Position numbers and translations under genes: made by a program. Under the pieces are notes generated by a model, which was not told the DNA's origin, searched no databases, and saw nothing but the letters and a program-made list of their open reading frames with translations. A stretch of 64,000 nucleotides of DNA, taken from Allorhodopirellula heiligendammensis (GTDB lineage Bacteria > Planctomycetota > Planctomycetia > Pirellulales > Pirellulaceae). The stretch is taken from contig NZ_SJPU01000002.1 in the NCBI RefSeq assembly GCF_007860105.1, positions 2,323,882-2,387,881 on the forward strand, given 5' to 3'. Positions 1 to 64,000 of this stretch are shown here, in pieces. Every line of letters starts with the position of its first letter. The first letter of the stretch is position 1.

Positions 1-292
1 CGCGGCGGGCAAGTGGTCGTCCACGGCGGGCTCGCACGTCACGCCGCAAATCGAAGACGTCGTTGAGAATCATGCCTGCCCAGTACAGCGAAACCGCCGA
101 TACTAAGGTCAGTCCCAGCACGATCCAAATATCTCGCTGATCACTGTCGCTTGCAACACGCCCCAGCGCACCGGTGTACCAACCGCTGCCCCCGAGAACG
201 AGTAGAAAAGCAGCTGAGATGTCGGCGATGATCGTGAACGTATTAGGCAGACGCACCAATTCAGCCCACGACATCCAATTCACTTTGCTCAT
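1..292 (-). CDS. UbiA-family prenyltransferase, N-terminal part (runs off the window)
   Basis: Reading the minus strand from an ATG at 292 gives about 97 residues before the window edge. The protein opens with a short polar stretch, then a hydrophobic segment (about residues 18-36) and a second one (about 55-75). These are followed by NDVFDLRRD and then RRGRPLA. The NDxxDxxxD aspartate-rich motif followed by RP(L/I) is the prenyl-diphosphate/Mg2+ site of the UbiA superfamily of membrane prenyltransferases (known of the family). The substrate cannot be told from this fragment: quinone, haem and chlorophyll-type enzymes share the motif. No other family shows this motif order, so the family call is firm and the specific function is open. 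Confidence 0.85.
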   Translation of the reverse strand, partial: MSKVNWMSWAELVRLPNTFTIIADISAAFLLVLGGSGWYTGALGRVASDSDQRDIWIVLGLTLVSAVSLYWAGMILNDVFDLRRDVRARRGRPLARR

Positions 293-379
293 GTTTGATC
301 GCTTCTTTTGAACGTCGAAAAGTCTTTCGGCATCAGGCATGGGATCGCGTGGACAACGAACATCCTTCGTCAGGCCTAC

Positions 380-1525
380 TTAGCGCCGCAGCATGCGACT
401 TTGACGTTCGGTGATATGAATTCCATACCGCGATAAGTAGCGACTGGTATCGTTGGTGAAATTCACTTCCATGTCTTGGTTTTCGAATCGAAACCGGCCG
501 ATCGGTGGCGACGAAATAGGACGAATGGAATATAGCTCAATCACACTGATGAGATGAGCGGGAACAGTGGAAGCAGCAACTGCAGTATCTTCTGCTTCTG
601 CTGTAGTGGTGACATCCAAATCGTCATCCGAATCAGCGAGCGTAGTAGTCGCATGGGCGGGATCGCTCCAGAATTCGATGCGGAGCGGCAGTCCGCGACC
701 GAAGCCGTTTTCGACCGAGGCCGACTTGGCGATCGCCACAACTACTTCGGTGGGACATAGCTCGGGCCAGGTCTCTGTGCCAAAATCCGTGAGTCGCTGC
801 TCCCGAATATCGGCTCGTAATTTCCCACGGACAATCCAAACCTCTCGTTGTTCGAGTCTGCCCGAAGCCAGCGTGAGATCATGGTCGGTTGCGATTCGTT
901 CGAGCATTTCCGTCCAGGCACCCACTCGTACGCTGGGGGGTAGATGATTCGCGATGGGTTCGTCTGCCGCAGTGTCTTGATGGTAGACGGGAGCCACCGC
1001 GCCTTGGACCCATTGATCCAAACGCCCCACGTCGACGCGTTGCAGGGTGACTTCTTCGCCAATCTGTTCGCGGGTCCACGCCAGCCGCCCGTCGCTGATC
1101 TGTTGCAAGGTATGTTTGCCGTCTCCATCGTGCATGGCGACTTGGAGATTGAACCAACCGCTGCCGTCGCCGGCCTGCTCATAGGTCCCCACGCCGATGA
1201 CTTCGCGATCACCTACGCGGACTCGTTGACGAATTTTCGCGTCAAAAGCGGGACCGAGAGCAATTTGCTCGATCACCCGCGCCAGCAGGCGGCGGGCGGG
1301 CTCGGTCGCCTGCGGAGGCTCAGGGCGATGAGATGCCGATGGATTTTGAAGAGTTGGCGGCGTTTGGCCAACTGCCGAGGGAGCCACTCCGCCGACCAAC
1401 ACGCTCGCCCACACCAAGGCCAGCAGCACCGCTGGGTAAGTCGTGCAAGGAATGCCTGACGTGAGCGACAAACCGTCGAAACAGCGCCGCAAAAAGGCGA
1501 TGCGGTGGTAGGAATCAATCTTCAT
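380..1525 (-). CDS. Secreted hypothetical protein, possibly LolA-like fold
   Basis: This is a 381-residue protein. A hydrophobic segment around residues 31-53, ending near AVGQ, reads as a signal peptide after a long basic N-region, so it is probably periplasmic or anchored. The mature part starts with a proline-rich linker. It continues with alternating short strands (for example QRVRVGDREVIGVGTYEQ, then LQQISDGRLAW) that resemble the LolA/LolB-like half-barrel of outer-membrane lipoprotein carriers. That resemblance is a visual inference only. An acidic Asp/Thr/Ala-rich stretch lies near residues 295-315. I do not recognise a named family. It is transcribed away from the lipoprotein triad that begins at 1772. 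Confidence 0.75.
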   Translation of the reverse strand: MKIDSYHRIAFLRRCFDGLSLTSGIPCTTYPAVLLALVWASVLVGGVAPSAVGQTPPTLQNPSASHRPEPPQATEPARRLLARVIEQIALGPAFDAKIRQRVRVGDREVIGVGTYEQAGDGSGWFNLQVAMHDGDGKHTLQQISDGRLAWTREQIGEEVTLQRVDVGRLDQWVQGAVAPVYHQDTAADEPIANHLPPSVRVGAWTEMLERIATDHDLTLASGRLEQREVWIVRGKLRADIREQRLTDFGTETWPELCPTEVVVAIAKSASVENGFGRGLPLRIEFWSDPAHATTTLADSDDDLDVTTTAEAEDTAVAASTVPAHLISVIELYSIRPISSPPIGRFRFENQDMEVNFTNDTSRYLSRYGIHITERQSRMLRR

Positions 1526-1771
1526 ATGCAGGTTGTGACGATTTTAGCAAAGATTCGGGGCTCGAATTGCCGATGCAACCCCATAGCGACGGGTCCGAGA
1601 GCGGATTCAGAGCGAGTGGCGACGTGATCGTAAAGATCGTCCGTCGTCCAAGTCCATCCCATTCGATCCCGATTCGTCTTCAGGCGAATCACCACCCGTT
1701 CGACTTCCGCAGAGCAATTCACGATCGAATTGCCGGAAACTCGAACCCAGCGACCCATGACGGGGGAAAAC

Positions 1772-3190
1772 ATGAAACGAATCGTCACTCATTTGGCGCT
1801 CACGGCGACCACGGCGTTCATCGCCACCGGGTGTGTGCCGGTTCGCCACAACATGCCACCGGAGCAGCGTATGATGCAGCCCGGACCTGGCGTGGGCGGC
1901 CCCGGACCCGGCGTACTCGGGCCTCAAGCCTACAATCCCATGATGGGAGCCGCAGAAACAGCGGCCCCCGCTGCTGCGGCACTCGCCAGCAGTGAGAAGG
2001 CCAGCGGCAAGCTCATCGCGGAAACATCCGCCGAAAAGACGAATCCGGAAATCTCGCAGGTTGGCTACGATCAAGTCGACGTCCAAACCGCTGGATTCCG
2101 CAGAATGCTCCAGGACGGGCCTTCGCCCGGCAGCGGAGCTGATTGTGCTTGTGGCGGTCACGGAGCAGTGGGTGGTCCCGCCGGCTCGAACTGCTTGACT
2201 GGCGGCGGCAGCGGGCAATTCATTCCGCCGGGTGGCGGCGTGATGATGACCTCCGGAATGTCCGGTATGATCAGCACCGCCCAGGTCACCTTCGGCAGCC
2301 CAGACGGGATGCACGTCCGCTACGACGTGAGCGGATCGGGATTGTTCGACAGCGAGCCGCTCGTCGTGCCTGCCCGCCAAAACTTCCCACAAGGTGGCTT
2401 GTACCGTCTGAAATTGACGAATATCCCCAGCCGCCCCGGCGTGGAACTGTATCCAACCGTCGAATTGGCCTATGCCAATCCACGCACCGGTGCCTACCTG
2501 GCACATAACTCAGTGCCACTCCAGTTCAGTGAAGAGGATTTTGACCAAGTCCTCACAGGCAACTTCGTCACCAAAGTCATCTACCTTCCCGATCCCGAAT
2601 TCCAAGGACCGGCGATTGCAGGCATCGATACGCTCGTCAGCACGCGGCTTGATCCAGGCATCGATCCGATCGTGGAAGCCGATCGTCGTGGTAGCATCCT
2701 GGCAATTATCCGCCTCGGCGACAAAGACATCGAGATGGCAGGCGGCAACATGGTCGGCGTCGCAAACAGCGGCATGATGGGACCACCGATCACCGGACTA
2801 CCCTCACCATTCGCTCCGGCTATGACCGATGGTTGTGGCGGCGGACCGGGTGCTGGCAAAGTCGGTGCCCCACCGAGCCTGCCAGGCATGGTCGCTGGCG
2901 TCAACGCACCCCAATACGGCATGCCCTACACCGGCACGCCCATTGGATTGCCTGGACCACCCCACATCCCATTGGGTGCTCCCGCGGGTCTGAAGAGTCA
3001 CACGATTCGCAACCACACTGCGATGCACATGCCTCAACCTGTCAGCAACGTGAAAATCGATGTTCGTCAGCAACCTGGTATGAGCTATCCCAACCCGGTC
3101 AGTCGGATCAAGGTCACCGAGCAGAACATCCATCCCGGTGTCCCCAACGCTCGACCGCTGTACGACCAAAAAAGCCAACGCGTCTACTAG
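1772..3190 (+). CDS. Lipoprotein with Gly/Pro-rich tail; first gene of a lipoprotein triad
   Basis: Starting at the ATG at 1772 gives a clean lipoprotein signal: MKRIVTH, a hydrophobic core, then the lipobox IATGC with Cys at about residue 20. Two in-frame ATGs further upstream (1730, 1757) would bury that signal. The mature protein has a Gly/Pro/Met-rich start, the motif EISQVGY, and a cysteine patch GADCACGGHG. A central domain of about 150 residues includes ELYPTVELAY, VTKVIYLPDPEF and SILAIIRLGDKDIEM. The last 130 residues are Pro/Gly-rich low complexity. The central domain recurs in the next gene, and the EI(S/A)QVG plus DCxC pair recurs in the third. No biochemical function is evident; a cell-surface role is inferred from lipidation. 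Confidence 0.85.
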   Translation: MKRIVTHLALTATTAFIATGCVPVRHNMPPEQRMMQPGPGVGGPGPGVLGPQAYNPMMGAAETAAPAAAALASSEKASGKLIAETSAEKTNPEISQVGYDQVDVQTAGFRRMLQDGPSPGSGADCACGGHGAVGGPAGSNCLTGGGSGQFIPPGGGVMMTSGMSGMISTAQVTFGSPDGMHVRYDVSGSGLFDSEPLVVPARQNFPQGGLYRLKLTNIPSRPGVELYPTVELAYANPRTGAYLAHNSVPLQFSEEDFDQVLTGNFVTKVIYLPDPEFQGPAIAGIDTLVSTRLDPGIDPIVEADRRGSILAIIRLGDKDIEMAGGNMVGVANSGMMGPPITGLPSPFAPAMTDGCGGGPGAGKVGAPPSLPGMVAGVNAPQYGMPYTGTPIGLPGPPHIPLGAPAGLKSHTIRNHTAMHMPQPVSNVKIDVRQQPGMSYPNPVSRIKVTEQNIHPGVPNARPLYDQKSQRVY

Positions 3191-3209
3191 TCGCGGTGAC
3201 TAACAACCG

Positions 3210-3244
3210 AGCGAAGCGGACTCCTACAGTCCGCTTCGCTTTTG
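3210..3244 (+). terminator. Rho-independent terminator after the first lipoprotein gene
   Basis: A perfect 13-bp stem AGCGAAGCGGACT / AGTCCGCTTCGCT (3210-3222 and 3228-3240) with a 5-nt loop is followed directly by a T run. It lies 20 bp after the stop of the gene ending at 3190. The next two genes of the triad are therefore probably transcribed at least partly on their own. Confidence 0.88.
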
Positions 3245-3252
3245 TGTAGCTG

Positions 3253-3303
3253 GGGACAATAGTCCCGAGCGAGCCAATGGGTCTCCGACGGGACAAAGGT
3301 CCC
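3253..3303. repeat. Palindromic intergenic repeat element
   Basis: Two small perfect hairpins of the same type sit 23 bp apart: GGGAC-AATA-GTCCC at 3253-3266 and GGGAC-AAAG-GTCCC at 3290-3303. The sequence CATCCTACGG follows. The paired GGGAC...GTCCC design looks like a dispersed REP/MITE-like element, a kind I associate with Rhodopirellula genomes. No second copy exists in this window, so the dispersed nature is inference. Confidence 0.55.
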
Positions 3304-3363
3304 ATCCTACGGCCAGACTTTCGGATGAATTTGAATCGGTACCCGACACGAAACGATCTAGCA

Positions 3364-4071
3364 ATGACCATTCGATCCGTCCTCCCGTTGTTGATCATCT
3401 CCTTGGTCGCGTCCCTCTTGCAGGCCGCTGATCCGCAGGACTTCCTCGGTCCTCCCGGCGGACATCCGCTGTTAACCGGAGACATGCCCGCCGGCGTGAT
3501 TGCATCGACCCGCCAGCACATGGGTCGTCAACAACCGCCTCCCACCTACTATCAACCTGTCGAATTCCACGGCCCCCGGGGCGTGCGTTTTTCGCTAGCT
3601 CAGTATGGATCTTTCGGCGAGGGCGAATCCAACTTGATGGCCGGCCTGATGATTGGCCAAGTCTATCGTTTTCGAGTCACAGGCATCCCGTTTCAAGCGG
3701 GCGCCGAACTGTATCCAACGATCGAGATGGTGGATCGGACGTATCCACCGCCAGGATTAGCGACCTCCTATCCGATTCCGATCAACCTCGACGAAGATGA
3801 CATCCTGGCGGCACTCGAAGGTCGCTTGGTCACCCGCGTGATTTACTTGGAAGACCCTCAAACCGCCACTCCTCTTCCGCAAGGTCCCAACGGACCGACC
3901 GCAATGGATGTGCCGGAATATCAAGATCCATTGGAAATCGCGGATTTGCGTGGGCGTACGGTCGCGATTCTGCGAATCGGTTCCCTCGCGCCCCCACGGG
4001 CCGAGATCCTGCAAGCTCAATTCTTCTTCGGTCACCCTTCCTGGGCACCTATTTTCAAGCCACAGCCATGA
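3364..4071 (+). CDS. Secreted paralogue of the 1772 lipoprotein's central domain
   Basis: The ATG at 3364 gives a standard signal peptide (MTIRSVLPLLIISLVASLLQA, cleavage near AADP); the longer in-frame ORF from 3277 does not. The mature protein is about 210 residues. It carries the same landmarks as the central domain of the preceding gene: ELYPTIEMV, then VTRVIYLEDPQ, then GRTVAILRIGSLAPP, at similar spacing. It lacks the Gly/Pro tail and the cysteine patch, so it is a stripped-down paralogue. Its last codons overlap the start of the next gene (ATGA at 4068-4071), which implies translational coupling and joint function. I do not recognise a named family. Confidence 0.85.
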   Translation: MTIRSVLPLLIISLVASLLQAADPQDFLGPPGGHPLLTGDMPAGVIASTRQHMGRQQPPPTYYQPVEFHGPRGVRFSLAQYGSFGEGESNLMAGLMIGQVYRFRVTGIPFQAGAELYPTIEMVDRTYPPPGLATSYPIPINLDEDDILAALEGRLVTRVIYLEDPQTATPLPQGPNGPTAMDVPEYQDPLEIADLRGRTVAILRIGSLAPPRAEILQAQFFFGHPSWAPIFKPQP

Positions 4072-5348
4072 TCGACATCGCCGAAACATTGAAGTCCTCC
4101 CAAGCGACTCACTCATCCACGCACTTCCTCGCACTGCTGTGTTTGGCCTGCCTTGCCAGCGGCTGCACCGGAGTGCCCACGGGAAACCTAGCGTCTGCAC
4201 CCGGTAGCAAGGCGCCGGTCGCCAGGGGGACTCCTGTCGCCAGCCCAGCTGTCACAGCGGTTCAACCACACCCGCAGGCGAGCAGCGAAATCGCTCAGGT
4301 AGGCTTTCGCAAATCCGTCCACGTGGGTGACGACGTCTGCGCAAGCAATGATTGCGGCTGCACCTATGGTCCCTGCGCCGGAGGATGCAATGCGACACCC
4401 TACGGCTATGTGATGCCACTTGTCCCGCAACCATGGCAGTATGATCCGCAAGAGTTCCTGTGCGATGGCGGCGATCAACCACCCCACGCCGTGCTGACTC
4501 GCGATGATCAAATCCGCGGCTTGCAGCCCCAAGATACCGTGACGCACTACACCACTGAGGCTGGCGACATTGAATTCACAGCATCGAATCAAGTTTGTGT
4601 GTACGCACCTCGATTTGGTAATGTGCGGCGAATCACTGGCGCGATCCAAGGCGACGGCGCCATCGCTGTCGCTGGCACCACGCGTCCCGTCGGACCGCAA
4701 GACGTCAATTACGATCTTCCCGGTCTGGTCATGACCGATTCGATTGAGGTCGGCCAGGAAGAATTCACCCGCCGGATCGACTCGATGCGCGATCGCAATC
4801 GCGGCATTCGGATCGAAAATATCCAACAACCGGTTCAATCCATCGATGTACGTACGGTGCTCGCGGGCATTCAGAACGTTGGCATCTCGGAACTTGACGA
4901 ATCGTTATTGGCTCTGCTGGAGCGGTACGCGGTCGCCGCCACGATCTGGACGTTGGACGAAAGTGTCGAGGTCGCGATTGAAGATCTCGCACCACCCGTG
5001 CTGACACGCGATCAAAAGGTCGATGCCTTGGTCGTCTACGACTTCCCAGGCCCTGGACGGCTCAACCTGATCAAACTCGCCGACAAGAAAGATGCTCCGA
5101 TTGGAGACACTGTGACATTCACGTTGCGATTGCAGAACGTGGGCGACTCGGCGGTCTCGGGTGTCGTCGTGACCGACAATCTCGTCACACGGCTCGAATA
5201 CGTAGCCGACAGTCAATCGGCGAGCGTCGATGCTGAGTTCGAAACCAAACGCAACCAAGCCGAGTCATCGCAATTGATCTGGCGTTTGCAGGAAGAGCTC
5301 GCCGTCGGCGACAGCGTCACGATCGAGTTCCAATGCCGCGTGCTTTGA
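4068..5348 (+). CDS. Lipoprotein with Cys-rich patch and C-terminal DUF11 domain
   Basis: This 426-residue protein overlaps the upstream gene by 4 bp. A hydrophobic segment ending in the lipobox LASGC (Cys near residue 32) marks a lipoprotein. Next comes EIAQVGF and a cysteine cluster SNDCGCTYGPCAGGC, matching the EISQVGY / DCACGG pair of the gene at 1772. A tyrosine- and proline-rich stretch and a conserved middle domain of about 200 residues follow. The C-terminal ~90 residues (PIGDTVTFTLRLQNVGDSAV ... VVTDNL ... LEYV) match the DUF11 'conserved repeat' immunoglobulin-like domain of bacterial surface proteins (family knowledge). A structural envelope role is likely; the partner is unknown. 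Confidence 0.85.
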   Translation: MIDIAETLKSSQATHSSTHFLALLCLACLASGCTGVPTGNLASAPGSKAPVARGTPVASPAVTAVQPHPQASSEIAQVGFRKSVHVGDDVCASNDCGCTYGPCAGGCNATPYGYVMPLVPQPWQYDPQEFLCDGGDQPPHAVLTRDDQIRGLQPQDTVTHYTTEAGDIEFTASNQVCVYAPRFGNVRRITGAIQGDGAIAVAGTTRPVGPQDVNYDLPGLVMTDSIEVGQEEFTRRIDSMRDRNRGIRIENIQQPVQSIDVRTVLAGIQNVGISELDESLLALLERYAVAATIWTLDESVEVAIEDLAPPVLTRDQKVDALVVYDFPGPGRLNLIKLADKKDAPIGDTVTFTLRLQNVGDSAVSGVVVTDNLVTRLEYVADSQSASVDAEFETKRNQAESSQLIWRLQEELAVGDSVTIEFQCRVL

Positions 5349-5406
5349 TCTACCGCATCTTTCACCCTCTCGCCCGCTTGCTGTGTCTCCCTTGCCTCTC
5401 TCTGCA

Positions 5407-6030
5407 TCACTCATTTCGCGCCGCGTCGTAGGCCTCTTCGGTTTCTTGTACGCCGCTGGCGGTGAATTCGACACCGTCGTAGGCGTCACTCATCGGTAAG
5501 GTGCAGTTAATGAACGGGAAGTCAATCTTGGTGTCGATCCCCTCGTAGGTTTCTCGCAAGAAACCGTCTTTGGTTCGCCGCATGACGATGGCGAACGGGA
5601 TGTGCTGTTCCAGGATGACGTAGCATTCCAGTGACGAGATCCTCAGGTAGGCATTGAGTTTTTCATCCAAGTCGTAGGCACGGGTCGATGGTGACAAGAC
5701 TTCGATGATCAAAATGGGTTCGTCCTGGAATATATCGGTAGGAGCGTTGCTTTTACAAATGACCTGAAGATCAGGGTAATAGAACCGCTTCGAATTCCGA
5801 TGCGTGATGCGGAGTTTCATGTCGGAGTCAAAGGGTCGGCAAGGCTTGCCTTTGAGTAAACTGCCAATGGTTAGCCCACAATTCATCTTCACTACATTAT
5901 GACGCACCGTCGCTCCCGATATCGCGCGCACCCAGCCGTCAATGTACTCGCTCTTGGTGTCCGATAATTCCTCAGCTGCCAGATACTCGTCGACGGTGGT
6001 GAATTCAGAGCGCTCAGCAGTACTCATCAT
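5407..6030 (-). CDS. Uma2-family (DUF820) PD-(D/E)XK-type nuclease-like protein
   Basis: The ATG at 6030 follows an AGGAGG site 4 bp upstream, so I prefer it to the longer frame starting at 6090. The protein has the DUF820/Uma2 layout: VDEYLAAEELSDTKSEYIDG near the start, DSDMKLRI, FYYPDLQVICKSN, then IIEVLSPSTRAYDLDEKL and YVILEQ. The D...EVxSxxT arrangement is the restriction-endonuclease-like core known in the family. These genes are abundant in planctomycetes and cyanobacteria and their cellular role is not settled. A second, diverged copy is at 55770. It stands alone, convergent with the DUF11 lipoprotein gene. Confidence 0.88.
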   Translation of the reverse strand: MMSTAERSEFTTVDEYLAAEELSDTKSEYIDGWVRAISGATVRHNVVKMNCGLTIGSLLKGKPCRPFDSDMKLRITHRNSKRFYYPDLQVICKSNAPTDIFQDEPILIIEVLSPSTRAYDLDEKLNAYLRISSLECYVILEQHIPFAIVMRRTKDGFLRETYEGIDTKIDFPFINCTLPMSDAYDGVEFTASGVQETEEAYDAARNE

Positions 6031-6223
6031 TGGTCCTCCTGCGTTGACTGGAGTCTCAGTTGTTTCTGTTCTCGTGATTTCGATCAACAACTCATTGTAC
6101 AGCGAGGCATGGCGAGTTCACACCTAGTTTGCCAAGATGAATCGCGGAAACCTCGAGTGAAGTGATCCCATGTCCTCGCATCGGAAGATCGATATTATTC
6201 TTTCAGATAGCAGTCATGCTGGG

Positions 6224-7609
6224 TTACAATTCCGACGCAAACAACCGCACGGCGGTAGCCATGGCGGCTCGGAAGGTTGATTGATCCGTGACACCTTCAT
6301 CGCACTTATCCATCAAGTCCGCGTACCAGTCGCTCAGTCGCTCGATTGTGGGTTGGTCGTGGACGACGACGGAAAGCTCATAATTGAGAAAGAAAGAGCG
6401 GACGTCGAAATTCGCTGAGCCGACCAGCGCTGTCATGTCATCGACGATACCAAGCTTGGCATGCACCATGCCTCCGCCATAGCGGAAAACCCGGCCGCCC
6501 ATCTCCACCAAGTCGCGGAAATAGTCGTACCGGGCATAGTCCACGGGCCTCAAATCGCTGACTTGGGGCACCATAATGCGAACATCAACACCGCGGCCGC
6601 AGGCGAGCTCGAGAGCTCGCATGGCGGCTGGCGGTGGAACACAATACGGCGTGCAGATCCAAATCCGTTGTTCCGCATGGTGAATCACGAACTGCCAGAA
6701 ATCATCCAGGATTTCGTCTGGGCCGTCCGGACCGATAGGCATCACCGTTAGTCGCGAAGTCTGCTCGTCTTCGATTGCCTCGGCATCCTCCAACTTCGCC
6801 GGCGGTAGCTGTTCCTCAGTTTCAAAGTTCCAATCGCTGCAGAACACGGCTTGCAACTGTGGCACCGCTGGCCCTTCGATCCACAAACTCAGATCAATCC
6901 ATGTACCCTCGTCGTCGCCATCAGTCATTTCATCTTCGACAATATTAGCACCCCCGAGGATCGCTCGCTGGCCATCGCAAACGGCGAGCTTGCGGTGGTT
7001 GCGAAAATTCAGATAGGCCAATCTCGAGAGCTGCGACATGGCTTTGAACCGGACCGCTCGTCCGCCGGCATCTCGCAACTTTTGTAAGAGTTCTTCGGGC
7101 AGAATAAACGACCCAAAGCCGTCGACGAGCAACCGCACCTGCACACCCGAACGAGCCTTTTCACACAGACGATCAATGATCAGGTCGCTGGTTTGCTTGT
7201 CATCGAGTATGAACGTTGTGATGTAGATCGCCTCCTTGCCACTCTCGATCAGGTCCAGGAACGCCTGACGGACATCTCGCACGTCAGTCAATATGCGGAC
7301 ACGGTTCTTCTCTGTGGGAGGACAGAGTTGACGCGACAGCAGCATCCGCTCGAGCGGTGTGTCCGGCTGGTCGTCCGATTCAGGCTGGCGCGGCATGTCG
7401 ACGATATCTCGCGACTCATGCTCAGCCGAAATTTTGCGACCACCGAGCCACAAAAATAAAATCAGACCGACCGGTGGTGACAGCAGAACCAGACCCATCC
7501 AGCCGACTTTGCCGACGCTATGCCGGTCGCGGTGGCGAATGATCGTCATCGCGATGATTGTCAAGAACGCGCCAACCACCGAGCTGATGTAAGCGACGAT
7601 CCAAATCAT
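6224..7609 (-). CDS. cls: Cardiolipin synthase (phospholipase D family)
   Basis: The protein has 461 residues, close to the usual ~480 for bacterial cardiolipin synthases. Two N-terminal membrane segments (about residues 2-22 and 34-54) precede two phospholipase D domains with intact HxKx4D motifs. The first is NHRKLAVCDGQRAILGGAN (near residue 205) and the second is VHAKLGIVDDMTALVGSAN (near residue 383). The enzyme condenses phosphatidylglycerol with a second phospholipid to form cardiolipin in the inner membrane (family knowledge). A DoxX gene follows upstream on the same strand with about 40 bp between coding regions, so the two may be co-transcribed. Confidence 0.93.
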   Translation of the reverse strand: MIWIVAYISSVVGAFLTIIAMTIIRHRDRHSVGKVGWMGLVLLSPPVGLILFLWLGGRKISAEHESRDIVDMPRQPESDDQPDTPLERMLLSRQLCPPTEKNRVRILTDVRDVRQAFLDLIESGKEAIYITTFILDDKQTSDLIIDRLCEKARSGVQVRLLVDGFGSFILPEELLQKLRDAGGRAVRFKAMSQLSRLAYLNFRNHRKLAVCDGQRAILGGANIVEDEMTDGDDEGTWIDLSLWIEGPAVPQLQAVFCSDWNFETEEQLPPAKLEDAEAIEDEQTSRLTVMPIGPDGPDEILDDFWQFVIHHAEQRIWICTPYCVPPPAAMRALELACGRGVDVRIMVPQVSDLRPVDYARYDYFRDLVEMGGRVFRYGGGMVHAKLGIVDDMTALVGSANFDVRSFFLNYELSVVVHDQPTIERLSDWYADLMDKCDEGVTDQSTFRAAMATAVRLFASEL

Positions 7610-7648
7610 ACTGGGCTTCGCATTGAACTCATTCGAATGAGCGGCATT

Positions 7649-8131
7649 CTAGAAATCGCCCTTGCGGTGTTTTTTTCCCTCAGCTCGCTCGCGATTGTCG
7701 AGACTGAAGGCTCCCGATCCGTTGCCGATCACGAACAACATCGTGCCCATCAGCGCCAGGTTTTTCATGAACTGGATCGTCTGTGCCTGTCGCTCCGCAC
7801 CTTCCAAGGTCCAAAAATCGTGAAAGTAATAGGAGGCCAGAATCAGGAAGACGAGCAACAGCGTCGCTCCCCACCGGGCTTTGTATCCAGCGATTAGCGA
7901 CAGAGAACCGGCGATCAGAAACACGATCGCGCCCGCCAGCAGGACTCTGGGACTCGGGACGCCTTCAGCCGCCATGTGCTCAGCGACCTTGTTGAAATTA
8001 GGGACTTTATTCCCCACCGCACTCAGCAAAAAAATTGCAGCGATCAGGATGCGACCGAGAACCGAGACAATACCTTGCATGAGTGCGTTCTGGGTGATGT
8101 GGAAGAGGGAGACGACTTCGACATCCGCCAT
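7649..8131 (-). CDS. DoxX-family membrane protein
   Basis: This small membrane protein has four predicted hydrophobic segments and the DoxX signatures LGRILIAAIFLLSAVGNK and NLALMGTMLFVIGNGSGAFSLD. The DoxX/TQO-like family is linked to quinone or thiosulfate redox and membrane homeostasis, mostly without defined substrates. I start it at the ATG at 8131; an ATG at 8080 would also leave the family core intact. The longest open frame (to 8209) runs into a palindromic repeat and is probably artificial, because its extra residues are simply the translated repeat. It lies just upstream of cls. Confidence 0.85.
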   Translation of the reverse strand: MADVEVVSLFHITQNALMQGIVSVLGRILIAAIFLLSAVGNKVPNFNKVAEHMAAEGVPSPRVLLAGAIVFLIAGSLSLIAGYKARWGATLLLVFLILASYYFHDFWTLEGAERQAQTIQFMKNLALMGTMLFVIGNGSGAFSLDNRERAEGKKHRKGDF

Positions 8132-8188
8132 GATAGCCGTTTTAGCAATCCCACCAACCCGGCAAATTGTCGCTCGGCGTTTACGCAG

Positions 8189-8237
8189 GACAGGCTTCCA
8201 GCCGGTCATGGTCGTATAAGCAGGCAGGAAGCCTGTC
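8189..8237. repeat. Inverted-repeat element between DoxX gene and ABC permease gene
   Basis: The arms GACAGGCTTCCAGCC (8189-8203) and GGCAGGAAGCCTGTC (8223-8237) are inverted copies with 14 of 15 positions paired, separated by 19 bp. The element lies between two genes of the same strand and could act as a terminator-like or RNA-stabilising hairpin. I associate the motif with dispersed planctomycete repeats. No further copy is present here. Confidence 0.6.
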
Positions 8238-8249
8238 TTACATGTTCAA

Positions 8250-9905
8250 TCACCTCGCCACTCGAAAGTGGCGATTGGCTTGGACGGCGAGCGGCCCGGC
8301 AAACCAAACCGACAGCGGGATGGCGAGCAACGTCGCCATCAATACCGTCACGAACTGTATACCGCCAAGTGGCCAGAGGGCATACCAAATAAGCGAGCAA
8401 GCAACGACTACGGAACTCCACCCCACGAGCACTGCTGAGATCTCACGCCAAGAAAACATGCACTTGCTTGCCACCCAGACCACGCCTGAGTTAAAAATCA
8501 GTTTAGTGACGATGGCGACGTAAAAAAGTTGGTAAGTTCGCTGAAACCAATCCTCCGCTACGCTACTGACATACGCCCAGTCCCTTTGCTGCAGAAACCA
8601 GCCCAAGAAACCAAGCAGGGGACTGATCAGGGCGACGCAGCACGCAACCATCAGCAACACAACGATCATTTGTCGTCCGCGCAGTTGAACGCACACATGG
8701 CGCAGAGAGGATCCCAGCATGGTCACTAAAATGGCAAGATAGAGCGCCGCGATAATTCGCAATGGCGTTAGTGGTGCAGCGTCTGCTGCAGCGAAACTCG
8801 ACCACCACTGAGACGCTGTCTCTCGGTTGCTCTGCCAGACAAAGCAGGATAGGCACAAAAGCGTCATAACGAACATCAGGCCAATGTATTCGGTCGCATA
8901 CGCACGGAGACGGACGAAGGCCATCGTCCGCGACGGAAGCGGGCTGACAATCAGATAACTCGGCAGCGAGCTGCGGGCTCCCCACACGGTCGGCTCAATC
9001 CTCGCCAACACCACGCCACCGAGAATTGCAGCCACAAAGACCAGCGTTATGATCGCACTTGCCGCAGAGAGCGGAACAACCCAAATCAGAATAACAACGA
9101 TGGGCGAAATCGCCAAAAATTGCCGCAGCTTGCTCACCTGTGAACGTCTGCCATCGTACCATTTCAGTGCGTCGGGCCAGCCTGCGAATGATCGCACGAC
9201 CGACGCCGCTGCGGGTTGGCTCGCTGCGACCGCCGGGTCCAACGTGGTTTGCTGAAATCTCGACATCCGCGCGAACTTCACACTGTAGAACGCAAAGGCG
9301 AGCGAGGCGATGTAGCAGCTCACGATGCCAGCGACCGCCCAAGGCGTCCATGTCGGAGATTCAATAGATACGACGATCGCTCCCAGGCCGACGAAGCATA
9401 ACAATGGCAGACAGACGATAACCAGCGCAATTCGCAGCCAGCCGGTGTGAAAGGGCATCCACACCAGAGAACAGCCGAAGATTGCACACGCAGACATACC
9501 AAGCGACTGCGTGAGAATTGGGATATGCAGGCCACCGAGTAAACGAATGACAATGACCGTGCATGTCCAGATCGTCATAATCCAACATGTCATCAATCCT
9601 GCCGGGATGATCGCGAGTTTCCAATTGGAAATTGGCAGGCGCATCAACCACTCGTCGTAATTGCTCCGCGGATCGAGCAAGCTGGCCTGACGAGAGAATC
9701 CGAATAGCACGATCGAGCCTATCAGTGCGATCAGTACCGCAAGGTAGCCACCACCTACGACCGTTCCGGAAAGCCACTGGGGGGCACCGCTCACCATTAG
9801 CAGCGGCGTGGCAATGGCGGACAGGACCAGCACGGGAACCAGGATCAGCAAAAAGATCCGATACCGCGTCCAAACGTACATCGTCAGTGCATGGATTTCG
9901 TTCAT
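8250..9905 (-). CDS. ABC transporter permease
   Basis: A 551-residue integral membrane protein with about twelve hydrophobic stretches arranged in two halves, separated by a cytoplasmic region around residues 215-265. There is no ATPase motif. Its start overlaps the stop of the ATPase gene by 4 bp (9902-9905), and that gene overlaps the GntR gene in the same way, so the three form one compact operon. This arrangement is typical of YtrA-type GntR-controlled ABC exporters responding to cell-wall or antibiotic stress (family knowledge). The substrate is unknown. The length and lack of a periplasmic domain fit an ABC-2-like exporter. Confidence 0.85.
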   Translation of the reverse strand: MNEIHALTMYVWTRYRIFLLILVPVLVLSAIATPLLMVSGAPQWLSGTVVGGGYLAVLIALIGSIVLFGFSRQASLLDPRSNYDEWLMRLPISNWKLAIIPAGLMTCWIMTIWTCTVIVIRLLGGLHIPILTQSLGMSACAIFGCSLVWMPFHTGWLRIALVIVCLPLLCFVGLGAIVVSIESPTWTPWAVAGIVSCYIASLAFAFYSVKFARMSRFQQTTLDPAVAASQPAAASVVRSFAGWPDALKWYDGRRSQVSKLRQFLAISPIVVILIWVVPLSAASAIITLVFVAAILGGVVLARIEPTVWGARSSLPSYLIVSPLPSRTMAFVRLRAYATEYIGLMFVMTLLCLSCFVWQSNRETASQWWSSFAAADAAPLTPLRIIAALYLAILVTMLGSSLRHVCVQLRGRQMIVVLLMVACCVALISPLLGFLGWFLQQRDWAYVSSVAEDWFQRTYQLFYVAIVTKLIFNSGVVWVASKCMFSWREISAVLVGWSSVVVACSLIWYALWPLGGIQFVTVLMATLLAIPLSVWFAGPLAVQANRHFRVAR

Positions 9906-10843
9906 GCGACCACCTCTTCGGCAGCAAACCGTGATTGTAGCGACGACTCTTGATTCATCACCCGCGCAGCAAACCAGCGTTCGAGACTGAGGGGGCGGAT
10001 CTCACAGATCGCTCGTCCACCGATGGCTGTCCGCACCGCGTCCTCGTCGTGATAAACCGACCGATCAACAGCCACAGACCATTCGCGACCACGGTTCTGC
10101 CAGCCGAAGAATCCCGGCAGCTCAACCTTGGAACGTTCCTCCACAGTCAGTTCGCAAACTACTTCCGAGTATCGGTGCGACAAATCCTCCGTGGGGATCA
10201 CTTCGAGTAGCCGCCCACCGCCGATCACACCAACCGTGTCGCAAACCCGCGAAACTTCGTCGAGCAAGTGACTGGAAAACAACACCGTACGACCTTCGTC
10301 CGACGCCGTCCGCACGACCGCCTCCAAAATGTCCTGACGGGCAATCGGATCCAGCCCATAACTCGGCTCGTCGAGAATCAGCAGGGCAGGGTGATGAGCC
10401 AGGGCCACTAACAGCCCAGCCCTAGCGCGGCCACCCTTGGACAAATCTGCGAGCTTGGCCGATCGGTCGAGCGAGAATTGTTGTAACAGCTCGTTGCACA
10501 GGTGCGTGTCCCAGTTGCGATACAAAGCACGCATGAATTCAATTAGCTCGCCGACCCGCATCCAACGCGGCAAGACATCCTCTTCGGCGACGTATCCGAT
10601 ACGCTGCATCACGCTTTCCGGTGTCCGCGTTGGGTCTTCGCCAAGCACGCGAACACGCCCGGACTGCGGTCGCAAACCGCCGATAAGATGGCGGATCAAG
10701 GTCGTTTTGCCGGCCCCATTGAGGCCGACCATGCCGAACACACATCCGGTCGGAATCGTGAGCGTGATGTCATGGAGAGCCTCACTGCGTCGGAATGCAC
10801 AACTCAACTGATCAATTTCGATCGCAGGCTGAAGATTACTCAT
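9902..10843 (-). CDS. ABC transporter ATP-binding protein
   Basis: The 313-residue protein has a complete ABC ATPase domain in the first ~220 residues: Walker A GLNGAGKTT (near 37), an ABC signature variant LSKGGRARAG (near 134), Walker B LLILDEPSYGLD (near 155) and the H-loop SSHLLDEV (near 191). The remaining ~90 residues are an accessory domain without recognised motifs. It would energise the permease encoded at 8250-9905, whose start codon overlaps its stop by 4 bp. Its own start overlaps the GntR gene by 4 bp. The signature LSKGG departs from the canonical LSGGQ, as is common in YtrB/CcmA-like exporters. Confidence 0.93.
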   Translation of the reverse strand: MSNLQPAIEIDQLSCAFRRSEALHDITLTIPTGCVFGMVGLNGAGKTTLIRHLIGGLRPQSGRVRVLGEDPTRTPESVMQRIGYVAEEDVLPRWMRVGELIEFMRALYRNWDTHLCNELLQQFSLDRSAKLADLSKGGRARAGLLVALAHHPALLILDEPSYGLDPIARQDILEAVVRTASDEGRTVLFSSHLLDEVSRVCDTVGVIGGGRLLEVIPTEDLSHRYSEVVCELTVEERSKVELPGFFGWQNRGREWSVAVDRSVYHDEDAVRTAIGGRAICEIRPLSLERWFAARVMNQESSLQSRFAAEEVVA

Positions 10844-11250
10844 TTGGATTCCTTGGCAGGAGTAGAAACGGGGGCATCGTGGAGCTTCGCATTACGCTGC
10901 GTCATCTGGTTCAATAAGTCATCGAGCGGCATCCCAAGCTGTTTGGCTTGAACCAGCACACGATCAATGTGCGGAGCAAGCAACCGTCGCCGCTCCGCCG
11001 CTGTCACCTTTGCCTCGCGGGCAGCGACAAAGGTTCCGACCGTCCGGCGTTTCTCGACCAGCCCCTCGTTCTCTAGTTCCCGGTAGGCACGCGCGATGGT
11101 ATTCGGGTTCACGCGACTGCTCTCGGCAAGTCCGCGGATGGTCGGCAATTCATCACCAACTGCGAGCTGACCGGAAATGATTCGAAACCGGATCTGTTCA
11201 ACAATCTGTTGATAGATTGGCGGGCCATCGGTGGTAATGTGCAGCAGCAT
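10840..11250 (-). CDS. GntR-family regulator, YtrA type, of the ABC operon
   Basis: I choose the ATG at 11250, preceded by AAGGGA about 6 bp upstream; the open frame continues to 11301 without support. The 136-residue protein has an N-terminal winged helix (PIYQQIVEQIRFRIISGQL, LPTIRGLAESSRVNPNTIAR, YRELENEGLVEKRRTVGTFV) and only a short two-helix tail. This is the YtrA subfamily architecture. These regulators usually repress their own operon with an ABC exporter (family knowledge). It is the first gene of the three-gene overlapping operon, consistent with autoregulation. Confidence 0.9.
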   Translation of the reverse strand: MLLHITTDGPPIYQQIVEQIRFRIISGQLAVGDELPTIRGLAESSRVNPNTIARAYRELENEGLVEKRRTVGTFVAAREAKVTAAERRRLLAPHIDRVLVQAKQLGMPLDDLLNQMTQRNAKLHDAPVSTPAKESK

Positions 11251-11258
11251 CTTGTTCC

Positions 11259-11282
11259 CTTGTGTTAACTCAACGATACAAG
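11259..11282 (-). promoter_or_regulatory. Candidate operator upstream of the GntR gene
   Basis: Just upstream of the ribosome binding site, an imperfect inverted repeat begins CTTGT and ends ACAAG, with a central GTTAAC. GntR/YtrA regulators bind similar inverted repeats in their own promoters. The arms are only 5-6 bp, so this is tentative. Confidence 0.3.
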
Positions 11283-11450
11283 ATGACGAAAGCGGAGTCA
11301 AGCATCTTTTTCAGAGGTGATCGCCCGCTTGCTCTGCGCGAGCCTGCTATTCTGAACCGATATGGCTCTCGTCCACGCGTCACCACAAGAGAATTGAGCG
11401 TTGAACACTCGGTTGAGAAATCTTCTTGATTGCATGGTTGATCTGCGGTA

Positions 11451-11478
11451 GCCTGTCTGACAGGCCACTCGGCAGTGG
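11451..11478. repeat. Two adjacent small palindromes in the divergent spacer
   Basis: GCCTGTC-T-GACAGGC (11451-11465) abuts and shares its last base with CCACT-CGGC-AGTGG (11465-11478). They lie between the GntR operon and the sigma-54 activator gene, about 45 bp before the activator's start. They could be regulator sites or a remnant repeat. Confidence 0.4.
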
Positions 11479-11521
11479 GGGTCGCTGCGCGCCAGCTTGA
11501 GTTTCATTCCAACGCGGCGAA

Positions 11522-12571
11522 ATGATGATTTCAGAATCACGGAAAACTCTCGCACAACCACCTCGACATGTGGCTGCGACTCTCGTGGGGCGGTCGACTT
11601 GGGCCACTCGTACTCGGGCACAAATCAGGGTCGCCGCGCCGTCGCGCAGCACCGTCCTCGTCACCGGGCCGACCGGTTCAGGCAAGGAACTGATAGCGAG
11701 ACAGTTACATGAGGAGAGCTCACGCGGTGATCGTCCGTTTGTCCCGATTGACTGCGCATCGATCGCCGGTCCGCTGTGTCCCAGCCAACTGTTTGGGCAC
11801 GTTCGAGGCGCGTTCACGGGCGCCGACCGCGAATCGCTAGGCTGCTTTCGCGCCGCCCAGGGCGGAACGATTTTTCTGGATGAAATCGGCGAACTTGATT
11901 CCCATTGCCAAGCGATGCTGTTGCGCGTCCTGCAGGAACGCTGCGTGGTTCCGGTCGGCAGTCACCGTGAAATACCCGTCGACGTCCGAGTGATCGCAGC
12001 AACCAATCGAGATCTCGACCGCGAAACGGCACGACAACGTTTTCGGATTGATCTGCTATACCGGTTGCGAGTGATTTCGCTGGAGGCGTTACCTCTCCGC
12101 GATCACAAGGAAGACATTGAGGTTCTCTCCTCCCACATACTCGCCAAACTGGCCGATGACAGCGGTTGTTCCATCAAACCACTCACCGCTGAGAGCCTCG
12201 CGAAACTCCACGCTCATGACTGGCCTGGAAACGTGCGCGAACTGCAGAACGTTTTGGAAAGAGCAACCGTTTTCTCGAGCGATACCTTGATTCGACCTGA
12301 GTCACTCCGCATCGATCCCATGCTGTCCGGCGTCGATCATCCCCGCGTACCGCAACCGATCGCTCCGATCGCTCCGATCGCTCCGGTCGATGCCGACGAC
12401 GACGTGTCATGGTCAACCTTGGCAGAGGTGGAATCTGAGCACATCGTCAAGACGTTGAGAATGGTTGGCTTCAACCAAAGTGCTGCCGCGAGATTACTGA
12501 ACGTTGATCGCCACCTGCTGGCGAGAAAGATGAAGAAGTACGGACTTCTCAAACCAGATGGACTTTTTTAG
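11522..12571 (+). CDS. Sigma-54-dependent transcriptional activator without receiver domain
   Basis: The 349-residue protein begins almost directly with an AAA+ domain: Walker A GPTGSGKE (near 48), the sigma-54 contact loop GAFTGAD (near 98), Walker B IFLDEIGE (near 117), the sensor region AATNRDL and the R-finger region FRIDLLYRLRV. The C-terminus has a Fis-type helix-turn-helix (VKTLRMVGFNQSAAARLLNVDRHLLARKMKKYG). GAFTGA is the hallmark of activators of RpoN-RNA polymerase. There is no receiver, GAF or PAS domain; only about 35 residues precede the AAA+ module, as in PspF. Activity must be controlled by abundance or a partner. A 9-bp triplicated repeat encodes a PIA linker before the HTH. 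Confidence 0.92.
   Translation: MMISESRKTLAQPPRHVAATLVGRSTWATRTRAQIRVAAPSRSTVLVTGPTGSGKELIARQLHEESSRGDRPFVPIDCASIAGPLCPSQLFGHVRGAFTGADRESLGCFRAAQGGTIFLDEIGELDSHCQAMLLRVLQERCVVPVGSHREIPVDVRVIAATNRDLDRETARQRFRIDLLYRLRVISLEALPLRDHKEDIEVLSSHILAKLADDSGCSIKPLTAESLAKLHAHDWPGNVRELQNVLERATVFSSDTLIRPESLRIDPMLSGVDHPRVPQPIAPIAPIAPVDADDDVSWSTLAEVESEHIVKTLRMVGFNQSAAARLLNVDRHLLARKMKKYGLLKPDGLF
12356..12382 (+). repeat. Three tandem 9-bp units in the activator's linker
   Basis: CCGATCGCT occurs three times in a row, in frame, encoding Pro-Ile-Ala three times between the AAA+ and HTH domains. A partial fourth unit (CCGGTCG) follows. The linker length may vary between strains by slippage. Confidence 0.8.
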
Positions 12572-12832
12572 ACCTATCTCGATTGGCTCTTAAAGCACCA
12601 GTTTCGGGACATTTTGTGCCGTTGCAACAGCAGTTGTCATGCGCGTTGCGACATCGATCTTGCTTACTAAGTATAAGCGCCGTCCCGGGTTAGCCCTGCA
12701 GGGCGCCCCACTCTCCTCGGCGGCCCAGTGGTTGCTAGGTCCCGTTTCACTCAGAGCGTCAATGACTGAATGAGGCAATCCGATGACGGAGCCAGTCGGC
12801 TGCGCTGAGCCAACTCACCTTGGAGCGACACA

Positions 12833-15800
12833 ATGATGGCAGCAAGACGGCAAAATCGCAGGGTGACCTTGCTTATTCGGAACCGAGGCATGCAGCGACG
12901 CCAACTCATGTTGGAGTCCCTAGAAGAAAGGCGTCTCTTAGCTGTCGATTTTGCGGGATTGGTTGATTGGACTCCTCAAGGTCCCTCGCCAAGTATCAAT
13001 GGTCAGGTCGAGCAAATTGCGAGCACCGGTCCAGGAGATGATCCCGTCGTGGGAGCGATACATACGGTCGCGTTGCACCCCACCGATTCCGACATCGCTT
13101 TCTTGGGCGGGACGAATGGGGGAGTCTGGCGCACCAATAACTTCACGGCAGCAAACCCAACCTATGAACCGATGATCGATCAGTTTCGGTCGCTTTCAAC
13201 CGGTGCTCTCGAGTTTGATCCGACCGATCCGACCAACGATACGATTGTGGTAGGCGTGGGCCGCTACAGTAGCTTCTTGGGCAATGGCGGTGATCGAACG
13301 GGGTTGATTCGCACGACCGATGGCGGGGATTCCTGGGAATCGCTCGGCGGCACCGCCGCGGCAAGTTTACAAGGTGCCAACGTCTCGGGAGTTGGGCCAC
13401 GGGGTTCCACCATTTTGGTGAGTTCCAACAACAACGGTGTCTACCGCAGTGAGGATGACGGAGTCTCGTTTCAACTGCTCTCTGGAACAAACGGACTTCC
13501 TGTTGGCTCGACCTTTGATTTAGTCGGCGATCCATCGGACGCCAATCAATTCTATGTCTCGGTATCGGGAGTTGGACTGTACCGAACGCCCGATCTTGGA
13601 GACACATGGATCGATGTTTCCACGGACGCATCCCTATCATCCGCCTTCACCGGTGGTGGCAATAATAATGCGGAGATGACGGTTGCGGCGACAGGACGCG
13701 TCTTTGTCGGTGTGCTTCAGAATGGTCGTTCCAACTACATCGGCTTCAGTGACGACGAAGGTGCAACGTGGACCGAAATGGATTTACCAGTCTATTTGCT
13801 GGGCTCTGAAAACATCGACAATGCAACCAATGCCAGTCCGATTGTGGTAACAACGGCAACCGGCAATGCCTTCCGAACAGGTGACTTGGTCCGCATCACG
13901 GGCGTACAGGGCAACACAGCTGCCAATGGCGAATTCACTGTCACGCAAATCAACTCCACCACATTTTCGCTCAACGGCAGCGTAGGCAATGGAGCGTACT
14001 CTGCAAGTGCTGGTGACACCGCCCGCGAATTGTCGCGTCTGAACCCATCCGAAAAAGCTGGTACTCAAGGTGGCACGCACTTTTCGATCATGGTCGATCC
14101 GAGCGATGATGATGTGATCTATGTGGGCGGTGATCGGCAGGACTCACCCTTTCCCAACCCGGTCGGCGCCACCGATTTTTCAGGGAACCTATTTCGTGGT
14201 GATGCCGGCGTCGCGGCCGTCGCTCCAGGTGCTCTGAACAATGAATTCTCACCTCAATGGGAACACCTCACCCACACGCAAGACATGGGTTTTGTCGGTG
14301 GCGGGACCTCGGATATGAGCGCTCCTCATGCGGATTCGCGTGAGATCCGGTTTCGTGCCGATGGCGTGTTGATCGAGGGTGATGACGGTGGTATCTATGC
14401 GCGTACGAGCCCTGACGACAACACGGGTGGGTGGTTTTCGAAAATGAGTGATGCCGCTGGCGGACTGCAAGTCACAGAGATGCACGATGTCGCCTACGAC
14501 AACAATGCCAAAATCATCATCAGCGGGAATCAAGACACGGGCACGACGGAACAAATCGTCACGGGCGGCCTTGTCTACCGCAGCGTTTCAACGGCCGATG
14601 GCGGAGATGTAGCCGTCGACAACTTGATCGGCGGCGGAAACTCGCTGCGTTACTCGAGCACTCAAAATTTTGGTAACGCGAGGGTCCGAGTGATGGACGC
14701 TGCCAATGGCCAGGTATCGGACACACCATTGGCGTTGGCCTCGGGAGCGGATCCCGCACTTGTGCCGATGTTCGTCACCCCGATCGCAGTCAACCAGGGC
14801 GCGCCAAATCGACTGATCGTGGGCGGCCTCAATGGTATCTACGAATCCACCGATCGAGGTGCCAACATTTCGTTGATCGACTCCGGCGTGATCAATGGAA
14901 CCAATCCAGGATCGCTGAATGACGGCGATCCGATCGCCTACGGAACCGTTGGCAACCCGGAGGCCCTGTACGTTGGCACTGGAAGTGTCGTACGTGTGCG
15001 GACCGCTGCGGCTGCGCCCCTGGTGGTCGCCTCGCCCGCCGGCATCGGGACCGTGCGTGATGTCGAAATGGATCCCAACGATTTCATGCATGCCTTTGCG
15101 ATCGATGCCAATCGGGTCTTTGAAACACCCGACGCGGGCGCGACTTGGACGGAGATTACCGGGAACCTGTCGGATCCTGATCTACGCAACATCGAGTTCG
15201 TCGAACTACCGAGCGGAAACAACGCAATCTTGATTGGCGGTCGCTATGGCGTGCACCGGATGCTGAGTACCTCGTCGGGGACCTGGACCGAATTGGGGGC
15301 CAACCTGCCCAACGCGCCCGTGTGGGACATGGACTACGATGCCGCCGATGATGTGCTCGTCGTCGGCACGCTAGGGCGCGGAGCTTGGACAGTGGAGAAC
15401 GCATCGGATCTGCTCGACGAAGCCCCCGTGCTCACGATCTGCGGTGATGAGGATCACATCAATCAAGACGATGTAATTCGTTTAGTCCGCAACGCAGGCA
15501 ATTCATTGTTGCTGGATGTATTTTTGAACTCGGTCGTCCCTGTCGCGACCGTGCCGCTGGCGGCGCTGATGCAGATCAATGTTTTCGGCGTCGGCGGCAA
15601 TGACGAGTTGATTATCGACGCGTCCAATGGCTTGATCGATATCGCTGATGCGATTCGTTTTGATGGAGACGGCACCTGCAGTGTTGAGGGGGCTGGCCAC
15701 GCTGACGATGTCGGGGTTGATCGCGGGTTCGATCGTCTGACAATCACGACGGATGATACCGTCACGGTTTATGACGACGAAGAACTTGCCGTGGGGCAGT

Positions 15801-18800
15801 TACCCGGCTCGGGACGGCATACGATTACTGACGGTTCAGGAACACAAACGGTATGGTTTGAAGAACTCGAACCAGTGACCACGATTGTTGGTGCCGCCTC
15901 GTTCACCATCGGCAGCATTCCGGGACTGGCAAGTTTGCTACAGGACAGCAACCACGTCACCTATGGCGAAGCCGAACTGGTTGCTGCGGCGTCGCGAGTC
16001 ACCATTGATAACTTTGAACCGATCGAGTTCGTCAATAAGATCAGTACGGTCGTCCAACTCGGCAGTGGCGACGATACATTCGATCTGATCTCGCTACGTC
16101 TCAATAACCAAGATCTCACTGTTCAAGGTGAGGCGGGGGAAGACGAGATTCGGTTTTATCCAACGGGCGGGCTCCTGGGCTCGAACAATAACGTCGTGCT
16201 CGATGGGGGAGTGGGTAACGACTACATCGACGCCCGTGGTGCCGCAACGCTACCGGTTAGTTTGTTAGGGGGCGATGGAAACGACACTCTCATTGGTGGT
16301 AGCGGGGATGACTCTCTTAACGGCGGCCAGGGCGATGACCTGATGATGGGCGGCGATCCCTCGGTATCGAATCCAGGCAGCAACTCATATTCGGGTGGCG
16401 CAGGATACGACACCATCGGCATCCTCGGCACGCACGGCGACGATCAGATGTCCGTAAACCAAACCGGCGTGGGCGGATTGAATTCATCCGTCGACGCGTT
16501 CGCTTCGACCGAGACGTTTTTCGGCATCGAGCAAGTTCGAGTGGAGCCCGGCGAAGGCGGTGATAGCATCACTATCAATATTTCCGACTCGCTATTCACT
16601 CTGGCTGGCAACCCCGATGCGAACGTTCTTCGTTTCCATATAATTGGCGGGTCTCCCAACGCGACTGATCTGTTGAACATTGTCGACGACGGCCTCGGCG
16701 ACACGATCATTCACCGGATCGACCAGGATCGTCGCAGTGGCACGTTCAGCATCGCTCCCAACCACACAGGCGGTGCAGCACCACCCATCGTGTACGAGGG
16801 AATTGAGAAAGCAATCGTGACGCCGCTGAACTCGGCAACCGACGGCACGGGCGGGGACGGCCTGGGACGGTATTTTGTGTTCAAGCCGGATCCCTATGAA
16901 ACCAATGACAACCGCGGGAATGCAACTTTTCTTGGCGCGGGGGCTACGATCAATGTGGATCCCACGATTGATCCTGGATTGCAGGCATCGGGATTTCCAG
17001 CAGATGAGGATTGGTACCGATTCATCGCTGCCGAGACCGGAACGCTGGATATCCAAACTTATGCGAATGAACTCTCGACATTGGCCAACGGTCGCAGTGG
17101 ATTGCCAGGCCAGGGACTGCTCGACATGATTGTCATGGACGAGAACGGTGGCGTCTCGATCGTCGAATCACTCGGACTCGGCGACAATCGCATCGTCATC
17201 CCTGTCGTTCGCAATGAGACATACTACCTCGGCATCCGCGGCTTCACCGGAGATTCGATCAATGTCTACAGTTTCACCGCCATCAACGTACCCGCTCCAG
17301 TGCCGTCGATCGTAGACCTGCACGCGACGTCGGACTCCGGTCGCCACGACAGCGACGACGTCACCAATCTTGCGAATTCCACATTCGACATCATCCTGGA
17401 CGATGACCGATTGGATGAATTCGCACTGATTGATCTCATCCCCGATAGCACGAACGATGACATTCAAACCGCCAGTACGGACTACGGGATTGAGGTTTTT
17501 AACAACAAGGTCTCCATCGGCTTTGCGTATTATACCGGGATAGGAAACACGTGGCAGTTCACTGCAACGGCGGGTGACCTATTGGAAGGTCACAACAATT
17601 TTGTCGAAGCCGCTGTTTGGATCCGCGATCGCGCCACTCCAGACCAGATTGGCCGTGGTGATCTGGGGGGCACGCTGCAGATGACGCTGGACACATTGGC
17701 CCCAAACCCACCGAGCTTGTGGATCGACCCTTCCACGACCGATACCGGTGTGACCCCGCAACCGTTGACCACCGTCGATCGCATCACCAGCCAAACAACA
17801 CCTGGATTCAAGGGATACAGTGAAGCGGATTCCATCGTGAGAATGTGGGCCGACGGACCAACCGTTTCGAACGCGGTTGTCAATGCATCGGATGTTGCTC
17901 AAGGATTGACGGTCGCAAATCCGCTTGATGGTGATGAGGCGTTCCCCGCCGGTTTCTGGTCGCTCACTGGAGCTCATGACTTGAATGACCCTGTGGTCGG
18001 ATTCCCACTCGATGGTCTACGTCAGGTCTCCGTCGACGCAGAGGATCTTGCGGGTAATCGTTCGGACTTGAGCACGCTGGATATTTTCATTGATACCCAG
18101 GGACCGCAGGTTACCGATGTTCAGATTACGGACGATCCCGCGTTTAACTTATTTGATATCAAACCGAGTCAGGGCCCGACTCCACTGGTTCAATCGATCA
18201 CAATAACGATTCAGGATTTCACTGCCCGCGAGATAGGTTTTCTGTACGAGGCATTGCAATCAGGTGCCGACACGAACCCAGCGCAGAATGATGGGCACTA
18301 TAGTGTGATCGGGGATCACAATGGGCGTGTCGTGATCGCGTCCGTGGTTTTCGCATCCGACATCATCGCTCCTGGCGCCCCTGCCACAGGCAGCGTCACA
18401 TTGTTTTTTGCCGAACCGCTGCCCGACGATCGCTTCACGTTGACCATTTCTGACACCGTTGTCGATCCCGCTGGAAATCGTCTTGACGGAGAATCCAATG
18501 CGGATGAACCTAATCAAGCACCGAGTTTTGCCAGTGGTGATGGACAACCCGGCGGTGATTTTGTCGCTCGATTCACCGTCGATTCGCGGGCCGAGCTCGG
18601 TGTCTATGCCAATGGTAGTGCGTTCATCGACACCAATGGCAATAACCTGCTTGACCCCGAAGCGACGGGCAGCGACGACACCAACGAGGACATCGTCTAT
18701 AAACTAGGCAATCAAACCTCGCTGACAATCGCCGGAAACTTTGCTCCCGGTGCTGCCGATATCGCTGACGGTTACGACAAACTCGCCGTTTACGGATACT

Positions 18801-20770
18801 TCGCCGGTGCATTCCGCTGGTTAATCGATACGAATAACAATGGCGTGCCCGATATTGTTACGACCACCGTGCCTCAAGTGAGCGGTGTGCCCCTAGCGGG
18901 GAATTTTGATGGCAATCCGGTCAACGGTGACGAGGTCGGGCTCAAATCCGGGACGACGTGGCGTCTCGATACCAACCATGACTTTCAGGTAGACACAACG
19001 CTCGCCGGAAATATGGTTGGATTGCCTTTCGTTGGAGACTTCGATGGCGATGGCGTTGATGATCTGGGCGCGTGGTCCAACGACCTGTTCGTCCTCGATC
19101 TGGGCAGCGATGGCATTGATGGATTGACCGATGTCTCCTTCAAGTTTGGCTTTCCTGGTGTCCGCGAAATTCCTTTTGCTGCGGATTTCAACGGAGACGG
19201 CTTGGATGACATCGGATTGTGGCAACCCGACGGAGCTGGCGTGTCGCCGGAGGAGCAGGCCGAGTTCTATGTGTTGATGAGCGAACTGATTCCCAAGGCC
19301 TTGCTCAGCAAAGCGGTCTTTTCCGGAAACAGCCTTGTACAAACAACACTGCCGTTCCAGGTGAGAGTAGCCGATGATATCGTTCCGATTGACCCCAGCA
19401 AAGACTATGTCCTCTCGGGGCACGCGAAGTCCGGAGACGGAGCCGGTGGTTTGTATGACCCCACCAATCGCCAGTACTTTGGTTTCGCTAGCTACGACAT
19501 CGACCAACTGAGCATCAACAGCTGGCACGTACTCAAGCACGCCGGTGCGACCGACACCGTCCTGACCGCTGATTTGAACCCAGGCGATACCCAGGTGTTC
19601 GTGCAGAATGCCGCCGGATGGGCGAATGCAGGACTTGGTTACCAACGCAGCCTGGCGTGGTACGGATACACCGATAGCCAAGGGCGTACCTACGACGACT
19701 ACACCTACACCCGCAATGTTGCAATCGATCCCGCCAGTGGAATTTGGAGCGCGGGTGGAATCACTGGGAATGTGATCACACTAAATGCGCCTTGGGCGGG
19801 GCCCGCCGTCTCGGCAGGCACCGCAGTCCGCAATGCCACCGCGGGTTCCACCTATCAATACGCCGCGTTGTCCTACCAGCCGGTACCAGACAATTGGACT
19901 TCGTACCAAGCGACGCTGAACGGTACTGGGGTCGGCGCGACTCAATTCCGCCCGGGTACAGCGTTCATCAGACCCGTCGTACTGACTAACTATCAAGGAA
20001 ATGCTAACAATCAAATTGCATGGCGAAATATTCAGGTTCATGCCGCCGCATCAGTGACTCCGGTGACCGATCGAATCGTACCAACGATCGATGGTTCCGG
20101 GGGCAACGAAATTCCGTTCACGCCAGACCCTTTTGGACCTGACCTCTTTGCAACCTTTGCGGATTTGTTTGCGTTGCCCGTCGTCGGCAACTTCGATCCG
20201 CCCGCGGCTGGTTCAACGGAAAACTCCATTCCATTGACAACCCTTGAAACGACGAATCTCGGCAATCCCTATGATGCTAACCGCGACGGATTGGTCTCCG
20301 CATTGGATGCACTACTGATCATCAACCACCTCAATCGCGAGCCGGTAACATCTGGAGAAGCGATCGTGGTCGAACCGGGCAGCATGGTGCTGGATCTGGG
20401 ACCGATGCTCGACGTCAACGGAGATGAGTTCATCACAGCCTTAGATGCTCTCAACGTCATCAACTATCTCAACGAATTCAACACGACTGGTGTCAGTGCC
20501 GAGCCCGACCCATCAGTGATTGCGCCATTGGCCTCAACGACCGAAAGGCGAGACTGGCAGCGTGAAGACGCAGCAGAGCTCGGGAATGTCATTCGTGACG
20601 TTGCCGAGGGACGGGTCAAATTCACTGGGGTTTCTGCAAGCAGCCATTCACAGGATCGAGTGTTCTCAAAATGGAATCGCGAAAACGACGAGTACGGATC
20701 GGTGGACGAGGAGTATGACCGAACATCGGAAATCGAACTGCTAGCAATGATCGATGGCCAAGAAACCTGA
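12833..20770 (+). CDS. Giant secreted multidomain protein: Asp-box propeller, RTX, PPC, FG-GAP-like, dockerin
   Basis: A 2645-residue protein. After a basic N-terminus it has LESLEERRLLA (27-37), the planctomycete-type N-terminal motif of secreted giants. Residues ~45-860 hold Asp-box (BNR) repeats such as TTDGGDSWE, SDDEGATWTE and PDAGATWTE, typical of seven-bladed propellers. Within them, about 323-393 resembles an FCCH-type beta insert (RTGDLVRITGVQGN). Glycine/aspartate RTX calcium repeats (GGDGNDTLIGGSGDDSL) lie at about 1123-1185, and a PPC-like domain (DPYETNDNRGNA) at about 1353-1480. FG-GAP-like FDGDGVDDLG and FNGDGLDDIG repeats occur at about 1983-2130. Two dockerin-type units (DANRDGLVSALDALL, DVNGDEFITALDALN) end at about 2553, followed by ~90 acidic residues. 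No catalytic domain is evident; an adhesive or structural exoprotein is most likely. Confidence 0.88.
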   Translation: MMAARRQNRRVTLLIRNRGMQRRQLMLESLEERRLLAVDFAGLVDWTPQGPSPSINGQVEQIASTGPGDDPVVGAIHTVALHPTDSDIAFLGGTNGGVWRTNNFTAANPTYEPMIDQFRSLSTGALEFDPTDPTNDTIVVGVGRYSSFLGNGGDRTGLIRTTDGGDSWESLGGTAAASLQGANVSGVGPRGSTILVSSNNNGVYRSEDDGVSFQLLSGTNGLPVGSTFDLVGDPSDANQFYVSVSGVGLYRTPDLGDTWIDVSTDASLSSAFTGGGNNNAEMTVAATGRVFVGVLQNGRSNYIGFSDDEGATWTEMDLPVYLLGSENIDNATNASPIVVTTATGNAFRTGDLVRITGVQGNTAANGEFTVTQINSTTFSLNGSVGNGAYSASAGDTARELSRLNPSEKAGTQGGTHFSIMVDPSDDDVIYVGGDRQDSPFPNPVGATDFSGNLFRGDAGVAAVAPGALNNEFSPQWEHLTHTQDMGFVGGGTSDMSAPHADSREIRFRADGVLIEGDDGGIYARTSPDDNTGGWFSKMSDAAGGLQVTEMHDVAYDNNAKIIISGNQDTGTTEQIVTGGLVYRSVSTADGGDVAVDNLIGGGNSLRYSSTQNFGNARVRVMDAANGQVSDTPLALASGADPALVPMFVTPIAVNQGAPNRLIVGGLNGIYESTDRGANISLIDSGVINGTNPGSLNDGDPIAYGTVGNPEALYVGTGSVVRVRTAAAAPLVVASPAGIGTVRDVEMDPNDFMHAFAIDANRVFETPDAGATWTEITGNLSDPDLRNIEFVELPSGNNAILIGGRYGVHRMLSTSSGTWTELGANLPNAPVWDMDYDAADDVLVVGTLGRGAWTVENASDLLDEAPVLTICGDEDHINQDDVIRLVRNAGNSLLLDVFLNSVVPVATVPLAALMQINVFGVGGNDELIIDASNGLIDIADAIRFDGDGTCSVEGAGHADDVGVDRGFDRLTITTDDTVTVYDDEELAVGQLPGSGRHTITDGSGTQTVWFEELEPVTTIVGAASFTIGSIPGLASLLQDSNHVTYGEAELVAAASRVTIDNFEPIEFVNKISTVVQLGSGDDTFDLISLRLNNQDLTVQGEAGEDEIRFYPTGGLLGSNNNVVLDGGVGNDYIDARGAATLPVSLLGGDGNDTLIGGSGDDSLNGGQGDDLMMGGDPSVSNPGSNSYSGGAGYDTIGILGTHGDDQMSVNQTGVGGLNSSVDAFASTETFFGIEQVRVEPGEGGDSITINISDSLFTLAGNPDANVLRFHIIGGSPNATDLLNIVDDGLGDTIIHRIDQDRRSGTFSIAPNHTGGAAPPIVYEGIEKAIVTPLNSATDGTGGDGLGRYFVFKPDPYETNDNRGNATFLGAGATINVDPTIDPGLQASGFPADEDWYRFIAAETGTLDIQTYANELSTLANGRSGLPGQGLLDMIVMDENGGVSIVESLGLGDNRIVIPVVRNETYYLGIRGFTGDSINVYSFTAINVPAPVPSIVDLHATSDSGRHDSDDVTNLANSTFDIILDDDRLDEFALIDLIPDSTNDDIQTASTDYGIEVFNNKVSIGFAYYTGIGNTWQFTATAGDLLEGHNNFVEAAVWIRDRATPDQIGRGDLGGTLQMTLDTLAPNPPSLWIDPSTTDTGVTPQPLTTVDRITSQTTPGFKGYSEADSIVRMWADGPTVSNAVVNASDVAQGLTVANPLDGDEAFPAGFWSLTGAHDLNDPVVGFPLDGLRQVSVDAEDLAGNRSDLSTLDIFIDTQGPQVTDVQITDDPAFNLFDIKPSQGPTPLVQSITITIQDFTAREIGFLYEALQSGADTNPAQNDGHYSVIGDHNGRVVIASVVFASDIIAPGAPATGSVTLFFAEPLPDDRFTLTISDTVVDPAGNRLDGESNADEPNQAPSFASGDGQPGGDFVARFTVDSRAELGVYANGSAFIDTNGNNLLDPEATGSDDTNEDIVYKLGNQTSLTIAGNFAPGAADIADGYDKLAVYGYFAGAFRWLIDTNNNGVPDIVTTTVPQVSGVPLAGNFDGNPVNGDEVGLKSGTTWRLDTNHDFQVDTTLAGNMVGLPFVGDFDGDGVDDLGAWSNDLFVLDLGSDGIDGLTDVSFKFGFPGVREIPFAADFNGDGLDDIGLWQPDGAGVSPEEQAEFYVLMSELIPKALLSKAVFSGNSLVQTTLPFQVRVADDIVPIDPSKDYVLSGHAKSGDGAGGLYDPTNRQYFGFASYDIDQLSINSWHVLKHAGATDTVLTADLNPGDTQVFVQNAAGWANAGLGYQRSLAWYGYTDSQGRTYDDYTYTRNVAIDPASGIWSAGGITGNVITLNAPWAGPAVSAGTAVRNATAGSTYQYAALSYQPVPDNWTSYQATLNGTGVGATQFRPGTAFIRPVVLTNYQGNANNQIAWRNIQVHAAASVTPVTDRIVPTIDGSGGNEIPFTPDPFGPDLFATFADLFALPVVGNFDPPAAGSTENSIPLTTLETTNLGNPYDANRDGLVSALDALLIINHLNREPVTSGEAIVVEPGSMVLDLGPMLDVNGDEFITALDALNVINYLNEFNTTGVSAEPDPSVIAPLASTTERRDWQREDAAELGNVIRDVAEGRVKFTGVSASSHSQDRVFSKWNRENDEYGSVDEEYDRTSEIELLAMIDGQET

Positions 20771-20802
20771 ACACTCAAGGTTCAAGACAACTTCTACCTG
20801 GC

Positions 20803-22011
20803 TTAGAACCGAATTTCCACGCGGGCGTTGAAACCGTCAAATGTGATCGCCTGGCTCATGTCCGCGAAGTGATTGTTGTTGTCACGAACACCGTCAATCC
20901 AGTCAGCAGTGGTGATACTGTTGAACCATCCACTGACCGAATACCCTGTCGAGACGCGAAAATTCTCGCTCGCCTGCCACCCCGCACCGACCTCCAAATC
21001 AAGGATCGTTACCAAGCGTGCGGCGGTGAAATTGCTCGATGATACATACGCACCATCTCGAGTATTGAGATAACTGGCATCAAACTCACCGGCGAGGAAA
21101 CTGGCGTTTGCCTTTCCATATCCGTACAGCCCGTGCCCAACAAAGTGCTGGGCATCAAGGCCTAAACGAAGGCCAGCTCCATCGAAATCAACGTCCGAAG
21201 AAACAGCATCAACGATACCGACCGGTTGATAGATCGCGCCGATCTCTTGTTCCATGTGAGCGTAGCGTGCCCCGATAATCATGTTGATGGCACTGCTATC
21301 GCTGCCATGCAGCAAAAAGCGATAATCCAGATCAAAGACATGGAAGTCCAACTCCGTGCGACCCGATGCCGTCAGCGCGTTCGACGCAGCGTTGATCGCG
21401 TCGGGGTGAATCAATAACTTACTCAGGGCTGCACCGGCAATCTGGTCATCATTCTCACTGATGAACCCCGTGTAAGTCGCGACAATACTATGACAGCGGT
21501 CGAGCGCTTTGATCAGTCCAACACGGTACCCAAAATCAAACTCGCTACTGAGGACGCCGGTGCTGCCCGCTGGAACTGTCCCATCAACGGGCGCTGCGTA
21601 TGCGGTGTCGGCATTGCGAGCGCGCATCACGAGAACCTCGCCAAACGCGACAGACTGATGCACCCAGGGCGGAACGCAGCAACGGTTGATTGACGTGCGA
21701 TACTCAACTCCCGACTCGCTGGCAATACGGACGCCAGACTGGGACTGGTAGCCCACCAGCGATGCAGGAACATCCAAATCCTGATCTGGAAAAAAGCTAA
21801 ATCGGGGAGGCCTCTCGCTGCACGAGACACTACCAGCTTTGGCACCGCCCTCGTCGGTCAGTTCCGATCTCGGAATCGAGCCATTCGCTGGAGCGGATTG
21901 ATCTGAACGAATGCTGCCATACGAAGCGCCTGCCACGTTTTCAGCAAGGACTGAACCACAGCACGTTAAGAGCGCGCCGGCGGCCAGCCAACGACGTAGG
22001 CGAATGGGCAT
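20803..22011 (-). CDS. Lpg1974-type outer-membrane beta-barrel protein
   Basis: The ATG at 22011 gives a normal signal peptide (MPIRLRRWLAAGALLTCCGSV, then LAEN); the frame remains open to 22122. The mature protein alternates amphipathic strands and carries FHVFDLDYRFLL, MIIGARYAHMEQEIGA and GAGLRLGLDAQH. It ends with FNARVEIRF, with a terminal Phe as in outer-membrane barrels. These features match the Lpg1974/BBP7-like family of pore-forming outer-membrane proteins common in planctomycetes and Legionella (family knowledge). It is convergent with the giant gene ending at 20770. Two adjacent cysteines (NRCCVPP) may form a disulphide. Function as a porin is inferred. Confidence 0.82.
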   Translation of the reverse strand: MPIRLRRWLAAGALLTCCGSVLAENVAGASYGSIRSDQSAPANGSIPRSELTDEGGAKAGSVSCSERPPRFSFFPDQDLDVPASLVGYQSQSGVRIASESGVEYRTSINRCCVPPWVHQSVAFGEVLVMRARNADTAYAAPVDGTVPAGSTGVLSSEFDFGYRVGLIKALDRCHSIVATYTGFISENDDQIAGAALSKLLIHPDAINAASNALTASGRTELDFHVFDLDYRFLLHGSDSSAINMIIGARYAHMEQEIGAIYQPVGIVDAVSSDVDFDGAGLRLGLDAQHFVGHGLYGYGKANASFLAGEFDASYLNTRDGAYVSSSNFTAARLVTILDLEVGAGWQASENFRVSTGYSVSGWFNSITTADWIDGVRDNNNHFADMSQAITFDGFNARVEIRF

Positions 22012-22648
22012 CGTTCGATCCTGAAAATGAAGTATGAGCAGTCGATCCATGATCGGACCCACAATCTCGTTTTCGGCACCATCGGGGGGTTCGCAGCAAT
22101 AAAGGCGGAACCGTCGGAGCAATCACCGCAACCCGCACACTCCACCTTTCTTGCCTCCATGCCCATTTACCTCCCTGGGTGCGACGAACCACGGTCGGAT
22201 TCACGGCATCGGTCACACCCACAACCACACGCAATCCACCTGTCGGTCCCGTCGACCAAAATGGAAGCGTCAATTTTTCCGCTCACTCCGAGCGAAACAT
22301 CAAAATGCCCCGTCGAAAGTTCTATTCGTGAATCGGCTGGCGACGCGCCCGCCAGGCTGCTACTCGGAGCGGGGGCGCTCGTACCAAACGTCATCCACGA
22401 GAGCATGTTGTCGTAGCGCTGCCAACAAGCACCCGCATCGGAGCTAGCAATCACTAACTAGGAACATGAAATCGACCGCGATCACGCCGGTAATACGAAG
22501 AACTCATCCAGGCACTGAGATTTGTCAGGAAGGTGAGGGTCGAGGTATTTCTCGCAATGACTTCAGACGAACGCCTCGTGCCAGCGTTACACTAGTGACG
22601 TGCAAATTGCCGGAAATCGATTCCACACCGCGTTCACCAAATTCCAAA
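22012..22648. other. Divergent intergenic region
   Basis: About 640 bp separate the minus-strand outer-membrane protein gene and the plus-strand sulfatase. Short open frames exist on both strands (for example 22167-22454 minus) but show no recognisable domain or ribosome binding site. It probably holds both promoters. I see no clear hairpin or repeat. Confidence 0.5.
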
Positions 22649-24211
22649 ATGACCAAGCATCTTTTTTTTCCCCTCATTCATCGCGGCACTGCTCTCCTCG
22701 CAATTGGCCTGGCCATGGCAGCGGGGAGCGATATCGGCGCTGCGCCACCTCACCCGACCCCGGCCAGCGAGGTGAGCGGTGCTGCTGTAGCGACCGATGG
22801 CCAGCGCCCCAATGTGTTGTTCATTGCCATTGATGACATGAACGATTGGACGGGATTTCTGGGTGGACACCCCCAAGCCCACACGCCCAACATGGACGCG
22901 TTGGCCCGTCGCGGCGTGAACTTCACCAACGCGCACTGCGTTGCCCCGGCATGTTCACCCTGTCGCCTGGGACTGCTCTATGGTGTTGAACCATTTCACT
23001 CGGGGCTATATCCGTTTTATAACCACGACAAGATCCAGCCCTGGATCACTGAGCACTACACGAGCTTACCCAAAACGCTGCGTGACCAAGGCTACCAGAC
23101 ATATGGTGCCGGCAAGATCTTTCACTCCAGCACGCACTACGACATCGACTGGTCGGACTATCACCAGGTCCAGAAAACGAAACTCGTTTACGCACCCGAA
23201 CAGGGATATCAGATCGGAAAGTCCGACAAAATGGCTTTCTGTCCCACTACCAACCCGCTCACCGAGCATCCCGATTATCAAGTTGCCGACTATGGTATTG
23301 AGGTTCTCAGCGACAAGCACGACCAACCATTCTTTCTGGCGGTGGGAATTGTCAAGCCGCACTTGGCGTTCGTATGCCCGGAGCAGTTCTTTGAGATGAT
23401 TGAGCAACCGGTCCAAGCCCCCCTGATTCACAACGGCGATCTGGCCGACGTGCCTTGGGCAGGCCGCTCGATGGCCAATTTAGGAGACGATTTCAAATTC
23501 CGAAACGATGAAGCGTGGCAGCGAGTTCGCCATGCTTACTTGGCCTGCATCACCTGGGCGGACTTCAACATCGGTCGGGTTCTCGATGCGTTGGCTGCCA
23601 GCCCGCACGCTAAAAACACCGTCGTCGTGGTGTGGTCTGACCATGGCTATCATCTCGGTGAAAAACGTAGCTTTCGCAAGTTTTCACTGTGGGAGGAAGC
23701 GACGCGCGTACCGCTTATCATCTACGACCCCCGTCGACATGTCGGTGAACCGGAGAACTGCGTTGAGCCGGTCTCGCTCATTGACCTGTACCGAACGATC
23801 ACCGAACTGGCGGGCGTCGAAGCGCCCCAATACGTTGATGGTGACAGCTTGGTTCCGCAGCTGGACAACCCCTCCGAAGCAATCCCAGAACCAGCAATCA
23901 CAACCTGGGGACGTGGCAACTATAGCCTGCGTGATGGCCGCTACCGCTACACGCGATACTTTGATGGCGGCGAAGAACTATACGACCATCAAACCGATCC
24001 GCAGGAGTGGACGAATCTGGCTGACAACCCTGATCACCAGATCATCAAGCAGCGACTCGCGAAAGCACTCCCACAAAACGAGGCGCCATTAGTTCGCAAC
24101 GGCGTCGCTCTATGGAACGTGATCGACGCCGACCGACCGCAGAAACTAGAGAGCTTCCAACAAAAAACTTGGCCTAGCTTTGTTAAAAAGCTCCGCCCCA
24201 AAATCGAGTAG
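22649..24211 (+). CDS. Sulfatase, iduronate-2-sulfatase-like
   Basis: Starting at the ATG at 22649 gives a signal peptide (MTKHLFFPLI, hydrophobic core, GAAPP); the frame is open from 22466 but that extension is not signal-like. The mature enzyme has the alkaline-phosphatase-fold sulfatase layout: metal ligands in IAIDDMNDWTG, the activation motif C-S-P-C-R followed by LGLLYG, GKIFHSSTHYDIDW, and VVWSDHGYHLGEKRSF near the second metal site. The CxPxR cysteine would be converted to formylglycine by a maturase (family knowledge). It hydrolyses sulfate esters, probably of algal polysaccharides. About 520 residues is usual for the family. The second cysteine in CSPCR replaces the more frequent Ser. 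Confidence 0.93.
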   Translation: MTKHLFFPLIHRGTALLAIGLAMAAGSDIGAAPPHPTPASEVSGAAVATDGQRPNVLFIAIDDMNDWTGFLGGHPQAHTPNMDALARRGVNFTNAHCVAPACSPCRLGLLYGVEPFHSGLYPFYNHDKIQPWITEHYTSLPKTLRDQGYQTYGAGKIFHSSTHYDIDWSDYHQVQKTKLVYAPEQGYQIGKSDKMAFCPTTNPLTEHPDYQVADYGIEVLSDKHDQPFFLAVGIVKPHLAFVCPEQFFEMIEQPVQAPLIHNGDLADVPWAGRSMANLGDDFKFRNDEAWQRVRHAYLACITWADFNIGRVLDALAASPHAKNTVVVVWSDHGYHLGEKRSFRKFSLWEEATRVPLIIYDPRRHVGEPENCVEPVSLIDLYRTITELAGVEAPQYVDGDSLVPQLDNPSEAIPEPAITTWGRGNYSLRDGRYRYTRYFDGGEELYDHQTDPQEWTNLADNPDHQIIKQRLAKALPQNEAPLVRNGVALWNVIDADRPQKLESFQQKTWPSFVKKLRPKIE

Positions 24212-24371
24212 CCGGACCCCAGGATCAACCTGTGATTGTAGCGGAGGAGCAATCGTCGAACAGTCATTGCTACTATAATGAGTCGTGAATTGCACGACAG
24301 CGCCCCCAGAGTGCCGGGACGAAATCCTCGGTAGTTTCCGTTCTTACAATGCGAACTTGAGTCCTTTTTAA

Positions 24372-25016
24372 ATGAACGCCTATTTTTTATGCCCAAAATG
24401 TGGATACACTCAAACTGCACCGGAGGCGTTTATTGGACGCAAGAGCCGCTGCCCGAAATGCGAGGCGGCTGGCGAAATCATTGCCGGAGAGCCTAGAGCA
24501 CAGAAGAAGCCTCAAACGTCTGTTCCGGTGAATGTCGACATCAGCCCGAACGAGTCATCACCCGCTCCTACGGAAACTGAAACTCCCAAGGCGCGAGGCA
24601 AGGCGAACGCACCTCGTCCAGACGACACAATCGAGATTGACACAACTCGATCTAAGAACCCTACCGTGGCGGCCACCCCAGTCAATGCGTTTGAACCATC
24701 GAGTAACGTCGGTAGCGAGATTGCGACCGAGCGATACCCGAATCTAACACTCTATCTCAAGATTGCGGCGACCGTCACCAGAATCCTTGCCGTGATCGCT
24801 GCCGGTTTTTTTGTATTAAGCGGACTCATGGCATGTGCCCAGACGCTCTTTTTCAGCGACGCTGAGATACTCTTCAAGGTCGCGAGGACTTCGGTGACGC
24901 TGTTAGGTCTCGCGTTCGGCTTGCTGCTGATCTACCTCTACTATGTTGCTTTCATGGCGATCATCGAGTTGATTCGTGTGGTCATGGATATCGAACGCAA
25001 TACGCGGCGACCCTGA
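24372..25016 (+). CDS. Zinc-ribbon membrane protein of unknown function
   Basis: The 214-residue protein opens with a four-cysteine zinc ribbon: Cys7, Cys10, Cys27 and Cys30 (CPKCGYTQ ... RCPKCEAAG). A polar, Pro/Thr-rich linker of about 85 residues follows, then two hydrophobic segments (about 130-155 and 175-200) and a short basic tail. N-terminal zinc ribbons tethered to a DUF-like membrane module are frequent in planctomycetes, with no assigned function. It lies 160 bp after the sulfatase on the same strand; co-transcription is possible but not shown. I do not recognise a named family. Confidence 0.8.
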   Translation: MNAYFLCPKCGYTQTAPEAFIGRKSRCPKCEAAGEIIAGEPRAQKKPQTSVPVNVDISPNESSPAPTETETPKARGKANAPRPDDTIEIDTTRSKNPTVAATPVNAFEPSSNVGSEIATERYPNLTLYLKIAATVTRILAVIAAGFFVLSGLMACAQTLFFSDAEILFKVARTSVTLLGLAFGLLLIYLYYVAFMAIIELIRVVMDIERNTRRP

Positions 25017-25630
25017 AAAATTTCGGGCTCGTTCGAAGGAAGTGTGCGCCGGAGGTTTTCGGGGGATAACTCAAGTATCAATTGATGCTTTGTGTGTGCG
25101 TTGCACTGACAGAAGGCTGGCAGGGCCGTGAGAAACGGCGTCAAGCTCGAATGGCTCGTACTTCGTGAGCCGAGCCCTGTAAGCGGACGGGCTAGCCGTG
25201 TCGCCTGGTGCCTGACGGCACTCGACTCACGTCATTGTCAGCGTGAGCCCACGACATGCGCGTCAAGCTCTGCAGAGGTGTAACTTGACATAGGATATCA
25301 AGGTCGCCCGCTCGTGTTATGCCGGAAAAAAAGCTGCCGTCACCACGAAGTACGCGTCCGTCGGATGGGCCAATTTCAGGGATCTTGATGTCGGTACCGT
25401 TGACATTCCCGCCCCGAAGATGGGCCGAGGGCGGTTTGCGGGTAAATAGGAAGATTAGAGATGGCACGCTAGATGCGTTAGCGTCGGTACATTACCAGCG
25501 GATCGGGGGGTGATTAAGTAATACTTCCGCAATCACCGCCCGTTTGGTCCACGTCAGCAATTCAGAACCCTCTCGTTGTCGTGGCGACGCATCCTTTTTT
25601 TTCTCACTTATCTGCACTCTGGAGCCCCAC
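25017..25630. other. Long spacer before the second giant gene
   Basis: About 610 bp without a convincing gene. A minus-strand frame (25192-25467) has no domain and no ribosome binding site. Near the 3' end is an inverted repeat (25505-25541, listed separately). The region probably contains the promoter and leader of the giant gene starting at 25631. Confidence 0.5.
25505..25541 (+). promoter_or_regulatory. Inverted repeat in the leader of the giant beta-helix gene
   Basis: GGGGGGTGATT (25505-25515) pairs with AATCACCGCCC (25531-25541) at 10 of 11 positions around a 15-nt loop, about 90 bp before the start codon. It could be an operator or an RNA hairpin. No second copy is present. Confidence 0.4.
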
Positions 25631-28600
25631 ATGCTTGGTCTCAAACGACTCACCCTGATCGCCAACCGACCAAAGCAAGGGCACCCCAGCCCCCGAAAAT
25701 CAAGATTAATGTCGCAGAAACGCTCCACAATTCGCCGGTTGCTCGGGGAGCCGCTGGAGGATCGCCGGCTACTAGCTGCCTATGTCGTGGACACCGCTAT
25801 CGACGCGATCGATGCGACTGACGGCGTTGTTAGCCTGCGTGAAGCGGTACAAGCCGCCAATACCAACACCGTCGTCGGCGACGCGGCCGCCGGTGATGCA
25901 GGCGTCACCGATACGATTACATTTGCGGACGGACTTTCGACGATCACTCTCAACAGTCAATTGTCGATAACGGAATCTCTCGGGATCTCCCTCGGTTCCG
26001 CTACAGGCGTGACACTGAGCGGCGGCAACGCATCGCGAATTTTCTCCGTCGATGCAGGTGGAGACCCGGGAGTCCCGACAGGCGTCGCGATCTCCGGGTT
26101 GACTCTGACCGGCGGTACTGCCGAATCGGGCGGCGCGATCTTCGTTTCCGCGGGCCAGTCACTAACGCTTGACGGCGTAACATTGACGGGCAATGTGGCT
26201 ACAGGGAGCGATGTGGGACAGGGTGGAGGAGCAATTTACAATGCGGGTTCACTCAGCATCTCCGCGGGCATCATCAGCGACAACGACGCCAATGGGACGT
26301 CCGGTAGCGGTGGCGGCATCCTTAATATGGCTGGGACGCTTGATGTCAGTGGAACGATAATCTCGGCCAACACGGCCAATCGGGCCGGCGGTGGGATCGA
26401 AACGGCAGGTGGCAGCGTCACGCTGACCAATGTAACCCTGGGCAGCGATGGCGATGGGACGGATGACGAGACCGAAGGCAACTCGGTTGCTGAAAATGCT
26501 GCACCAGGTAATGGCGGGGGCTTGCACATCGGCGGCGATGGGACCGTCGCCGTAACAGGCGGTAGCGTGCGTGGTAACTCGGCCGTCGAAGGCGGTGGAT
26601 TGTGGAATTCCGGGGCCGGCACACTGACCATTGACGGCACCACCATCGCCGATAATACCGCCGTTCGTGGAGGTGGTGTTTATCAAGACGAAGCATCAAC
26701 CACGCAGACCTTCACGGTCGATCTACAAACACTCAACTCTGCCTACGGCTCCACCGCAACCGGAACCGCCACGATCACGCTCGATACCTCAGGCGTGACG
26801 GGACCCAATAGCGGCACCGCCAGCATCCGAGTCCAGATCGATGCCAGCGGTCTACCCGACTTAACGGAGGTCAGTGGTGGTATCCATGTCGCCCACATCC
26901 ACGGCCAATTCGCGGGCAACGCCCAGCGACCCTCCGCTGAGCAGGGCGACGGTCCGTTCTTTGATGGCGAAGGCGGAGCCGCGAATGGGTTCGCGCCGAG
27001 TGACTCGATCACCCCAACGACCGAGGACGATGGGGCCAAGAACATTGACGAGTCCGCTCAATTCGGCCAGCCCACCGACTTCTTAGACTTCTTTGAGGGA
27101 CGGCCTGATTACGGTCCGGTCGTGCTAAACCTCTCTGCCAACCAACTCGCAGCTGCCCCCGATGGCACACCGCCACTGACCTTCTTCTTTCAGCAACTCG
27201 CCGCTGGCAACATCAACCCAGCTGACGAATTCCCCGTCGGCACGACATTCAATCGCGATACGACCTACACCTTTGACCTCAGTGATGCCGATCAACGCCG
27301 CCAGTACAACAACCTCGCGCCGTTAGAAACCCGTGAGATTGTGCTGCACGGCTTGGTCATTCCCAAGGATATTTCCGACGCGATCGATGCAGCCACCGGC
27401 GCGGCGCCCGGTACCCCCACTGCCGGCGTCGACCAGGGTGACGGCACTTCGTTCCGTCGCACCGCACCGATCGCCGCGGGCACGATCGCACGCGTCTCAG
27501 GCATCACAACCATTGCCAACGCCACCATCAGCGGCAATACGGCAACGGGCGACATGGCCACCGATGGCGGTGGTGGAGTTTACAACGCCGGTGGAGTGCT
27601 CGGTATTAGCGGATCGACGATCACCGCCAACGCTGCCAATGGCACTGCCGGTAGCGGAGGCGGGGTCTTCAGCGCCGATGGTCAGACAACGATCAGCTCA
27701 ACGGCCATCGGCGGCCCGACCGCCGCATCGGGAAACACCGCTAACCGCGCCGGTGGCGGGATCGAAGTCGTCGAGGGAAATGTATCGATCGAAGGTGCCA
27801 GCAGTCTTGCGAACAACTTCGCGGGTATCAACGGTGGGGGTGTGCATATCACCGGCGCAGCCACGGTGGATTCGGCTCAATCCACCTATACCAATAACAC
27901 CGCGGCGAGTGAGGGCGGTGGGCTTTGGAACTCCGCCACGGGAACCATCAATATCGATGGTGGAATTATCTCCGGGAACACTGCCAGCGGCGACGCAGCG
28001 GACAACGGTGGCGGCGGGATCTATAACGACGGTGGTTTGATCACAGCCTTCGGTGGAGTGATCAGTGACAATGTGGCCGATGGCACCAGCGGTAGCGGGG
28101 GCGGTGTGCTGAACAACGGCGGCACACTGACGATCGACGACGGCACCAGCATCTCGGGTAACCGGGCGAATCGGGCCGGCGGCGGCATCGAGACAGCTGG
28201 CGGTAGCGTCACCCTCGACAACACCAACCTCACCGGAAACACGGTCAATACCGAAGGTGCCACTGGCAACCCCGGTAACGGTGGCGGGCTGCATATCGGT
28301 GGTGACGGCGTGGTCGTGATCAACGGCGGCGAGGTGACCGGCAACTCAGCCGTCGAAGGCGGTGGGTTGTGGAACTCCGGGGCCGGCACGCTGACAATTG
28401 ATGGCACCACGATCGCCGATAATACTGCGGTTCGTGGCGGTGGTGTTTATCAAGATGAAACGTCCACGACCCAGACCTTCACGGTGGATCTACAAACGCT
28501 CAATTCGGCATACGGCTCAACGGCGACCGGCACCGCCACGATCACGCTCGATACCTCAGGCGTGACAGGACCCAATAGCGGCACTGCCAGTATCCGCGTC

Positions 28601-31600
28601 CAGATCGATGCCAGCGGTTTGCAAGACTTAACCACGACCACGGGCGGGATCCACGTCGCTCATATCCACGGCCAGTTCACGGGCAATGCAGCCCGTCCGA
28701 TGGCCGATCAAGGCGATGGTCCCTTCTTCGATGGTGAAGGTGGTCAAACCGCGGACTCGGTACTGCCCACGACCGACGACGATGGCGCGTTGAACATCGA
28801 TGAATCAGCAGACTTTGGGCAAGCGACCGACTTCCTCGACTTTTTTGAGGGCCGCCCTGATTACGGACCAGTCGTCCTGAATCTGACCAATGAGCAGCTC
28901 GCATCGGCTCCCGATGGCACCCCGCCATTAACGTTTTTCTTCCAGCAACTCGCTGCTGGGAATATTCCCTCGGACGCGTTCCCCAACGGTACGTCCTTCA
29001 ATCGAGACACGACGTACACATTTGATTTAAGTGACCCCGATGCCCGGCGCCAGTACCACAATTTGACTCCGCTGGAATCACGGGAGATCGTACTACACGG
29101 ATTGACAGTGCCCACGAACATCAGTGATGCAATTGATGCTGCAACTGGAGCGACTCCGGGCAGCCCCACGGCGGGCGTGCCGTTGGATAACGGCATGTCA
29201 TTCCGCCGCACCGCGCCGGTTGCAGCGGGAGAGATCGTACGCACGTCGGGCACAACTTCCATCACGGGAGCTACGATCACTGGCAATATCGCCACCGGTG
29301 GCAATCCGGATGAAGGCGGCGGCGGGGCTTTTAATGCTGGTTCCATGACCGTGGACAATTCGAGCATCTTCAACAACCTGGCCACGGGAGAACGTGGCAG
29401 TGGTGGTGGAATTCTGAACGTCAATCAAGGCGTGCTCGACGTCAGCGGAACGGCGATCACGGACAACGCGGCATTGGGCTCGATGATGGGCGACGGCGGG
29501 GGCGGGATCCTGAACATCGACGGCACAGTCTCGGTGACCGGTTCGACGATCAGTGATAACGACGCCACGGGCACCTCAGGCAGTGGCGGTGGCATCCTAT
29601 CGCGTGCGGGAACCCTAACGGTCTCCGATACAACGATCAGCGGCAACGTCGCCAACCGGGCGGGCGGTGGAATCGAAGTGGGTCGCGCGACGGTGATGCT
29701 CAATGAGGTTGTACTGGGCGGCGCGTCGGCGACAGAGGGGAACTCGGTAAGTGGCACGGGAGCGAATCCAGGAAACGGTGGCGGATTGCATGTGACGTTC
29801 GATTCCACGGTGACGATCCAGGGCGGCAGTGTTCTCAACAACTCAGCTGTTGAGGGCGGTGGTCTATGGAACTCCAGTACCGGCACACTCACTGTCACTG
29901 ACGCAACCATTTCGGGCAACACCGCCGGCGGTGACGCAGCTGACAACGGGGGCGGAGGCATCTACAACGACGGCGGAACGACTTCTGTCGTCGGTGGTAT
30001 CATTAGCAACAACGTCGCCGATGGCACTAGCGGCAGCGGAGGCGGTGTGCTGAACAACGGCGGCACGCTGACGATTGGCAACGGCACCATCATCTCAGGT
30101 AACCGAGCGAATCGGGCCGGGGGCGGCATCGAGACCGCTGGCGGCAGCGTCACTCTCGACAACACCAACCTCACCGGTAACACGGTCAATACCGAAGGTG
30201 CCACTGGCAACCCCGGTAACGGTGGCGGGCTGCATATCGGTGGTAACGGCATGGTCGTGATCAACGGCGGCGAGGTGACCGGCAACTCGGCCGTCGAAGG
30301 CGGTGGGTTGTGGAACTCGGGGGCCGGCACGCTGACAATTGATGGCACCACGATCGCCGATAATACCGCCGTTCGTGGAGGTGGTGTTTATCAAGACGAA
30401 GCATCAACCACGCAGACCTTCACGGTCGATCTACAAACACTCAACTCTGCCTACGGCTCCACCGCAACCGGAACCGCCACGATCACGCTCGATACCTCAG
30501 GCGTGACGGGACCCAATAGCGGCACTGCCAGCATCCGAGTCCAGATCGATGCCAGCGGTCTACCCGACCTAACGGAGGTCAGTGGTGGTATCCATGTCGC
30601 CCACATCCACGGCCAATTCGCGGGCAACGCCCAGCGACCCTCCGCTGAGCAGGGCGACGGTCCGTTCTTTGATGGCGAAGGCGGAGCCGCGAATGGGTTC
30701 GCGCCGAGTGACTCGATCACCCCAACGACCGAGGACGATGGGGCCAAGAACATTGACGAGTCCGCTCAATTCGGCCAGCCCACCGACTTCTTAGACTTCT
30801 TTGAGGGACGGCCTGATTACGGTCCGGTCGTGCTAAACCTCTCTGCCAACCAACTCGCAGCTGCCCCCGATGGCACACCGCCACTGACCTTCTTCTTTCA
30901 GCAACTCGCCGCTGGCAACATCAACCCAGCTGACGAATTCCCCGTCGGCACGACATTCAATCGCGATACGACCTACACCTTTGACCTCAGTGATGCCGAT
31001 CAACGCCGCCAGTACAACAACCTCGCGCCGCTGGAAACCCGTGAAATTGTGCTGCACGGCTTGGTCATTCCCAAGGATATTTCCGACGCGATCGATGCAG
31101 CCACCGGCGCGGCGCCCGGTACCCCCACTGCCGGCGTCGACCAGGGTGACGGCACTTCGTTCCGTCGCACCGCACCGATCGCCGCGGGCACGATCGCACG
31201 CGTCTCAGGCATCACAACCATTGCCAACGCCACCATCAGCGGCAATACGGCAACGGGCGACATGGCCACCGATGGCGGTGGTGGAGTTTACAACGCCGGT
31301 GGAGTGCTCGGTATTAGCGGATCGACGATCACCGCCAACGCTGCCAATGGCACTGCCGGTAGCGGAGGCGGGGTCTTCAGCGCCGATGGTCAGACAACGA
31401 TCAGCTCAACGGCCATCGGCGGCCCGACCGCCGCATCGGGAAACACCGCTAACCGCGCCGGTGGCGGGATCGAAGTCGTCGAGGGAAATGTATCGATCGA
31501 AGGTGCCAGCAGTCTTGCGAACAACTTCGCGGGTATCAACGGTGGGGGTGTGCATATCACCGGCGCAGCCACGGTGGATTCGGCTCAATCCACCTATACC

Positions 31601-34600
31601 AATAACACCGCGGCGAGTGAGGGCGGTGGGCTTTGGAACTCCGCCACGGGAACCATCAATATCGATGGTGGAATTATCTCCGGGAACACTGCCAGCGGCG
31701 ACGCAGCGGACAACGGTGGCGGCGGGATCTATAACGACGGTGGTTTGATCACAGCCTTCGGTGGAGTGATCAGTGACAATGTGGCCGATGGCACCAGCGG
31801 TAGCGGGGGCGGTGTGCTGAACAACGGCGGCACACTGACGATCGACGACGGCACCAGCATCTCGGGTAACCGGGCGAATCGGGCCGGCGGCGGCATCGAG
31901 ACAGCTGGCGGTAGCGTCACCCTCGACAACACCAACCTCACCGGAAACACGGTCAATACCGAAGGTGCCACTGGCAACCCCGGTAACGGCGGCGGGCTGC
32001 ATATCGGTGGTGACGGCGTGGTCGTGATCAACGGCGGCGAGGTGACCGGCAACTCAGCCGTCGAAGGCGGTGGGTTGTGGAACTCGGGGGCCGGCACACT
32101 GACTGTTAATGACGTGACGATTTCGGGCAACACCGCCAGCGGTGACGCAGCTGACAACGGTGGCGGCGGCATCTACAACGATGGGGGAACAACCTCAGTC
32201 TTCGGCGGCGTGATCAGTGACAATGTGGCCGATGGCACCAGCGGTAGCGGGGGCGGTGTGCTGAACAACGGCGGCACGCTGACGATCGACAACGGCACCA
32301 GCATCTCGGGTAACCGGGCGAATCGGGCCGGCGGCGGCATCGAGACAGCCGGCGGTAGCGTGATGCTCAATAACCTTCGCATCGTCAACAACACCGTCAG
32401 CGCTGGCGGAGCGGTCGCCAACCCCGGCAACGGTGGTGGGCTGCATATCGGCGGCGACGCCGAAGTCACGATTTTCGGCAGCACGATCCTTGGCAACTCT
32501 GCCGTAGAGGGCGGCGGATTATGGAACGGTCCCGCCAGTGAACTCACCGTCGACGCCTCCACCATTGCCGGAAACACGTCAGACGATGGGGGTGGCGTGT
32601 ACAACTCGGGAACGAGTGGTGACATCACCCTGATCAACTCGACAATTTCAGGAAACACCGCGACGGGCGACGGCGGTGGAATTGCCAGCGAGGGTGCGAA
32701 CGTGACATTGTTGAATGTCACGATCGCTACGAACTCTGCAGCCAACGGCGGCGGTGTCCAATCCGATGCCGGCACCGTCTCGGCGATCAACACGATTATC
32801 GCGTCCAATACCGCGACCTCGGCTCCGGACGTCGCTGGCACACTGATGAGTAACGGGAACAACCTGATCGGCGACACGACCGACACAAATTTGGTCGGTG
32901 CCGCGGCGTCGGATATTCTGGACGTTGACGCTGGACTGGCGGCGCTCGCCGACAACGGCGGCCCCACGCAAACGATCGCCTTGTTGGCCAGCAGTCCAGC
33001 ACTCAATGCAGGCGTGGCAACGGGAGTGCCAGTAGATCAGCGCGGCATAGCTCGCCCACAGGGCGCTGGCATCGATATTGGTGCCTTTGAATCCGACTTA
33101 AACCCGATAGCCACACCGGAACTTGCGATTGCTGCCGCCAACGCGGATCGAAATGAAGGTAACTCCGGACTGACCCCGTTCACCTTCACTGTTACCCGCA
33201 GCGGCACGACCACGGGAACAACCAGCGTGAGCTATACCGTCAGCGGCAGTGGTACCAACGTAGCCGACGGCAATGATTTTCAAAACGGTGGTTTCCCCAG
33301 CGGCACGGTCAACTTTGCCGACGGAGAAACAGCGAAAACCATTACCGTCAACGTAGCTGGCGACGGTGACTTTGAATCCGATGAGACGTTTACCGTCACG
33401 CTGGGCAACGCCACCGGTGGTGCCACCGTGACGACAGACGAAGCAACGGGGACGATTCGCAATGACGATGCCGTCGTTGTCCCCACGCTGTCGATCGCCG
33501 CAGCCAACGCCGATCGATTGGAAGGCAACTCGGGTGCAACGCCGTTTACCTTTACGGTCACACGCGGCGGTGACACATCCGCTGCGACAACGGTCCAATA
33601 CACCATTGCGGGATCGGGAGCGAATCCCACCAATGCCAACGACTTTGCCAGCGGCTTCCCCTCGGGCACGATCAGCTTCGCGGCGGGCGAGACAACTCAG
33701 ACACTCACGATTGGTGTGTCGGGCGATACGTTTGCCGAACAGGACGAGACATTCACAGTGACGTTAAGCAACGCGACAGGTGGGGCTTCCATCACGAGTG
33801 ACGAGGCTTCAGGCGTGATTCGAAATGATGACCGCTTGGGTGGTGACACCCGCATTCTGACACCGCCCCAAGTTGTGCGGCCGCATGTGATCCCAGGCGA
33901 CGGAATCCCCACTGCCATCATCTTCCAAGCAGTCACTGACGCTACCGTCACTGTCTTTCCCGTCGGAGTCGCGTCGTTTACCGAAAACGTCTACATCGTC
34001 GACGGTAACACGCAGCAGATCAGCCAGTACGTTAACGGCGTCACCACGGCCCAGGTGACCGCTGGCAACCTGTACTCCGTCATTTTTGAGCCGCAATCGG
34101 AAGATCGAATCTTCTCCATTCGCTCATCCGCCGGATCCGATTCGTTATCCAACGAACCGTCGACTAACATCCTACAGCCAACCGATACCACGGCCGACGG
34201 AAAAACGACCGCTCTGGATGCATTGCGAATCGTCAATGCGCTCAATCAACGCGACGCAGCAGGCGGCGAGCCATTGCCTGACACCGCGGCATCGAATGCG
34301 TTTCTGGACGTCAATCGCGACAATTCCGTGACGGCGCTGGACGCACTGATTGTGATTAATTTTCTCAATCGCCAAGACGCGAGCCTGGCGGGGAATCCGG
34401 CGGGTGAAAGTTTTGCGGCTGCTCCTCAGCAGGCTGGCCGGGTCGCGTCGGCAACACCCATCAGTCATGCGGACGATGCCGCTATCGATCAGGTATTCGC
34501 GGCCGACACCGCGCAGCCAAATTGGCTAGCGAGCGACCCTTCAGCGGATCTCGCTGCAGACGCTGGCGCCACGATGACTGCCGCCAATGTCGACGTGGCA

Positions 34601-34672
34601 CTGGATTCCGATTCTGACGATGACGAGCTTGAGCTATTCGCGGATTCACGCCTGCTGGCAGGCATCAACTGA
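25631..34672 (+). CDS. Giant secreted beta-helix protein with three CHRD-like domains, Calx-beta and dockerin
   Basis: The ATG at 25631 follows TGGAG 6 bp upstream and gives about 3013 residues. EPLEDRRLLA lies near residue 40. Most of the protein is Pmp/beta-helix repeats with GGGI(Y/E) and GNTA-type turns (for example ANRAGGGIETAGGSV). Three CHRD-like domains of about 220 residues, each with GGIHVAHIHGQF, interrupt the helix at about 357-577, 947-1163 and 1593-1813. Two Calx-beta domains follow (about 2496-2612 and 2618-2735, each ending TGTIRNDD or SGVIRNDD), then a dockerin-type pair (DGKTTALDALRIVNALN, DNSVTALDALIVINFLN) at about 2847-2920. Residues encoded by 26645-28377 are duplicated almost exactly at 30353-32085. 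It is probably an exported surface or matrix protein; there is no catalytic motif. Confidence 0.88.
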   Translation: MLGLKRLTLIANRPKQGHPSPRKSRLMSQKRSTIRRLLGEPLEDRRLLAAYVVDTAIDAIDATDGVVSLREAVQAANTNTVVGDAAAGDAGVTDTITFADGLSTITLNSQLSITESLGISLGSATGVTLSGGNASRIFSVDAGGDPGVPTGVAISGLTLTGGTAESGGAIFVSAGQSLTLDGVTLTGNVATGSDVGQGGGAIYNAGSLSISAGIISDNDANGTSGSGGGILNMAGTLDVSGTIISANTANRAGGGIETAGGSVTLTNVTLGSDGDGTDDETEGNSVAENAAPGNGGGLHIGGDGTVAVTGGSVRGNSAVEGGGLWNSGAGTLTIDGTTIADNTAVRGGGVYQDEASTTQTFTVDLQTLNSAYGSTATGTATITLDTSGVTGPNSGTASIRVQIDASGLPDLTEVSGGIHVAHIHGQFAGNAQRPSAEQGDGPFFDGEGGAANGFAPSDSITPTTEDDGAKNIDESAQFGQPTDFLDFFEGRPDYGPVVLNLSANQLAAAPDGTPPLTFFFQQLAAGNINPADEFPVGTTFNRDTTYTFDLSDADQRRQYNNLAPLETREIVLHGLVIPKDISDAIDAATGAAPGTPTAGVDQGDGTSFRRTAPIAAGTIARVSGITTIANATISGNTATGDMATDGGGGVYNAGGVLGISGSTITANAANGTAGSGGGVFSADGQTTISSTAIGGPTAASGNTANRAGGGIEVVEGNVSIEGASSLANNFAGINGGGVHITGAATVDSAQSTYTNNTAASEGGGLWNSATGTINIDGGIISGNTASGDAADNGGGGIYNDGGLITAFGGVISDNVADGTSGSGGGVLNNGGTLTIDDGTSISGNRANRAGGGIETAGGSVTLDNTNLTGNTVNTEGATGNPGNGGGLHIGGDGVVVINGGEVTGNSAVEGGGLWNSGAGTLTIDGTTIADNTAVRGGGVYQDETSTTQTFTVDLQTLNSAYGSTATGTATITLDTSGVTGPNSGTASIRVQIDASGLQDLTTTTGGIHVAHIHGQFTGNAARPMADQGDGPFFDGEGGQTADSVLPTTDDDGALNIDESADFGQATDFLDFFEGRPDYGPVVLNLTNEQLASAPDGTPPLTFFFQQLAAGNIPSDAFPNGTSFNRDTTYTFDLSDPDARRQYHNLTPLESREIVLHGLTVPTNISDAIDAATGATPGSPTAGVPLDNGMSFRRTAPVAAGEIVRTSGTTSITGATITGNIATGGNPDEGGGGAFNAGSMTVDNSSIFNNLATGERGSGGGILNVNQGVLDVSGTAITDNAALGSMMGDGGGGILNIDGTVSVTGSTISDNDATGTSGSGGGILSRAGTLTVSDTTISGNVANRAGGGIEVGRATVMLNEVVLGGASATEGNSVSGTGANPGNGGGLHVTFDSTVTIQGGSVLNNSAVEGGGLWNSSTGTLTVTDATISGNTAGGDAADNGGGGIYNDGGTTSVVGGIISNNVADGTSGSGGGVLNNGGTLTIGNGTIISGNRANRAGGGIETAGGSVTLDNTNLTGNTVNTEGATGNPGNGGGLHIGGNGMVVINGGEVTGNSAVEGGGLWNSGAGTLTIDGTTIADNTAVRGGGVYQDEASTTQTFTVDLQTLNSAYGSTATGTATITLDTSGVTGPNSGTASIRVQIDASGLPDLTEVSGGIHVAHIHGQFAGNAQRPSAEQGDGPFFDGEGGAANGFAPSDSITPTTEDDGAKNIDESAQFGQPTDFLDFFEGRPDYGPVVLNLSANQLAAAPDGTPPLTFFFQQLAAGNINPADEFPVGTTFNRDTTYTFDLSDADQRRQYNNLAPLETREIVLHGLVIPKDISDAIDAATGAAPGTPTAGVDQGDGTSFRRTAPIAAGTIARVSGITTIANATISGNTATGDMATDGGGGVYNAGGVLGISGSTITANAANGTAGSGGGVFSADGQTTISSTAIGGPTAASGNTANRAGGGIEVVEGNVSIEGASSLANNFAGINGGGVHITGAATVDSAQSTYTNNTAASEGGGLWNSATGTINIDGGIISGNTASGDAADNGGGGIYNDGGLITAFGGVISDNVADGTSGSGGGVLNNGGTLTIDDGTSISGNRANRAGGGIETAGGSVTLDNTNLTGNTVNTEGATGNPGNGGGLHIGGDGVVVINGGEVTGNSAVEGGGLWNSGAGTLTVNDVTISGNTASGDAADNGGGGIYNDGGTTSVFGGVISDNVADGTSGSGGGVLNNGGTLTIDNGTSISGNRANRAGGGIETAGGSVMLNNLRIVNNTVSAGGAVANPGNGGGLHIGGDAEVTIFGSTILGNSAVEGGGLWNGPASELTVDASTIAGNTSDDGGGVYNSGTSGDITLINSTISGNTATGDGGGIASEGANVTLLNVTIATNSAANGGGVQSDAGTVSAINTIIASNTATSAPDVAGTLMSNGNNLIGDTTDTNLVGAAASDILDVDAGLAALADNGGPTQTIALLASSPALNAGVATGVPVDQRGIARPQGAGIDIGAFESDLNPIATPELAIAAANADRNEGNSGLTPFTFTVTRSGTTTGTTSVSYTVSGSGTNVADGNDFQNGGFPSGTVNFADGETAKTITVNVAGDGDFESDETFTVTLGNATGGATVTTDEATGTIRNDDAVVVPTLSIAAANADRLEGNSGATPFTFTVTRGGDTSAATTVQYTIAGSGANPTNANDFASGFPSGTISFAAGETTQTLTIGVSGDTFAEQDETFTVTLSNATGGASITSDEASGVIRNDDRLGGDTRILTPPQVVRPHVIPGDGIPTAIIFQAVTDATVTVFPVGVASFTENVYIVDGNTQQISQYVNGVTTAQVTAGNLYSVIFEPQSEDRIFSIRSSAGSDSLSNEPSTNILQPTDTTADGKTTALDALRIVNALNQRDAAGGEPLPDTAASNAFLDVNRDNSVTALDALIVINFLNRQDASLAGNPAGESFAAAPQQAGRVASATPISHADDAAIDQVFAADTAQPNWLASDPSADLAADAGATMTAANVDVALDSDSDDDELELFADSRLLAGIN
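26645..28377 (+). repeat. Copy 1 of a 1.73 kb near-identical intragenic duplication
   Basis: This block is repeated at an offset of exactly 3708 bp (1236 codons). By eye I find about six substitutions, for example near 26816, 26860, 27322-27337 and 28281. It covers one CHRD domain plus the following Pmp repeats. Similarity drops abruptly just outside the block on both sides. Confidence 0.9.
30353..32085 (+). repeat. Copy 2 of the 1.73 kb near-identical intragenic duplication
   Basis: Copy of 26645-28377 in the same gene and frame. The pair is far more alike than the third CHRD unit (about 28440-29200), so this is a recent duplication or gene conversion rather than ancient domain repetition. 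Confidence 0.9.
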
Positions 34673-34728
34673 TGCGGCAGGATATCCCGGCGGCTCCGTC
34701 TGTCTGAGCTGCGATGCAGTGCGTTCAC

Positions 34729-34769
34729 GAGCCCTTCGACCGGCGGAGCCACCGGTCGACAACGGGCTC
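34729..34769. terminator. Hairpin between convergent genes
   Basis: GAGCCC (34729-34734) pairs with GGGCTC (34764-34769), and inside it CGACCGG pairs with CCGGTCG (34737-34743 and 34752-34758). It lies between the convergent ends of the giant gene and the gene at 34782 and could terminate both. There is no T run. Confidence 0.55.
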
Positions 34770-34781
34770 AACCGGTGGTTC

Positions 34782-35237
34782 TCACTCGCAGTCGCGGATC
34801 TGCTTTAGCAGCGCCATGAAGACCATTTCATTGGCGTCAAAATCTCGGCTCTCGGCTTGGAATTGCACGAGAATCCGACCGGCGATCGGCATCTGGTCGC
34901 GGGTCGAGGGGGGCGCGTCGAGCAAAACGACTCGGGAAAAGACCACCAGATCGAGGTGGTAGAAACTCAGATCGACTGCACGCTCGCTGTCGTCAGCGCC
35001 GGGAAGCTGAATCTCGTCAAACTCAACATCGTTGTACTGCACACGCAGCATGTCGGCAATTTCATCGATCAGTTCGTCATCGCCACGTGTGATCGGCAAC
35101 GTTTCGATGGAAACAAAACCACCGCTGGGTAAATCAAAGGTGGCGCCCTGGTCGCCTTCGTCGTCACCGCGGGGAACCAGGGTCCAGTTTTCCGGATAGA
35201 GAAGCTTGAGACCGAATCCCTCAAAGGTGGCAGGCAT
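34782..35237 (-). CDS. Small hypothetical protein (PsbP/DUF1795-like appearance)
   Basis: The start at 35237 (MPATFEGFGLKLLYPENWTL) is chosen because the open frame beyond it, to 35402, overlaps the next gene and is low in conserved features. The protein has about 151 residues and no signal peptide. The opening F-x-GLKLLYPENWTL ... ATFDLPSGGFVSIETLP resembles the small PsbP/DUF1795 fold, in which a 'YP..W' turn starts a beta-sheet; this is a visual inference. It is acidic and likely cytosolic. It is encoded 32 bp after the thioesterase gene on the same strand, so an operon with thioesterase and rpsR is plausible. Function unknown. Confidence 0.78.
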   Translation of the reverse strand: MPATFEGFGLKLLYPENWTLVPRGDDEGDQGATFDLPSGGFVSIETLPITRGDDELIDEIADMLRVQYNDVEFDEIQLPGADDSERAVDLSFYHLDLVVFSRVVLLDAPPSTRDQMPIAGRILVQFQAESRDFDANEMVFMALLKQIRDCE

Positions 35238-35269
35238 GAGTAAGAGTGTTCGAGAGCGAGTCAGGGGAA

Positions 35270-35722
35270 TCAGGAAGGGCTCAACGTGGTCAGCGAGTAA
35301 CGCATCGCTTCGGGCACGGGCATTTTGACGAGCTTGCCACCGGGAGCCAAACGACAGCAAACAACTGAAATCCGCCCGATCGCCACCGCCTTGGAGGCAC
35401 ACTCGATGCGGTACTGGTAATGGATGCTACTCGTTCCCACGCGTTCGACGAACAACGAAATATCGAGAATGTCCTCGAAACGAGCAGGCCCCAGATAATC
35501 GCAAGCCGCAGAAACCCGGGGCCAAGTCAGCGAATCCGGAGTATCATGCGGCGGCAGGATCGAGACCCCTATCGACCGCAAAAACTCATGCTCAACGGAT
35601 TCCATGATGGGAAAAAACGCTGAAAAATGAACGATTCCGGCCGCGTCGGTGTCACGAAACTCGACGCGGCGTGTCGTCTGAAAACGGGCTACGGGATTGC
35701 CTGCAGCTTCAGAATCGTTCAC
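35270..35722 (-). CDS. Hotdog-fold acyl-CoA thioesterase (4-hydroxybenzoyl-CoA thioesterase/YbgC type)
   Basis: The 150-residue protein shows the single-hotdog layout: RRVEFRDTDAAGIVHFSAFF near residues 18-37, with the catalytic Asp of the D-x-x-G-(I/H) signature, then MESVEHEFLRSIG and the long beta-strand IHYQYRIEC. YbgC/FadM-like enzymes cleave acyl-CoA thioesters; the acyl group here is unknown. The start at 35722 lies 10 bp downstream of the rpsR stop, so the two are probably co-transcribed. Confidence 0.88.
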   Translation of the reverse strand: MNDSEAAGNPVARFQTTRRVEFRDTDAAGIVHFSAFFPIMESVEHEFLRSIGVSILPPHDTPDSLTWPRVSAACDYLGPARFEDILDISLFVERVGTSSIHYQYRIECASKAVAIGRISVVCCRLAPGGKLVKMPVPEAMRYSLTTLSPS

Positions 35723-35732
35723 AAGCGGCTGT

Positions 35733-36011
35733 CTACTCGCCCACGTAGGGCAGTAGAGCCATGAAGCGAGCCCGTTTAACCGCAGCGGTCACAGCGTGCT
35801 GGCTGACGGCAGTACATCCGCTCTTCCGCCGACCCATGATGCGACCTTGACGATTGACCATTTTGGACAGCAGATCAATGTCTTTGTAATCGACGTACAT
35901 CGGCCGAGGACGATGACCATCGACGAAAATCGGGTCTTTCTTGCGAGTTCGGCTGCGGACGCGTGAGCGTTTGCGGGCACGGCTACGCGTGCTCATCGGA
36001 CGTGGGGGCAT
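35733..36011 (-). CDS. rpsR: 30S ribosomal protein S18
   Basis: The 92-residue protein contains the S18 core: YVDYKDIDLLSKMVNRQG, then RIMGRRKSG, then AVKRARFMALLPY. S18 binds the 30S platform with S6 (family knowledge). An AGGA site 5 bp before the ATG at 36011 supports this start. The N-terminal ~25 residues are an Arg/Ser/Lys-rich extension longer than in E. coli S18 (75 residues). It is not beside rpsF or rplI here, and instead precedes a thioesterase gene. Confidence 0.96.
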   Translation of the reverse strand: MPPRPMSTRSRARKRSRVRSRTRKKDPIFVDGHRPRPMYVDYKDIDLLSKMVNRQGRIMGRRKSGCTAVSQHAVTAAVKRARFMALLPYVGE

Positions 36012-36478
36012 GGTTTTCCTGTAAATGGAAGGCGAATGGTCTATATCGGTCGGCTATTGGGAACGAAAATCTCCAGCCGACTCGCCGAAGGGCCGCACAG
36101 TGTGACGATCTCAGCACAGTTTTGCAATGCGTGTTGCTCACAATCTCGCGGGAAAGTGCTAGGCAGTGCCCTCGCCAGCAGGTCGATACGCCGGCATTCT
36201 AGACCCCACTCGTACCAGCGGGAACTCGCCGGCAGGCCCCCCGGATCTCGGAGCGTCGATTTACGCCGTCTGACTCGGTGCGACCGGACCCAATTTTGCC
36301 GTGCTCTGCCCACCACGGGATTACTGTCGGAAGGCTCGCCCTCGGCCGCTGGCGGAACGCCGCGACGAATCCCACAAGACACCGCGTCTGCCTAGCAGCC
36401 ACATCATTTGAGGGAAACCGCGACGTGCTCAACGATGCCGTGGACGCGACCCGTCGTCCGAGAGACGTCCCCCGCTGC
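36012..36478. other. Intergenic region upstream of rpsR
   Basis: About 470 bp between the rpsR start and the end of the DJ-1/PfpI gene. Several overlapping open frames exist on both strands but none shows a domain or consistent start signal. It presumably includes the rpsR promoter. No repeat or strong hairpin seen. Confidence 0.5.
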
Positions 36479-37042
36479 CTATGCCGTCTGCTGGGCGTGC
36501 TTTCCTTCAGCGAACTCCTCAACGGCTTTTTCGCAGAATGCCTTCAGGTCATCCGGTTTGCGGCTGGTCACCAGCCCCTCATCGACGACGCATGCCTGAT
36601 CAACCCACTCGGCACCCGCATTGATGAGGTCTGTCTTCAGGCTGGGCCAGGATGTAACTTTCCGCCCTCGCACGACGTCAGCTTCAATGAGCGTCCACGG
36701 CCCATGGCAGATCGCAGCCACGGGTTTGTGCTGCTTAAAAAAGTCACGGACGAAGCTCACCGAATCCTCGCACATCCGGAGAGAATCGGGATTGGCCACA
36801 CCGCCCGGCAGAACCAGCCCATCAAAATCCTCAGCCGATACCGAGCCGACCAGTTCATCCACCTTGAACTGGTCGGCCTTTTCGTCGTGATTCATGCCTT
36901 GGATCAGGCCGGACTTCGGAGACACCAGCACGACTGCCGCTCCTGCAGCTTTGATCTCGTTCCACGGTTGCGTCAATTCGATCTGCTCAAACCCGTCAGT
37001 CGCCAAGAACGCGATACGTTTACCATTGAGTGTGTGACTCAT
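36479..37042 (-). CDS. DJ-1/PfpI-family protein (type 1 glutamine amidotransferase-like)
   Basis: The 187-residue protein has the PfpI layout: RIAFLATDGFEQIELTQPW at the start with the conserved acidic residue, FDGLVLPGGVANPDSLR, and the nucleophile elbow AICHGPW with the catalytic Cys near residue 112. An AGGAG site 8 bp before the ATG at 37042 supports the start. Family members act as deglycases, proteases or stress chaperones; which applies here cannot be said from sequence. It stands alone, about 135 bp from the AI-2E transporter gene on the same strand. Confidence 0.93.
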   Translation of the reverse strand: MSHTLNGKRIAFLATDGFEQIELTQPWNEIKAAGAAVVLVSPKSGLIQGMNHDEKADQFKVDELVGSVSAEDFDGLVLPGGVANPDSLRMCEDSVSFVRDFFKQHKPVAAICHGPWTLIEADVVRGRKVTSWPSLKTDLINAGAEWVDQACVVDEGLVTSRKPDDLKAFCEKAVEEFAEGKHAQQTA

Positions 37043-37177
37043 CTTGAAATCTCCTGTGATTCATACGGACACTGACGACAACCGTAGGACGGTGCCGTCT
37101 TAACAACGGATACCAGATGCAAGCACCATGCCGAATTGAGATTCCTCAACGATCGTCACGGTAGGCGCTCTGGGAGC

Positions 37178-38422
37178 CTAAGCCGTCTCGGCGATCGGCT
37201 GGTCTTCTTGTACCGGCTCACTCTCCTCTTGCACGCCGCGCGGTTCTTCTCCCAAAACCACCGCGACCGCGTAGGTGGCTTCAAAACTCGAGAAGACTTT
37301 ACGCTGCACAATCAACAGGGGCACCGCGAGAAACACGCCGGGAAGTCCCCAAAGAAATCCCCAGAAGGCGACCGCAACCAACACCACGACAGGACCAACC
37401 TTCAAAGTCTTTCCGAGTACCGCTGGTGTGACAAACTGCCCTTCGACAGCAGTTGTCAACCAAAACGCGAATGCCGTCGCGGCGGCACGGTAGGTCGTAT
37501 CGAAGGTACTTGCTGCTGCAAGAAAGACGATCGCAGTGCCCGCCAATGCTCCAACGTAGGGAACATAATTAAATAAAGTCGCCATCACTCCCCACAACAC
37601 CGGCGTGGGCATGCCAATCAGCCACATCACCAACGTGACGACGACTCCCAAACCCACGTTGATACACGTGATCTGCGTTAAGTACGTACCAACACCTCGC
37701 TGGATCTCGCCAATCCTTTCCAGGACACCGTCACGGTCCACTCCGCTCGGCAATAAGGTGAGAATGCGGTTAAGCAGATCGTCTCCCGTCGACAGCATGA
37801 AGAACGTCAACACCGCGATGGCAGCCACGAATCCCAACCATCGACCCGTTTGATTTATCAGCGTCGACTCGTCGACCATTGAAGGCTTCTCGAGAGATAC
37901 CTTCACCTCCTGCGGAGATTTATCAACCGCCGAGGTGGCAGACTCGATCGTACTATCAGCTCGATCGATTGTCGTCAGCGGCTTAGCGATCGATTGGATG
38001 TTCTCACGGACCCTCGCGAGGCTGCGGGGCGCAGCATCTATCCACCGCTGGGCTGGGGAATAGAGCAGACTGATGATCAACGCGAGTGTCGCGAAGAGCG
38101 TGAAGATCACCGTGCCGCTGGCCACGACCCGAGGCATACCGAATCGGCAGAGCCTCGTTTCGGTCGGCCGCAAAGTCAAATAGGCAATTGCTGCGATGAC
38201 GATGGGAACCAGCAGGTCCGCAGCCACGAACATCACGCCCAGGCACAGAATCACAGCAATGGTGGTTACCATCGCCCTCAGCCAGCGATCAGTGACACCG
38301 CGTGACACAGGTTCCGCAGAACCGGGAGGATAACGATCAGAACCGGTGCTGTACGAATCGCCCGGGGGAGGAGGACAAATGATTGCCCGCGGCCCAGCGG
38401 GATGTGGCTCGTTCTCGCTCAT
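37178..38422 (-). CDS. AI-2E-family transporter (TqsA/PerM-like permease)
   Basis: The 414-residue membrane protein has paired N-terminal helices (about 48-90), a helix near 105-130, an extracytoplasmic/amphipathic region, and a C-terminal half of about five helices with LIGMPTPVLWGVMATLFNYVPYVGALAG and WGFLWGLPGVFLAVPLLIVQ. The P-x-LWG...YVPYVG and GxxWGxxGxxLAxPL motifs define the AI-2E/PerM family (family knowledge). Members export autoinducer-2 or exchange small ions; this substrate is unknown. The N-terminal ~45 residues are proline-rich and cytoplasmic. Confidence 0.92.
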   Translation of the reverse strand: MSENEPHPAGPRAIICPPPPGDSYSTGSDRYPPGSAEPVSRGVTDRWLRAMVTTIAVILCLGVMFVAADLLVPIVIAAIAYLTLRPTETRLCRFGMPRVVASGTVIFTLFATLALIISLLYSPAQRWIDAAPRSLARVRENIQSIAKPLTTIDRADSTIESATSAVDKSPQEVKVSLEKPSMVDESTLINQTGRWLGFVAAIAVLTFFMLSTGDDLLNRILTLLPSGVDRDGVLERIGEIQRGVGTYLTQITCINVGLGVVVTLVMWLIGMPTPVLWGVMATLFNYVPYVGALAGTAIVFLAAASTFDTTYRAAATAFAFWLTTAVEGQFVTPAVLGKTLKVGPVVVLVAVAFWGFLWGLPGVFLAVPLLIVQRKVFSSFEATYAVAVVLGEEPRGVQEESEPVQEDQPIAETA

Positions 38423-38599
38423 CCAATTCCCTCACGTTGCGATTGACTGAGTTCGGATGGATCGCGTGCCCATCAAACTGCGCCCCCATAGGCTGGGCGA
38501 GCCGAAACCTGGATAGAGCCCAAAGACGCAAGCACAACGAAGATTTCTCTGCGCTGTGCATGCGAGAAAATCACATATCCGCCAATTATTAAATTAGTT

Positions 38600-39601
38600 T
38601 TACAGTGATTCTAAATCAGCAACCAAGATAACACGATCGCCGATCTTGACAGGGACTCCCTTAACGCTCACATGGTCGCCTTCCTTATACTTGTCTTTCT
38701 CTATGAGTGTGCCCATATCCACCGTCAAGCGTTTACCCTCGTCAGTTTTGAGTTTGGCAACGGTGTGTTCTTCGCCGCGTACATTGGCAACCTTCGTCGA
38801 TTCGATTGTCCCGCTGTACTGACGACCTTCACGCTTAACGGGCACTTGCTTACCACGGGTCTCGATCGAAGTGGCCATCAACACCTGCTTGTCCCCTGCT
38901 TTGACAATCGGCCCCAATGCGGTAATCGGGTCGTCCTTGAAAAGCCCGTAAGTCCGGTCATCTCCCAAATCCACCCACATGGAGTCACCCTCTGCCGGTT
39001 TGACATGGAGCAATCGAACCAGCCCACCAACGCGCCTAACAAACTTAATGTCCGCAATCGTGCCAGAGAGTCGCACTCGCTTTCCGCTGAGGCCATTTAC
39101 AGTGGTCTGAGCAACCTTGCTGCTGGGAAGATCATGCTTCGAATTACCCGTGAGTTCGCTGAACTTATACCCATCGTACAACCCATCACCGTCACTGTCG
39201 TTATAGGCCGCATGACTATCGCTGAGCCCATCTCCGTCGGTATCGTGATAGCGAGAAAATGACTCATATCGTCCATCCCCATCCTGGTCAGCATACCTCC
39301 CGTATCCATCATCCCAATCCTCTCCATAGAAGTCTCCTGCTTCCATAACCTCGACATCATTATCGCTGTCCGAGCTTGTTTGTTTGTCATAGAAATCAAA
39401 TTTCTCGTCATCCCAGCGACCAATTGCCTCGTCGGTCGGATTGTAGTCGTTTCCGTCAAACCATTCCGAGACATCGTACCAAGCATCGTCTTCATAACGT
39501 GGCCCGGCATCGGCAGGTTCATCGGCACGAACGGGCGTTGCTATCGATGAGAGTGCAAAGAGAGGTGCTACGGCAAAAGCCATTTTTACATTTCGATACA
39601 T
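38600..39601 (-). CDS. Secreted protein with EF-hand/TSP3-like calcium loops and C-terminal beta domains
   Basis: The start at 39601 is supported by GAGGAG about 9 bp upstream. A signal peptide (MYRNVKMAFAVAPLFALSS, cleavage after VRA) leads a 333-residue protein. Residues 30-105 are strongly acidic and aromatic (DDAWYDVSEWFDG). They are followed by three calcium-loop-like repeats DQDGDGRYES, DTDGDGLSDS and DSDGDGLYDG near 108-145. The second half contains two similar beta units (GKRVRLSGTIADIKF and RQYSGTIESTKVANV) that look like OB-type folds. Calcium binding is inferred from the DxDGDG loops. No close named family recognised. Confidence 0.82.
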   Translation of the reverse strand: MYRNVKMAFAVAPLFALSSIATPVRADEPADAGPRYEDDAWYDVSEWFDGNDYNPTDEAIGRWDDEKFDFYDKQTSSDSDNDVEVMEAGDFYGEDWDDGYGRYADQDGDGRYESFSRYHDTDGDGLSDSHAAYNDSDGDGLYDGYKFSELTGNSKHDLPSSKVAQTTVNGLSGKRVRLSGTIADIKFVRRVGGLVRLLHVKPAEGDSMWVDLGDDRTYGLFKDDPITALGPIVKAGDKQVLMATSIETRGKQVPVKREGRQYSGTIESTKVANVRGEEHTVAKLKTDEGKRLTVDMGTLIEKDKYKEGDHVSVKGVPVKIGDRVILVADLESL

Positions 39602-39782
39602 GGTTCATCTCCTCAGTGGGGTGAAAGAAATTCGCTTAGTAGGCCAAACTATTCGCGGGCCTGTCTACGTGAGTAGGGGGCCGCAAATGCCATTCCATAA
39701 GTTGCAGTGGCGTGCCCGATAGAAACTGCCTTCTTCCAAAACTGCCGTGACTTCTCGCCGGCACCGCGTCCTGGAGATATCC

Positions 39783-41207
39783 TCAGGCGATCAAGTTTGC
39801 TTCGCCATCTACCGTCGCATCGTTGGCTGTAGCCCGCATGACCTCACTTTGCTCCGAACTGAGATCACCCTCGCCGACGCTGGTATCTGACTCCCCGATC
39901 ACCGCGGCGGGCTGACGAGCCGGCGGCCGCTCAGGCTGAATTTCCAGAGAGCGATCGTGGTGCTGCTCGTCGGCCGATTCGACCATTCGCACAGGCACGC
40001 CCTGCGGAAAGACTAATTCGCGTGCTTCGTCGGGCATGGTGATCTTCGCCTTTGTCAACTCTTGTTTGGTGAGACGAATCACACTACTACTGACCTTCAA
40101 CGGTGAGTGCTTTGTCTGATCAAACCAATAGAAGACTCGCATATTGACGGTAGCGGCGCCCAGTGACTGCACAATCGCGAGCGGCGCGGGGTCCTCCACT
40201 ATGGCTACATGCTCACACAGCACCCTCATGATGATCTCCTGAGCCTCCGTCGCTGAATCATCGAAACCAATACCAACCGCAAAATCCTGTCGACTGAGAG
40301 GTGTCGCCGTGTAGTTGGTAATTTTTCCTTTGTAGACAGTGCTGTTAGGCATTTGGATTTGATTGCCTTCGAGCGTGTTCAGCACAGTGCCTCGCGTCGT
40401 GACTTTCCTGACATATCCCTTCTCACCTTCGACTTCAATCAGATCTCCCACGCGAAAAGGATGGTTTAGCGAAATGAGGATGCTCGCTAAATAATTCTCC
40501 GCGATGTCGCGAAACGCGAATCCCAGAGCCAACCCAATCAAACCCGTCCCACCAAGCAACGTGACCGCCAGTCGCGTCAGCCCCGATACCCGCAATGCGA
40601 TGTACAGCCCGACAATGAACACCAGCACAGCAACAACGTTGCCAGCAACCTGACGGAGCAGACCACTCTCAATGCGGCGATGGGCGAACCAGCGAACGAA
40701 CCATGCACTTGCGATGGCGACGTAATACGACAACACCACGACCACGATCGCGATTAGGATCAACGGCAGGATGCTGGTGAATTCCCGCCCCAATTGTTTA
40801 AGCGATACGATCGCGGGGGCAAAATTCCAAAGCGGCAATTCCTCCACTTGGATGCGATTAACCACCGCCACCACGTCGGAGGTGCGCATCGCCGTCGCCT
40901 CCGCCCACTGCTGATGCTTGATTGAGTCAGCTTCGCCGGAGAGGAACGCGACACCGCGATCGACTCGCACCTGAGGCGATTTGAACCACCCTGTCGCTTG
41001 CAGGATATTGGTGAGACGATGCTCGATTTTCGTGTCGCTGTTAACGGGATCGACTTGCACCGCGTCCGCAACGACCACTGACTTTCCGTCGGCCTGAGCA
41101 TCGCTGGTCACCGCAGCGGCGACGTCGTCCGCCGTCGGACTCTGATCTTGGGCCAGTATTAGTGACGGCGTGATGAACAACCACAGAAGTGCAAGAATCG
41201 GATACAT
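39783..41207 (-). CDS. Mechanosensitive ion channel (MscS family) with N-terminal BON domain
   Basis: The ATG at 41207 gives a signal peptide (MYPILALLWLFITPSLILAQ); the longer frame to 41441 overlaps the next gene and lacks signal features. The mature protein starts with a BON-like domain (KIEHRLTNILQATGWFKS ... VAFLSGEADS). Three transmembrane helices follow; the last, pore-lining one contains TLLGGTGLIGLALGFAF. Then comes the MscS beta domain with FRVGDLIEVEGEKGYV and GNQIQMPNSTVYKGKITNYT. The family relieves osmotic pressure or gates ions. The C-terminal ~60 residues are a polar tail. It is adjacent to and co-directional with the Rieske oxidoreductase gene. Confidence 0.93.
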   Translation of the reverse strand: MYPILALLWLFITPSLILAQDQSPTADDVAAAVTSDAQADGKSVVVADAVQVDPVNSDTKIEHRLTNILQATGWFKSPQVRVDRGVAFLSGEADSIKHQQWAEATAMRTSDVVAVVNRIQVEELPLWNFAPAIVSLKQLGREFTSILPLILIAIVVVVLSYYVAIASAWFVRWFAHRRIESGLLRQVAGNVVAVLVFIVGLYIALRVSGLTRLAVTLLGGTGLIGLALGFAFRDIAENYLASILISLNHPFRVGDLIEVEGEKGYVRKVTTRGTVLNTLEGNQIQMPNSTVYKGKITNYTATPLSRQDFAVGIGFDDSATEAQEIIMRVLCEHVAIVEDPAPLAIVQSLGAATVNMRVFYWFDQTKHSPLKVSSSVIRLTKQELTKAKITMPDEARELVFPQGVPVRMVESADEQHHDRSLEIQPERPPARQPAAVIGESDTSVGEGDLSSEQSEVMRATANDATVDGEANLIA

Positions 41208-41299
41208 GGAGCCGTCTCTGCCGCAACTGCTGTGCCACGAACCGCGACTGCTGTGCGACGCTGCATCCATGACCATGAATTCTGACCTGGGAACGCCCA

Positions 41300-42769
41300 T
41301 CATGAGCCGATATCGTCCAAGCCCGATTCGGGAGGCCCATATAAGCGGCTTCCATCGGCAGCGAACCGCCCGCCATGAACAGGGCAGTCCCAAGTTTGCT
41401 CCAGCGGATTCCAGCGGACGACGCCGCCCATGTGAGTGCAAATGGGATCAAGTCGATGAAGACAGCCTTCGCGATCACGGCAGACTGCCATTTGGACGCC
41501 ATCGCACGTCCCGACAGCCCCTTCGCCGGGTGCCAATGAATCAGCATCGACCTGGTTCTTGGGCAATACGCGCTCGGCATAGTTGGCCGCGGTAGTCACC
41601 CCTTCACTGACGACATCCCCTAACGAAGATAGGCTCACGCGACTCGGGCAGAGCACGTCAGCAAGTTCAACGTCATTGCCGCTGATCAAATCTGCGATGA
41701 CCCAGCCTGCCGCTGTGCCGAGGGTAAGACCGACGCCACTCAGGCCAGTCGCGATCCACACGTTCTCCATTCCCGGAGCGCGGCCAATGAAGGGCAGCCC
41801 ATCGGTCGGTTCAAACAACTCGGCGCTCCACTGGGACACGATCTCTTCAACGTCAAAACGATCCTGCAGCCACTTCCGCAGTGCCGCCATTGCCGCCAAT
41901 TCATCACCCGCACCCGTCCGATGATCACAACCGCCGGCTAAAATCGTCATGCCGTCGTTGGTCGCCCGTCGGACATAAAAGTAGGGTTCACTGTCGTCCC
42001 AAAACAACGCATCAGGCAACGACTCTTTGATCCGTGCGGCGATCACATAGGATTGGTAGGCGGGAGTTTGTAGATAGAGCTGCTGTGCACTCGTGTCGTT
42101 GCAATGCACCGCGCAAACGACGTCGCCAAACGTTACTTTGCCGGTCACTCGCTCCGCTCCCACCGTACACGTGCTGGTCGTCTCCAGCTCTGCTGGATGC
42201 TTCTCAACCGGCCCACTCACCATGGTGTTCTCATAAATCACGCCGCCCGCGGCCTCCACCGCATCCGCCAGTTCATGAAGATACTGCTGGATGTCGATCC
42301 GCGCCATGTTCGCAATGGCGTACCCGCAAACCGCTGACGCGATTGGCACCGAGTCGCACCACTGAACATCCAACCCAAGCTGACCAGCCGCCTGGGACGC
42401 ATCCCGCAAGCGTTTCTCGTGTGCCGGATTTTCACTGTAGAAATACGCGGGAACACGCTGGAATGCGCATCCCGCGGTGGCGCGATGTTCGATGACATCG
42501 ATTGCTCGCAACCGCATGCTGGTATATTTCGCGGCGTCCTCGATGCCGAGTCTTGAAATCAGTTTAACCGGCCCGATCTCGGGATGCGCGTCCAGGTGGG
42601 CGCTGCTACCGCCTGTCGTACCGGCCCCGATCGTCATGGCCTCACAGACAATGACACGTTTGCCACGCTCCAGCAGTTCTAACGCTGTACTGAGCCCGGT
42701 AATGCCGCCGCCCATAACCAACACGTCGGTGACCTGATCACCTTGGAGCGTTGGGCGCGACGAGCGCAA
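41300..42769 (-). CDS. FAD-dependent oxidoreductase with C-terminal Rieske [2Fe-2S] domain
   Basis: The protein combines a DAO-type FAD domain (DVLVMGGGITGLSTALELLERGK at the dinucleotide-binding site; LFEPTDGLPFIGR and WIATGLSGVGLTLGTAAGW near the C-terminal FAD contacts) with a Rieske domain (C-T-H-M-G ... C-P-V-H-G-G). This matches the YhfW-like family. The substrate is unknown. The only usual start codon is a TTG at 42769 without a ribosome binding site. The same frame stays open back to 42853 and encodes IHDSYWLRRRALRSS just upstream; an SxWL stretch is normally part of this family's N-terminus. Initiation at ATT (42802) or frameshifted read-in from the DUF892 gene are alternatives. Confidence 0.88.
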   Translation of the reverse strand: MRSSRPTLQGDQVTDVLVMGGGITGLSTALELLERGKRVIVCEAMTIGAGTTGGSSAHLDAHPEIGPVKLISRLGIEDAAKYTSMRLRAIDVIEHRATAGCAFQRVPAYFYSENPAHEKRLRDASQAAGQLGLDVQWCDSVPIASAVCGYAIANMARIDIQQYLHELADAVEAAGGVIYENTMVSGPVEKHPAELETTSTCTVGAERVTGKVTFGDVVCAVHCNDTSAQQLYLQTPAYQSYVIAARIKESLPDALFWDDSEPYFYVRRATNDGMTILAGGCDHRTGAGDELAAMAALRKWLQDRFDVEEIVSQWSAELFEPTDGLPFIGRAPGMENVWIATGLSGVGLTLGTAAGWVIADLISGNDVELADVLCPSRVSLSSLGDVVSEGVTTAANYAERVLPKNQVDADSLAPGEGAVGTCDGVQMAVCRDREGCLHRLDPICTHMGGVVRWNPLEQTWDCPVHGGRFAADGSRLYGPPESGLDDIGS

Positions 42770-42837
42770 AGCGCGTCGTCGCAGCCAGTACGAATCATGA
42801 ATTGCCAGTGAGGTGACTTCACTGATATCCCGCTTCG

Positions 42838-43347
42838 CTACTTTTTTTTGGCGCTACCAGCGTCCATCGCCTCGCGATTAACCGTTTCCGCTACTTTGGA
42901 AAGCTTCTTATCGGCGGCCTCCTCCTCACCCATGTTCAGCTTGAGTTGTTCTGTCGCAGTCTTGTAGCCGAGCATCTCCGCCCACGTGCACAAGGTTCCA
43001 TAGGTCGCGATTTCATAGTGCTCCACTTTCTGGCCGCACGCGATGATAACAGCATCCTTCACGGCAGGCTCGGCGTCCGTTTTGAGCATCTCGCTCGCTT
43101 CCTCAATCAGCCCCTTCATCGCCTCACATGACTTGGCGCGGGCTGCCTTTCCAGTGTCCTCGAACGCCTGCTCGACGCGGTCAACCTGTTTCTCGGTCTC
43201 TTTCAAGTGATCCTCCAAGGCCTTCTTCAAATCGGCATTGGTGGCATGCTTAATCATTTTCGGCAGTGCTTTGGTTAATTGCTTTTCGGCACTGTAGACA
43301 TCGCGAAGCTCATCATAAAACGCATCGGCAAGGGAATCGAGAGACAT
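42838..43347 (-). CDS. DUF892 / YciE-type ferritin-like protein
   Basis: The ATG at 43347 ([24 protein letters not shown]) matches the family N-terminus; the frame open to 43416 is not needed. The 169-residue protein is all-helical. It has the ferritin-like carboxylate/His pattern in [57 protein letters not shown] and [13 protein letters not shown]. YciE-like proteins are four-helix stress proteins, often with di-metal sites (family knowledge). The coding region ends AAA AAA AAG TAG, a run of eight A bases, directly before the Rieske oxidoreductase frame. Confidence 0.92.
42841..42849 (-). promoter_or_regulatory. A8 run with A-AAA-AAG slippery heptamer before a stop codon
   Basis: On the coding strand the run is GCC AAA AAA AAG TAG. 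A_AAA_AAG is the same heptamer used for -1 frameshifting in E. coli dnaX (known). A -1 slip here would bypass the TAG and enter exactly the frame of the Rieske oxidoreductase (GTA GCG AAG ...), which is open from 42853. Use in vivo is unproven. Confidence 0.35.
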
Positions 43348-44026
43348 GTTGAGAGTCCAGTTTGAGTTTAGTAACAGTTTCAGTGAATCCAGGCTAAGAC
43401 GCCGTCTCATCCTCAACGGTCATCTAGCACGACATGTACCTCCAAGCAAGACGTGTACCAAACCATCAAAACGCACACCTAAAAGGTCAGCCATCATCTT
43501 GTCACAGCAAACTGGTTCTATTCGCATATCCTGCGTTCCCGATCTTCGGGAGACTTCGACCGACAAATGGCCTCCTGCAAGACAGGCAGTCGTTGCTCGG
43601 GACGACTTCATAGGTGGATGCAACAATTCTTCTTGGCCGCTCCACGCTAAGTCTGCTTCCATTACCCGCGTCAGTTTACCGCCTGCGCAAGAAGGCTCCC
43701 GCAGCAAATGATCGATTCACGATCAACAACTGAGGTGCCACGCATCATTGGACAACTCAAAATCAATCGATCTACAGGTACGTTGCAGATGCCCGTGCTT
43801 CCGGACTCTGGAAATGCGGCTCCACCGAACGGACCAACGATGAGAGACCAATGATCATTAAAACAGTTCGAACACTAACCAGATTGGCCCACGAATTGCA
43901 TCTGGTTTTATTCAGGCTGCCCATGGTTCCTGAAGACTTCAGAAATTACGGCAACTCGGACCGTGGCCAAGAAGACTTGGCTATCTCCAGAACGAATTCA
44001 CTCTACTTTTGATCAAGGATACGAAG
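43348..44026. other. Divergent spacer between DUF892 gene and the gene at 44027
   Basis: About 680 bp of lower GC content than the surroundings. A 53-codon frame at 43851-44012 ends 14 bp before the next gene but shows no domain and a weak ribosome binding site. The region probably holds two divergent stress promoters. No strong repeat seen. Confidence 0.5.
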
Positions 44027-44389
44027 ATGGCCAATACAACCAACAAACCCGCATGGCAAACCGATGAAGAGATGAGCACCTGGGAACGTGTCAAGAAAGC
44101 GTTTGCCAATGACTGGGAGCAGACCAAGGCTGATTTTGGTTCAGACGAAGCCCGCGACATGGATCAAGACGTTGACGACACCATCAAACAGATGGCTGGC
44201 AGCGACGATGCCTTCGAGAATCGAGAACAAGCGTTCCGGTTTGGATATGCCGCCCAGCGCCGGTATCATTCAGATTACCCCACCTGGAATGACGACCTGG
44301 ATGAACGATTGAGAGCAGATTACGGGGGCGACTACGCCCGCGATCGTCGATACATCCAGCACGCGTACGAATACCAGCATGTGGACTGA
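44027..44389 (+). CDS. Small acidic hypothetical protein
   Basis: The ATG at 44027 follows AAGGA about 9 bp upstream and gives 120 residues (MANTTNKPAWQTDEEMSTWE). It is rich in Asp, Glu, Trp and Tyr with no signal peptide or membrane segment. Helical stretches include WERVKKAFANDWEQTKADFG, which resembles CsbD-like stress proteins only in its opening. The C-terminal half has repeated Arg-Asp-Tyr patterns (YPTWNDDLDERLRADYGGDY). Its position between DUF892 and DUF421 genes suggests a general stress role, by context only. A hairpin follows 14 bp after the stop. Confidence 0.75.
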   Translation: MANTTNKPAWQTDEEMSTWERVKKAFANDWEQTKADFGSDEARDMDQDVDDTIKQMAGSDDAFENREQAFRFGYAAQRRYHSDYPTWNDDLDERLRADYGGDYARDRRYIQHAYEYQHVD

Positions 44390-44403
44390 GAAAGGTTGGG
44401 AGG

Positions 44404-44426
44404 GAGCGAACAGTTTTTGTTCGCTC
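44404..44426 (+). terminator. Terminator-like hairpin
   Basis: GAGCGAACA (44404-44412) pairs perfectly with TGTTCGCTC (44418-44426) around a GTTTT loop, 14 bp after the stop at 44389. No T run follows, so the strength is uncertain. Confidence 0.6.
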
Positions 44427-44551
44427 ATCCGAATTGTTGAAAAGCCAATAGATGTCATCGGTCGCGAGAACAACAGCCTGACCTGTTGCAATGCAGAAGT
44501 GTCCACGTTGCTCTCGCGCAGCGTCCGTCGCCGCTCACCTGACCACGGTTT

Positions 44552-45136
44552 ATGCTAGATAAATGGATCACCACTGATACACGCGACCTAGCCATGGTGC
44601 TGCTATCAGCAGTGGTAACTTACGTAGCAATCCTAGTTTTCACACGGCTGGCGGGACTGCGAAGCTTTTCGAAGATGTCTGCCGCCGATTTTGCGATGAC
44701 GGTCGCGGTGGGGTCGCTTTTCGCGTCAACAGTGTCCTCCGCAAATCCAACGCTGCTGCTTGGATTGTTCGCCCTGGCATGTCTCTATCTCGGGCAATGG
44801 TCGCTGGCGTTTCTTCGCAGGCGAGTCCGCTGGTTCAGCCGAATGGTGGATAACGAACCTCTTTTACTGATGGCAGGTGGGAGGTTCATCGAAGAGAACT
44901 TGCGAAAAGCAAACGTGACTCGCTCCGATATATTCGCCAAACTACGGGAGGCGAACGCTATCAATTACGACCAGGTGCTCGCAGTGATCTTTGAAACAAC
45001 CGGTGACATTTCGGTTTTGCATTCAACCGAAACCGATGCACAGGTGGAGCCAGATTTCATGCAGGATGTCGTCGGGTTCGAACACCTCAAAACGCGGCCG
45101 TTGACTGCTTCAACGGACCTTGGACCAGAATCATAA
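44552..45136 (+). CDS. DUF421 (YetF/YcaP-type) membrane protein
   Basis: The 194-residue protein has three N-terminal transmembrane segments (about 13-33, 45-62, 68-88) with LAGLRSFSKMSAADFAMTVAVGS, the signature of DUF421. A cytoplasmic domain follows: EPLLLMAGGRFIEENLRKANVTRSDIFAKLRE and INYDQVLAVIFETTGDISVL. This matches the YetF/YcaP family, widespread in spores and stress regulons but without a settled function. It is convergent with the MgtC-like gene, 16 bp apart. Confidence 0.92.
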   Translation: MLDKWITTDTRDLAMVLLSAVVTYVAILVFTRLAGLRSFSKMSAADFAMTVAVGSLFASTVSSANPTLLLGLFALACLYLGQWSLAFLRRRVRWFSRMVDNEPLLLMAGGRFIEENLRKANVTRSDIFAKLREANAINYDQVLAVIFETTGDISVLHSTETDAQVEPDFMQDVVGFEHLKTRPLTASTDLGPES

Positions 45137-45144
45137 GATGCAGT

Positions 45145-45159
45145 CGCCTGCGTCAGGCG
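45145..45159. terminator. Short hairpin at a convergent gene junction
   Basis: CGCCTG-CGT-CAGGCG (45145-45159) followed by TCTTT sits between the DUF421 gene and the end of the MgtC-like gene and overlaps the latter's last codons. The 6-bp stem is short; it may serve plus-strand termination. Confidence 0.4.
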
Positions 45160-45638
45160 TCTTTACCTCGTCTCGTTTTGAATTTGGCAATGCTGTCGGT
45201 GAGCCACTTCAGCAGCACCAAGACGATGGTGGCGAACAGCGTCAATGCCACTCCCAAACCGACGCGATCGACCGCGATCGCGACACCGATGCCAGCGGTG
45301 AGATAAATTGTTGCGGCAGTCGTTAGGCCTTCGACGCCCTCATGTTTTTGACGCACGATGGTTCCCGCACCGAGAAAGCTGATCCCGACTACAATCGCTT
45401 GCAGGGTGCGAATGGGATCCGGACTGAGCATGGCGTCGGGAAATCCCTCTTGAAACTGATCAACAATCTCTTGGCTCAAAATCATCAACAAGGCCGAGCC
45501 CGCGCAAACAAAAATGTGCGTACGAACTCCCGCAGGCTTGTCAGCGACTTCTCTTTCGAGGCCCAACACGCCTCCACAAACTGCGGCGATAGCAATCGTA
45601 ATAAAATCAGAAACGTCGTGAGGGGAAAACATATTCAA
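45153..45638 (-). CDS. MgtC/SapB-family membrane protein
   Basis: The 161-residue protein has about four to five transmembrane helices and the family signatures GGVLGLEREVADKPAGVRTH near residues 22-41 and LQAIVVGISFLGAGTIVRQ near 80. LTTAATIYLTAGIGVAIA follows. MgtC-like proteins are inner-membrane proteins tied to Mg2+ limitation, acid and envelope stress and to F-ATPase control in pathogens (family knowledge). The soluble C-terminal ACT-like domain of Salmonella MgtC is absent, as in SapB-type short members. It is the last gene of a minus-strand run (SPW, VKOR and epimerase genes lie upstream). Confidence 0.93.
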   Translation of the reverse strand: MNMFSPHDVSDFITIAIAAVCGGVLGLEREVADKPAGVRTHIFVCAGSALLMILSQEIVDQFQEGFPDAMLSPDPIRTLQAIVVGISFLGAGTIVRQKHEGVEGLTTAATIYLTAGIGVAIAVDRVGLGVALTLFATIVLVLLKWLTDSIAKFKTRRGKDA

Positions 45639-45687
45639 GCAGCCACGCTGTACTCAGAGGAAAGAATAGAGGTTATCGCAAATTCGT

Positions 45688-46038
45688 TTAATCAATAACG
45701 CCAGCCTGTTGACGCCACGACCGCGGAGGCCGCGATGCGTCATTGGGAATGATGGCGATCATCAGCAAGAACAATCCCACGACGATGTGGTTTTGATGAA
45801 TCGGCGGCGGAGGGGCGATTGCGAACCTTCCCCACAGTATCAAGCCGATACTCACCAATACGATTAATAAATGAGCGTGTCGAGTGGGATGCCAATACGA
45901 CAACCCTGACAGTGTCCAAACCACCAAGGCAATACCGAGATCAGCCCACAGGAGTGTTAAGTTGGATTGCACATCGAACACAAATGGACTAACGGCCAAC
46001 CAAACCGCAGTCATGATTTCGACAATTCTTCCCCACAT
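45688..46038 (-). CDS. SPW-repeat membrane protein
   Basis: The 116-residue membrane protein has about four transmembrane helices. One SPW-type unit is clear (AVWLAVSPFVFD near residues 11-22); a second, degenerate unit lies near SIGLILWGRFAIAPPP. The SPW family is named for the W-x-x-x-S-P pattern; its function is unknown. Its start codon abuts the VKOR-like gene's stop (they share base 46038), so the two are likely translated from one mRNA. Confidence 0.85.
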   Translation of the reverse strand: MWGRIVEIMTAVWLAVSPFVFDVQSNLTLLWADLGIALVVWTLSGLSYWHPTRHAHLLIVLVSIGLILWGRFAIAPPPPIHQNHIVVGLFLLMIAIIPNDASRPPRSWRQQAGVID

Positions 46039-46670
46039 TACTTCACCTCTCGCGACAAGAGCTTTTCAGCAGCGGCGTCGAGCTGCTCATTTTGAAGTCC
46101 CCAAAACGCCTGCCAAAGCAAACCCTTGTCTTGATGCTCAGTCCACACGATTTTAAGGTAAGTCAGCGACACCCGAACTTCGTCCCAAGCCCAGTAGACC
46201 AGCAGCAGCGATAGCGACGCGGTGACCAAGCACAGGAAGCACCACGATCCGACCACAAAGGCTTGGCATAGCACTAATACGACACTAACAATTCCCAGCG
46301 GGATCACGTCGATGCCGAACAGAATGACTAACCAAGGGCGGTATTGCCATCGCCGTGTCGATCCCGCGAACCCAAGAATAGCGTCGCCCAGGTACGCAAG
46401 TACCCCCAGTGACGCGTCATGAATCCCGAGAATGCTGTACATGGTTTTCGCGGTATCTGATTTCAACACCTTCGCACTTCCGTCCCCAAATACAGGGTCG
46501 AAAACACTGTCAATCAACCCCCATTGATAGAGTGACAGATGCACTGAAATTCCCGCGGCGACAAACGCCACGAGGCAGATTGGAATTCGCTGACTCCACG
46601 CCGACGGGTTATAGTCGTAGGGAGGCACCGCTGGATCGGACTCGCGTGCGAGTGTTACGTTATCTGACAT
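46038..46670 (-). CDS. Vitamin K epoxide reductase (VKOR)-like membrane protein
   Basis: The 210-residue protein has about five transmembrane segments. The redox motif WCFLCL near residue 142 is the membrane CxxC of VKOR domains, which exchange electrons between quinone and thiols. The loop that carries a second cysteine pair in canonical VKORs reads FDPVFGDGSAKVLKSD here and contains no cysteine. A VKOR-like subfamily with this change is common in bacteria (from memory). The C-terminal ~50 residues are a cytoplasmic helix-rich tail. It abuts the epimerase gene (46671) and the SPW gene (46038). Confidence 0.87.
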   Translation of the reverse strand: MSDNVTLARESDPAVPPYDYNPSAWSQRIPICLVAFVAAGISVHLSLYQWGLIDSVFDPVFGDGSAKVLKSDTAKTMYSILGIHDASLGVLAYLGDAILGFAGSTRRWQYRPWLVILFGIDVIPLGIVSVVLVLCQAFVVGSWCFLCLVTASLSLLLVYWAWDEVRVSLTYLKIVWTEHQDKGLLWQAFWGLQNEQLDAAAEKLLSREVK

Positions 46671-47726
46671 CTATTTCAGCCCGTTTTTGCGGTACCACAC
46701 CTCGGGTTGCGACTTGAGCAGGTCCGTCATCTTAGGGATCGTCGACCTGAGACTGTGTCGCGGCTCCCAACCCAGGAGCTGCTTGGCGCGCGAGATATCC
46801 AACGCATAGTGATCATCTGCCATGCTGACCATGAAGGGTTTAATAAAGGCGTCGCCGCCTTGAACTAGGTCGGTGACGGCAGCACCTATCTTTGCCAACG
46901 ACGGCGGGACATACAGCGTCGTCCACTCCTTACCCCACAGTTGCTCGCCAATCAGGTCCTGCAGGGACCGGTAAGAGAGCGGGTCCTCCTCACCGATCAG
47001 GATCGCCGTCTTGGGCGCAATCGAATGCCGACGCTCAACCGTCCGGACGATGGCGTCGACGGCATCGTCGAGATGCACAGCGGATTGGCCCGCGTCCGTG
47101 TCACCAGGGAAAAAGTGCCCCTGAAAGTCTTTCTCATAAATGCGTTTGAATTGCTGCACGATGGTCGGTTGGCGACCATAATCCGTGTACACCCCCGCAA
47201 TACGCAGGAAGACGCTCCGCACATCAGGATGGCCGTCGCGAATCAGTCTTTCGGTCTCGATCTTGCTGCGGGGATATGGCCACTTCGCTTCCTGCGGATC
47301 ATCTTCGGCAATATGATCGCCAATCTCGCAGGGGGCGTGAACCAGCATGGTGCTGGTAAATACAAACTGTTCACAGTCAAAGTCTTCCAGCTCGTTGAGC
47401 AAGCGATCTGTTCCGTTGACGGTGACTGCTTCGTACAGGTCACTGTCCTCTCCAGAAAAGTCATAGTAAGCCGCCAAATGAACGACGCTGGCGAGTTGAT
47501 TGCCGGCCACCTCTCGTACCTTTTCCATTGCCGCTCGCACCGAGACTGAATCCGTCATGTCGCACTCAATGTCTCGCACGTAGCGATGCTGTTTCGGCGG
47601 CTCAGGCATGCCCACACGATCAAACCCGAAGACTTGATAGCCCGCATCAGCGAGCTGTTGGCTCACGGCGTTACCGAGCAATCCGGAGCTGCCGGTCACG
47701 ATGACAGCGGGTCGGTCGTTATTCAT
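46671..47726 (-). CDS. NAD(P)-dependent epimerase/dehydratase (extended SDR)
   Basis: The ATG at 47726 has GGGA 6 bp upstream and places the Rossmann motif VTGSSGLLG at the N-terminus; the frame continuing to 47906 is unsupported. The 351-residue protein shows CDMTD, VVHLAAYYDFSG and the catalytic pair in YPRSKIETERL, all standard for extended short-chain dehydrogenases. Substrates may be nucleotide sugars or a steroid/aldehyde-like compound; it cannot be decided here. It heads the minus-strand run with the VKOR, SPW and MgtC genes, with no gap to VKOR. Confidence 0.92.
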   Translation of the reverse strand: MNNDRPAVIVTGSSGLLGNAVSQQLADAGYQVFGFDRVGMPEPPKQHRYVRDIECDMTDSVSVRAAMEKVREVAGNQLASVVHLAAYYDFSGEDSDLYEAVTVNGTDRLLNELEDFDCEQFVFTSTMLVHAPCEIGDHIAEDDPQEAKWPYPRSKIETERLIRDGHPDVRSVFLRIAGVYTDYGRQPTIVQQFKRIYEKDFQGHFFPGDTDAGQSAVHLDDAVDAIVRTVERRHSIAPKTAILIGEEDPLSYRSLQDLIGEQLWGKEWTTLYVPPSLAKIGAAVTDLVQGGDAFIKPFMVSMADDHYALDISRAKQLLGWEPRHSLRSTIPKMTDLLKSQPEVWYRKNGLK

Positions 47727-48068
47727 TGCGATCCCATTGATGAAAGTTTTTGGGCAGGACCGTCCCCTGGTGGGTCGGTTCATCGGGTTGTGATCAGCAA
47801 TGCAATTGGCATGCCGATCGCCTCTGCCTGGCGCGGGAGGTGCACGTCCAGAACCGGGCAGGGCAGCCTCACGAACCGGTGAAAGTACGTGTCCACCACC
47901 ACCCACTCTACTGGCACTGTCCTGGCGCGACTTTGACGCCTTTGCAGGCCATGCCGGTTTTTTCGATTTCTTAGCGGGAATCGGTTATCACACCTGCCCG
48001 GCCACGCCGATGAATGCAGTAACGCTACTTTCAACACGCGCAAGACTCCTGACACTCGGAACCCAGCC
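47727..48068. other. Divergent spacer upstream of fliW
   Basis: About 340 bp between the epimerase gene and fliW. It contains a candidate sigma-54 promoter (47912-47926). Open frames in this stretch overlap each other on both strands and lack domain support. Confidence 0.5.
47912..47926 (+). promoter_or_regulatory. Candidate sigma-54 (-24/-12) promoter upstream of fliW
   Basis: TGGCAC-TGTCC-TGGC keeps the invariant GG and GC at the correct 10-nt spacing of a sigma-54 promoter; the -12 box TGGC differs from TTGC at one base. It lies about 143 bp upstream of the fliW ATG. Flagellar genes are often RpoN-dependent, and a sigma-54 activator is encoded elsewhere in the window. This is a by-eye match only. 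Confidence 0.35.
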
Positions 48069-48533
48069 ATGCGGATTGACACTCATCGCTTCGGCACGCT
48101 CGAACTGAACGCCGATCAATTGTTCGTCTTCCCACAGGGCCTCGTCGGAATGGAGTCGCTGCACCAATGGGCGCTCATTCCCGACCCCGACAATGAATCG
48201 GTGGCCTGGCTCCAGTCTGCGGCGAAAGGAGATCGGGCGTTGGCCGTGGTCAGCCCACGAGCCTTCTTTCCCGACTACCGCGTCCACGTGGGCCGTCGCG
48301 ATCTGGCAGGTTTGCATATGGGCAGCGGCGCGGAAGTCTACATCATGACGACCGTTGCCGGCCATGTTGGGAAGCTGACGACGAACCTGCGAGCTCCGCT
48401 ATTAATTAATCTGGATCGCCGACTGGGATGCCAAGTCATCACCAACGACGACCGGCCTCTTCGTCAACCGCTACCAACCTTGCTCAAATCATGTGGTGCG
48501 CCTTTGCCGGTTTCGCAGGTCCGCGCCGCCTAA
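48069..48533 (+). CDS. fliW: Flagellar assembly factor FliW
   Basis: The 154-residue protein has the FliW landmarks: [23 protein letters not shown] near the start, FALI-type strand [17 protein letters not shown], and later [21 protein letters not shown]. FliW binds CsrA and flagellin, releasing CsrA repression of flagellin translation as filaments are built (family knowledge). csrA follows on the same strand 404 bp downstream, the typical partnership. No strong Shine-Dalgarno site precedes the ATG. Confidence 0.94.
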
Positions 48534-48937
48534 GACGCTGCGAGCTTCCTCGCGGACGCACGATCTGTCCCCACGAGAGAGCAAGGGGTTCTCCGGGTAG
48601 GCTCCGTGTCGCTACATACGCGCGGATCAGCAAATTCACGTAAATATGCAGACAGTTGAATCTCCGCAGCATCGCTGGAAGTTAAAAAAGCTAACACCTA
48701 GTACCGGCACGACCGGTAAGTGCGGACCTTCCAGGCAGAACATGGACAAAAGGGAGCAGGGGAGACGATCAATCTTGTAACGAGGCGGTGGCAATCAGTT
48801 TTGCCGCCAGTTTGACCTCGTTGGATTGTTGCGATGGAATGCAGATCACGGCAAGGATTGCCGAACCGAACGCATCAAGATTCCAACCAATTTGGTCCCA
48901 TAGATTCTCCCCCTAGAAATAGCAAACCGAGGACATC
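48534..48937. other. Spacer between fliW and csrA
   Basis: About 400 bp with no supported gene. It includes a small palindrome TACCGG-CACGA-CCGGTA at 48702-48718 and several GGA triplets, including one in the csrA leader (GAGGACATC before the ATG). CsrA often binds GGA motifs near start codons, so autoregulation is possible. The length suggests csrA may have its own promoter. Confidence 0.45.
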
Positions 48938-49162
48938 ATGCTCGTCCTTTCCAGACACCGCGACGAAAGCATCATGATTGGTGATGACGTGGTTGTGACC
49001 ATCGTTGACATTCGTGGCGACAAGGTTCGCCTCGGTATCGAGGCGCCTCAGGCGATCCCGGTGCACCGTCAGGAGGTCTACGACGCCATCCAGCGTGAGA
49101 ACCGCCGAGCTTCGCAAACCGGAGCCGGCGCGACGAAGGACGTCCGTCCGCCGAAGTCTTGA
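48938..49162 (+). CDS. csrA: Carbon storage regulator CsrA (RsmA)
   Basis: The 74-residue protein starts MLVLSRHRDESIMIGDDV, followed by VRLGIEAPQAIPVHRQEVYDAI, the highly conserved CsrA core including the RNA-binding Leu/Arg-rich beta1 strand. CsrA binds GGA motifs in mRNA leaders and represses or stabilises translation, including flagellin, under FliW control (family knowledge). GAGGA lies 5 bp before the ATG and contains a GGA that could serve autoregulation. The tail after residue 60 is variable and basic. It is convergent with the large FAD/Fe-S gene, ending 10 bp away. Confidence 0.96.
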   Translation: MLVLSRHRDESIMIGDDVVVTIVDIRGDKVRLGIEAPQAIPVHRQEVYDAIQRENRRASQTGAGATKDVRPPKS

Positions 49163-49172
49163 GCTACGGCTG

Positions 49173-52100
49173 CTAAGAGTCGTTTCGCAACTCCGGTCGA
49201 GGCAGTCGCCCGTACGCATGGGCGAGCAGTTTCAATGGATGCACGGCGGTATAATCGCCCCCGTGCTCCATTTGCAGCTTGCATGCGCTGCACTCAGTTG
49301 ACGGCGCCGCATCAGCCACCTTGCGAACGGCAGAAATCATCGGCCACCCGATTCGCAAACTATTGCGAAAATTCTTTCGATGCAGCCCCCAGGTGCCCGC
49401 CATCCCGCTGCACCCCTTGCCGACCACATCAACTTGGATCCCGGGGATCAGCCGCATCAGACTCGCCGCCGTCGGCTCGCGATCGAGCACCCGGCTGTGA
49501 CAGGGCTGGTGATAGACGATGCGATGATCTATCGGCGAAAATTCGAGTTCGAGACGATCTTCCTCATGCAACGACCACAGGTACTGACAGGCCTCATGAG
49601 AGTGCCGGGCGACCAGGTGAGCGTCTTCACTATCGAGCAAATTGGGATATTCGTGCTGGAGGCATAATGCCGCCGCCGGCTCGCTGGCCAAGACCGTGTA
49701 ACCCTGCCGCACGGCGTCTGCGAGCACGCGGACGTTCCGCCGTGCTACCCGGCGTGCGCCTTTGAGGTCTCCCGCCGTGATCCGTCCCATGCCACTGAGG
49801 CCCTGACCGACGGGCACGTAGAACCCAATGCGGTTGTGCTGCAATATTTCCGCCAACGCGCGTCCGATTTCAGGATCGTGATAGTTTGCGTAGTGGTCGA
49901 CAAAATACACGACTTTCAGACCGCCGTGCGGTGACGCCTTGTGCCAGCGGCGACGGATTGCGTACCGCAGGAAGGTTTCACTCACCAAAGGCGGGATGTC
50001 GCGGGCCGCTGACAAACCGAACAGGTTCTCGCCGAGCCACCGCATCGAACGCCGGCGCAGCAGAAAGTTGGACAACCAGGCCACCCGCGACGCCACAGAC
50101 GCAACCACATCGATGCGGCTGATCAGCCAATCGGATAACGCCAATCCATTGGTAGCAACATACTGCGCTTTGATTTCGCCGACGATTTTGGGAATATTTA
50201 CCGAAGCGGGGCAATCGATGCGGCAGGAGTGACAATTGAAACACAGATCGGCGACCGCCTTCGCACGCTCGCCGGTCAACTCATTCACCCCCAGCTCACC
50301 ACTGAGGACTCCCCGCAGCAAATTCGCTTTCGCGCGAGGCGATGCCTCTTCGGTCGCCGTGATGCGAAACATCGGGCATTGCCGCTCGTCAGCGCTGTGC
50401 GAGCGGCACCGCCCGCAACCGTTACAGGCGCGGGTCGTCGTCGTGATCGGCGCGGTACCCGACCACTGCTGCAACACCTCGAGCTGCGGCGGCGGTTCGT
50501 GCGGCATCAAAGAGTTCACCAACTTCGATGCCGCGGACTCCACCAAACGTGTTTCAGCCATTGCCGCGGGTGCCGATGCCCCGTCGTCAACGCCCGTGCC
50601 CTGACCAGCGGCCCTGCCCTGACCAGCGGCCCTGGCCTGACCAGCGGCCCTGGCCTGAGTAGCGGCCCTGGCGTGAGCAGCGGCCGCGCCCTGACCAGCG
50701 GCCGAACGGGTGTCGCCGGCGGGATCGGCAGACGTCGCACGGGAATGCTCACGTATCGCCAGTGCGATCTTCTCGTCAGGGGCGATCAGGGGCTCGCCTT
50801 CGTCGGACCGGCGTCGCGGCAGGACACTCCGACCCGACTCCACGATCTCGATCGTATGATTGAACGGCCGCAGGTTATCGTCGGGTTTTTGTAGAACCGC
50901 CCCAAATAGCTTCCCGCCATTGAACCGGTGTTGCGGGTCAAAGAGTCGTTTCACTTGGCCCATCGCCGGCCATAAGTCACCAAGCTGAGTCGGCATCAGA
51001 TAGGACCGGCTGAGTCCCGCCGCATGCTCCACGCCAATTTGCCCACCCATTCGCCAAACCACTTCGGCGATCGCTTCACTGAGCGGGTGAACGCGATCTC
51101 GATCCTCTGAATTTGCCAGATCCAGCATGGGGCGAATGTGCAATTGCCCGTGTCCTGCATGGGCAAATACGGTCGCCGTCACGTGGTGCCGCTTGAGCAC
51201 ATCTTGGACGGCAAACAGCATTTCGGGAAGCCGCTCCGGAGGGGCGTAGATATCTTCGACAAACGGCAGCGGCATGGCCTGGCCGCGCACTCGATACTGA
51301 CGCTGAATCACCCGCCGAAATAGAATCCAGAACAAGTCTCGCTGTTCATTTTGGACGGTATCCTGCGATGTGAACGCAGCATCGGGACCGCTGGCGAGCG
51401 TTTTTCGGAGGATGCCCAAGCGGTGATAGAGATCCCCGAGCGACTCGCCTTGGATTTCAACCAACATCCCTGCCTCAGCTTCGCGGGGAACGAGATCCGC
51501 AAAACGTCTCTCTCCCTCTCGAGCAATCTGCAACAACCGGCGATCCATCACGTCACAGGCGATCGGTCCGTGGTCGAGGGCCATCACGGCTGCCCGCATG
51601 GCTGAATCCAGGCGGCGGAAGAATAACAGCACCACGCCGCGATGCGCCGGGATCAATTCGGTACGGAGCGTGGCATCGACCATCACCGCCAGCGTACCTT
51701 GGGTGCCCGCATAAAATTTTGCTAGATCGACCACCCCAGCAGCGTCGACAACATCGTCGATCCGATAGCCATTGCTCGCCGGTGAGCGAAACGGACTGGT
51801 TTGCAGCTGCGTGCGGAACTGGTTTTGAATCTCACTCAGGCCACTGGCTACCCGATTTCGAAAGCCCACACCACCCTCATCGCCAGCGGCGCTCGATGGC
51901 GGCAAGTAATCATCGGGGGCGTGCTGGGAAAGTTCCACCAATTCGCCCTGGGCATTGATCACACGTACCGATTCGATCGTGTCCCGTGCCGAGCCGCTGC
52001 GTAGATAATGGCTGCCCGATGCGTTGGTCGCGATGACGCCGCCCATCGTATTGATCGCACGGGTTGCGGGGTCGGGTCCGTACCACCGCCCCGCATGAGC

Positions 52101-52475
52101 GAGCAATCGATTGACGCTCGCCAGCGTCGCACCACTCTGAACGGTGATCCGGGTAGCGTCCTCTTGCAGCGCCACCCGCCGCAAATGGCATGACATATCC
52201 AGGACGATTCCTGGACCGAGGGATTCCCCCGCCACACCACTGCCGCTGCCCCGGGGGTGGATGGTCAAACCGTGATCACGGGCGTAAATCACCGTGGCCG
52301 AGATATCTGCCGCCGATCGTGGACGGACCACTCCCATCGGCCGAATCTGATAGATGCTGGCGTCGGAGGCGTAGAGCTGCAGCGAAACGTCATCGCACAA
52401 AACCTCCCCATCGACTAAGCCGCGGAGGTCGTCGTGCAATCGTTGGCGGTCGAGATCAGTGCGCATCAACGCCAT
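49173..52475 (-). CDS. Giant FAD-linked oxidase / Fe-S oxidoreductase fusion (GlcD-GlcF/D-lactate dehydrogenase type)
   Basis: The 1100-residue protein fuses modules that are often separate. Residues ~45-190 are an FAD-binding (PCMH) domain (IHPRGSGSGVAGESLGPG; GRWYGPDPATRAINTMGG). Residues ~210-540 are the FAD-linked oxidase C-terminal domain (FAHAGHGQLHIRPML). A low-complexity Ala/Gly/Gln/Arg linker spans ~560-640. Residues ~675-760 carry two ferredoxin-like clusters (C-N-G-C-G-R-C ... and C-F-N-C-H-S-C-RIDCP). Residues ~830-1085 hold CCG-type cysteine motifs (YHQPCHSRVL, GKGCSGMAGTWG, TECSACKLQ). Such fusions oxidise 2-hydroxy acids (lactate, glycolate) and pass electrons to quinone (family knowledge); the substrate here is unknown. 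The linker is encoded by six 18-bp tandem units. Confidence 0.9.
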   Translation of the reverse strand: MALMRTDLDRQRLHDDLRGLVDGEVLCDDVSLQLYASDASIYQIRPMGVVRPRSAADISATVIYARDHGLTIHPRGSGSGVAGESLGPGIVLDMSCHLRRVALQEDATRITVQSGATLASVNRLLAHAGRWYGPDPATRAINTMGGVIATNASGSHYLRSGSARDTIESVRVINAQGELVELSQHAPDDYLPPSSAAGDEGGVGFRNRVASGLSEIQNQFRTQLQTSPFRSPASNGYRIDDVVDAAGVVDLAKFYAGTQGTLAVMVDATLRTELIPAHRGVVLLFFRRLDSAMRAAVMALDHGPIACDVMDRRLLQIAREGERRFADLVPREAEAGMLVEIQGESLGDLYHRLGILRKTLASGPDAAFTSQDTVQNEQRDLFWILFRRVIQRQYRVRGQAMPLPFVEDIYAPPERLPEMLFAVQDVLKRHHVTATVFAHAGHGQLHIRPMLDLANSEDRDRVHPLSEAIAEVVWRMGGQIGVEHAAGLSRSYLMPTQLGDLWPAMGQVKRLFDPQHRFNGGKLFGAVLQKPDDNLRPFNHTIEIVESGRSVLPRRRSDEGEPLIAPDEKIALAIREHSRATSADPAGDTRSAAGQGAAAAHARAATQARAAGQARAAGQGRAAGQGTGVDDGASAPAAMAETRLVESAASKLVNSLMPHEPPPQLEVLQQWSGTAPITTTTRACNGCGRCRSHSADERQCPMFRITATEEASPRAKANLLRGVLSGELGVNELTGERAKAVADLCFNCHSCRIDCPASVNIPKIVGEIKAQYVATNGLALSDWLISRIDVVASVASRVAWLSNFLLRRRSMRWLGENLFGLSAARDIPPLVSETFLRYAIRRRWHKASPHGGLKVVYFVDHYANYHDPEIGRALAEILQHNRIGFYVPVGQGLSGMGRITAGDLKGARRVARRNVRVLADAVRQGYTVLASEPAAALCLQHEYPNLLDSEDAHLVARHSHEACQYLWSLHEEDRLELEFSPIDHRIVYHQPCHSRVLDREPTAASLMRLIPGIQVDVVGKGCSGMAGTWGLHRKNFRNSLRIGWPMISAVRKVADAAPSTECSACKLQMEHGGDYTAVHPLKLLAHAYGRLPRPELRNDS
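50601..50708 (-). repeat. Six 18-bp tandem units (VNTR-like) in the oxidoreductase linker
   Basis: Six consecutive 18-bp units related to CTGACCAGCGGCCCTGCC span 50601-50708. They encode a hexapeptide repeat of the ARAAGQ type in the 1100-residue oxidoreductase. Units differ by one to several bases. The length is in frame, so copy-number change would only alter linker length. Confidence 0.85.
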
Positions 52476-52532
52476 TACGACTCAGACGGGTAGGTTTCGT
52501 CAAGACCCAGCGTGATCGACCTGGGGGCGTTC

Positions 52533-53201
52533 CTAACGGTCCAATACCAAATCAAGCAGACTGTCGATTCCCATCTTGTTGTCTTTTCCGATTACCAATC
52601 GGTCGCCAGGACGCAAGGCGTAGTCCGACTCGGGACGCACTTGTTCGGCATCATGAGGCGAGAACAGCACATCCATGCGAACGCCATCCAAACTATTCGG
52701 CGACGGTCGATACAACGCCGCTTGGACTTTTCCTAGCTTGCGCAGCACGCCGGTTTGCTTTAACAAGGTGCTGACATACACGCTCGGCGGCGCTGAGCCA
52801 CCTGTACCGGCATCACAGCCGGGCCCGGCGGCGCCTGCGGGCGGCAAGGGCAACACGCGAATGGGGACGTCATCATCGAGAATCTGCAGCACGATGGAGT
52901 TATTGGCTTTGGCATTCCGCACGCTCTCGTAGGCCTCCTGCGTGAACGTGGTCGAAGGCAGCGTCGTGTCAGCGCCAACGGGTACGTAGTTTTTCTGCTC
53001 CTGCGATGAGCTCGGCAGCATGCTGGGCATCATTCCCGGCAGACTCGAAAATCGAATCGGCGAGCCCGAAAACACCGAACATCCCGTCGCCATGATCGGC
53101 ACCAGCCCCATTGCGATCCCGAGCACTCGCAGTTTCCAGTCAGACCCAACTTTTTGGCGGGGCGGAGTTCCACATGCATCGGGGATATGGGCAGGTTGCA
53201 T
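52533..53201 (-). CDS. Lipoprotein of unknown function with SLBB/export-like C-terminal motif
   Basis: The 222-residue protein has a signal with lipobox MATGC (Cys near residue 41) after a basic N-region. The mature part is proline- and serine-rich at first, then has LQILDDDVPIRVLPLPPAG and a Gly/Ala stretch. It ends with YALRPGDRLVIGKDNKMG, which echoes the Y-x-(L/I)xPGD start of polysaccharide-export (SLBB/Poly_export) domains. That link is tentative, because only this short motif is seen. It is divergent from the Nudix gene and next to the large FAD/Fe-S gene on the same strand, 57 bp away. Confidence 0.7.
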   Translation of the reverse strand: MQPAHIPDACGTPPRQKVGSDWKLRVLGIAMGLVPIMATGCSVFSGSPIRFSSLPGMMPSMLPSSSQEQKNYVPVGADTTLPSTTFTQEAYESVRNAKANNSIVLQILDDDVPIRVLPLPPAGAAGPGCDAGTGGSAPPSVYVSTLLKQTGVLRKLGKVQAALYRPSPNSLDGVRMDVLFSPHDAEQVRPESDYALRPGDRLVIGKDNKMGIDSLLDLVLDR

Positions 53202-53403
53202 GGATCTATACTTTGCGAACGTGGGAGGAATGGGGGGAGATGCCGGTTGCCCTGGCCAGGAGGATTAGGCAGACTTTACCATCACCTGTTGGATCGACGC
53301 GGTGCCGGCATTTTCTTGACGAAATTTCTAGATTTTCCTCATCTTGCTACCGTCTCATCCGCTCGGGTTGCCTCGCCTCGTTCGAATTGGTAGAAGCGTC
53401 TGC

Positions 53404-53868
53404 ATGTCCATTTCAAATAGTGTTCGTCCCCCGATTGCCCCCCGCCAGAACCGCAAACGCGGTGTCATTGGCGTCATCTTTCGCGATGATCGGTTGCTGA
53501 TCATCCGTCGCTCGTTGACGGTCAATGCCCCCGGGAAACTGTGTTTACCCGGCGGCGGTATTGAATCGGGCGAGAGCGAGGAAGAAGCCCTCGTGCGTGA
53601 AATGCAGGAAGAGATCGCGGTCGATGTTGAACCGGTCCGACTCTGTCATCGCAGCGTCACACCCTGGGGCACTCGCTTAGCTTGGTGGATTTCCGAGATC
53701 CAGGGCGATGTCGAACCGGTCGCCAACCCCGATGAAGTTGCCGAAATCCACTGGATGACTCCGCGTGACATCGCCACAGCCAGAAATGTTCTGCCGAGTC
53801 TGCCGGAGTTTATCGCCCAGTGGCGGGCCGGCCACATTGACCTGCCGTGGAACGCGCCGAGCGAATAG
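53404..53868 (+). CDS. Nudix hydrolase
   Basis: I start at the ATG at 53404; the frame opens at 53344 without added conserved residues. The 154-residue protein has RGVIGVIFRDDRLLIIRRS, then GKLCLPGGG and a Nudix box GGIESGESEEEALVREMQEE that follows Gx5Ex7REUxEE, with Ala replacing the usual Gly at the EExGU end (EEIAV). Nudix enzymes hydrolyse nucleoside diphosphates linked to other groups (family knowledge); the substrate is not predictable. The terminal region (EIHWMTPRDIA) fits the family. It is followed by a hairpin and then the bS22-like gene. Confidence 0.9.
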   Translation: MSISNSVRPPIAPRQNRKRGVIGVIFRDDRLLIIRRSLTVNAPGKLCLPGGGIESGESEEEALVREMQEEIAVDVEPVRLCHRSVTPWGTRLAWWISEIQGDVEPVANPDEVAEIHWMTPRDIATARNVLPSLPEFIAQWRAGHIDLPWNAPSE

Positions 53869-53947
53869 TCTGCGTTCTGAGCAAATCGCCTCCGCTTTCC
53901 ACCTTGCCTCAGAAGCCTGGTCTGCTACGCTAAGGGGCCCTGTATGA

Positions 53948-53969
53948 CGTGGAAACCGTTATTTCCACG
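53948..53969 (+). terminator. Hairpin between Nudix gene and the 29-residue ribosomal-type gene
   Basis: CGTGGAAA (53948-53955) pairs perfectly with TTTCCACG (53962-53969) around a 6-nt loop. It lies about 80 bp after the Nudix stop and 60 bp before the small basic gene. It may end Nudix transcription or act in the small gene's leader. No T run follows directly. Confidence 0.5.
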
Positions 53970-54028
53970 CCATTTCAATACAACAGATTTTTAAATTTCC
54001 AGCAGAATCGATGAGGAGAATGAACTAG

Positions 54029-54118
54029 GTGGGTACTAAGAGAACTGGCAAAGGCCGACGCAAGGTAGGACGAAAAAAACGACGAATGCGAGCAAAGATT
54101 CGTCACCGTAAGAAATAA
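54029..54118 (+). CDS. 29-residue basic protein, bS22/AURKAIP1-COX24-like small ribosomal protein
   Basis: A GTG at 54029 opens a 29-codon frame ending TAA at 54118. The product (starting MGTKRTGKGRRKVGRKKRRM, ending RHRKK) is almost entirely Lys/Arg/Gly and has the KKRRMRAKIRHRKK-type pattern of the AURKAIP1/COX24 domain. That domain contains the tiny bacterial ribosomal protein bS22 (family knowledge). GAGGAG lies 10 bp upstream. A five-codon mini-ORF (ATG at 54011, TAG at 54026-54028) ends immediately before the GTG, so initiation may depend on re-initiation. It is too short for standard gene length cut-offs and easily missed. Assignment as bS22 is likely but rests on composition and length. 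Confidence 0.8.
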   Translation: MGTKRTGKGRRKVGRKKRRMRAKIRHRKK

Positions 54119-54187
54119 ATTCGCGACGGCCATTCTTTGGATCGGTTGTTGATCATCCATGAATAATTGTTTTCAAGTGCCCACGCG

Positions 54188-55699
54188 ATGCCCGGTCCTT
54201 CGATTCAACAGCTGCTAGGATTACCATCCGACATCACTCAGCCCAATGCGTACCAAGTATTTGGGTTGGCGTTGGGTGAATCGGATCAAGCCGTCATCAG
54301 CACGGCTATCGAGCGGCGAATCAAGACCATCAAGCAAGCCAAATCGGCAAGCGAGCCCGATACGTGGATGCAAGCGGTGCGGGCCGTTCAGGCCGCCCAA
54401 AAAGTACTGGTCGATCCAGAGCAAAAGGCCGCTCTCGATGCCAAATATGGCATTCTTAACGAGCCCGCCCCTACGCCCACCGCGCCTGTAGCGGCCACCG
54501 ATCCACTGGCGGCGCTGCTCCCCGGCACCCACGCCGCCAGCACTCGGGGAGACACCACGCCGGTGCCGCAGCCGATGGGAATTCCGCAGTCAACGGGCAA
54601 CCCGCAGACGAAAGACACCTCCCAGGCAACAGGCACCCCGCCAGGGTCCGCCCCGCACCCCGCCGCCACTCCGATGGTTGCACAGCCCCAACCGTTGCGT
54701 GTCACCGACCAGCGCCGCACACGCCGGCGACGTGGTTCAGGCGGACTAATTGTCGGCTCGATGGTGCTGACGAGCTTGGGGCTCATCGTGGCAGGACTCG
54801 CCTACATGTACTTCAACGGTGGTAGCGTCCAGGTCGTTAAAAACAGTAATGGATTCCAGGTCAATACGGGATCGGCAACTGCTCAGCCCGATGGCTCCCG
54901 CGTGGCGGCTCCCCAGCCAGCGTCGGCGGAACCGCGCGGTGACGGGATCTTGAATCCACCACCTCCTGCTCAGCAACGCCCCCCGCAGCAGGCAGCGGCA
55001 CCTGAGAACGCCCCGTCAACCGACAACGACGATGCGCCCGCAATGCCCCCCGCCATGCCGATGCAGGACGCGCCGACAACGACTACGACTACGGGAATGG
55101 CAAGCACGGAGCAGACGCCGGCGCCACCCACGCCACCCACATCGACTCCACCTGGCCCCGAGCAAATGGCCGCTGCAGAAGCTGCGATCGCAGCGGCACG
55201 CGACGCGATCACCACCCCCGACTGGGCACAGATGAAATCGCTCGCCGAAACAGCTGAAAAACAAGCGGTTTCAGCGGAGCAGAAGCAGACCGCACAAACC
55301 CTCTACCAATTCGCTGATCTAGCGACCCACTATCGCTCCGCTGTGCAAAAAGCGATGTCAGAACTCGTTGCTGGCAATGAATTCAACCTCACCGAGTCGC
55401 TGACATTTCTGGTCCAGAAATCCAGTGCGCAGCAGATCACCCTCTACCGCAACAAGCGAGAGTACTCCTACACGCTCGACGAACTGCCCTTGAGCGTCGC
55501 CGATGCCCTGGCCCCCTTTGGAATGAACGTCTCCACGCCCGAGGGCCAGGCTGCCCAAGCGGTGTACCAAGTGATCTCGCCCAAAACGACACCCGGACAT
55601 CGCGCTCAATCCATTGAAATCCTACGCGGCCTGTCCGCCGTGCCGGGCGCCGACCCACAAAAGCTCGCAGATTTCATCGCCTCGCTAGAGACACCGTGA
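54188..55699 (+). CDS. Membrane protein with degenerate J-domain-like N-terminus
   Basis: The ATG at 54188 (MPGPSIQQLLGLPSDITQP) fits better than the TTG at 54167. Residues ~20-95 look like a J-domain (AYQVFGLALGESDQAVIST ... AQKVLVDPEQKAALDAKYG). The HPD loop that activates Hsp70 is missing (QAKSASEPD in its place), so co-chaperone activity is doubtful. A long Pro/Thr/Ala-rich low-complexity region follows. A single transmembrane helix (GGLIVGSMVLTSLGLIVAGL, near 190-210) leads to another Pro-rich stretch and a helical C-terminal domain (MKSLAETAEKQAVSAEQK ...). Similar J-like modules occur in planctomycete proteins. Function unknown. Confidence 0.78.
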   Translation: MPGPSIQQLLGLPSDITQPNAYQVFGLALGESDQAVISTAIERRIKTIKQAKSASEPDTWMQAVRAVQAAQKVLVDPEQKAALDAKYGILNEPAPTPTAPVAATDPLAALLPGTHAASTRGDTTPVPQPMGIPQSTGNPQTKDTSQATGTPPGSAPHPAATPMVAQPQPLRVTDQRRTRRRRGSGGLIVGSMVLTSLGLIVAGLAYMYFNGGSVQVVKNSNGFQVNTGSATAQPDGSRVAAPQPASAEPRGDGILNPPPPAQQRPPQQAAAPENAPSTDNDDAPAMPPAMPMQDAPTTTTTTGMASTEQTPAPPTPPTSTPPGPEQMAAAEAAIAAARDAITTPDWAQMKSLAETAEKQAVSAEQKQTAQTLYQFADLATHYRSAVQKAMSELVAGNEFNLTESLTFLVQKSSAQQITLYRNKREYSYTLDELPLSVADALAPFGMNVSTPEGQAAQAVYQVISPKTTPGHRAQSIEILRGLSAVPGADPQKLADFIASLETP

Positions 55700-55769
55700 G
55701 CGGCGAGATGGACTTCGAATCTGGGATTCTGATTGGAGGCTGCACGGATTTCCGCTACGATTCGTCACT

Positions 55770-56360
55770 ATGAGCACCGCAAGAAATTTTGATTCGTTAT
55801 CCGTCGAGGAATATCTCGCAGGCGAGCTGGAGTCCGACATCAAGTACGAGTACGTCAACGGGCGTGTTTACGCAATGGCGGGCGGCAAGAATCTTCATCA
55901 TCGTATTGCATCGCGTGCGCTCGTTGCTTTGGCGGTGAAACTGGGTGACTCGGAATGCGAAGCTTACAACTCCGACGCGAAAGTGCGAGTGCAGATTCAG
56001 GCGAAGACCTACTTCTATTACCCTGACGCAATGGTGGTGTGCGAGTCGAATCCTGACGATGACACCTACCAAGATCGTCCAGTGGTCATTGTGGAAGTCA
56101 TTTCAGAAAGCACACGGCGAATCGACGAAGGTGAAAAGGCGGATCACTACCTTTCGATCCCCTCGCTCCAGGCCTACGTGCTTTTGGAGCAATCCGTCGC
56201 AGCCGCTCGCGTGTTACAGCGCAACGACAACGGGCAGTTTGAGGAATCCGTCTTCACCCAGCCCGATTCGGTGATCACCATTGATGCCTTGGACTTGCAA
56301 TTGCCACTTCGTGAAATCTATGCCGGCATCGCGTTCGCAACCGAGCCTGGATCAGCCTAG
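55770..56360 (+). CDS. Uma2-family (DUF820) nuclease-like protein
   Basis: The 196-residue protein (MSTARNFDSLSVEEYLAGEL) has the Uma2 pattern: EYVNGRVYAMAGGKNLHHRI, YNSDAKVRV, YFYYPDAMVVCESN and VVIVEVISESTRRIDEGEKADHY, followed by YVLLEQ. It is related to, but clearly different from, the copy at 5407-6030. The role of Uma2 proteins is unsettled. Its stop is 13 bp before the left end of the IS, so it was spared by the insertion. Defence-related context: an HsdR fragment lies beyond the IS. Confidence 0.88.
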   Translation: MSTARNFDSLSVEEYLAGELESDIKYEYVNGRVYAMAGGKNLHHRIASRALVALAVKLGDSECEAYNSDAKVRVQIQAKTYFYYPDAMVVCESNPDDDTYQDRPVVIVEVISESTRRIDEGEKADHYLSIPSLQAYVLLEQSVAAARVLQRNDNGQFEESVFTQPDSVITIDALDLQLPLREIYAGIAFATEPGSA

Positions 56361-56373
56361 GATTGAGAAGTCA

Positions 56374-57709
56374 GGCTCATCCGACTAAAGCGTACTTTTT
56401 CTGATGGAGCGAATAAAGCAGTAGTTCGAAGTATTCGCGATCACGAATGCCGTAGGATTGTCGTTGGAGCGTCTTGATTTTGTTATTGGTGCCCTCCATC
56501 GGTCCAGAAGAAATCCGGTGTTTGAAATAACTCAACAGCCCTTCCTCAAGCCGCGTCAGGGTTTTGGCCATCGTCTTCAATGGTGAGAGTCCCGTCGCGG
56601 TCGCTCGCCTGCACCATGACCGCAAGAACAACTGCGCAGGCCATCGAAAGTTGTGCCCCCAAAACAATCGCAACTCCTCTTTGAGATAGTATCCCGTGGC
56701 CAGCGGTTCATTGAGCTTCAGCGCCGCAGCCAAGTGAGCCTCTTCGTCCCGATCCTCGCTCAGATTCTCGGGGTTCTTCAGCAGCAACCAGCGGCTCCCC
56801 TTGAGCACCGATTTCTCGTCGGCCGTCGCCTCTTGGTACAGTTGTCGACGCAGCGTGGTCAGCTTCTCGTTCATCAACTTCACCACATTAAAGCGGTCAA
56901 AGACGATGTCGGCCTTGGGGAGGTTGCCTCGCACCGCCGAGATGTAGGCCGAGGACATGTCCATTGCCACCGCTTCGATTCGATGCCGCCGACGCCCCAA
57001 GCGTTTCCAAAAGGGAACCAGCGATTCAGCCGATTTCCCGTCTCCCACGAAGATAATCGCTCCATTATCCAAGTTCATTACCAGTGTCACGTAGCGATGC
57101 CCTTTGCCGACGCAGATCTCGTCGATCGCAATCCGGCGCACATCTTTCAGGGAAGGATTGGCGAATCGTCGCCTGAGATCGTCTTTTTTGATTTCCTTGA
57201 TCACATTCCATGTGACACCGAGAAGATCGGCAACGTCTTTGATTGTCATGCTGCGAGTGAGCTGCAATGCGTAGTTGGCCCAGTCCTTGGTGTAGCTTCG
57301 ACGAGCATCGGCAAAGCCGACCTTGATCTGACGAACGACCCCGCAATCGCGGCACTGCAGACGTGGCAAAGTGGCGACAATGACGGTCTGCTTCAATCCG
57401 ATCGGCGAGCACCTGAATTCGCGTTGCGTGACGCCTCGTTTGATCACGTTGCTGCTCTGGCACGAGGAACAGCAGATCGACTTCTCATTTGGATGAACAT
57501 GGAACCGTGTAACGCCTCCGGTGGGCTCGATTCGAGTCTGCCGGTAGCCACGAATGCCGAAAGAGTGATACAACAAGGAGGTGGACATGTACGTTCCTGC
57601 AAAGAAGATGTGAGAATTCTCTTTGAAGGATGGCATGTCCACACTTTTTTATCCATCCGTCGTAACTTCCGCGACTTCAAACCCGGCGCACGCTTTAGTC
57701 GGATGAGCC
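56374..57709 (-). mobile_element. Complete ISL3-type insertion sequence (1336 bp)
   Basis: The element is bounded by perfect 20-bp inverted repeats GGCTCATCCGACTAAAGCGT at 56374-56393 and, reversed, at 57690-57709. It contains one intact transposase gene. ISL3 elements usually leave 8-bp target repeats; the flanks (AGAAGTCA and AGATTCAG) do not match, so either the target repeat was lost by deletion or recombination, or the ends differ slightly. Confidence 0.92.
56377..57588 (-). CDS. ISL3-family transposase
   Basis: I start at 57588 (MSTSLLYHSFGIRGYRQ), which has AGGA 7 bp upstream and fits the family N-terminus; the frame extends to 57642. An N-terminal zinc-ribbon region (CCSSCQSSN ... 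LQCRDCG) precedes an HTH-like segment (MTIKDVADLLGVTWNVIKEI). The DDE core has IAIDEICVGKGHRYVT, VAMDMSSAYI, IVFDRFNVVKLMNE and the Glu in SGPMEGTNNKIKTLQRQS. The frame is intact and the stop codon TGA is supplied by the left inverted repeat itself. Confidence 0.95.
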   Translation of the reverse strand: MSTSLLYHSFGIRGYRQTRIEPTGGVTRFHVHPNEKSICCSSCQSSNVIKRGVTQREFRCSPIGLKQTVIVATLPRLQCRDCGVVRQIKVGFADARRSYTKDWANYALQLTRSMTIKDVADLLGVTWNVIKEIKKDDLRRRFANPSLKDVRRIAIDEICVGKGHRYVTLVMNLDNGAIIFVGDGKSAESLVPFWKRLGRRRHRIEAVAMDMSSAYISAVRGNLPKADIVFDRFNVVKLMNEKLTTLRRQLYQEATADEKSVLKGSRWLLLKNPENLSEDRDEEAHLAAALKLNEPLATGYYLKEELRLFWGHNFRWPAQLFLRSWCRRATATGLSPLKTMAKTLTRLEEGLLSYFKHRISSGPMEGTNNKIKTLQRQSYGIRDREYFELLLYSLHQKKYALVG

Positions 57710-57847
57710 AGATTCAGCGACTTTTTCCGCAGGCAAAATTGCTATGCTCAACTCCAACACCACTTGAGTTGGATCAAAGACGTTCCAGCCGGCCTCTGCT
57801 AGCCGTTTGTCGATGATCTCTTTGCGAGTGGCTGACTCATCGCTCAT
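57710..57847 (-). pseudogene. Severed N-terminus of a type I restriction HsdR-like gene
   Basis: From an ATG at 57847 the minus strand encodes 46 residues: MSDESATRKEIIDKRLAEAG, then WNVFDPTQVVLEL, then SIAILPAEKVAES, after which it enters the IS and stops within a few codons. TRKEIIDKRLxEAGWNVxDPTQVV is the conserved start of type I restriction endonuclease R subunits / DEAD-box HsdR-like proteins (family knowledge). The remaining ~1000 residues are absent on the other side of the IS, where a Uma2 gene stands. The gene was therefore broken by the IS and its remainder deleted. Too short for usual ORF lists. Confidence 0.82.
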
Positions 57848-57990
57848 TGTTGGCAGTATTTGTCACTGTTTCAATTGCCGCATTCATACATTGTAAGTGT
57901 ACACGTACACTACCCTCGCCTGGGGGTCTTCACAATCAGAGGAACGCCGATGGGAATTGCACAAACGGCTATTCCAAGTGACGCTGTCAC

Positions 57991-58416
57991 TCAAATATAA
58001 AACATCGGCTGATCGCTCTCTTGGACGCTACGGATCACGTCGCCCAGTCGGACGCGACTGAGCTGGATGCGGGATTGTTCATCGGCGGCGCGCCAGTGTT
58101 TCTTTAGGGCCGCTTGGGCGGACGGCTCGTCGTCTTGGGCGGGCGAGATGGAATCGTGGCAGCCGATGGTCTCGGCGATATCTAGCAGCGTGATCGCATC
58201 TGGCTGGACGATGAGTTGATACCCGCCCTGGCTGCCTCGGATTGCCTTGACCCACCCGGCTGATTTCAGCGTTCGCAAAATCTGGGCAAGGTACGGGCCT
58301 GGAATCTCATTGCGACGAATGATCTCCCCCGATCGCACGGGCGCACCATCGACACCGTGGATCGCGAGATCCATCATTGCCAAACAGGCGTAATGCACCG
58401 CGGCGTTGACTACCAT
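57991..58416 (-). CDS. Rrf2-family transcriptional regulator
   Basis: The 141-residue protein has the Rrf2 winged-helix layout: VHYACLAMMDLAIHG, IPGPYLAQILRTLKSAGWVKAIRGSQGGYQL, then LLDIAETIG. IscR-type members hold an Fe-S cluster with three cysteines after this point; here only one Cys (GCHDS) is seen, so a cluster of that kind is unlikely. It overlaps the end of fhcD by 7 bp and is thus the last gene of a C1 operon, which suggests it regulates that operon. Confidence 0.92.
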   Translation of the reverse strand: MVVNAAVHYACLAMMDLAIHGVDGAPVRSGEIIRRNEIPGPYLAQILRTLKSAGWVKAIRGSQGGYQLIVQPDAITLLDIAETIGCHDSISPAQDDEPSAQAALKKHWRAADEQSRIQLSRVRLGDVIRSVQESDQPMFYI

Positions 58417-59351
58417 GACCCATCAGCGATCAGTTCGTGCAGGTGGATGAACGACTTGCCCAGCCGGCCACCGTAATTCCCCGCACTAATACGCTTCAAT
58501 CCCGGGACTTCTGCTGCCGCAAGAATTGCCTCGCGGATTGCCGTTTTCAGGCAGTCTAAATCGGCACCGTTAAGGATGATCTCCATGATGCAGCGGACGC
58601 CGTCGGGAACTTTGGAATCCTCGCCGAGCTTTTCCTTGAGGGTGGGGCAATACTCCGCATACGTTGATGCGATCGTGAAATCATAGCTGCTGCCTGCTTT
58701 GGACCCACTCGCGGCCACGCCGCCTGGGAAGGTGGTGATGCAGCCTGGGACTGACTCGCTCGCGACTGCTGCTCGCTCGGCGGCATCGATCGCAGTATCT
58801 TCGTCACCCGCATAGAACCAAAGGTTTCCACCCATCACGCCATCGGCGTATCCAAACCGCCGCGAGAGAAAAAACTCGCCACCGAGGATCGGGATCACCC
58901 ATCCTTTCTCGCCATATCGCTCGTCACGAAACTGATGCCGATCGCCGAAGAATGCGATCTTGCGACCAAGCTTGAAATAGTCCTCGCTATCGATGCGGTT
59001 GAAACAGCGAGCGGTCGGGCAGGTGAGCACATTCTGACTGATTCGTGCCAGCATCACGCGTTCCAGATGCTCGCGGCGGTCCTTGCGAAATCGCGGCACA
59101 TGAAATTGCACAACCGCACCGATGCGACCGTCGGGCGTTTGACTGGGATCCATGATCTGCGCCACTCCCGCTTCGCAATCACACAGAATCGTGCTGCTGG
59201 CGTGGCCCGTCGCCGCGGCGGTGGCCCGGTCGAGCCAACGACGATCGCGCGCCGTGATCAGGATTTCTCCATAGATACTACGGAAGCCCTCGGCGTAGGT
59301 GTCTTCGACGAGTTTGTTGAGCGGCAGGCGATCGGCCGTCGAATTCGTCAT
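58410..59351 (-). CDS. fhcD: Formylmethanofuran:tetrahydromethanopterin formyltransferase (Ftr/FhcD)
   Basis: The 313-residue protein reads through the Ftr/FhcD family: LVEDTYAEGFRSIYGEILIT near residue 15, CDCEAGVAQIMD, DGRIGAVVQFHVPRF, VLTCPTARCFNRID, LGGEFFLSRRFGYADGVMGG and LKRISAGNYGGRLGKSFIHL. The enzyme transfers the formyl group between methanofuran-type and tetrahydromethanopterin-type carriers; in bacteria it works in the formaldehyde oxidation complex FhcABCD (known). Planctomycetes are among the few bacteria with this pathway. The other Fhc subunits are not in the window. It overlaps the 5-FCL gene by 4 bp and the Rrf2 gene by 7 bp. Confidence 0.95.
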   Translation of the reverse strand: MTNSTADRLPLNKLVEDTYAEGFRSIYGEILITARDRRWLDRATAAATGHASSTILCDCEAGVAQIMDPSQTPDGRIGAVVQFHVPRFRKDRREHLERVMLARISQNVLTCPTARCFNRIDSEDYFKLGRKIAFFGDRHQFRDERYGEKGWVIPILGGEFFLSRRFGYADGVMGGNLWFYAGDEDTAIDAAERAAVASESVPGCITTFPGGVAASGSKAGSSYDFTIASTYAEYCPTLKEKLGEDSKVPDGVRCIMEIILNGADLDCLKTAIREAILAAAEVPGLKRISAGNYGGRLGKSFIHLHELIADGSW

Positions 59352-59959
59352 GACGCCCGTCCCTTGCCGGTATACACACTGGATTCCGTGACGACTTTGT
59401 CCATGTAGATATCGTGTGATTGCATGGGGATCTCGTCAAAAATCTGGCACTCGAAGGCGAGCGAAACGAGCGGGGTATCGGGACGCGCGTTTTCGAGCAG
59501 TTTATCGTAGTAACCTTTCCCGTGTCCCGTCCGACCGCCCTGTTTATCGAAGGCCACCCCCGGCACGAGAATCAGATCAAGTCCCTCAACGGGGACCCGC
59601 TTCGCCGCAACGTCACGCAGTTCCTCGCGTGGCTCGAGGATGCCATACATCCCTTCGGCGAGCTCATCCATCGATTCGAGATGAAACAGTTCCAGTTCAC
59701 CGTCGACACAAAACGGGATCACAATTTTTTTGTCGCTGGCAACAGCCGCAGGCAAGGCCTGGCGTGTGCGTGCCTCCGCCCGCACATCGACATACCACAT
59801 CACACAATCCGCTTGCTGATATTCCGGTAGCCCAATAACGGTATCGGTGATGCGTTGACTGACGCTCTCCTTATCGGGCTGGGCCTTCCGCGCTGCGTGA
59901 GCGGCAGTGCGAATTTCTTGCTTGCGGCGTCCGAGTTCGTCTTGATCGATGGTGGTCAT
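59348..59959 (-). CDS. 5-formyltetrahydrofolate cyclo-ligase family protein
   Basis: The 203-residue protein has the family motifs: RKQEIRTAAHAARKAQPDKE at the start, GLDLILVPGVAFDKQGGRTG and GHGKGYYDKLL. The family converts 5-formyl-THF to 5,10-methenyl-THF with ATP (family knowledge). Being translationally coupled (ATGA overlap) to fhcD, a pterin C1 gene, it might act on a methanopterin-type formyl compound instead; this is inference. It is the first gene of the three-gene C1 operon. Confidence 0.93.
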   Translation of the reverse strand: MTTIDQDELGRRKQEIRTAAHAARKAQPDKESVSQRITDTVIGLPEYQQADCVMWYVDVRAEARTRQALPAAVASDKKIVIPFCVDGELELFHLESMDELAEGMYGILEPREELRDVAAKRVPVEGLDLILVPGVAFDKQGGRTGHGKGYYDKLLENARPDTPLVSLAFECQIFDEIPMQSHDIYMDKVVTESSVYTGKGRAS

Positions 59960-60059
59960 GAACGTGGAATTTTGTGCGATCGGGAAAAGGTGAAGGAAGT
60001 GCGTGGCGAACGGTACTGAGTCAACGAAGTTAGCTCATTCGCCGAAGCGTGGCGGTCAC

Positions 60060-61586
60060 TCACAGCGTAGCGAATCGTGCGGCGGGTTCGTCCCAAACAT
60101 GCGTGTTTTGTGGCGTGTATGTTTTCGTCGGGAAACTCTTGCGAATCAGCTCACGCGCCTCCTCAATCAAATGCAAGTGCCCGGTACCAATCATTTGCAT
60201 GACGACGTTACCGATCGCCGTGGCTTCGACCGGGCCAGCAACAACCGTGCGATTACACGCATCGGCAGTCATCTGGCACAACAGCTCGTTGAGTGACCCA
60301 CCCCCGACAATATGAATGGTGCTAATGGAGGACTCTGTCAATCGCTCAAGCGAACCGAGGGTGTGGCGGTACCGCAGTGCCAATCCTTCCAGTGCCGCAC
60401 GAAACAGGACGCCGTTGTCAGTGGGGACAGGCTGCCCCGTCCGCTCGGCCAGCGCGCCGATCTCGTCAATCATATCCGTGGGGGCCAGCAACGCGCCGTC
60501 GTCAGGATTGACCAACAGCGAAAAGGCGGGAGCGAGGGCGGCCTGTTCGACCATCTCAGCCCAGGACGGTGCGGTGCCACGACGCTGCAACGCGGCGCGG
60601 ATCTGCTGGAAAACCCATAGCCCGCCAATATTCTTTAGCAGTCGAGTACTGCCGTGAACGCCACCCTCATTGGTGAAATTCAATTCCGCGCACAGCGGTG
60701 TGATCTTCGGCTCAGGTAATTCAACGCCCATGAGCGACCAAGTGCCCGAACTGATGTAACACCAATCTGGGCGAGCGGGCGCAAACTCGGACGCCGGCAC
60801 CGACAAGACTGCCGAGGCGGTGTCGTGGGTGGCCGGCACAACCACGGGTACGTCATGCAGTCCGGTCACCTCCGCCACACTCTTCTGCACCACGCCGATC
60901 TTCGTGCCGGCCGGAGTCGGTGGGGGAAACCAAGCGGCCGGCAGGTTAAACGCGTCAAGCAGTTTCGTTGACCAAGTTCCATTGACCGGTGATAACAATT
61001 GGCTCGTCGAGGCATTGGTGGCCTCGATCGTGCGCTCGCCAGAGAGCATCCAGTGAAATAGGTCCGCCATCATCACCAGCGACGTCGCGTTTCGATAGCC
61101 CACATCCCCTGCCTGCGCAGCAGCCAGCAATTGATAGAGTGTGTTGATCTCCATGAATTGAAGGCCCGTCTCGGCGAAAATCTCCTCGCGGGAAACCTTC
61201 TTCAATGCGGCTTGCAACTGGCCCTGGTTCCGTGGATCTCGGTAGCAGCGGACGGGCCCCACGAGTTGATTACGATCGTCGAGTAGCCCAAAATCGACGC
61301 CCCAGGTATCCACACCGACCGACTCGATGTTCGCTCCGGGAATGTTAGCGATCCGATCCGCTGCTAGTCGCAAACCGTGGGTGATGTTCTGCCACAGCCC
61401 CAGGTGATTCCAGAGCAAGTCTTGCTGCATCCGAACGGGCTGGTTCTCGAATCGCCAAATCTCCGTCAGGTGTATTTTTCCGTCCCGGAGGCCGCCTGCG
61501 ATCACACGCCCGCTCGAGGCACCCAGGTCAACTGCCAGATGGACCGGCCCGTCGAGTTCAGCGGCCACGGTATCACTCACGGTCAT
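60060..61586 (-). CDS. rhaB: Rhamnulokinase
   Basis: The 508-residue FGGY-type carbohydrate kinase has LAVDLGASSGRVIAGGL at the start, VGVDTWGVDFGLLD near residue 90, PATHDTASAVLSVP, YISSGTWSLMGVE and the C-terminal IHIVGGGSLNELLCQMTAD. The DTWGVDFGL and HDTASA combination is typical of rhamnulokinases (RhaB), which phosphorylate L-rhamnulose after RhaA isomerisation (family knowledge). Length fits (about 490). No rhamnose isomerase or aldolase gene is adjacent. Rhamnose is frequent in marine algal polysaccharides, in keeping with the sulfatase in this window. Confidence 0.93.
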   Translation of the reverse strand: MTVSDTVAAELDGPVHLAVDLGASSGRVIAGGLRDGKIHLTEIWRFENQPVRMQQDLLWNHLGLWQNITHGLRLAADRIANIPGANIESVGVDTWGVDFGLLDDRNQLVGPVRCYRDPRNQGQLQAALKKVSREEIFAETGLQFMEINTLYQLLAAAQAGDVGYRNATSLVMMADLFHWMLSGERTIEATNASTSQLLSPVNGTWSTKLLDAFNLPAAWFPPPTPAGTKIGVVQKSVAEVTGLHDVPVVVPATHDTASAVLSVPASEFAPARPDWCYISSGTWSLMGVELPEPKITPLCAELNFTNEGGVHGSTRLLKNIGGLWVFQQIRAALQRRGTAPSWAEMVEQAALAPAFSLLVNPDDGALLAPTDMIDEIGALAERTGQPVPTDNGVLFRAALEGLALRYRHTLGSLERLTESSISTIHIVGGGSLNELLCQMTADACNRTVVAGPVEATAIGNVVMQMIGTGHLHLIEEARELIRKSFPTKTYTPQNTHVWDEPAARFATL

Positions 61587-62539
61587 TGTCCTTTGTCACT
61601 ATTCTAGATTTCTGCGCCCGCTGGTTTTGATGTCGGCGTCCACTGGTTCTGGAGTCTGCGCCCGCTGGGCGTAGGCTGCAGCGGTTTCGATGTGCGCCCA
61701 TCAGCGAACGTAAAGGTTACCGAAGGCGGAACTGAAACGCGACCCGGGCCCCAGGGAGGCCGCCCGATATCACCCAGGATAATTTTCGTCCGAATCATCC
61801 CGTCCGGACCTGGAAAGGCTTGCGGGCAGCTCGGTGCCGTGTTGGGACGGCTTGCGTGCGGCAGTGGGTCACCCGACATTGCCGGTGAATCGGCAGGAAT
61901 GCCACTCTCCCAGCGTACTTGCTCAGGGCTCTCAAGATGGGCCTCGGGGGCGCGGACGACGCCAACGCCATCCCCCCGCCGGAGACACCCCCCGCATGGT
62001 ATTTCGAGTAAATTCTTTCGGATTTGCTATCAATGCCCAAGTGAATAGGAACACGTGCCGCAAGCCCCGGCGTAGACTCTCGTTACAGAACCGACTGTCT
62101 CGCCTGCGCGATCGGCGAAAGCGGACTCGAAATGCGGGCGAATTTGAATTTCGTGAAAACAGATGTTGACCCGGATCGGAAGGTACGTAGGCTAGTTCAT
62201 ACCTCCGCGAGTTCGCCTTCGCGTGGAGCCGAACGCGGTCAGCTCGCGGCCATGGGCTGACGTTCGTTGAATCGGCCGGAAAACTTTAAAAACCCCTTAA
62301 AACCAATGTTTTGAGGCGATTTGAGTTGTCTCGGCCTCTTTTCACGACGACTCCACGGGCCGGGCACAGGATGTGCCCGGTTGCGGACGCTCGCTTAGTT
62401 TCTCCGGGCGCTGGTTCAGGGCGACAAGCCTCCCAGATCGCCCCTTTCCCCAGCGGATCGCTCGTCGGTTATGCTAGGTGGAACCTTCCTGTCGTGATTG
62501 ATTGAAAGTCCGGCCGTCCCCCTTACCCAGTGACCCACC
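61587..62539. other. Long intergenic region upstream of the NIPSNAP gene
   Basis: About 950 bp without a supported gene. Open frames on both strands (for example 61692-62048 plus and 61604-61879 minus) overlap each other and show no domain. An imperfect repeat of CTGCGCCCGCTGG occurs near 61613 and 61661. It could contain a non-coding RNA or degraded gene, but I see no decisive structure. Confidence 0.5.
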
Positions 62540-63337
62540 ATGCCGTTTCGCTTTGCTCCGATTGCCTGTTTGCTACTGTTCGCCCTGCCCGCGATTTTGA
62601 CGCCCCCCGCACATGGGGACGATCCCCAGGCAGGCTCGCAGTTCTATGAAATTCGCACCTATGATTTAGGAGAAAACGGCGACGAAAAGCTGGTCGACGC
62701 CTACCTCGAATCAGCACTGGTGCCCGCCCTTAACCGCCAGGACATCGGCCCGGTTGGTGTGTTTTCGCCCTCGCCCGACGATCAGTCAGATGTACAGGCG
62801 ATCTATGTCGTAATTCCTTATGAACGACTCGAGCAAATCGCGACGGTTCGTGACGCGCTCGCCGCCGACGACGAGTATCAAGCCGCAGCGAAAACGTATC
62901 TGCAACGCGCCCATACGAATCCTCCGTACGACCGCATCCGCAGCGAACTGCTGTCGTCGATGGCTTGCTGGCCGCAACTGAAGGTCGCCGAGGGCAGCTT
63001 GGAGAACGACGAGCGGGTGTACGAACTCCGCCTTTACGAGAGCGCCAACGAACGGATCGGTGACCTCAAGGTCGAGATGTTCAACAATGGCGAGGTGCCG
63101 ATTTTCCTGAATGTGAACATCACACCCGTCTTCATTGGCCAATGTCTGCTGGGCCCACAGGCACCCAGCCTGACCTATCTGACAGTATATGAGAACGAAG
63201 CAGCACGCCGCAAGGCTTGGGTCGACTTCCTCGCCGACCCCGATTGGAAGGTGCTCAGCAAGAACCCCAAATATGCCGGTACGGTCAGCCATATCGACAA
63301 ATTCGTGTTATCGGCCAAGCCGTACTCGCAAATGTGA
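62540..63337 (+). CDS. Secreted NIPSNAP-domain protein
   Basis: A signal peptide (MPFRFAPIACLLLFALPAIL, cleavage near AHGDDP) leads a 265-residue protein with two NIPSNAP-like (dimeric alpha-beta barrel) units: QFYEIRTYDLGENGDEKLVD ... YVVIPYERLEQ and ERVYELRLYESANE ... YLTVYENEAARRKAWVDFL. The family is common in planctomycetes as exported proteins of unknown role; in eukaryotes NIPSNAPs are mitochondrial (family knowledge). mutS follows after 47 bp on the same strand. Confidence 0.92.
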   Translation: MPFRFAPIACLLLFALPAILTPPAHGDDPQAGSQFYEIRTYDLGENGDEKLVDAYLESALVPALNRQDIGPVGVFSPSPDDQSDVQAIYVVIPYERLEQIATVRDALAADDEYQAAAKTYLQRAHTNPPYDRIRSELLSSMACWPQLKVAEGSLENDERVYELRLYESANERIGDLKVEMFNNGEVPIFLNVNITPVFIGQCLLGPQAPSLTYLTVYENEAARRKAWVDFLADPDWKVLSKNPKYAGTVSHIDKFVLSAKPYSQM

Positions 63338-63384
63338 GCTGCCGGTTCTGTCCGCCCGTCGGCTAGCTCGCTAGGATTCTCATC

Positions 63385-64000
63385 ATGACACCAATGATGA
63401 GACAATATCACGACGCGAAAGAAGCGTGCGGCGACGCACTGCTATTCTTTCGCATGGGCGACTTCTACGAGCTTTTTCTCGAGGATGCGAAAGTCGCTGC
63501 CGGCATTCTCGGCTTGACCCTGACCAGCCGCGACAAAGACAGCGAGAACCCGACCGCGATGGCCGGGTTCCCCCACCACCAGCTCGATCAGTACTTGCAA
63601 AAGTTAATTCGGGCGGGCTACCGAGCCGCGGTCTGCGAACAGGTCGAGGATCCCAAACAGGCCAAGGGCCTGGTCCGTCGCGAGGTCACGCGCGTCGTCA
63701 GCGCCGGCACGCTCACCGACGATGGGCTGCTCGATCCTCGCGAGCCGAACTATTTGGCTGCTGTGATTGTGGCCAAGCCCACGGGCAAGTCCAAAGGCGC
63801 CCCTATCAATCCCACTGACCAAACCGTTGGCATCGCGTGGGCGGAACTCTCGAGCGGTCGATTCGAAACGGGGGTCTTCCCGCGCAATCGACTTGACGAT
63901 GAGCTCGCGCGGATCTCGCCTGCCGAAGTAATCTACTGCGAAGACGATCCGCACGTGTCTCCGGACACGACAATGCCCTGGGCGTGGACCCGGCGACCAG
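63385..64000 (+). CDS. mutS: DNA mismatch repair protein MutS, N-terminal part (runs off the window)
   Basis: From the ATG at 63385 (MTPMMRQYHDAKEACGDALL) about 205 codons are seen before the window ends. The mismatch-recognition motif GDFYELF with Phe-x-Glu lies near residue 30, followed by ILGLTLTSRDKD, PTAMAGFPHHQLDQYLQKLI, YRAAVCEQVEDP and VVSAGTLTDDGLL. These define MutS domain I and the start of domain II. MutS binds mismatches and recruits MutL (family knowledge). An in-frame ATG at 63394 is an alternative start. The frame is open to the edge. Confidence 0.95.
   Translation, partial: MTPMMRQYHDAKEACGDALLFFRMGDFYELFLEDAKVAAGILGLTLTSRDKDSENPTAMAGFPHHQLDQYLQKLIRAGYRAAVCEQVEDPKQAKGLVRREVTRVVSAGTLTDDGLLDPREPNYLAAVIVAKPTGKSKGAPINPTDQTVGIAWAELSSGRFETGVFPRNRLDDELARISPAEVIYCEDDPHVSPDTTMPWAWTRRP

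Follow-up and report, generated by a model that had tools for sequence, protein, structure and literature searches.

Periscope proteins are surface proteins for which a change in repeat number by intragenic recombination has been proposed (PMC8201768). As far as the portion of that source available goes, the gene analyzed here resembles theirs in encoding a long surface-type protein, presumed in our case to be at the surface, and in having repeats of high DNA identity. A second point of comparison is the giant genes of R. baltica (PMC2754498), the likeness being that of a very long planctomycete gene; the part of that paper available names a different giant gene, RB11769, and has nothing on internal conversion. 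A third is the set of human chordin CHRD structures (PMC13382577, available in part), where the likeness is a SOD-like fold. An open-access literature search found nothing on CHRD domains or beta-helix internal-repeat duplication in Planctomycetes, and nothing on concerted evolution by gene conversion in bacterial intragenic repeats or adhesin repeat domains, which we do not take to mean that the phenomenon is unpublished.

A giant gene with two nearly identical blocks

The window is a 64,000-nucleotide stretch of the Allorhodopirellula heiligendammensis genome, called G000 in the comparisons below. The gene of interest (Table 1), a secreted-protein gene of a Rhodopirellula-type planctomycete, is an array of ~148-amino acid (aa) beta-helix-like modules, 3 of which bear inserted CHRD/SOD-like domains, and the strand pattern predicted for it is compatible with a solenoid that carries a domain insertion. 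The start is set at an ATG on the evidence of the N-termini of relatives, where the mechanical open reading frame (ORF) begins with TTG at 25544. Judged from its domains, the giant protein is plausibly a surface protein, and it may serve in surface or matrix adhesion.

Table 1. Features of the giant gene and its upstream neighbor, in window coordinates
Feature	Position	Strand	Basis
Upstream sulfatase (Sulfatase + SGSH_C), conserved neighbor in G006	22466..24211	+	domain and synteny comparison
Giant gene, about 3013 aa, coding for a planctomycete extracellular N-terminus, then helix modules bearing CHRD inserts, a choice-of-anchor Q domain, a Calx-beta pair, and dockerin I	25631..34672 (about)	+	domain searches
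Planctomycete extracellular motif PF07595	25733..25780	+	20.5 bits, below curated cut-off 25.5
Copy A of near-identical block, made up of a CHRD module, a helix part, and a single plain ~148-aa module	26645..28377	+	6/1733 mismatches, all synonymous
CHRD-like (SOD-like) insert, copy A	26702..27511	+	PF07452 15.9 bits (cut-off 24.1); structural alignment of model
Unit B, with a diverged middle and ends that match A at 87-97%	28370..30310 (about)	+	aligned identity per 100 columns
CHRD-like insert, copy B	28469..29257	+	82% protein identity to A
Copy C of near-identical block	30353..32085	+	6/1733 mismatches vs A, all synonymous
CHRD-like insert, copy C	30410..31219	+	protein sequence same as A
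Last plain 148-aa module (m7) ahead of C-terminal part	32066..32509	+	module split
Choice-of-anchor Q domain	32927..33094	+	76.6 bits
Calx-beta domain, best of two stretches	33179..33469	+	66.3 bits for whole protein
Dockerin type I domain	34181..34369	+	45.9 bits

Blocks A and C are offset by exactly 3708 bp and are 99.7% identical, with mismatches at 26818, 26861, 27323, 27325, 27337, and 28282, which puts exact figures to a preliminary description of near-identical 1.73-kb blocks with about six differences. A match of 1.7 kb cannot be due to chance. The differences fall in 5 codons and leave the protein identical (dS 0.0135, dN 0), and the chance of all 6 being silent is 0.0003 by site counts, or 0.0045 when only transitions are counted, as 5 events. 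Ungapped identity at this offset in 100-bp windows is 94, 68, and 39% going left (windows starting at 26601, 26501, and 26401) and 95 and 35% going right (28301 and 28401), and the block edges fall within homologous module sequence.

A single DNA search of block A against its own genome, with 40 of 49 candidates scored, gives 7 matches at E ≤ 0.001, every one within the giant gene and none outside it. That result bears on programmed antigenic or phase variation, by which the duplicates would be donor cassettes diversifying a surface protein, as a modular surface-type gene with recombining repeats might suggest. Besides the absence of outside matches in that search, the outcome seen is homogenization, as none of the 6 differences is a replacement, and in 6 other copy pairs dN (0.0016 to 0.032) is below dS (0.038 to 0.555). 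We consider programmed variation extremely unlikely.

The near-identical units are interrupted by the diverged unit B. Its aligned identity to A is 87 to 89% in columns 1 to 200, 66 to 81% in columns 201 to 900, 53 to 60% in columns 901 to 1500 except for one 23-base window at 74%, 73 to 75% in columns 1501 to 1700, and 90 to 97% in the last 262 columns. Hence, the early characterization of this third unit as much more diverged holds in the CHRD and middle part but not at the ends. Such a contrast between ends and middle is expected if exchange acts at the ends.

One copy could also be a misplaced duplicate of the other made by assembly, given that a 1.73-kb repeat is longer than short reads, the draft is in 35 contigs, and the gene of G007 is interrupted at contig ends. 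However, A and C differ at 6 sites, their flanks differ on both sides, and the frame is kept; other genomes show similar internal copies, including the single-contig G004 and G002. An artefact at this position is thus very unlikely. It is still reasonable to regard the locus as a short-read assembly hazard, for which the G007 break, with its 2 contig ends in a CHRD-bearing module, is weak evidence, and to take it as a warning that assemblies of giant genes in planctomycetes may contain errors and that phylogenies drawn from the repeats of such genes can be misleading.

Internal copies across the genus

Taking one genome per species, we find internal copies of at least 90% identity in 150-bp windows of this gene in 7 of 11 genus genomes, at differing offsets. 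Near-identical runs of 946 to 2889 bp occur in 6 of the 11, at offsets of 3708, 2211, 1731, 4710, 3420, and 2973, all multiples of 3. The copies are adjacent in G005, and the single-contig genomes have 92.0% over 946 bp (G004) and patches of up to 233 bp (G002). Among the 11 genomes, near-identical internal copies are absent from G001, G010, the G007 fragments, and the G008 ORF. Left out before modules were counted are G007, whose gene spans contig ends with a fragment that breaks off in the first part of a CHRD insert, G008, whose 5572-aa open stretch has no CHRD match, and the weaker matches G003 and G012.

We think it probable that the gene is a modular array recombining with itself, in which conversion and unequal exchange homogenize and re-size the units. 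The ~148-aa modules would be alike enough in DNA for homologous recombination between copies, presumably of the RecA type. Gene conversion would replace tracts of one module with another, so that near-identity is maintained, and unequal exchange would gain and drop whole in-frame units. Purifying selection would hold the protein sequence, so that differences between copies are mostly silent, and A and C would be the newest product of this self-recombination in A. heiligendammensis. Support is seen in the near-identity, the silent differences, the edges in homologous modules, the variation of unit number between species, the homogenization in several genomes, and the identical tract in the G009 pair described below, whose layout is shared with a sister species.

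The nearest relative found for A. heiligendammensis is G006. It shares the upstream sulfatase and the downstream ORFs with G000, and in the C-terminal part the two are at a dS of about 1.9, near saturation, against which the divergence between A and C supports recent homogenization within the gene. An AI-2E-type transporter was rejected as a synteny marker, its 35 to 37% relatives being upstream in G005, G004, G011, and G002 and downstream here. CHRD modules are 98.7% (G000), 99.5% (G006), and 97.8% (G005) identical within a genome; between genomes, the figures are 73.8% for G000 and G006 and 88% for G005 and G004. The number of CHRD copies per gene is 0 to 3, so the suggested scope for copy-number variation gains support, between species only.

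A possible though somewhat doubtful alternative to self-recombination with conversion is a single recent duplication, in which a copy of A was placed downstream of B, for instance through unequal crossing-over that gave A-B-A-B followed by loss of the second B. The low dS between A and C, the in-frame offset, the block edges lying where a crossover would land, the varying CHRD copy number, and the tree, in which the 3 G000 CHRD copies split from those of G006, G005, and G004 (support 92), all agree with this, and for A and C a fresh duplication fits equally well as conversion. Against it, G006 has 2 such units followed by the same unit-module-C-terminus order downstream, in keeping with an older pair that was homogenized separately.

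Probable conversion of an old module pair

The second argument against a single duplication comes from a module pair that flanks the CHRD region on both sides in 5 species. For its module m1, the 2 copies inside a genome are 93 (G004), 89 (G002), 100 (G009), 85 (G005), and 97% (G011) identical. For the module next to m1, the distal copy of G004 groups with that of G002 at 86%, with within-genome identity of only 79 and 69%, and therefore the module pair is older than the G004/G002 split. In G009, a 644-bp tract shows no mismatch at all, across 244 consecutive variable sites (0 of 5000 permutations), whereas at the same 2973-bp offset the G002 copies have 9 to 16% differences, so an identical tract is present with no change in layout. 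Grouping the m1 copies into clades by position is rejected by the AU test (delta lnL 285.6, p = 1.2 × 10−88). We read the shared m1 pair as an old pair undergoing gene conversion, and ongoing conversion, as originally proposed, thereby gains support from relatives in a comparison between species.

Several results count against conversion, among them the lack of near-identical internal copies in the 4 cases named above. The tract is clear only in G009, being marginal in G011 (p = 0.034, uncorrected) and not detected in G004, G002, or G005 (p = 0.20, 0.26, and 0.18). Also, by nearest matches, only 22 of 50 plain modules have their closest counterpart in the genome they belong to (17 of 17 in G000, G006, and G011, and 5 of 33 in the other 6 genomes), so many modules act as ordinary orthologs. 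The G009 flanks have short, weak matches to G002 and G004 only (≤51 aa, 65 to 72%) and none to G005 or G011, and hence sequence and module order are what its orthology is based on.

In bacterial repeat proteins, conversion is usually hard to separate from gain and loss of units, and the genus-wide comparison, in which corresponding positions hold the same paired modules, helps to tell them apart. It suggests that identical internal copies may be maintained, rather than merely recent.

The CHRD/SOD-like insert

Membership in the CHRD family by Pfam PF07452 was not accepted, as the scores of 15.9 and 11.6 bits are under the curated gathering cut-off of 24.1. A sequence search of solved structures with the unit yields no match at E ≤ 1, and one with the CHRD profile yields 2, which we attribute to chance (E = 0.76 and 1.6). 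A fold search with a 601-aa model gives 42 matches, none at E ≤ 0.001 and the best at E = 0.007, with SODs mixed with beta-helix and other proteins. The insert model aligns to Cu,Zn-SODs with Z up to 8.8 (rmsd 2.4, 112 residues), and every one of the 50 entries listed as its structural neighbors is either a SOD or the SOD copper chaperone (Z = 7.9 to 8.8), this list being a re-alignment of Foldseek's own candidates, for which Foldseek alone gives E = 0.025. The chordin CHRD structure that PMC13382577 names does not appear among the entries listed in these fold comparisons, to which we attach no weight. The model thus points to a SOD-like fold, with middling Z scores that speak to the fold level only. 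Four histidines, H64, H67, H69, and H218, are invariant in 13 aligned sequences, and we take them, from sequence only, to resemble the SOD Cu ligands. The insert is also shared with cyanobacterial proteins, and a part in binding or a metal-dependent function is a candidate role that can be tested.

Comparison with known systems

A rather unlikely, speculative use for such an array is as a self-renewing multivalent binding rod, with SOD-fold (CHRD) loops on a beta-helix, where conversion would fix the site and unequal exchange would tune the number. If so, avidity for a repeating surface polymer would evolve fast with the binding site unchanged. The adjacent sulfatase, along with sulfated-glycan binding by human CHRD domains, suggests sulfated algal polysaccharides as the predicted ligand. 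Compared with PF07452 and the human chordin CHRD domain, as described in the available part of PMC13382577, the insert differs in having extra loops, at ~270 aa, and in scoring below the PF07452 cut-off.

By analogy, the giant gene would join a known kind of repeat-recombining surface-type genes, as exemplified by the Periscope proteins, and its self-recombination appears to be an ordinary process caught with unusual clarity. The Periscope feature of high-DNA-identity repeats in one gene is found both here (99.7% over 1733 bp) and in G006 (98.1% over 2889 bp). From what the available part of PMC8201768 describes, the present units differ in being compounds of helix and CHRD rather than a simple tandem stalk, in that near-identical copies are split by diverged unit B (they are adjacent in G005), and in that variation is seen here between species only. 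Also, the giant protein has no recognized N-terminal ligand-binding domain among its Pfam and NCBIfam matches, and its C-terminus bears a dockerin.

Organization of the giant gene and its near-identical blocks

The giant secreted-protein gene has an array of beta-helix-like modules of about 148 aa, each starting with GGGLWN, positioned between an N-terminal motif and the C-terminal domains. Three of these modules carry a long CHRD/SOD-like insert. Comparison of N-termini with those of relatives suggests the ATG at 25631 as the start of the gene.

Features of the giant gene and of the window around it
Feature	Position	Remarks
Sulfatase with SGSH_C domain	22466-24211	directly upstream of the giant gene; kept in the relative G006
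Giant gene, open frame	25544-34672	
Block A	26645-28377	1733 bp
CHRD-like insert	26702-27511	
Block C	30353-32085	1733 bp
Planctomycete extracellular motif		giant gene; domain search, score under cut-off
Choice-of-anchor Q domain		giant gene; domain search
Calx-beta, two stretches		giant gene; domain search
Dockerin I, one		giant gene; domain search
ORF of 1100 aa	49173-52475	minus strand
18-bp tandem repeat, 6.2 copies	50592-50703	inside the span of the 1100-aa ORF

The preliminary description had put blocks A and C 3708 bp apart with about six differences, and both figures hold, the offset being exactly 3708 bp and the differences numbering 6. All six are synonymous, spread over five codons, so A and C code for one identical protein stretch. 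Site counting puts all 6 differences in the silent class and 0 in the replacement class, with 447.7 silent and 1283.3 replacement sites available (dS 0.0135). The probability of six out of six being silent is 0.0003 under random placement, and 0.0045 when the calculation is restricted to transitions and to five independent events. The block edges are inside homologous module sequence, and directly left of the block there are seven differences (26599, 26608, 26611, 26623, 26629, 26635 and 26644), again all silent. Searched at the DNA level, the complete genome of 7,177,699 bp gave seven matches at E ≤ 0.001, every one within the giant gene. That the pair was created by misassembly seems unlikely. 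Unit B, the diverged unit between the blocks, has 87-89% identity to A at its start (aligned columns), 66-81% across the CHRD part, 53-60% over most of columns 901-1500, and 90-97% over its final 262 columns.

Distribution and internal copies in relatives

The unit is matched at E ≤ 1e-20 in 17 of 80 genomes, own genome included, and these contain all 13 genomes of the genus among the 80; the CHRD insert itself is matched in 8 of the 13 at E ≤ 1e-10. With the upstream sulfatase shared between the window genome and G006 at 77% protein identity, and downstream ORFs at 89 and 98%, we place the two giant genes at the same locus. Open frames were taken from 11 genomes for CHRD counts and for a scan of internal copies. 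CHRD-type copies number 3 in the own genome (G000) and G005, 2 in G006 and G004, and 1 each in G002, G009, G010, and G011, with no CHRD-type match in the frames extracted from G001, G007 (fragments), and G008. The G007 gene (L046, L047) is divided over two contig ends by a break inside a CHRD-bearing module, and a fragment stops just inside an insert. The G001 gene (L044) is without the long insert; an apparent CHRD sequence of shorter length is seen by eye within the N-terminal helix part.

Internal copies at least 90% identical in 150-bp windows recur in 7 of the 11 genomes, 6 of them having runs of 946-2889 bp (offsets 3708, 2211, 1731, 4710, 3420, and 2973) and G002 having only patches of at most 233 bp. 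The same scan found none in G001, G010, both G007 fragments, or G008, and three further planctomycete homologues (L063, L066, L068) have none at ≥85%. CHRD modules are 98.7% identical within G000, 99.5% within G006, and 97.8% within G005; between genomes, the values are 73.8% for G000-G006 and 88% for G005-G004. The seven within-genome pairs have dS of 0.0135 (own), 0.038 (G006), 0.096 (G005), 0.046 (G009), 0.147 (G011), 0.267 (G004), and 0.555 (G002), with dN of 0-0.032, and dS of the C-terminal part is 1.91 for own-G006 and 0.74 for G009-G002.

Evidence against a simple picture comes from the plain modules, those without the insert, of which just 22 of 50 are matched best within the same genome. 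Because the counts differ by genome (G000 4/4, G006 6/6, G011 7/7; G005 1/9, G004 2/8, G002 0/6, G009 2/5, G010 0/2, G001 0/3), homogenization is strong in part of the set and local elsewhere. Residues 401-550 of the G002 gene (L043) are 91-95% identical to G009 and 84-90% to G004, in contrast to the C-terminal part, where G002 and G004 are 93.5% identical; this looks like recombination between species.

Conversion versus duplication

In G004, G002, G009, G005, and G011, one two-module pair occurs both before and after the CHRD region. Identity between the copies of a genome, in that order, is 93, 89, 100, 85, and 97% for the first module and 79, 69, 74, 83, and 95% for the second. The distal second-module copies of G004 and G002 group together (86%), which makes the duplication of the pair older than the split of these two. 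In the tree of the ten first-module copies there is no grouping by position, and a tree constrained to position clades is worse by 285.6 log units (AU p = 1.2e-88).

G009 and G002 share the offset of 2973 and the same order. At this offset the G002 pair has scattered differences, 9-16 per 100 bp, and the G009 pair has 644 bp with zero mismatch, with homologous but diverged sequence on each side. The G009 run of 244 (362 variable columns) was reached in 0 of 5000 permutations; the other genomes gave p = 0.034 (G011), 0.20 (G004), 0.26 (G002), and 0.18 (G005). We read the G009 tract as the pattern left by conversion of an old pair with its length unchanged, giving one clear case and one marginal. 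Matches of the G009 flanks to G002 and G004 are short and weak. Since unit number differs between species, unit gain and loss happen too.

For the window, the near-identity of A and C may likewise come from conversion between two older units, as suggested by the similar two-unit layout of G006. We consider this somewhat more likely than a fresh duplication, which would entail that a second B was then lost.

The CHRD/SOD-like insert

The likeness of the insert to CHRD falls under the Pfam cut-off. A 601-aa stretch modeled with AlphaFold (mean pLDDT 85.4) shows, by predicted strand pattern, a domain of longer strands flanked on both sides by short regular strands of beta-solenoid type. Modeled alone (mean pLDDT 84.6), the insert has Cu,Zn superoxide dismutases as its best structural alignments (Z = 8.8, rmsd 2.4, 112 residues), and each of the 50 matches listed is either a SOD or the copper chaperone of SOD; Foldseek alone is weak, with a best E = 0.025. 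From the flanking strands and these alignments, we read the insert as a predicted SOD-like barrel carried on a beta-helix.

A 13-sequence alignment has an invariant HxxHxH plus one more His (H64, H67, H69, and H218), which we take to be reminiscent of the SOD copper ligands. Inserts of several relatives also have a D-x-N/D-x-D-G loop, presumably a calcium-binding loop, that is changed in the window's copies.

Cyanobacteria (L061, L062, L064, L065) encode the long insert at 50-56% identity and outside any GGGLWN array, which suggests a mobile domain. In L064 and L065 it stands alone before a tail resembling PEP-CTERM by eye, and in L061 and L062 another domain comes after it.

Possible function and relation to known systems

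Human CHRD domains, according to PMC13382577, are SOD-like folds that bind sulfated glycosaminoglycans. A sulfatase gene, kept in G006, adjoins the giant gene. The product may be a protein of the cell surface or matrix that bears several identical domains binding glycans or metals, although this is only a reasonable guess. Periscope proteins, as presented in PMC8201768, have high-identity repeats varying in number, with intragenic recombination as the proposed cause. The giant gene would have this process in common with them, but does not appear to have their simple tandem stalk, and its variation in repeat number is known between species.
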